Notes under the pieces: generated by a model
Database searches by the model: none
What the model was told of the DNA's origin: nothing
What the model saw: only the letters and a program-made list of their open reading frames with translations
Program-made: the position numbers and the translations under genes
In this document: piece after piece, positions 1-20,738 of the stretch
Numbering within the stretch: the first letter of the stretch is position 1
Layout of the letters: every line of letters begins with the position of its first letter
IMG/VR virus record: IMGVR_UViG_3300009151_000500
Coordinates: 1-20,738 of that record
Direction: 5' to 3' (one strand)
Length of the DNA stretch: 20,738 bases
Source: a virus

Positions 1-1
1 C

Positions 2-421
2 TATTGGCCCGGTTCTGATGCAAACGGCGATGTGACCGCTTATGTGATCACCGACCCGAACGCTCAGTTCATTGTTCAGACCGCAAACTCTAACACCACT
101 GCTACTGCGGTTGGTGTGTCTGCGATCGGTCAGAACATTAGCTTCAACTACAATGACAGCGCAGGAACTGGTGAAACCAACGGTAACACCGCTAACGGCC
201 TGTCAACCTTCTTCGCAGACCAGTACTCGCTGATTGCTAACTCCTCGGCTGGTGCAGCTTCGAATAACTTCCTCCCATTCCGTATCATCAGCCTTGCTAA
301 CTACACTCCGGGCGCAACAAGCCCTCTGGCTGGTATCAACGGCAATGACAGCACAACCGCATACAACAAGATCGTGGTCGGGTTTAACAACTCGATGCAA
401 CGTGGTCTTGCTGGTATTTAA
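2..421 (+). CDS. Virion structural protein next to the capsid gene, C-terminal part
   Basis: The reading frame is open from the left edge, so the start lies outside the window; 139 residues remain. A GTG at 32 is only an internal Val codon, because in-frame coding with a YWPG motif continues upstream of it. The visible part is rich in Asn, Ser, Thr and Ala, with no membrane segment and no catalytic motif. The pattern VTAYVITDPNAQF near the visible start and LPFRII in the second half resembles small proteins that I recall directly upstream of major capsid genes in podovirus-like phages. A capsid decoration or minor head protein is the natural inference from that position. It ends 13 bases before the capsid gene start and is probably co-transcribed with it. 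Reading frame certain, role moderate. Confidence 0.8.
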   Translation, partial: YWPGSDANGDVTAYVITDPNAQFIVQTANSNTTATAVGVSAIGQNISFNYNDSAGTGETNGNTANGLSTFFADQYSLIANSSAGAASNNFLPFRIISLANYTPGATSPLAGINGNDSTTAYNKIVVGFNNSMQRGLAGI

Positions 422-434
422 GGAGTAAACACCA

Positions 435-1349
435 ATGGCTGTTAATCTTTCAGCAATCAAGGATCTGCTCCTTCCCGGTCTTCGCGGCGTAGAGGGCAAG
501 TACGAGATGATCCCATCTCAGTACGACAAGATCTTTACGAAGCATGACTCAAAAATGGCTCTCGAACGTACCGCTGAAATGCGCTACCTCGGGTATGCCC
601 AGCTCAAGAACGAAGGTGGCCAGACCGCTTTTGATAACGGAGCAGGTGAGCGGTATGTCTACAATCAGGAGCACGTTGAAATTGCTCTTGGCTACGCGAT
701 TACCCGTAAGGCGATCGACGACAACCTCTACAAAACCCAGTTTGCACCTTCCAACCTCGGCCTGATTGAATCTTTCCAGCAGACCAAGGAAATCTACGGC
801 GCAAACGTCCTGAACACTGCAACGACTTACCAGAACCAAGTTGGCGGTGACGGTGTAGCACTCTGCTCCACTGCCCATCCGATCGACGGCGGTACTGTTG
901 CAAACCGTCCTACCACTGACGTTGACTTGAACGAATCAACCCTGCTTAACGGCATGATCGGCATTCGTACCCAGTTCCGCGATCAGGCAGGTCTGAAAGT
1001 GTTTGCTCGTGGTCGTAAGCTGGTTGTTCCTGCTCAGCTGGAACCAGTTGCAATTCGTCTGACAAAGACCGAACTGCGCCCGGGTACAGCAGATAATGAC
1101 GTCAATGCTATCCTCACGACCGCTGGTGGCTTGTCAGAAGGCTACATGACCAACGACTTCTTGACCTCTCAGTATGCTTGGTTCTTGCTGACCAACATCG
1201 ACGGTCTGTCGTACATGGAGCGCATTCCCTTCGAAACAGACATGCAAGTCGATTTTGTGACCGATAACTTGCTGGTTAAAGGGTATGAGCGTTACAGCTT
1301 CTCTTACTACAACTGGCGTTCGATCTACGGTTCATTCCCAACCTTCTAA
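435..1349 (+). CDS. Major capsid protein (HK97-fold, Mu gpT-like family)
   Basis: A 304-residue protein expected to form the icosahedral head shell. TAAGGAG at 419-425 includes the previous stop and provides a strong ribosome site 8 bases before ATG 435. Visible marks are an N-terminal acidic/basic helix region, the stretch NQEHVEIALGYAITRKAIDD around residues 80-100, a segment with ALCSTAHPIDGG near residues 145-157 followed by a Leu-rich helix (ESTLLNGM), and a C-terminus rich in Tyr and Phe. This order (helical N-arm, CSTAHP-like segment, then 'L..LV.P..LE..A') matches what I recall of Mu gpT-like major capsid proteins with the HK97 fold. No protease or scaffold gene is visible in the window; these would have to be upstream. 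Codon use looks GC-richer than in the fibre genes. The assignment rests on pattern and position, not on a search. Confidence 0.85.
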   Translation: MAVNLSAIKDLLLPGLRGVEGKYEMIPSQYDKIFTKHDSKMALERTAEMRYLGYAQLKNEGGQTAFDNGAGERYVYNQEHVEIALGYAITRKAIDDNLYKTQFAPSNLGLIESFQQTKEIYGANVLNTATTYQNQVGGDGVALCSTAHPIDGGTVANRPTTDVDLNESTLLNGMIGIRTQFRDQAGLKVFARGRKLVVPAQLEPVAIRLTKTELRPGTADNDVNAILTTAGGLSEGYMTNDFLTSQYAWFLLTNIDGLSYMERIPFETDMQVDFVTDNLLVKGYERYSFSYYNWRSIYGSFPTF

Positions 1350-1353
1350 GATT

Positions 1354-1357
1354 GGAG
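1354..1357 (+). promoter_or_regulatory. Ribosome binding site that decides the start at 1364
   Basis: GGAG sits 6 bases before ATG 1364. An in-frame TTG at 1352 would overlap this site and has no site of its own, so ATG 1364 is preferred. Confidence 0.7.
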
Positions 1358-1363
1358 ACAGCA

Positions 1364-2629
1364 ATGTCTATTACAGCTATCTCTGGTCCTCAAGTCGTAT
1401 TTGGGCAGAGCCCTTACACTCCTCTGGAATATAACCCAGAGCTCGGCCCATCGGCCTTCTATGCTGGCGCGGGGATTTTAGACCCCCGTGTCCCTTACAC
1501 CTACATTGCCGGGCAGAACTTCGGTGCATTTACGGGCGTTTGGTCAGGTTTTGATAACATCACGACCCTGAACATTGTCCCTTACACCAATGCTTCGGCT
1601 GCGGTTGTTGCTTCAGCTAACCCAACGTCAGCTACTTTGACGCTTGTGTCTTCTGCTTCAACGACAACTGGTGTTTCTATTGTCTCCCAGATCGCTCGTG
1701 CTGATACTGGTGCAATTGACACCAATAGTGGCGCAGGTTTTGTGGCACTTGACTCCTATGCTTCGGTGTCAGGCTACATTTCCAATGGTACTTCTGGTAC
1801 TGCTGGCAACGTCTTGATCGTAACCACGGCTGGTAACGGCCCTCTGGCGATTGGCATGGTGATCAGCGGAACTGGTATTGCGACTGGCACAACCATCACT
1901 GGTTTTGGCCCAACCGTAAATGCCTCTAACGGTAACTCTGGTGTTGGTTTCACTGGTTCTTACACTGTTAGCGGTCAGCCTGTTGCTGCTGGTACAAGCG
2001 GTTCGCCAATTACTATCACTGCGTCCTTAAACAACGCTTTGAGTGCTCCACTTTCCAACGGTATTCCGCAGGGTCAGGCTGGCACGATCAACTTGTGGAA
2101 CCCACAGGCTTTGCTCGGTCGTTGTTTGACCTACACTGCGGCTGCTTCTGCCACCTACACTACCATCACATCCACGGGTTACGACATCTATGGATGGCCA
2201 ATGACTGAAACTGCCACCCTCACGGCTGGTAGCACCGTCACTGGTAAAAAAGCGTTCAAGTATATCAAATCCATCACCCTTTCGGGCGGTACGGCTGATA
2301 CAACCCACGCTTACTCTGTTGGTACAAGTGCTCTTGTGGGCCTACCTATTCGCGCTGATTCGTCAGGCGAACTAACGGCTGCTGCTGCGGCTTCGTTGTC
2401 AGTATTGAACCCTGTGACTAATTTCACTGGTTTTGTTGCTGCCGATAATACCTATCCGACTGCCACGACTGGTGACGTTCGCGGTACAATTAACCTTGCC
2501 AATTCGTCAGGTGTTAATTTGACCCCATCTACGGGAACCAATCGCTATGTGGTTCGTCAATCGCCCCAGCCTTACAACATCAGCTCTGCTGCTGGTCTGT
2601 ATGGCAACACTCAATATGCCAACTTCTAA
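1364..2629 (+). CDS. Beta-rich virion structural protein, 421 aa
   Basis: Starting at ATG 1364 (GGAG 6 bases upstream) gives 421 residues. The N-terminal ~60 residues look specific to this protein (MSITAISGPQVVFG, then a Pro/Tyr-rich stretch with DPRVPY). The rest is Thr/Ser/Gly/Ala-rich with alternating hydrophobic residues, typical of beta structure, with no Cys, no membrane segment and no enzyme motif. Two modules stand out. A 'VISGTG...GTTITG...YTVSGQ' module (1796-2024) recurs in two other virion proteins here. A 'TSTGYD....MTET...FKYIKSITLSGG' segment (about 2116-2349) matches the pattern in the 230-aa protein at 3589. Directly behind the capsid gene and before a terminator, it is probably an abundant head or head-surface protein. 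I do not recognise a named family. Confidence 0.8.
   Translation: MSITAISGPQVVFGQSPYTPLEYNPELGPSAFYAGAGILDPRVPYTYIAGQNFGAFTGVWSGFDNITTLNIVPYTNASAAVVASANPTSATLTLVSSASTTTGVSIVSQIARADTGAIDTNSGAGFVALDSYASVSGYISNGTSGTAGNVLIVTTAGNGPLAIGMVISGTGIATGTTITGFGPTVNASNGNSGVGFTGSYTVSGQPVAAGTSGSPITITASLNNALSAPLSNGIPQGQAGTINLWNPQALLGRCLTYTAAASATYTTITSTGYDIYGWPMTETATLTAGSTVTGKKAFKYIKSITLSGGTADTTHAYSVGTSALVGLPIRADSSGELTAAAAASLSVLNPVTNFTGFVAADNTYPTATTGDVRGTINLANSSGVNLTPSTGTNRYVVRQSPQPYNISSAAGLYGNTQYANF
1796..2024 (+). repeat. Beta module family I, copy 1 (in the 421-aa protein)
   Basis: The encoded pattern is 'NVLIVT...G.L.IG..ISG.GI..GT.ITG' and then a Gly/Asn-rich stretch ending in YTVSGQPV. It aligns with copies at 5287-5475 and 17219-17427. 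The similarity is at protein level; the DNA has diverged. Confidence 0.65.
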
Positions 2630-2640
2630 GGAGTAGACCG

Positions 2641-3108
2641 ATGAAAGGTCATAAGGCACACCACGGGCACGGCCACCACGAGCACCATGCCCATCATGCT
2701 CACCACGCTCACCATGCTCATCATGCTCACCACGCCCATAAACATCACGGCGCAGAACATGCAGAACATGAATACGAGGAAGGCATGAAAAAGCATCACC
2801 GCAAGGCCCGTAAACACGGCGGCGCAATGGACCTTCCACATGAAGGTAAATTTGCATCGGATAAGGCACCTAAAGAAGTTTACGCAGGTGCTGGTTCTCA
2901 CGTTGTAAAGGAAGCAGAAGCCAAGAAGCGTGGCGGTCGTGCTAAAAAGCACCTCGGTCATGTCCACGGCGAACATGCTCACATGCGTCACGATCGTCCT
3001 GCCCGTAAGAGCGGTGGTCGTACAGGTTCCAACTTCAGCCCTTTGTCATCCGCACACAAAGGCACGGAACCTAAAAAGCACAAGTCCTATGAGCCTGAAG
3101 TCCACTAA
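2641..3108 (+). CDS. Histidine-rich basic protein with HHA tandem repeats, 155 aa
   Basis: ATG 2641 follows TAAGGAG in the end of the previous gene, a strong ribosome site. Residues 1-60 contain 26 His by hand count, including six consecutive His-His-Ala triplets (residues 15-32). The remainder is Lys/Arg/Gly/His-rich, with KKRGGRAKKH and RKSGGRTGSNFSPLSSAHKG. There is no signal peptide, membrane segment or cysteine. The C-terminal 'SGGR.G....PLSSAHKGT' pattern resembles small basic phage proteins that I recall in similar gene orders; the His-rich head is the unusual part. Possible roles, all inferred: binding divalent metal ions on or in the virion, pH-dependent interactions, or binding packaged DNA or capsid acidic surfaces. 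It is the last gene before the terminator, hence probably expressed at high late levels together with the capsid protein. Confidence 0.85.
   Translation: MKGHKAHHGHGHHEHHAHHAHHAHHAHHAHHAHKHHGAEHAEHEYEEGMKKHHRKARKHGGAMDLPHEGKFASDKAPKEVYAGAGSHVVKEAEAKKRGGRAKKHLGHVHGEHAHMRHDRPARKSGGRTGSNFSPLSSAHKGTEPKKHKSYEPEVH
2683..2736 (+). repeat. Six tandem 9-base units encoding His-His-Ala
   Basis: Each unit reads CAY CAY GCY. Units differ at third positions (CAC/CAT, GCT/GCC), and an 18-base pair of units starting CATCATGCTCACCACGC occurs twice. The peptide is perfectly periodic while the codons vary. Confidence 0.85.
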
Positions 3109-3134
3109 TAGGATTTCACTGGACTAGTTAAACG

Positions 3135-3166
3135 CGGGGGGTCTGCAACGACTCCCCGTTTTTTTT
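3135..3166 (+). terminator. Rho-independent terminator after the capsid block
   Basis: A 9-bp stem pairs CGGGGGGTC (3135-3143) with GACTCCCCG (3150-3158) with one G-T pair. The loop is TGCAAC, and eight T residues (3159-3166) follow directly. It sits in the only sizeable intergenic gap of the window (3109-3177), between the His-rich gene and the 82-aa gene. I see no convincing sigma-70 promoter in that gap. Either the terminator is leaky and lowers downstream expression, or a promoter of another type lies nearby. Confidence 0.88.
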
Positions 3167-3177
3167 AGAGGTGTATC

Positions 3178-3426
3178 ATGGCTAAATCCCCGGCTTGGCA
3201 AAGATCCGAAGGTAAGTCGCCTTCTGGCGGTTTAAATGCAAAAGGAAGGGCTTCTGCTAAGGCTGAAGGGCACAACCTAAAGGCACCTAGCAAAGACCAT
3301 GAAAACTCGCGCCACAAGTCTTTTTGTGAACGTATGACGGGGATGAAGCGCAAGCTGACTGGCGCAGCTGCTGCCGCTGATCCCAATAGCCGTATCAATA
3401 AATCACTTCGCAAGTGGGATTGCTAA
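3178..3426 (+). CDS. Small basic phage protein, DUF6321-like, 82 aa
   Basis: ATG 3178 is preceded by AGAGGTG at 3167-3173. The whole protein is basic and polar: WQRSEGKSPSGGLNAKGRAS near the N-terminus, a central HENSRHKSFCERMTGMKRK, and the C-terminus DPNSRINKSLRKWDC. The combination of 'SEGKSPSGGLNAKGRAS', 'SFC.RM.GMK' and 'D..SRINKSLRKW.C' is what I remember for the DUF6321-type phage family, function unknown. Two Cys are present (Cys50 and the last residue). The family is short and this copy looks full length. It lies just after the terminator and overlaps the next gene by one base (TAATG), suggesting translational coupling. Family recognition is from memory; no function is assigned. Confidence 0.85.
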   Translation: MAKSPAWQRSEGKSPSGGLNAKGRASAKAEGHNLKAPSKDHENSRHKSFCERMTGMKRKLTGAAAAADPNSRINKSLRKWDC

Positions 3427-3587
3427 TGACTGACAAGCCATTTTGGGATACAAAAGCACCTAAAGATCATGTGACCAAGCACTTGTCACGCAAGAAGGTA
3501 CAGCTGGCCAAAGCCCACGCACGTGCAGCGGGTCGCCCTTACCCCAATCTTGTTGATAATGCTGCTGTAGCGAAGAAGGGTAAATAA
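3426..3587 (+). CDS. Small basic phage protein, 53 aa
   Basis: ATG 3426 shares its A with the TAA of the previous gene, and the frame runs 53 codons to TAA 3585-3587, one base before the next ATG. The protein begins MTDKPFWDTKAPKD and contains KAHARAAGRPYPNLVDN before a Lys-rich tail ending KKGK. The segment 'A.ARAAGRPYPNLVDN' is a pattern I recognise from small proteins in aquatic phage genomes, usually beside the DUF6321-type gene, with unknown function. The tight overlap on one side and one-base gap on the other strongly support it as a real gene despite its length. No membrane segment or catalytic motif is visible. Confidence 0.82.
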   Translation: MTDKPFWDTKAPKDHVTKHLSRKKVQLAKAHARAAGRPYPNLVDNAAVAKKGK

Positions 3588-3588
3588 G

Positions 3589-4281
3589 ATGCGTCCTGTA
3601 ACAGTTACTGTTGGACCTTTAGCAACAGCAAGCTTGACGGCAATTTGCCTTTCTCAGACCCCGGCAGCCGGAAACCTGACGCTAAATGGTGCTTTGGCCG
3701 TTACCACTACAACTGGTCTTTCAGTGACTGGCACGGCTATTACATCAACCGTAGCTGTTATGGATACGCCTCGTCGTGTTGTAATCACTACTACTGCTAA
3801 CGAAAGTGCCAAAACATTTACAATCACTGGCACCGACTATAACAGCAATGCTGTATTTGAAGTGATCACCGGGCCTAATATCGGCACCGCTATTAGCAAC
3901 ATTGATTTTAAAACGGTGACAAGCATTGCAATCAGCGCAACTGCTGCTGGTGCCCTTACCGTTGGCACGAACAATACGGCATCATCCGGCTGGGTACGCT
4001 TTGATGAGTATGCGCCGTCTATGACCGCAATTCAGTGCACTACATCAGGCACAGTGACTTATACTGTTCAGCAGACCCTGCAAGATCCGAACAGCCCAAC
4101 CAACCCGGTTAACCCATATCAGGTTGCGTGGCTCAATTCTTCAGATGCTCAGGCCGTTTCTGCTACTGGCAACATCCAAACCAGCTATCAGTATTCACCA
4201 ACTTATGCCAAGGTAACAATCACAGGCGGTACTGGATCTGTTACGGCCATATTTACACAATTTGGCGTTGCGCCATACTAA
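3589..4281 (+). CDS. Beta-rich virion structural protein, 230 aa
   Basis: ATG 3589 is one base after the preceding stop; the AAGAAGGG at about 3572-3580 is a plausible ribosome site inside the previous gene. The protein is Thr/Ala/Val/Gly-rich and almost certainly all-beta. The central part (residues ~58-133) reads MDTPRRVVITTTAN, then TFTITGTDYN, FEVITGPN and FKTVTSIAIS, then a VGT motif. I recall this arrangement in a family of small phage virion proteins, and its beta pattern recurs in the 421-aa and 258-aa proteins of this window. The C-terminal third has an NPVNPYQ motif and a closing beta segment. No membrane segments or enzyme residues are visible. Most likely a head-surface, decoration or connector-associated protein; the exact position in the particle is not deducible. 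Confidence 0.78.
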   Translation: MRPVTVTVGPLATASLTAICLSQTPAAGNLTLNGALAVTTTTGLSVTGTAITSTVAVMDTPRRVVITTTANESAKTFTITGTDYNSNAVFEVITGPNIGTAISNIDFKTVTSIAISATAAGALTVGTNNTASSGWVRFDEYAPSMTAIQCTTSGTVTYTVQQTLQDPNSPTNPVNPYQVAWLNSSDAQAVSATGNIQTSYQYSPTYAKVTITGGTGSVTAIFTQFGVAPY

Positions 4282-4293
4282 TAGGGGTTTTCT

Positions 4294-6300
4294 ATGTCTG
4301 GATTGAGCCTGAGTTCAAGCACAGCCGATCAAGCAATGCTGATGGAGTATCCGCAGCGTTTGCGTGACAACCTTGGCAAGCAAAAAGTATCTGAAAGCCA
4401 GAACCTGTTTGAAGCTGACTTTGAATATTCCCAGCAGCCAATGCGTTGGGAAGCTTATGTTTCTGGCGGTGCTACAATTCAGCAGGTGTCGTCGCAGGGC
4501 GGCATTCAGATGAGTGTCACATCTGCTTCTGGGGACACTGCCATCCGCCAGACACGACCTTACATTCGTTATCAGCCCGGCAAAACCATCTACATGTCAA
4601 CTGGTCTTGTGTTTGGTGCAGCGGTCACTAACCAGCGTCAGCGTGTTGGTTTCTTCGATGATGCCAATGGTGTGTTTTTTGAACAGGGTGATCCTACAGC
4701 GGCTAACCCTAATGGGATGGCTGTAGTTTACCGCTCGGATGTTGCTGGAACTATTACCAATACAACCATCACATATCCTAATTGGATTGATCCTTATAAC
4801 ATCAAGAGCACATTGAATTTCAATCTGATCCAAATGTATTATGTCGAATACGCTTGGTATGGCGCAGGCTTGCTCCGTTGGGGCGTGGTTATCAATGGTG
4901 AGCCCTTTATTCTTCACCAGATTGGTATTGCTAACTTGCCAAGTCAGACCAACCCTTGGTCGCGCACGGGTAACTTGCCTGTTCGTTATGAGCTCAGAAA
5001 CGTAGGGACATCAACCGCAAGTTCTATGTTTCACTATGGTGTTTCGGTGCTTGCTGAAGGTAAAATTGATACACAGCGCGGCTTTACCTATGGTTATGGC
5101 ATGGCTGCTGGTACTCCGGCTCGTCAGCCCGGCGCGTCTGCAACTCGTTACCCAATTTTGTCCTTCCGTTATCGCGCAATGGGCACGTTGGAATACGGCG
5201 TTGACACCAACTATTCGGGTGCAAACGGCACTTTGCCTGCGGGTGGTGCTGCAATTACGAGTGTTGCCAATTTGGCCGCTCAGGTTGGCACATCAAGCAT
5301 TTCTGGCAATACACTGACCATCGGAACCGTGACATCGGGAACAGTTGCCATTGGTCAACTTGTAACTGGTGCCAACGTAGCTGCTGGTACTGTTATTACG
5401 GGCGGTAGTGGCTCTTCATGGACTGTTAGCGTCAGCCAAACTGCCGCATCTTCTACGATGTATATGACCGGGGGCACCGTTATCACGGCATCCTCCGCCA
5501 CATGGACTGCCAACCAGTGGGTTGGAAAGTACGTTTGGTCTCGCGGTTCAAGTGCTTCAATCACTGGCATTGTTGTTAGTGGTGCATCTGCCCCCTACAC
5601 CGCAACAGCGACAACAGCAAATCCGCACTTCCTGACAACAGGCAGGTACATAACCGTTTCGGGTGGTACAACCAATACATCCGTAAACGGTACGTTCCAG
5701 ATCACAGTTACCGGGCCTACAACTTTCACGTATTCGGTTACAACCTCTGGCAACCCCGGGGGCACAATCCTTTATACCCAAGGCACTGGTGCCATTGGCC
5801 GTGTTTTGTCAAATACAACGACAGCTTTAACGGTTGTTGATAACGTGATCGGCAGTGCCTCATTCCCATACCCCATGACAGTTTCGCCAGCCGCAAGCGG
5901 TAACTACATCATTGGGGAAATTGACCGTGGTCAAGTATTGCCTCAAACGCTTAACATCTTCTCTTCTGCAAACTGCACACTTGAGCTGATCGCATCAACA
6001 TACTATTCGCCAGTGGCTCTGACGGGTGCCACGTTTAACACCATGTATTCACTTGGTTCGTTAAACAGCTTTGTTGAACGCGATGTCTCGGCAACAGCAG
6101 TGTCTGGCGGCGAAGTAGTGTACAATACCCCGCTCCCTGCTGGCGGCTTGCAAAACTTTGACCTAAGCACGTTTTTCCCGCTCTACACTACAATTCAGGG
6201 TAATACCCCTGACATCTTGACCGTTGCGGTTACAACGCCGTCGGGCTTTGGCACAAACACAGTCGGTGCGTCTGTCATTTCTCAGGAAGCGATGTCCTAA
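4294..6300 (+). CDS. Large beta-rich virion protein with two inserted modules, 668 aa
   Basis: ATG 4294 follows a weak AGGGG site (4284-4288). Residues 1-320 form one recognisable region (MEYPQRLRDNLGKQKVSESQ, later FEADFEYSQQPMRWEAYVSG and GFTYGYGMAAG) that I recall from a family of phage structural proteins. The C-terminal part starting QVLPQTLNIFSS looks like the continuation of the same protein (VERDVSATAVSGGE). Between them, roughly residues 325-545, lies Gly/Ser/Thr-rich sequence containing a family I module (5287-5475) and a family II module (5569-5781). The core therefore seems enlarged by insertion of surface modules. No catalytic motif, coiled coil or membrane segment is visible. 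It sits between head-type proteins and the first adaptor, so a head-tail junction or tail-associated role is plausible but unproven. Confidence 0.78.
   Translation: MSGLSLSSSTADQAMLMEYPQRLRDNLGKQKVSESQNLFEADFEYSQQPMRWEAYVSGGATIQQVSSQGGIQMSVTSASGDTAIRQTRPYIRYQPGKTIYMSTGLVFGAAVTNQRQRVGFFDDANGVFFEQGDPTAANPNGMAVVYRSDVAGTITNTTITYPNWIDPYNIKSTLNFNLIQMYYVEYAWYGAGLLRWGVVINGEPFILHQIGIANLPSQTNPWSRTGNLPVRYELRNVGTSTASSMFHYGVSVLAEGKIDTQRGFTYGYGMAAGTPARQPGASATRYPILSFRYRAMGTLEYGVDTNYSGANGTLPAGGAAITSVANLAAQVGTSSISGNTLTIGTVTSGTVAIGQLVTGANVAAGTVITGGSGSSWTVSVSQTAASSTMYMTGGTVITASSATWTANQWVGKYVWSRGSSASITGIVVSGASAPYTATATTANPHFLTTGRYITVSGGTTNTSVNGTFQITVTGPTTFTYSVTTSGNPGGTILYTQGTGAIGRVLSNTTTALTVVDNVIGSASFPYPMTVSPAASGNYIIGEIDRGQVLPQTLNIFSSANCTLELIASTYYSPVALTGATFNTMYSLGSLNSFVERDVSATAVSGGEVVYNTPLPAGGLQNFDLSTFFPLYTTIQGNTPDILTVAVTTPSGFGTNTVGASVISQEAMS
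5287..5475 (+). repeat. Beta module family I, copy 2 (in the 668-aa protein)
   Basis: The encoded pattern is GNTLTIGTVTSGTVAIGQ, then 'VTGANV.AGTVITG' and WTVSVSQTAASSTMYM. It is closest to the copy at 17219-17427, which shares 'SI.G..LTI..VTSG', 'G..V..GT.IT' and 'TVSVSQT.AST'. Confidence 0.75.
5569..5781 (+). repeat. Beta module family II, copy in the 668-aa protein
   Basis: The encoded pattern is 'YTATATTANPHFLTTGRYI', then VSGGTTNTSVNGTFQITV and TFTYSVTTSG. The signature 'HxL..G..I.V.G....NGTF.V......FTY' also fits the 245-aa and nozzle proteins. Confidence 0.6.
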
Positions 6301-6312
6301 TGGGAGGCGTTT

Positions 6313-6999
6313 ATGACTTCAAGCGGGACAACAACCTATAATCCATCACTTGGTGAGGTTATTCTTTACGCTTTCAACATCTGCGATGTGCGCCCTACGT
6401 CTATCACGCAAGAGCATATGCAAAGCGCAAGGACTGCTGCCAATCTTTTGTTAGCCGGTTGGGCAAACCTCGGTGTAAACCTTTGGGAAGTGCAGCTGGT
6501 TACACAGACATTGACGGCTGGCACGGGTACTTACAGCGTAGACCCAAGCACAATTATGATCCTTGATGCTTATGTTGAAGACAGCAGCACCGGGCAGCCG
6601 ATTGACCGTTTGATTTTCCCGGTGAGCCGCAGCGAATACGCATCCTATGCCAACAAAACTCAAGAGGGTGCCGCTACCGTCTATTGGTTTGACCGCCTGA
6701 TTAACCCAACCATCACATTGTGGCCTGTTCCTAACGACAGCACGGTGACTTTGAAATATTATGTTGTAAAGCAGATACAGGATGCAAACTTTACAAATGG
6801 CCAAACGCTTGATCTTCCGTATCGTTGGCTTGATGCTTTTGCTAACGGCATGGCTTATCGCCTTGCACGTATCTGGAACAAGCCCATAAGTGCTCAATTG
6901 AAAATTGAGGCCGACGAATCATATAAAATTGCGGCTGATCAGGACACAGAATACGTCTCCTATTACATCTCTCCGATGATCTCCGGCTACTACAGGTAG
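6313..6999 (+). CDS. Head-tail adaptor, P22 gp4 / T7 gp11-like (adaptor 1), 228 aa
   Basis: ATG 6313 is preceded by TGGGAGG at 6301-6307. The N-terminal helix region (LGEVILYAFNICDVRPTSIT, then a long helix with ARTAANLLLAGWANLG) is followed by a central beta part (TQTLTAGTGTYSVDPS, LDAYV, ITLWPVPNDSTVTLKYYVV). The C-terminal helices read YRWLDAFANGMAYRLARIW and LKIEADESYKIA. This helix-beta-helix order with 'LWP.P....V.L.Y' is what I recall for adaptor or tail accessory proteins that ring the portal in short-tailed phages. The length is near T7 gp11 (196 aa) and larger than P22 gp4 (166 aa). A second protein of the same architecture is at 12789. Family placement is from pattern memory. Confidence 0.75.
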   Translation: MTSSGTTTYNPSLGEVILYAFNICDVRPTSITQEHMQSARTAANLLLAGWANLGVNLWEVQLVTQTLTAGTGTYSVDPSTIMILDAYVEDSSTGQPIDRLIFPVSRSEYASYANKTQEGAATVYWFDRLINPTITLWPVPNDSTVTLKYYVVKQIQDANFTNGQTLDLPYRWLDAFANGMAYRLARIWNKPISAQLKIEADESYKIAADQDTEYVSYYISPMISGYYR

Positions 7000-7007
7000 G
7001 TTATGGC

Positions 7008-7745
7008 ATGGCCTACGCATCAAAGGCTGGTAGAGCAAGGGTAAGTAGCAGAAGCCCACAGGCGTTTGGTGTCTGTGATCGATGCTCAATATGGTACAAC
7101 CACGTTGATTTGCGTTGGCAGTACCAGTGGGCCGGGGCAAAACTGAACAACATTCGCCTTCTTGTGTGCCAAAATTGCTACGACGAACCGCAGCAGCAAA
7201 AACGCGCTATCGTACTGACGGCAGATCCGTTGCCAGTGATCAATGCGCGTGTTGAACCCGTTGTCCGTGATGAAGTTGATTACCGTAGTGTGCTGACATC
7301 ATCCACTGTAAATTCTCAAACGGGTCTTACGGTCAACACATATTCAACACGAGCAACGGAAGACGGCCAAACCCGGTCAACTCAGCCAATTGGACCACCT
7401 ACTGGTCTAGATTCATACGCAATATCGCCTTTGAACAACAAGGTGGCGTATGGAACAACGCTGTCGCTGACATCTATTGTGTCAAATGGCACTACGGTTG
7501 TAACTGTTACATGTAACACTCTGCCAAGCGGGTTCGCGGCTAACAGTCAGGTGTCTATTGCGGGTACTGGCAACAGCAACGCGGATGGTTTTTACAGCGT
7601 AACGTCTGTTGTTGGCTATCAATTTACTTACACAACCAACCAGATTATACCTTCAGCAAATCTTTTGCAGTCCACAACGCGCATTAGAACTGTTATAGTG
7701 GGCTTGCCTTACGAGATGACCCAGATACCGCAAACGGGAATATGA
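7008..7745 (+). CDS. Zinc-ribbon-like virion protein with C-terminal beta module, 245 aa
   Basis: ATG 7008 follows the previous stop by 8 bases. Two CxxC pairs (Cys23/Cys26 in FGVCDRC and Cys54/Cys57 in LLVCQNC) are spaced like a zinc ribbon, with an aromatic stretch IWYNHVDLRWQYQWAG between them. The next part (DEPQQQKRAIVLTADPLPVI, then a polar linker) belongs to a family I recall in podovirus-like phages beside connector genes. From about residue 148 the protein changes character to a Thr/Ser/Val-rich beta module of family II (7449-7690), and then ends with ~20 residues. Zinc binding is inferred from the cysteines. The context (between adaptor 1 and the fibre genes) suggests a tail-hub or fibre-attachment part, but I cannot fix its role. 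Confidence 0.78.
   Translation: MAYASKAGRARVSSRSPQAFGVCDRCSIWYNHVDLRWQYQWAGAKLNNIRLLVCQNCYDEPQQQKRAIVLTADPLPVINARVEPVVRDEVDYRSVLTSSTVNSQTGLTVNTYSTRATEDGQTRSTQPIGPPTGLDSYAISPLNNKVAYGTTLSLTSIVSNGTTVVTVTCNTLPSGFAANSQVSIAGTGNSNADGFYSVTSVVGYQFTYTTNQIIPSANLLQSTTRIRTVIVGLPYEMTQIPQTGI
7449..7690 (+). repeat. Beta module family II, copy in the 245-aa protein
   Basis: The encoded pattern is TTVVTVTCNTLPSGFAAN, then 'QVSIAGTG.SNADGFYSVTSV' and YQFTYTT. It shares 'G..V.I.G....G.Y.VT.V....F.Y' with the modules at 5569-5781 and in the nozzle gene. Confidence 0.55.
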
Positions 7746-7746
7746 T

Positions 7747-9558
7747 ATGACCACTGTTACGATCCCGAACCTTACAGCGGCTATTTCATTGAACGGTACT
7801 GAACAGTTAGAAGCTGTTCAGGCGGGGTCTACCGTTCGCGTTACAACTGCCCAAATTGCCACTTATACGTTGTCTGTTTCTAATAACGTGGTCAACTCAA
7901 TCAGTTTTGGTTCTACCGGGCTTACGCCTGCCACGGGAACAATCGGCAACGTAGTAGTTGCTGGTACATTGAATGTAGCCAATGGCGGCACGGGTGTTAC
8001 AACCAGCACGGGCACTGGATCTGTTGTTCTTAATACGTCACCAACACTTATTACGCCTGCTTTGGGCACACCATCATCAGGGGTAATGACCAACGTCACC
8101 GGGTTACCTTTAACAACAGGCGTAACGGGTGTTTTAGGGTCTTCAAATGGCGGCACAGGATTTTCAACATACGCCACTGGCGACCTTGTTTATGCAAGCG
8201 CAACGAACACGCTCTCAAAGCTTGGTATTGGCTCTAACGGCACTGTCTTGTCGTCTAACGGCACTACACTTAGCTGGGCTGCGGCGGGTACGGGTACTGT
8301 TACAAGCGTTGGTTTAGGATTTTCAACGGGTGCAGCCAATATTTTATCTAATAGCGGGACAGCATCCCCTATTACATCGTCTGGCACCTACACTCTAGCT
8401 GTGACAGGAACATCAGGTGGCATCCCTTACTTTAGCTCTAGCAGTGCTTGGACTTCTTCTGCTGCTTTGGCTGCTAACGCGATAGTCGTAGGTGGTGGCG
8501 CAGGTGTTGCACCATCGACAGTTACAACCAATGCTACCGTCTTAACGGCCATAGGAAGCGCACCAACAGGTACTGGTAGCATCGTGCTGTCTGCTGCGCC
8601 TACGTTTACAACATCCATTACAAGTCCAACCATACTTGGCGGAACAAGCACAAGCCAAACCTTAACGCTTCAATCAACAAGCGGTGTTGGCGCAACTGAT
8701 TCGGTAGTAATCAAGGTTGGCAATAACGGCGGCACAACGGCTCTAACGGCTGCATCAAGCGGTACAGTGACGATTGGCACGTTAAACCTTACAAACGCCC
8801 TTGGGACGGCTTACGGCGGCACCGGGCTCACATCTTTTACTGCGGCCAACAATGCCATCTACAGCACATCCTCGTCGGTTTTAACGGCTGGTACGCTGCC
8901 TGTGGCTGCTGGGGGCACTAACCTTACGTCCTACACCACTGGCGACATTCTCTATGCGTCAGGAAGCACAACCATTGCCAAACTTACAGCGGTGGCCTCT
9001 GGGCAGGTTTTAGCATCGGCAGGAACTGGAACAGCTCCCGCATATACATCGACGCCCTCGGTCACCTCTGTGACGTCTGCATCGCTCTATGGTGGCACTG
9101 CTGCGGCATCAACGCTGACTTTGCAATCAACCACTGCATCTAGCGGTACGTTTACAGATAGCATTGTACTCAAAGTTAACAATGCAGGATCTGTGACCGC
9201 TATGACGGCTGCCGCATCTGGCATTGTGTATTTTGGAACAACTACCACACCGACAACGGGTGCTATTGCACTGCCAACGGGCACTACTGGACAACAGCCC
9301 GGTACTGCATTGACAGGCATGCTGCGGTTCAATACCACCAAAACGTCATTTGAAGGCTATAACGGTACTTCATGGGCTTCTGTTGGTGGCGGCGCAACAG
9401 GCGGTGGAACAGATCAAATTTTCTACCTGAATGGGCAGACAGTCACCACAGATTATAGTATACCTAGTACCCAGAACGCTGGTACGTTTGGCCCTGTTAC
9501 AGTTAATGGCGGCGTGACCGTCACCGTTCCGTCTGGTTCAACTTGGAGCATTGTCTAA
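7747..9558 (+). CDS. Tail fibre protein with GGTG repeats, 603 aa
   Basis: ATG 7747 is one base after the preceding TGA. The N-terminus (LNGTEQLEAVQAGSTVRVTT) resembles the virion-attachment start of many phage fibres. The shaft is built of repeats with NGGTGVTT, SNGGTGFST, YGGTGLTSF and AGGTNLTSY, and 'GD.[LV]YAS' units, typical of extended trimeric beta fibres. A 47-49 residue unit with TLTLQST is duplicated (8638-8778 and 9091-9237). A GMLRFNTTK..FEGYNGTSWASV segment precedes the C-terminal 55 residues. This final module is nearly shared with the 269-aa protein at 16985. No enzymatic domain is visible, so it binds or supports receptor-binding proteins rather than degrading a polysaccharide, as far as sequence shows. 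Confidence 0.85.
   Translation: MTTVTIPNLTAAISLNGTEQLEAVQAGSTVRVTTAQIATYTLSVSNNVVNSISFGSTGLTPATGTIGNVVVAGTLNVANGGTGVTTSTGTGSVVLNTSPTLITPALGTPSSGVMTNVTGLPLTTGVTGVLGSSNGGTGFSTYATGDLVYASATNTLSKLGIGSNGTVLSSNGTTLSWAAAGTGTVTSVGLGFSTGAANILSNSGTASPITSSGTYTLAVTGTSGGIPYFSSSSAWTSSAALAANAIVVGGGAGVAPSTVTTNATVLTAIGSAPTGTGSIVLSAAPTFTTSITSPTILGGTSTSQTLTLQSTSGVGATDSVVIKVGNNGGTTALTAASSGTVTIGTLNLTNALGTAYGGTGLTSFTAANNAIYSTSSSVLTAGTLPVAAGGTNLTSYTTGDILYASGSTTIAKLTAVASGQVLASAGTGTAPAYTSTPSVTSVTSASLYGGTAAASTLTLQSTTASSGTFTDSIVLKVNNAGSVTAMTAAASGIVYFGTTTTPTTGAIALPTGTTGQQPGTALTGMLRFNTTKTSFEGYNGTSWASVGGGATGGGTDQIFYLNGQTVTTDYSIPSTQNAGTFGPVTVNGGVTVTVPSGSTWSIV
8638..8778 (+). repeat. Fibre shaft duplication, copy 1 (47 codons)
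   Basis: The encoded unit runs from GGTSTSQTLTLQST through DSVVIKV and LTAASSGTVTIG. It pairs with the 49-codon copy at 9091-9237. Confidence 0.75.
9091..9237 (+). repeat. Fibre shaft duplication, copy 2 (49 codons)
   Basis: The encoded unit runs from GGTAAASTLTLQST through DSIVLKV and MTAAASGIVYFG. It matches 8638-8778 with a short length difference in the middle. Confidence 0.75.
9391..9555 (+). repeat. Shared C-terminal fibre module, copy 1 (55 codons)
   Basis: The module starts GATGGGTDQIF and ends VTVPSGSTWSIV followed by the stop. It aligns without gaps to 17627-17791; I count 40 of 55 identical residues. Confidence 0.9.
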
Positions 9559-9559
9559 T

Positions 9560-10153
9560 ATGCCTATCAAACTCAACGGTTCCACATCAGGCTATAGCCA
9601 GCTTCAGGCGGCGGCAGTTGCGGCAAGCAATACGCTTACCCTTCCAGCCAGCAATGGCGCACTTGTGGCACAAAGCACGACCACTGCACCTACCAATGGT
9701 CAGATTCCTATTGGCAACGGCACGGATTACACTGCCGCAACTCTTACGGGCGGTTCGGGAATTACCATAACAAACGGGGCTGGGTCTATTAGTATTGCGC
9801 TGCCAGCACCCGGGGCTAACCAAAACTATTTAGTCAGCAACGGAACAAATTGGGTTTCAGCCGCTTTTGGTGCTTCTTCTCTTGCGGCAAATGGATATCA
9901 ACAGCTTCCAAATGGCCTTATCATCCAGTGGGGAACTTCCGCAGTTGCCGCTACTGCGGGTAGTTCCGCGACAACAACATTCCCAATTGCGTTCCCAACT
10001 GCTTGCCAAAGTGTTGTTCTTACTCCAACCCAAGCATCAGTTGTTACCCAGTATTCTCCGGGGGTCACTGCAAAAACAACAACAAACTTTACATACGGCA
10101 GTGCGGGTTCTGGTTTTGCCAGTGGGTGTCTTTACGTTGCAATCGGATATTAA
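9560..10153 (+). CDS. Tail fibre / receptor-binding protein with gp53-like C-terminus, 197 aa
   Basis: I choose ATG 9560, one base after the preceding stop; the in-frame TTG at 9551 overlaps the previous gene with no support. GGAG at 9544-9547 is the only nearby ribosome-site candidate, with a long 12-base spacing, so coupling to the upstream fibre is likely. The N-terminus (MPIKLNGSTSGYSQLQA, SNTLTLPASNG) and the GQIPIGNGTDYTAATLTGG stretch are common fibre sequences. The C-terminal ~90 residues start ANGYQQLPNGLIIQWG and continue with FPIAFPTACQSVV, which matches what I recall of gp53-like C-terminal fibre domains. These sit at the tip and probably contact the host. The preceding fibre may provide the shaft on which this one assembles. 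Confidence 0.82.
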   Translation: MPIKLNGSTSGYSQLQAAAVAASNTLTLPASNGALVAQSTTTAPTNGQIPIGNGTDYTAATLTGGSGITITNGAGSISIALPAPGANQNYLVSNGTNWVSAAFGASSLAANGYQQLPNGLIIQWGTSAVAATAGSSATTTFPIAFPTACQSVVLTPTQASVVTQYSPGVTAKTTTNFTYGSAGSGFASGCLYVAIGY

Positions 10154-10164
10154 GGATAAAGACA

Positions 10165-10494
10165 ATGATGCTTTACGCAAAATCGACTGGTGGGTTTTAT
10201 ACTGAAGAAATTCACGGGGCAAATGTCCCTCGTGATGCAGTTGTAATTTCTGCGGAGTTACATGCTTCATTGATGAATGGTCAAACTCAAGGAAAAACCA
10301 TTGTTGGTGACGATAATGGTTTTCCAATTTTGGTTGATGACCTTGCCGCAGTAAAGACTTTTGCTCAAGAACGTGCTGAAGAATACCCTGATTTTCGTGA
10401 TTACCTTGATGGTGTTGTGAAGGGAGATCAGGCTCAGATCGATGCTTATATTGCGGCTTGCTTGGCGGTAAAAGCCAAATACCCAAAGGTTTGA
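10165..10494 (+). CDS. Tail fibre assembly chaperone, 109 aa
   Basis: The start is ATG 10165 (ATGATG), with AAGGA at 10152-10156 eight bases upstream; the open frame continues further 5' but there overlaps the fibre gene without support. The N-terminal part (MMLYAKSTGGFYTEEIHG, then PRDAVVIS, LMNGQTQGKTIV, DDNGFPIL) is the classic layout of phage tail fibre assembly proteins. The C-terminal half (FRDYLDGVVKGDQAQIDAYI, CLAVKAKYPKV) is helical. Such chaperones help fibre C-termini fold and trimerise, and usually lie directly next to the fibre gene they serve. Here it follows the 197-aa protein by 11 bases and precedes another fibre gene by 4 bases, so either could be the client. It is acidic, soluble, and has no membrane segment. 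Confidence 0.82.
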   Translation: MMLYAKSTGGFYTEEIHGANVPRDAVVISAELHASLMNGQTQGKTIVGDDNGFPILVDDLAAVKTFAQERAEEYPDFRDYLDGVVKGDQAQIDAYIAACLAVKAKYPKV

Positions 10495-10498
10495 CACC

Positions 10499-11365
10499 AT
10501 GACAGTTACAATCAATGGAACGACAGGTGTAGCAGTCCCCCTTGGTTCGGCTGGTGCGCCGGGTGTGTCCAACACCACCAGTGCAACCACAGGCATCTAC
10601 AACCCGACCAGCACAACCCTTGGTCTTTCCACCAACGGGACACAGGCTGTCTATGTTGATGCCTCGCAGAATGTTGGCATTGGAACCAGTTCAACAGGTG
10701 CTGGGTATCGCATATCTGTCGTTGGTTCTGCGGCGTCATCTGTGCCGCTTTATCTACATTCTGATGCGACAAATGGATATGTGTATTCGTCAAACCCTTT
10801 GGTTATGGGTTCAACTGGCGCGTATTCTTGTAGCCTTGTAACCAATAATACAATTCAGATGACTATCGCCTCATCTGGTATCATTACAGGCACTGCTGGC
10901 AACTTGATGCTGGTGTCAGGAACCGCACAGGCATCTACCAGCGGAACCAGCATTGATTTTACGTCAATCCCATCTTGGGTGAAACGCGTTACAATTAATT
11001 TTTCCGGTGTTTCTACTAACGGGTCATCTCTTGTTCAGGTGCAAATTGGTTCTGGTTCTATTGTTACAACGGGCTATTCTAGCGGAGCTTCATCTGGTGC
11101 TACCGCAAATACGTCAACTACTGGGTTTCTTGCGACATCTAATATGGCCGCCGCCAACTCAATCACAGGAGCAATGGTGGTTAATTTGCTAACAGGCAAT
11201 TCTTGGGTTTGTTTTGGGGTCAGTTATTACACTGGTGTGGGGGCAGCACTAACTTTATTTAGTGGGTCAATATCACTCTCTGGAACCTTAGATCGGGTCC
11301 GTATCACCACTGTCAACGGCACAGACACCTTTGACGCTGGCACGATCAACATTATGTACGAATAA
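10499..11365 (+). CDS. Tail fibre-like protein, 288 aa
   Basis: ATG 10499 has AAAGG at 10485-10489 nine bases upstream. The N-terminal ~60 residues are a compact beta start (VTINGTTGVAVPLG, then TTGIYNPTSTTLGLSTNGTQ). NVGIGTSSTGAGYRISVVG marks the fibre motif 'VGIGT....YRL.V' that often precedes shaft or tip domains. The C-terminal domain begins around residue 145 (GTSIDFTSIPSWVKRVTINF) and ends FDAGTINIMYE; the 'DFTSIPSWVKR..I.FSGVSTNG' pattern is one I recognise from the ends of many phage fibre proteins. No Cys cluster, membrane segment or catalytic motif stands out. Probably an accessory or alternative receptor-binding fibre. It follows the chaperone closely and belongs to the same transcription unit. 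Confidence 0.82.
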   Translation: MTVTINGTTGVAVPLGSAGAPGVSNTTSATTGIYNPTSTTLGLSTNGTQAVYVDASQNVGIGTSSTGAGYRISVVGSAASSVPLYLHSDATNGYVYSSNPLVMGSTGAYSCSLVTNNTIQMTIASSGIITGTAGNLMLVSGTAQASTSGTSIDFTSIPSWVKRVTINFSGVSTNGSSLVQVQIGSGSIVTTGYSSGASSGATANTSTTGFLATSNMAAANSITGAMVVNLLTGNSWVCFGVSYYTGVGAALTLFSGSISLSGTLDRVRITTVNGTDTFDAGTINIMYE

Positions 11366-11376
11366 GAGGATTTACC

Positions 11377-12456
11377 ATGTCAGGCACATTACAAGCTACA
11401 GTCCTTAAAGACGGTGCGTCCTCTACCAACAACATCACGCTTGATGCCAGCGGCAATGCGACGATTGGCAACAATCTGACGGTGACGGGTACGCTTGCTG
11501 GAAACCCAACCACCACTGGCACGGTTGTCATGGGGTCATCATTTCTCCGCAACCGCATCATCAATGGTGCGATGCAGATTAGTCAGCGGGGAACAAGTTT
11601 TTCAACACCAGCAAGCGGCGCATATACGATTGACCGCTGGTTCATTGGATGGATTGGTGCGGCTCCAGCAACGGTCGCTCAAGTTTCCAATTCTGCTGGT
11701 TACAGGAACGCTTTTCAGGCAACTGGTGCTGCAAGCAACACAGTTCTTTCAATAAATCAAAGAATTGAATCGTATAATTGCTCAGATTTGTCTGGTGCAA
11801 CCGTAACATTTCAAGCAAATATTACGGTTTCTACCCCGCAAACTGTTTCTTGGTCTCTTTCATACCCAACGGCACAAGACAATTATACGTCATCAACAAC
11901 CATTTCAACTGGCACTTGGTCTGCTACAGCAACTGCTACAACATTTACGGCAACAATTACAAGTCTCCCAGCGGGGGCGGTAAATGGGTTACAGCTTGCG
12001 TTTTACCCGAATAATGGGGGTGCTTTTACATCTGGCACAATCACCATCACAGGCGTACAGCTTGAAGTCGGCTCTGTTGCCACGCCATTTGAACGGCGGC
12101 TGTATGGGCAGGAGTTGATGCTGTGCCAAAGGTATTTGCCAGCGTTTTCAGGGAACAATGTGTGGTTTCCTTGGGCCATAGCTACATCGACCACTACGGG
12201 ATACTTTACGGTAATTTATCCTGTTCAAACAAGAACTGCTCCAACTGGGTTAGTATACTCCAGCCTTTCTCATTTTAATGCCACAGATATTGTTGGATTA
12301 AACTCAGTCACAACTGCTATTACGTTTAACACATCATCTAACATGTCAGGTATTCATCAATGGTCAGTCGCTAGTGGTGCAACAACTGGAAGAACATCTA
12401 CCATTTACTCTGTAAATGCTTCTGCGTTAATTTATTTCACAGGATGCGAACTATGA
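11377..12456 (+). CDS. Tail fibre-like protein with NRIINGAMQ domain, 359 aa
   Basis: AGAGGA (11365-11370) lies 6 bases before ATG 11377, one of the best ribosome sites in the region. The N-terminal ~50 residues are a fibre-type repeat (LDASGNATIGNNLTVTGTLAG). Then comes FLRNRIINGAMQISQRG and YTIDRWFIGW, the start of a jelly-roll-like domain common in phage fibres and often suspected of carbohydrate binding. That domain ends at GVQLEVGSVATPFERR, followed by YGQELMLCQRYLPAF, a linker seen in the same family. The C-terminal ~110 residues form a separate beta tip ending YFTGCEL. Base composition in its middle is low (21 of 60 G+C at 11761-11820). It overlaps the next gene by ATGA. Confidence 0.83.
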   Translation: MSGTLQATVLKDGASSTNNITLDASGNATIGNNLTVTGTLAGNPTTTGTVVMGSSFLRNRIINGAMQISQRGTSFSTPASGAYTIDRWFIGWIGAAPATVAQVSNSAGYRNAFQATGAASNTVLSINQRIESYNCSDLSGATVTFQANITVSTPQTVSWSLSYPTAQDNYTSSTTISTGTWSATATATTFTATITSLPAGAVNGLQLAFYPNNGGAFTSGTITITGVQLEVGSVATPFERRLYGQELMLCQRYLPAFSGNNVWFPWAIATSTTTGYFTVIYPVQTRTAPTGLVYSSLSHFNATDIVGLNSVTTAITFNTSSNMSGIHQWSVASGATTGRTSTIYSVNASALIYFTGCEL

Positions 12457-12608
12457 TCAACCTGTCCTTGACCGTTGAACAAGTGAACCTGATCCTCGCC
12501 GCGCTGGGCCAACGGCCTTATGTGGATGTGGCTGACCTGATCCACCGCATCAAACTGGATGCCGAAGCCCAACTGGCCCCAAAGCCCCCTGAGCCAGACG
12601 AGGACTGA
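12453..12608 (+). CDS. Small GC-rich gene of unknown function, 51 aa
   Basis: ATG 12453 overlaps the preceding stop (ATGA), and AGGA at 12441-12444 is 8 bases upstream. The frame gives 51 residues to TGA 12606-12608, one base before the next ATG. It reads MINLSLTVEQVNLILAALGQ, then VDVADLIHRIKLDAEAQLA and an acidic Pro-rich tail ending PPEPDED. Two short amphipathic helices are likely. I recall small proteins starting 'MI.L.L.VE.VN..LAALG' next to fibre genes in other phages, function unknown; they could be assembly helpers. Its codons are unusual for the window: 74 of 120 bases at 12481-12600 are G or C (about 62%), with many CTG and GCC, against 35-45% just upstream. That suggests a recent arrival. 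Confidence 0.78.
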   Translation: MINLSLTVEQVNLILAALGQRPYVDVADLIHRIKLDAEAQLAPKPPEPDED

Positions 12609-12609
12609 T

Positions 12610-12789
12610 ATGGACAGTGATCATAACACCAATCTCGTCATTGATTCGGCTCTAGCAGGTAGTGTTATGACAATGCCAATGTGGGCTGTCGGCCTTAATG
12701 AGTGGGTGCTTTTGTTTCTGCACATAGGCGGTGCCATTTTGGTTGGTTACCGCCTTTGGGTTATGGTCAGAGAGATTAAGAACAAGTAA
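12610..12789 (+). CDS. Small membrane protein, holin-like candidate, 59 aa
   Basis: ATG 12610 is one base after the previous stop, with CGAGGA at 12599-12604 as the ribosome site. The polar N-terminus (MDSDHNTNLVIDSALAGS) leads to MPMWAVGLNEW and a hydrophobic helix at residues ~31-52 (WVLLFLHIGGAILVGYRLW), followed by a short basic tail MVREIKNK. One clear membrane helix, perhaps a weaker second near residues 14-28, and a charged C-terminal tail fit small phage holins. Similar tiny membrane proteins occur beside tail genes in podovirus-like phages. It is however 7 kb from the endolysin, and a stronger holin candidate sits at 18274, so a pinholin, antiholin or non-lysis membrane role is possible. 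It overlaps the next gene by one base (TAATG). Confidence 0.75.
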   Translation: MDSDHNTNLVIDSALAGSVMTMPMWAVGLNEWVLLFLHIGGAILVGYRLWVMVREIKNK

Positions 12790-13499
12790 TGACTACGGGC
12801 TTAACATACAGCACCTATGTTACCCAGATCGCCACGATGGCGGTGATCAATAGCTATAACCTAAGCGACCCTACTGATCCATTTACGATCATCGTTCCCG
12901 AGATGATCAACTACGCTGAATTGCGTATGCAGCGTGATATTGACTTCCTCAACACGGTCAACACGCAGACATTTACAGGAACCGCTGGGACAAATACCGT
13001 ATCTCTTGGATCTTCATACCCATTTGTCACCGTGCAGAACATTGCGGTTGCAGATCCAACCTCTGGCTACACCTACCAGTTGATGCCAACCACCAAAGAA
13101 TGGATGTGGAACGTATACCCGATCGGCTCTAGCCAATCTTTGCCGCAGTATTTTGCGCCATTTGATGACAATCTGTATCTGCTTGGGCCTATCCCCGATC
13201 AGGCATATACCTACTCAATTACGGGCACATCGCGCTTTACACCGCTGTCGTCCACAAACCCCACGACATTCATTAGCCAGTATCTGCCGGATGTGTTTAT
13301 CATGGCTAGCATGATCTACATCAGTGCCTATCAGCGCAATTTTGGTAAGGCCGTCGATGATCCAGCAATGGCTGTCACCTATGAATCGCAGTATCAGGGT
13401 CTTCTGAAGGGTGCAATCACGGAAGAGTTCCGCAAGAAGTTCGAAGCTTCTGCTTGGTCTTCTATGTCTCCGCCCGTTGTCGCGTCAACTACGAGGTAA
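12789..13499 (+). CDS. Head-tail adaptor-like protein (adaptor 2), 236 aa
   Basis: ATG 12789 shares its A with the stop of the small membrane gene. The N-terminal helices (LTYSTYVTQIATMAVINSYN, then FTIIVPEMINYAELRMQRDI) are followed by a beta part (TQTFTGTAGTNTVSLGSSYP, then LYLLGPIPDQAYTYSITGTS). The C-terminal helices read YLPDVFIMASMIYISAYQRN and VTYESQYQGLLKGAI. This is the same architecture as adaptor 1 at 6313, with corresponding 'TQT.T...GT..', '.L...P.P' and C-terminal 'LP......A...' positions, though sequence identity is low. It matches what I recall of the SU10-type 'phage adaptor' family, which ring the portal and carry the nozzle. Being immediately upstream of the nozzle gene supports that role. 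Confidence 0.75.
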   Translation: MTTGLTYSTYVTQIATMAVINSYNLSDPTDPFTIIVPEMINYAELRMQRDIDFLNTVNTQTFTGTAGTNTVSLGSSYPFVTVQNIAVADPTSGYTYQLMPTTKEWMWNVYPIGSSQSLPQYFAPFDDNLYLLGPIPDQAYTYSITGTSRFTPLSSTNPTTFISQYLPDVFIMASMIYISAYQRNFGKAVDDPAMAVTYESQYQGLLKGAITEEFRKKFEASAWSSMSPPVVASTTR

Positions 13500-13502
13500 A
13501 CA

Positions 13503-15791
13503 ATGCCTCATATTCCTATGACAGTGGCTCCCGGCGTCGATACAACGAAGACGCAGACGCTTAACGAAGCCGCCATTACTGCTAGCAACCTTATACGGTT
13601 CCTGCCCGATAAAGACGGTGCTGTGGCTCAAAAGCTCGGCGGCTGGGTAGCGTACCCACAATCTCTGCCATTTCAGTCCGCGTCCACCATACGCGCTTTA
13701 AAAGCATGGGAAGACACCAACGCTAACACCTACCTTGGCGTGGGGGCGGAATCTAACCTTTATGTTATTTCCGGCTCATCATCCCGTGACATATCGCCTC
13801 GCACCCAGACATCAAGTTTTTCTGGCGGCATAACCACAACATCTGCCAGTACAACCATCTCGGTAAACAATACCGGGAGCAACATGAACATTTACAGCAA
13901 TGTGTATTTTACTGTTCCTGTGTATGTCGGCGGCATTGTACTCAATGGACCTTATACCGCTACGCAGGTGACCGATGCCAACAATTATCAATTTGCGGCA
14001 GGATCTGCGGCAACCTATACAAACTCGTCAACAGCAACGATCACAATTGCCAGCCCAGCAGTAGTTACAGTTACATATGCACCCCCAACCGATACCACTG
14101 TAGTATTTACAACAACTGGTGCGTTACCAACTGGGTTGACGGCTGGTACAACATATTTTGTTCGCAATATTACTAATTTGGCAGGTGGTGGCACAACATT
14201 TAACGTATCAACAACACCAACCAGTGCGATCATTAACACATCAGGTACGCAATCAGGAACCCACACGGCTACCTTTGTGGCGCAAACCCCATATTTGTCT
14301 GTTGGTTCTGGTTCCCCAACTGTCACCGCATACTTTCCAAATCATGGGTATGTCGCGGGTAGTCAATTCTACATTCCATCTTTGGTTGCACTGACGATTG
14401 GTGGCATCACACTAACGGGTGTGTACACAATTCAAACCGTATCAGATACCAATACGTTTCAGTTCATTGCATCTAATACACCATCATCAACGGGTGCTGG
14501 GTTCATCAACAGTGATCAGATCAATGTTATCTACTATTATGGAGCACCTCCACCTAGCCCAGCTACCGGGTATAGTGCGGGGACTTACAGCTCTGGTCCT
14601 TATAGCGGTTCTGCTGTTGGGCCGTTAACCGCAGGATCATCAATTACGGCCACAGATTGGTTTTTAGATAACTGGGGTGACACCCTTATTGCTAACCCGG
14701 TTGGTGGGCCTATCTATGCGTGGCAACCTAATTCTGTCATTCAAAACGCTAATTACATAGCCAATGCGCCCGTTCAAAACCAAGGCGTCTTTGTTGCCAT
14801 GCCGCAGCGTCAATTAGTGGCTTGGGGTTCTACGTTTACGGGCCTGTCAGATCCACTACTGATTCGTTGGTGTGATGTTGAGAATTACAACTCTTGGACG
14901 GCAACTGTTACCAATCAGGCTGGATCGTACCGCCTGACGACAGGAAGCCGTATTGTCAGTGGCATGCAGGCCAACCAGCAAGCCATCTTCTGGACTGATC
15001 TTGACATGTGGACGATGCAATATATCGGCTATCCCAATGTCTATAGCTTCAACCAAGTGTCCACAAACTGTGGTTTGATTGGCGAAAAAGCAGCTGGTCG
15101 GTTAGGAAACAATGTCTATTGGATGAGCCAAAACGGGTTCTTTCAAACAAGCGGATCTGGGGCCGAGCCAATTGCCTGCACGGTTTGGGATGTTGTTTTC
15201 CAAAATATCAACCGCAGCTATGTCAACAAAATTCGTTGCGGACCCAATACTTCATTCAATGAAATGTGGTGGTTCTACCCATCCGCGAACAGCACCGAAG
15301 TTGATTCGTATGTAAAGTACAATGTTGTGCTGGGCGTATGGGATTATGGATCTCTTGCCCGGACGGCGTGGATTGATCAGTCTGTTTTGGGGTCGCCACT
15401 TGGTGCAGGCACAGATAAGTACATATACCAGCATGAGGTAGGGTATAGTGCCAACGGAGAACCGCTCAATGCCAGCTTTACGACAGGATACTTTTCGCTG
15501 AATGAGGCCGATAACCTTGTATTCATTGACCAGATTTGGCCAGATATGAAGTGGGGTCCATACAGTGGCACACAGAATGCCACGGTCTACATAACCATCA
15601 ATACGGCTGACTATCCTACTGATACGCCGCTGGCATCAACAACTTATGCTATGACAAGCACCCAAGGGTATATAACGCCCAGAGTTCGTGGTAGGTTGTT
15701 CTCAATTACAGTGCAATCAACTGATGGCGCAGAAACCTTCTGGCGACTAGGCAAGATTAGGTTCCGAGCGGCAGCAGACGGTAGGTTCTAA
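13503..15791 (+). CDS. Tail nozzle / DNA stabilisation protein, P22 gp10-like, with inserted modules, 762 aa
   Basis: GAGG at 13493-13496 serves ATG 13503. Residues 1-100 (GVDTTKTQTLNEAAITASNL, then VAQKLGGWVAYP, ALKAWEDTNANTYLGVG) and the region after ~350 (WFLDNWGDTLIANP, YAWQPN, LLIRWCDVENYNSWTA, GLIGEKAAGRLGNNVYWMSQ) carry the beta-propeller-like pattern of P22 gp10-type proteins that plug the tail channel and hold packaged DNA. P22 gp10 is 472 aa; this one is much longer, mainly because of about 230 residues at 13821-14505. That stretch has two family II modules bracketing a third module containing GALPTGLTAGTTYFVRNI. The C-terminus (MTSTQGYITPRVRGRL, later GAETFWRLGKIRFRAAADGRF) looks complete. 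A TAATG overlap couples it to the next gene. Confidence 0.83.
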   Translation: MPHIPMTVAPGVDTTKTQTLNEAAITASNLIRFLPDKDGAVAQKLGGWVAYPQSLPFQSASTIRALKAWEDTNANTYLGVGAESNLYVISGSSSRDISPRTQTSSFSGGITTTSASTTISVNNTGSNMNIYSNVYFTVPVYVGGIVLNGPYTATQVTDANNYQFAAGSAATYTNSSTATITIASPAVVTVTYAPPTDTTVVFTTTGALPTGLTAGTTYFVRNITNLAGGGTTFNVSTTPTSAIINTSGTQSGTHTATFVAQTPYLSVGSGSPTVTAYFPNHGYVAGSQFYIPSLVALTIGGITLTGVYTIQTVSDTNTFQFIASNTPSSTGAGFINSDQINVIYYYGAPPPSPATGYSAGTYSSGPYSGSAVGPLTAGSSITATDWFLDNWGDTLIANPVGGPIYAWQPNSVIQNANYIANAPVQNQGVFVAMPQRQLVAWGSTFTGLSDPLLIRWCDVENYNSWTATVTNQAGSYRLTTGSRIVSGMQANQQAIFWTDLDMWTMQYIGYPNVYSFNQVSTNCGLIGEKAAGRLGNNVYWMSQNGFFQTSGSGAEPIACTVWDVVFQNINRSYVNKIRCGPNTSFNEMWWFYPSANSTEVDSYVKYNVVLGVWDYGSLARTAWIDQSVLGSPLGAGTDKYIYQHEVGYSANGEPLNASFTTGYFSLNEADNLVFIDQIWPDMKWGPYSGTQNATVYITINTADYPTDTPLASTTYAMTSTQGYITPRVRGRLFSITVQSTDGAETFWRLGKIRFRAAADGRF
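13821..14051 (+). repeat. Beta module family II, nozzle copy 1
   Basis: The encoded pattern is 'SNVYFTVPVYVGGIVLNGPYTATQVTDANNYQFAA' (34 positions, quoted only as key residues: YF, VGGI, NGPYT, VTDAN, QF). It aligns with 'FYI...IGGI.L.GVYT...V.D.N..QF.A' at 14298-14505. Confidence 0.75.
14058..14280 (+). repeat. Beta module family III in the nozzle gene
   Basis: The encoded pattern is TGALPTGLTAGTTYFVRNI, then 'FNVSTTPTSAIINTSG' and GTQSGTHTATF. It lies between the two family II copies and shows no match to them. I recall this 'LP.GL.AGT.Y.V......F.VS.T' pattern from other phage proteins. Confidence 0.7.
14298..14505 (+). repeat. Beta module family II, nozzle copy 2
   Basis: The encoded pattern is SPTVTAYFPNHGYVAGSQFY, then IGGITLTGVYTIQTV and DTNTFQFIASN. 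It is the partner of 13821-14051. Confidence 0.75.
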
Positions 15792-16201
15792 TGGCAAGTT
15801 TAGACGATATCTTAACGACCCAAAAGAATGGCGTGGTGGCGATTAATAGCCTCAGCCAATACCTGAGCTATGTCTACAATCTGATGCGTGGGACACCACT
15901 TTCTCCATCGGCATCAACCACATCGGTGTCTACATTATATACTGTGCCGTCAACGAATCAGTTTTTGCTTACCGATATTGAAATTTGCAACACTAGTGCA
16001 ACCGCTGGTACGTTTACCATTTACCTTGTGCCGTCTAAAGGCACAGCAAGTGCCAGCAATGCCTTGTTCTCGTCATCGCCAATAGCAGGCAATACGACTG
16101 TACAATGGACTGGCCAGCAATCATTAGCGGCTGGCTCAACTGTGCAAGCATTAGCGTCAGCTACCACAATCACAATTAAGGTATCAGGGAGTGCTCAGTA
16201 A
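15791..16201 (+). CDS. Small beta-rich virion protein, 136 aa
   Basis: ATG 15791 overlaps the nozzle stop (TAATG), and the gene itself overlaps the next start the same way at 16201. The N-terminal ~35 residues are helical (MASLDDILTTQKNGVVAINS, then YLSYVYNLMRG); the rest is beta (LLTDIEICNTSATAGTFTIY, LVPSKGTASASNALF, TTVQWTGQQSLAAGSTVQ). I recall small phage proteins with the 'DDILTTQKNGVVAIN..' start and the 'IEICNTS....TFTI.LVP' body next to nozzle or connector genes; the function is not known to me. The helix-plus-small-beta layout would suit a fibre-attachment or head-fibre subunit. No membrane segment or catalytic residue is visible. Confidence 0.78.
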   Translation: MASLDDILTTQKNGVVAINSLSQYLSYVYNLMRGTPLSPSASTTSVSTLYTVPSTNQFLLTDIEICNTSATAGTFTIYLVPSKGTASASNALFSSSPIAGNTTVQWTGQQSLAAGSTVQALASATTITIKVSGSAQ

Positions 16202-16977
16202 TGACCATTACCTCATACCCTCCTGTATATTCGAACGAAAGTTCGTTGGCTTTGCCATCATACATGCAAGTAGCACGTGGTCTTGTAACAGGTGCATCTG
16301 TTGTCAATATTTACGGGTATCAAGGAGCGTTGCCCAATTCAAGCGGTGCAACTTATTACCCCGTATGGGAAAATACCACCGCATACACATATCCCGTTTC
16401 CGCAACTACGATGCTATTATATAGTTCATCTGCATCAGACACCAATGTGTCTGTTCTAATTAGTGGACTTGACGCAAGTTACAATCAAATATCTGAGACG
16501 CTTGTTTTAACAAATGGAACAACAGGTGTTACAACGGTCAATAGCTATTTGCGAATCAACAGCATACAAGTCACTGGCAGCGTAAATGCGGTTGGAAAAA
16601 TAAATATTAGCAATGCTGGTAAAACGGTGCAATACGCAGAAATCACGGTTGGAAACGGTAAGAGTCAAATGATGGTGTATACCGTGCCAAACGGATACAC
16701 ATTTTATCTTACACGTTCAAACGCTTATTCTAGCCTAACTGGCAACACAGCACTTAATTACTCAAACTACCGCGTTTACACACAGTCATCTACAGGATTG
16801 GTGCAAATTTTACTGCAAGCACCGTTTGTAACATCTTATCAAACATTGCGCGTTGCTCCTCGCGCCTACACGCAAAAAACAGACATACAGTGGCAAATTT
16901 CTGGTAATCCTGCGTCTGGTACGTCTTCTGTCGGTATCGGCGTTGAGGGCATTCTCATCTCTAATACGGCTTCATAG
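16201..16977 (+). CDS. Beta-rich virion structural protein, 258 aa
   Basis: ATG 16201 overlaps the preceding stop by one base. The protein is all-beta in appearance: GLVTGASVVNIYGYQGALPN near the start, then a segment SDTNVSVLISGLDASYNQIS with ETLVLTNG, and LRINSIQVTG. The second half has GNGKSQMMVYTVPNGYTFYL, a Tyr/Asn-rich stretch and a final IQWQISG. I recognise the 'SD..V.V.I.GLD..YN..SE...L.G.T.V......LRI' pattern from virion proteins of aquatic podovirus-like phages, without an assigned function. The same pattern appears, more weakly, in the 421- and 230-aa proteins here. It lies between nozzle-associated genes and a fibre gene, so it may be a tail-surface or capsid-surface protein. Confidence 0.78.
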   Translation: MTITSYPPVYSNESSLALPSYMQVARGLVTGASVVNIYGYQGALPNSSGATYYPVWENTTAYTYPVSATTMLLYSSSASDTNVSVLISGLDASYNQISETLVLTNGTTGVTTVNSYLRINSIQVTGSVNAVGKINISNAGKTVQYAEITVGNGKSQMMVYTVPNGYTFYLTRSNAYSSLTGNTALNYSNYRVYTQSSTGLVQILLQAPFVTSYQTLRVAPRAYTQKTDIQWQISGNPASGTSSVGIGVEGILISNTAS

Positions 16978-16984
16978 GTGTAAC

Positions 16985-17794
16985 ATGACATCAACGTACA
17001 CAACCAATAAAGGTTTCGACAAACCAGCTATCGGTGACGATGTTGGTACATGGGGCAACAACGTCAATGCCGATTGGGACATTGCTGATAAAGCGTTTGG
17101 CGGCAACGTGTCATACGCTTTTACGGGTGCCACAACATCACAAACAGTGACCCAAACAGATGCCATCAACCTGCGTATTACCCTTACTGGCAACACGGGT
17201 TCATCATATAGTTTTGTTGGCACAGGATCTATTACAGGGACAGTGTTAACTATCACAGCCGTAACAAGCGGGTCGTTAACAACTGGTGCTGTTATCAATG
17301 GGAGCGGTGTATCATCTGGCACAACCATTACAGTGCAGCTTACAGGCACTACAGGTGGCATTGGTACGTATACGGTTAGCGTTTCACAGACGGTGGCATC
17401 TACAACCATCAATGCTAATAATGGCACCATCTACCTGACCTATGGATCTACCTATTCCGGCATGTGGATCGTTGCCAACAATACCACTGGCCCGGCGGCT
17501 ATTTATGCCTACACATCGGCATTTGGCAGCACTGGCGTGTATTTGACGCAAGGTGTAACCAGCCTGATTTATTCTGACGGCACCAACGTCAATTTTGCTG
17601 ATAGCCGTTTTAGCACTAGCGCGATTGGCGCAACGGGTGGCGGGTCTGACCAGATATTTTTCCAAAACGGCCAGACAGTTACGACAAGTTACACGATACC
17701 ATCAACTGTCAATGCTATGACTGCTGGGCCTGTCACAATTAATTCTGGTGTAACCGTTACAGTCAATTCGCCCACCGTTTGGACCATTGTGTGA
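16985..17794 (+). CDS. Fibre-like protein with an inserted module and shared C-terminus, 269 aa
   Basis: ATG 16985 has AGGTG (16976-16980) four bases upstream; the frame stays open further 5', but that part overlaps the previous gene. The N-terminus (TTNKGFDKPAIGDDVGTWGN, then VNADWDIADKAFGG) is a widespread phage fibre start. The body 'INLRITLTGN...' is interrupted by a family I module (17219-17427) and resumes with GTIYLTYGSTYSGMWIVANN and LTQGVTSLIYSDGTNVNFAD, so the module looks inserted into a domain rather than appended to it. The last 55 residues nearly duplicate the C-terminus of the 603-aa fibre. It is probably a minor fibre or fibre-associated protein sharing a partner with the main fibre. 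No chaperone gene is adjacent. Confidence 0.8.
   Translation: MTSTYTTNKGFDKPAIGDDVGTWGNNVNADWDIADKAFGGNVSYAFTGATTSQTVTQTDAINLRITLTGNTGSSYSFVGTGSITGTVLTITAVTSGSLTTGAVINGSGVSSGTTITVQLTGTTGGIGTYTVSVSQTVASTTINANNGTIYLTYGSTYSGMWIVANNTTGPAAIYAYTSAFGSTGVYLTQGVTSLIYSDGTNVNFADSRFSTSAIGATGGGSDQIFFQNGQTVTTSYTIPSTVNAMTAGPVTINSGVTVTVNSPTVWTIV
17219..17427 (+). repeat. Beta module family I, copy 3 (in the 269-aa protein)
   Basis: The encoded pattern is SITGTVLTITAVTSGSLTTG, then 'INGSGVSSGTTIT' and GTYTVSVSQTVASTTI. It aligns along its length with 5287-5475 and more loosely with 1796-2024. Confidence 0.75.
17627..17791 (+). repeat. Shared C-terminal fibre module, copy 2 (55 codons)
   Basis: The module starts GATGGGSDQIF and ends VTVNSPTVWTIV followed by the stop. 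It is the gap-free partner of 9391-9555. Confidence 0.9.
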
Positions 17795-17800
17795 GGTAGC

Positions 17801-18268
17801 ATGGACCCGTTAACAATACTTGCTGCGGCACAGGCTGCTTACGGGGCTTTGCAGGCAGGTATTGTTGCTGGTAAAGAAATTCAAAGTATGGCGGCTGATC
17901 TGTCCGATCTATGGGGCAGTTTGGCCAAACTAACGCAGATTTCGGCCACACCTCATAAGCCAAGCGTGTTTGATCGCCGCAGTGCTGAACAGGTTGCCAT
18001 CGAGCGGTATACGGCAAAGGCAGAGGCTCAGAACTTAGCCGAGAAAGCCAAAAACATGTTCATTGGGCAGTTTGGTTTGGCTGCTTGGGATCAGGTGCAG
18101 CGTGAAGTCATCAACATCCGCAAGGAAATTGAACGTCAACGCTGGGAAGAAGAACGGGCATCTGCCGCCAGAGCCGAAGAAATTAAGGACGCGGCGGTTG
18201 TTACGTTTATCGTGTTGGTGCTGTTAGGTATAATGCTGGGCATCGGAATTGTACTTTTGGGGAGTTGA
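17801..18268 (+). CDS. Tail-anchored coiled-coil protein, 155 aa
   Basis: GAGGTAG at 17793-17799 lies just before ATG 17801. The N-terminus is a helical, Ala-rich segment (MDPLTILAAAQAAYGALQAG) that resembles the start of small proteins in T7-like marine phages. A Lys/Glu/Arg-rich helix follows (QREVINIRKEIERQRWEEER, then ARAEEIKD), probably coiled coil, and then a strong membrane helix at residues ~131-153 (AVVTFIVLVLLGIMLGIGIV). The orientation is therefore a cytoplasmic helical body with a C-terminal anchor. It opens the lysis block, 6 bases after the fibre gene and 5 bases before the holin candidate. Possible roles are a lysis regulator or a membrane-associated injection or internal virion protein. 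I cannot choose between these. It is not a typical spanin, whose anchor is N-terminal. Confidence 0.75.
   Translation: MDPLTILAAAQAAYGALQAGIVAGKEIQSMAADLSDLWGSLAKLTQISATPHKPSVFDRRSAEQVAIERYTAKAEAQNLAEKAKNMFIGQFGLAAWDQVQREVINIRKEIERQRWEEERASAARAEEIKDAAVVTFIVLVLLGIMLGIGIVLLGS
18261..18264 (+). promoter_or_regulatory. Ribosome binding site that decides the start at 18274
   Basis: GGAG (in GGGGAG) is 9 bases before ATG 18274. The in-frame TTG at 18265 directly abuts it and could not use it, so the ATG is preferred. Confidence 0.65.
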
Positions 18269-18273
18269 ATATA

Positions 18274-18795
18274 ATGGATCTGGGCAAGTTCGGCACATTG
18301 ATTGAAACCATCGCTCCAACGATCGCCACTGCTATTGGTGGTCCTGTTGCTGGCATGGCTGTTAAGGCACTTTCCACAGCCTTGTTAGGGCATGAAAACG
18401 GCACCAATGATGATATTACTAATGCTCTGGCCACTGCTACACCAGATCAAATCGTGGCTATTAAAAACGCTGAGAACAACTTTAAAGTCCAAATGAAAAC
18501 GCTCGACATTGACCTTGAGCGCATTTCTGCTGTTGACCGTGATTCGGCAAGAAAAATGCGTGTAGAAACAAAGGATTGGACACCTGACGCCTTGTCGTTT
18601 GTGGTCATCATCTCATGGGTTGTAATCCAGTTTTACATCTTCAGCCATGTGATTGAGCCAAGCATGCGGGAACTGGTTGCGCGGATTCTTGGAACGCTTG
18701 ATGCAGCGTTAACCCTAGTGCTAAGTTTCTGGTTCGGTTCTTCTAATGGTAGCCGTCAAAAGGATGACACATTAAGCAATTTAAGGTCTAAGTAA
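18274..18795 (+). CDS. Holin candidate, GTA-type 3TM family, 173 aa
   Basis: From ATG 18274 the protein has 173 residues. An apolar Ala/Gly-rich N-terminal segment (IAPTIATAIGGPVAGMAVKA) is followed by a polar helical middle with NNFKVQMKTLDIDLERIS and AVDRDSARKMRVETKDWTPD. Two clear membrane helices come next (residues ~109-127, FVVIISWVVIQFYIF, and ~138-156, ILGTLDAALTLVLSFWFGSS), then a polar tail. The 'DRDSAR......D..P', '..LGT......V...FGSS.GS..K' pattern is what I recall for the GTA/3TM holin family, which permeabilises the inner membrane so the endolysin can reach the wall. It sits one gene upstream of a GH108 endolysin, which strongly supports a lysis role. Topology is inferred by eye. 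Confidence 0.8.
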   Translation: MDLGKFGTLIETIAPTIATAIGGPVAGMAVKALSTALLGHENGTNDDITNALATATPDQIVAIKNAENNFKVQMKTLDIDLERISAVDRDSARKMRVETKDWTPDALSFVVIISWVVIQFYIFSHVIEPSMRELVARILGTLDAALTLVLSFWFGSSNGSRQKDDTLSNLRSK

Positions 18796-18826
18796 TCCAG
18801 TCGAATCAACCGCATAGGATGACTAA

Positions 18827-19774
18827 ATGACCAAAACTAAAAGTGCTGACATCATAAAATTTACCACAGAAAACTTGCCAGACAGCGACTTGTCTGTTGA
18901 AGAAATCCTAGCCTACCGCAAAAAGCAATTCATTCAAAAGTCAGATGCCAAAACATCTCGGCGGCTGGTTGATATTAATGTCAAGCTCCAAGGCATTTAC
19001 GGTATCATCCATATGGGTGACCCACATGTTGACGATGACGGTTGCGATCTTGCCTTGCTTGAACACCACATGGATCTGACCAACATTACGCCCAACCTTA
19101 TGGCTGGCAATGTAGGTGATCTTCGCAACAATTGGATTGGCCGTCTGGCTCGTCTATATGGCAGCCAAGGCACAACAGCCAAACAAGGCCGCATGTTGAT
19201 TGAATGGTTCATGCGTAAGGTGAATTGGCTCTATATTGTCAACGGCAACCATGACTGTTGGAGCGGTGCTGATGATCCAATCAAGTGGCTGTGCAACCAA
19301 TTGGGTGTTCCAGATCAGGATCATGGCATTCGGCTTAACCTGAAGCACCGCACAGGCCGGGACATCCGAATTAACTGCCGCCATGACTTTGCTGGCCACT
19401 CACAGTGGAACCCAGCACATGGTGTGGCTAAAGCAGCTCAGATGGGCTGGCGCGATCATATTCTTGTCTGTGGTCATAAGCACGTGTTCGGCTATAACGT
19501 CACCAAAGATCCTATGACGGGGATGTGGTCACATGCATTGCGTATTGGCACCTATAAAATGTTTGACGAGTTTGCCGATGCCAAGGGTTTCCCTGATCAT
19601 AATCTGTCGGCATGCGTGACAATCATTGATCCTAACTCTGTTCGAGAAGAAGGCATTGTGACTGTGATCATGGATGTTGACGCCGCCGCTGAATGGTTGC
19701 AGTGGGCGAATCACCGTCAGTCTCAGCTAAAAATCGTAGAGCCTATTAGGAAGAGTGGGAGTTTCCGCAAATGA
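18827..19774 (+). CDS. Calcineurin-like metallophosphoesterase, 315 aa
   Basis: AGGAT at 18816-18820 serves ATG 18827. The metal-binding motifs of the family are visible in order: Asp65-x-His67 in HMGDPHVDDDG, Asp98 in AGNVGDLRNNW, Gly140-Asn-His142-Asp143 in NGNHDCW, His186 in CRHDFAGH, and Gly216-His217-Lys-His219 in VCGHKH. All residues expected for a two-metal phosphoesterase centre are present, so activity is likely; the substrate (nucleic acid, cyclic nucleotide or other phosphoester) cannot be told. About 55 residues precede the catalytic domain and hold a polar helical segment (DLSVEEILAYRKKQFIQKSD). The gene lies between the holin candidate and the endolysin and overlaps the endolysin start by ATGA, so it is translated together with the lysis genes. 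Confidence 0.9.
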   Translation: MTKTKSADIIKFTTENLPDSDLSVEEILAYRKKQFIQKSDAKTSRRLVDINVKLQGIYGIIHMGDPHVDDDGCDLALLEHHMDLTNITPNLMAGNVGDLRNNWIGRLARLYGSQGTTAKQGRMLIEWFMRKVNWLYIVNGNHDCWSGADDPIKWLCNQLGVPDQDHGIRLNLKHRTGRDIRINCRHDFAGHSQWNPAHGVAKAAQMGWRDHILVCGHKHVFGYNVTKDPMTGMWSHALRIGTYKMFDEFADAKGFPDHNLSACVTIIDPNSVREEGIVTVIMDVDAAAEWLQWANHRQSQLKIVEPIRKSGSFRK

Positions 19775-20283
19775 AAGACAATTGGGACGATGTGATTAAG
19801 TTGATCATCAAAGAGGAAGGCGGCTTCGTAAATGATCCGCAAGATCCCGGCGGCATGACCAACTGGGGTGTTACAAAGAAAACGCTAGAGGACTGGTGTG
19901 GTCACGAAGTTACTGAACAGGCTATGCGGAGCCTTATTCCTGCTGACGTCTATCCTTTATATAAGCAGCGTTATTGGGATGCTGTTGGGGGTGATGCTTG
20001 TCCTGCTGGTTTGGATTATGCGTTGATGGACTACGCCGTCAACTCTGGACCAAGCCGCGCCATCAAACACTTGCAGATTGTTTTAGACATCCCCCAGACA
20101 GGCAAAATGGATGATGCGACCAAAACCGCAATTGCTGCATGCGATGGGGCTGAGACGGCTTCAAAACTGTGCGATTATAGGTTAGAGTGGCTACAGAAAT
20201 TGCCCACATTTGCACGGTTTGGCAAGGGCTGGTCTGCCCGTGTCGGGCGCGTCAAAGAGAAAGCCTCCGACATGGAGGACTGA
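19771..20283 (+). CDS. Endolysin, GH108 muramidase with peptidoglycan-binding C-terminus, 170 aa
   Basis: ATG 19771 overlaps the phosphoesterase stop (ATGA); GGGAG at 19757-19761 is a ribosome site nine bases upstream. The N-terminal domain has KEEGGFVNDPQDPGGMTNWG, the GH108 signature; Glu16 in the EGG motif is the expected catalytic acid that cleaves the glycan backbone of peptidoglycan. YKQRYWDAVGGDACPAGLDY and MDYAVNSGPSRAIKHLQ follow in family order. The last ~80 residues (LQIVLDIPQTGKMDDATKTA, RLEWLQKLPTF, FGKGWSARVGRV) fit the PG_binding_3 domain usually fused to GH108. No signal peptide or signal-anchor is seen, so it needs the holin for release. The length is normal for the family. 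Enzyme for host lysis, or possibly also virion-associated. Confidence 0.93.
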   Translation: MKDNWDDVIKLIIKEEGGFVNDPQDPGGMTNWGVTKKTLEDWCGHEVTEQAMRSLIPADVYPLYKQRYWDAVGGDACPAGLDYALMDYAVNSGPSRAIKHLQIVLDIPQTGKMDDATKTAIAACDGAETASKLCDYRLEWLQKLPTFARFGKGWSARVGRVKEKASDMED

Positions 20284-20295
20284 TGAGGATGATAG

Positions 20296-20738
20296 ATGCC
20301 GCTCAAGTCGGGGAAATCCCAGAAAACTATTAGCAAGAACATCAGCGAGATGGTCCATTCGGGCCATCCGCAAAATCAAGCTATTGCAGCGGCTCTATCC
20401 GAGGCTCGTAAAACCCGTGCCAACGGGGGCAGAATGGCATTTGCTAATCGCGGCAAAGTGCCTACCCCTGAAAACCTTCCGCCAGAAGATGAAATTATCT
20501 ATGGTTTGGCGCAGGGCCGCGTTGCAATGCCGCGTGAAAGGTTTCCTGACCAAGAAACCTATCAACGGTACTTAGGGTATCGAAACCAGTTTTTTCCAGA
20601 AAGTGCCCCTGCTACAAAGTCGTCTTCTGGAACAAGCTCTTTAATGGATTTCTTATTTGGCAAAGATGCGGGTTTTGATGATGTTTCAAAAACAATTAGA
20701 GGCTCGTACACTGGGCAAAACACCCAGTATCCATCTTC
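20296..20738 (+). CDS. Small basic phage protein, N-terminal part (runs off the window)
   Basis: AGGA at 20286-20289 is 6 bases before ATG 20296. The frame stays open to the edge: 147 complete codons with no stop. The N-terminus reads [20 protein letters not shown] followed by [19 protein letters not shown], a pattern I remember from small phage proteins ('MPLK.G.S..TISKNI..L...G.P..QA.AIAL'), often near terminase or portal genes and of unknown function. A middle part ([20 protein letters not shown], then [13 protein letters not shown]) and a Ser-rich stretch follow. If the remembered neighbourhood holds, packaging genes would start just beyond the window. It is basic at the N-terminus and acidic in the middle, with no membrane segment. 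Confidence 0.82.

Follow-up and report, generated by a model that had tools for sequence, protein, structure and literature searches.

A family of small basic KxGG proteins, histidine-rich in some lineages, encoded behind the capsid genes of uncultured bacterial viruses

A histidine-rich gene at the end of a probable capsid transcription unit

What does a short and exceptionally histidine-rich protein do in the capsid operon of a virus, and are the histidines its main point? The question is raised by a gene in a 20,738-nt stretch of viral DNA (IMG/VR record IMGVR_UViG_3300009151_000500, positions 1 to 20,738; here called the window), the relevant features of which are listed in Table 1. The product contains 37 histidines among its 155 residues and has a pI of 9.9, against a background of 0.8% histidine in the products of the other window genes. 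The open reading frame bears out the original prediction: histidine accounts for 26 of the first 60 residues, six perfect HHA triplets are followed by a Lys/Arg/Gly-rich part, and the repeat keeps an exact peptide period although its codons vary (CAC/CAT, GCT/GCC). At the DNA level the tract is a degenerate 9/27-bp tandem repeat, and composition-preserving shuffles of the protein gave at most three HHA triplets in a row in 200,000 trials. Net charge over the whole protein (K+R-D-E) is +11, and the calculated charge is approximately +11 at pH 7.5 and approximately +40 at pH 5.5.

Table 1. Features of the histidine-rich gene and its neighbours in the window.
Feature	Coordinates	Strand	Details and basis
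Major capsid protein gene, same operon	435..1349	+	phrog_371 major head protein, E 1e-10
421-aa Ser/Thr/Gly-rich protein, presumed decoration or cement	1364..2629	+	By position only
Shine-Dalgarno sequence of the His-rich gene, AAGGAG	2628..2633	+	Sequence
His-rich, KxGG-containing basic protein gene	2641..3108	+	155 aa, ATG start
His-rich insertion, lineage-specific, extent approximate	2665..2805	+	Family alignment, column count
Six HHA triplets (aa 15-32), degenerate 9-bp tandem repeat	2683..2736	+	Five in the closest relative
Conserved core DKAPKEVYAGAGSHVVKEAEAKKRGGRA with the sole predicted helix (aa 87-99)	2860..2943	+	Alignment, AlphaFold2
KxGG/HG/RHDRPARKSGG module	2929..3021	+	Common to the second, large KxGG protein after the portal in sister genomes
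C-terminal motif TGSNFSPLSSAHKGT, conserved	3022..3066	+	Conservation in the family alignment
Putative intrinsic terminator ending the capsid transcription unit	3134..3166	+	Hairpin and T-run
Next gene, small basic DUF6321 / phrog_4689 protein, charge +11	3178..3426	+	Profile match

The histidine-rich gene is probably co-transcribed with the capsid gene, since the gaps are short (14 nt from the capsid gene to the 421-aa ORF and 11 nt from there to the histidine-rich gene) and no promoter-like site was found between the three genes. The 421-aa ORF is without a PHROG match; in DSL-LC04 and Pag-Yong1 the corresponding slot carries a 'cement' or 'minor capsid' annotation. A strong terminator had been predicted after the stop codon, and a terminator-like hairpin (3134-3159, -18.8 kcal/mol) with a T7 tail does lie 25 nt downstream of it; a comparable hairpin and T-run follows the family gene in 56 of 103 relatives. 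Membership of DUF6321 / phrog_4689 was considered for the histidine-rich ORF and rejected, as that profile matches the neighbour at 3178-3426 and not this ORF. A 53-aa protein with a phrog_34011 match and a charge of +9 is encoded at 3426-3587, also beyond the terminator, so that, counting the histidine-rich and DUF6321 proteins, there are three basic proteins in a row.

A family holding the slot behind the capsid genes

An IMG/VR scan with the capsid protein as query yielded 80 loci, with a homologue of the histidine-rich protein downstream of the capsid gene in 58, a different short protein in 11, and neither in 11. The last group has little sequence past the capsid gene, leaving 69 assessable relatives (58 + 11), and the slot directly behind the capsid and decoration genes is held by the family in 58 of these. 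Absence from virions and from all relatives, or frame-disrupted repeats in relatives, had been named as refuting conditions; absence from relatives is contradicted by these counts, and no copy with a disrupted frame was found. Further scans extended the set to 145 loci encoding 109 distinct proteins of 80-185 aa. The window protein matches the family profile with an E value of 2.5e-34 (the profile includes the window protein itself) and shares the slot. Relatives among genome records, found with the capsid protein as query, include Rhizobium, Boseaceae and Acidisoma contigs (L174-L178 and L181) that carry members behind the capsid and decoration genes; contigs from metagenome-assembled genomes (Verrucomicrobia, Methylococcales and others) may be misbinned and were therefore left out as host evidence. 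The relatives in cultured Rhizobium strains make presence in the virion testable without a new phage isolate.

Searches with the protein and 43-64 relatives gave no convincing PHROGs, Pfam, NCBIfam or PDB match; the few weak ones (E 0.003-0.1) are to unrelated families, by one or two members each, and no known-family assignment was made from them. No homologue was found in named phages by tblastn, a search in which the BLAST low-complexity filter may hide relatives, and cultured Pelagibacter, Roseobacter and Caulobacter phages, with more distant capsid proteins, have no clear orthologue. By these sequence comparisons the family is an undescribed one, and most members of a large group of uncultured bacterial viruses carry it. 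Matches to the capsid gene of this phage group number at least several hundred in the viral collection.

In 11 relatives another short protein takes this position, which indicates that the family protein is replaceable. This alternative protein (RVGNKKPSM...VHGMPLMSAAAAKAK; e.g. L015:5490-5666, also L001:7499-7675) is possibly a very distant relative of the histidine-rich one. In another locus (L030:2746-3168) an HNH-type endonuclease-like ORF is located between the capsid and decoration genes.

A conserved basic core with predicted disorder

Family members share a core of approximately 95 alignment columns that starts with MKG and continues with an acidic-to-basic stretch (D.AP.EVYAGAGSNVVKEAE.RKxGGR) and a basic linker. 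Downstream of the linker are a module ending in (D/G)RxxRKSGGR and a C-terminal SNxNPLSSAxxGTxPKG motif. Among 390 GG sites, lysine occupies position -2 in 78% and arginine position -3 in 71%. All 109 distinct members carry a net charge between +3 and +15, and hydrophobic residues make up approximately 14%. An AlphaFold2 model from 64 sequences has a mean pLDDT of 53 and a pTM of 0.12, with one low-confidence helix and no strands, and the core protein is thus predicted to be disordered, or folded only on binding. A folded capsid decoration protein was set aside on the same values, with the proviso that the model is of low confidence and binding-induced folding is possible.

A second KxGG protein with matching modules

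Sister genomes encode a further KxGG protein between the portal and GroES genes. It is present in all 30 of the longer records searched; the window does not extend far enough in the 5′ direction to cover this gene. The portal-adjacent protein is 180 aa long in Rhizobium and mostly 360-700 aa elsewhere, and has a Pro/Gly/Met-rich tail. Both proteins contain the (..RHDRPARKSGG..) module, in the C-terminal part of the histidine-rich protein and the N-terminal part of the portal-adjacent one, and its variants pair within a genome: RHDR with RHDR, RADR with RADR, HAGR with HAGR, and in Rhizobium RMDRPG with RLDRPG. Module similarity is 70.9 within a genome and 55.4 between genomes; the within-genome value was not reached in any of 20,000 permutations (n=21 after near relatives were collapsed, a set not fully phylogenetically independent), and the DR/GR class matches in 18 of 20 (Fisher p 0.0007). 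These co-varying modules provide a direct way into the question of how heads recruit minor proteins.

At the DNA level the two modules often share no more than 72-84% identity, and several genomes thus match at the level of the protein. In the window's sister genome, where identity reaches only 72% over the best stretch, a recent gene conversion is unlikely to account for the match by itself; an older one could, as far as the sequences tell, be the source. One ORF at a contig end (L038:5379-5906) joins a histidine-rich N-terminal part at RKSGG to large KxGG sequence, and is either an assembly chimera or a recombination product of the two KxGG genes.

The histidine fractions of the two proteins are also correlated (rho 0.73, n 21; 0.73 after GC correction), and do not follow those of the capsid protein (rho -0.29) or of other ORFs (rho -0.33). 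One large KxGG protein (L192:1363-3060) has CxCHKC motifs beside histidines (HHAECACHKCGGG, HHASCGCHKC), a possible metal site. The gene after GroES encodes an acidic product (net charge -4 to -18) that is a scaffold candidate by position.

Histidine gain, loss and selection

The closest relatives of the window, L009 and L010, have a capsid protein that is 100% identical by search and DNA approximately 92% identical over 5.3 kb. Their protein has five HHA triplets to the window's six, one in-frame unit having been gained or lost, and the comparison of repeat number among relatives that had been proposed as a check therefore reveals variation by whole in-frame units. Across the whole gene there are 24 synonymous and three nonsynonymous differences from the closest relative (dN/dS ~0.03), and all seven differing histidine codons are synonymous, with a neutral chance of at most 0.0005 even if only transitions are allowed. 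The family median dN/dS is 0.13 (99 close pairs); all these ratios are guides, as the pairs are non-independent and repeat alignment favours matching residues. The substitution patterns identify the ORF as a genuine protein gene under purifying selection, in line with the selection on the protein that had been suggested, and in the window's lineage the histidine stretch, on the codon evidence, is kept intact by selection; the elaboration is present in some lineages and absent in others.

Histidines per protein range from 0 to 38 and track protein length (rho 0.89), which places most of them in inserted segments; 27 of the window protein's 37 lie in insertion columns, by column count on the family alignment. 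Core columns that hold histidine in some members are otherwise lysine or arginine in 40% of cases, against a 24% average. There have been at least 12 changes between histidine-rich and histidine-poor states on the capsid-gene tree, a count that recombination between the capsid and histidine-rich genes would inflate, and tree neighbours differ as widely as L162 (38 histidines) and L107/L109 (9-10). This pattern of gain and loss is a natural experiment on the role of poly-histidine in a virus. The histidine fraction drops as GC rises (rho -0.39); base composition was rejected as the cause because the link between the KxGG pair holds after GC correction, and simple Arg-to-His drift because arginine and histidine numbers are unrelated (rho -0.01). 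An explanation by habitat (acidic bog lakes), at which some contig numbers hint, was set aside because the search for sample metadata found none.

The HHA tract might instead owe its existence mostly to slippage and have no specific function, being tolerated in a disordered part of an otherwise functional protein. Such an origin agrees with the degenerate tandem structure of the tract, with the single-unit difference between near relatives, with the dependence on length and with the rarity of runs of three or more consecutive HHx triplets (only five of 109 members). It is nonetheless improbable given the purely synonymous histidine codon changes, the parallel histidine content of the second KxGG protein, and the histidines at basic core positions beyond the repeats.

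The original prediction named a metal- or pH-responsive virion component, in which the tract would bind Ni, Zn, Cu or Co (to which Fe is added here) or switch charge near pH 6. The selection on tract histidines, their repeated gain and loss, and their co-variation with the second KxGG protein and not with other proteins are in keeping with such a component. However, the HHA part does not define the protein, as many orthologues occupying this slot have an unchanged core with 0-6 histidines, and no ordered metal site is predicted by AlphaFold2. A metal or pH response can therefore only be a lineage-specific addition and, with a family range of 0-38, is not the family's basic job; as the explanation of the protein it is unlikely. 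The other option offered there, a basic DNA- or capsid-binding protein, fits better.

Poly-histidine tracts on small proteins are also found in the bacterial cellular nickel proteins Hpn, SlyD (in its tail) and HypB, and no homology of the window protein to these was found. Phage tail fibres of the 'Ferrojan/Trojan horse' type can bind iron through HxH motifs (PMC11705849), and the window protein, likewise a histidine-dense phage protein, may hold metal. Such fibres are folded trimers with ordered HxH sites, whereas the window protein is predicted to be disordered, has HHx triplets and is encoded in the head operon, outside the tail-fibre block, and identification as an HxH tail fibre was rejected.

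A proposed place in the phage head

We tentatively favour the explanation that this protein of the head operon, small, disordered and strongly basic, is synthesised alongside the capsid and decoration proteins and most likely resides inside the head. It draws on the recurrent slot and terminator, basicity, predicted disorder and purifying selection, and on the second KxGG protein, the within-genome module match, histidine co-variation, the acidic scaffold candidate and the precedent of phage T4. We counted against it the lack of a homologue of known function in the libraries searched, the replaceable slot and the want of a clear orthologue in distant cultured isolates. From these genomic data we infer a virion location, targeting, DNA neutralisation and a role for the histidines, as follows. 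The conserved C-terminal KxGG...(D/G)RxxRKSGG module would act as a docking or targeting tag, and as it is common to both KxGG proteins, one partner (acidic scaffold, portal or shell) may recruit both during head assembly; the acidic product of the gene after GroES is a plausible partner. The Lys/Arg-rich disordered chain would help to neutralise packaged DNA, in the manner of the lysine contacts made by T4 internal proteins. Some lineages, including that of the window, would have added histidine-rich insertions and turned basic core positions to histidine, providing extra pH-dependent charge and possibly metal binding. A fuller version, with a two-protein, KxGG-tagged and head-packaged disordered system whose lineage-specific histidine tracts tie DNA condensation or release to pH or metal and whose co-varying tag couples both proteins to one head component, is speculative and decidedly improbable as a whole.

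The T4 internal proteins IPI, IPII and IPIII are small head proteins that touch DNA through lysines; they are diverse, have one short targeting sequence in common and enter the scaffolding core (PMC3012670). The KxGG family resembles them in small size and basicity, and as several T4 proteins share a targeting sequence, so one module, with a proposed targeting role, occurs here in two proteins. The T4 sequence is N-terminal whereas the KxGG module is internal or C-terminal, and mature IPI is folded whereas the window protein is predicted to be disordered. Neither the protein nor its relatives have a PHROGs match of standing to known internal proteins. Disordered basic R-arm or super-positive capsid segments are thought to offset genome charge (PMC7096446); the window protein differs in being a separate protein dominated by Lys/His and not by Arg, and assignment to this class was rejected on its threshold of +17 (PMC7096446), with the window protein at +11 and the family maximum at +15.

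Two other roles, that of an assembly factor that is not packaged and that of a host-directed protein, fit most of the same data. The assembly factor would bind the acidic scaffold or nascent capsid subunits during head assembly, as a disordered basic adaptor or chaperone, and would then be removed, perhaps by cleavage at KxGG sites. The position of the gene between the GroES, scaffold and capsid genes and the tail genes, the motif repeated in two proteins and the acidic scaffold candidate all suit this role, but neither a protease nor evidence of cleavage was found, and a place at the end of the capsid unit is more like that of decoration or minor head genes than of scaffolds; we regard it as possible but rather unlikely. 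Small basic disordered proteins are common among host-directed factors, and the product could be ejected or act inside the cell, e.g. by binding host DNA, RNA or membranes. T4 IPI* provides a precedent, being packaged and then protecting DNA in the host (PMC3012670). In the loci examined, however, the gene is always linked to the block of late structural genes, and the PHROGs, Pfam and NCBIfam searches gave it no match of standing; we regard a host-directed function as very improbable.

Elsewhere in the window, a series of mutually similar Gly/Thr/Ser-rich, tail-fibre-like ORFs occupies 7747-12456, with overlapping frames around 9551-10494. There is a weak metallophosphoesterase match at 18827-19774 and a clear glycosyl hydrolase 108 lysozyme at 19771-20283.
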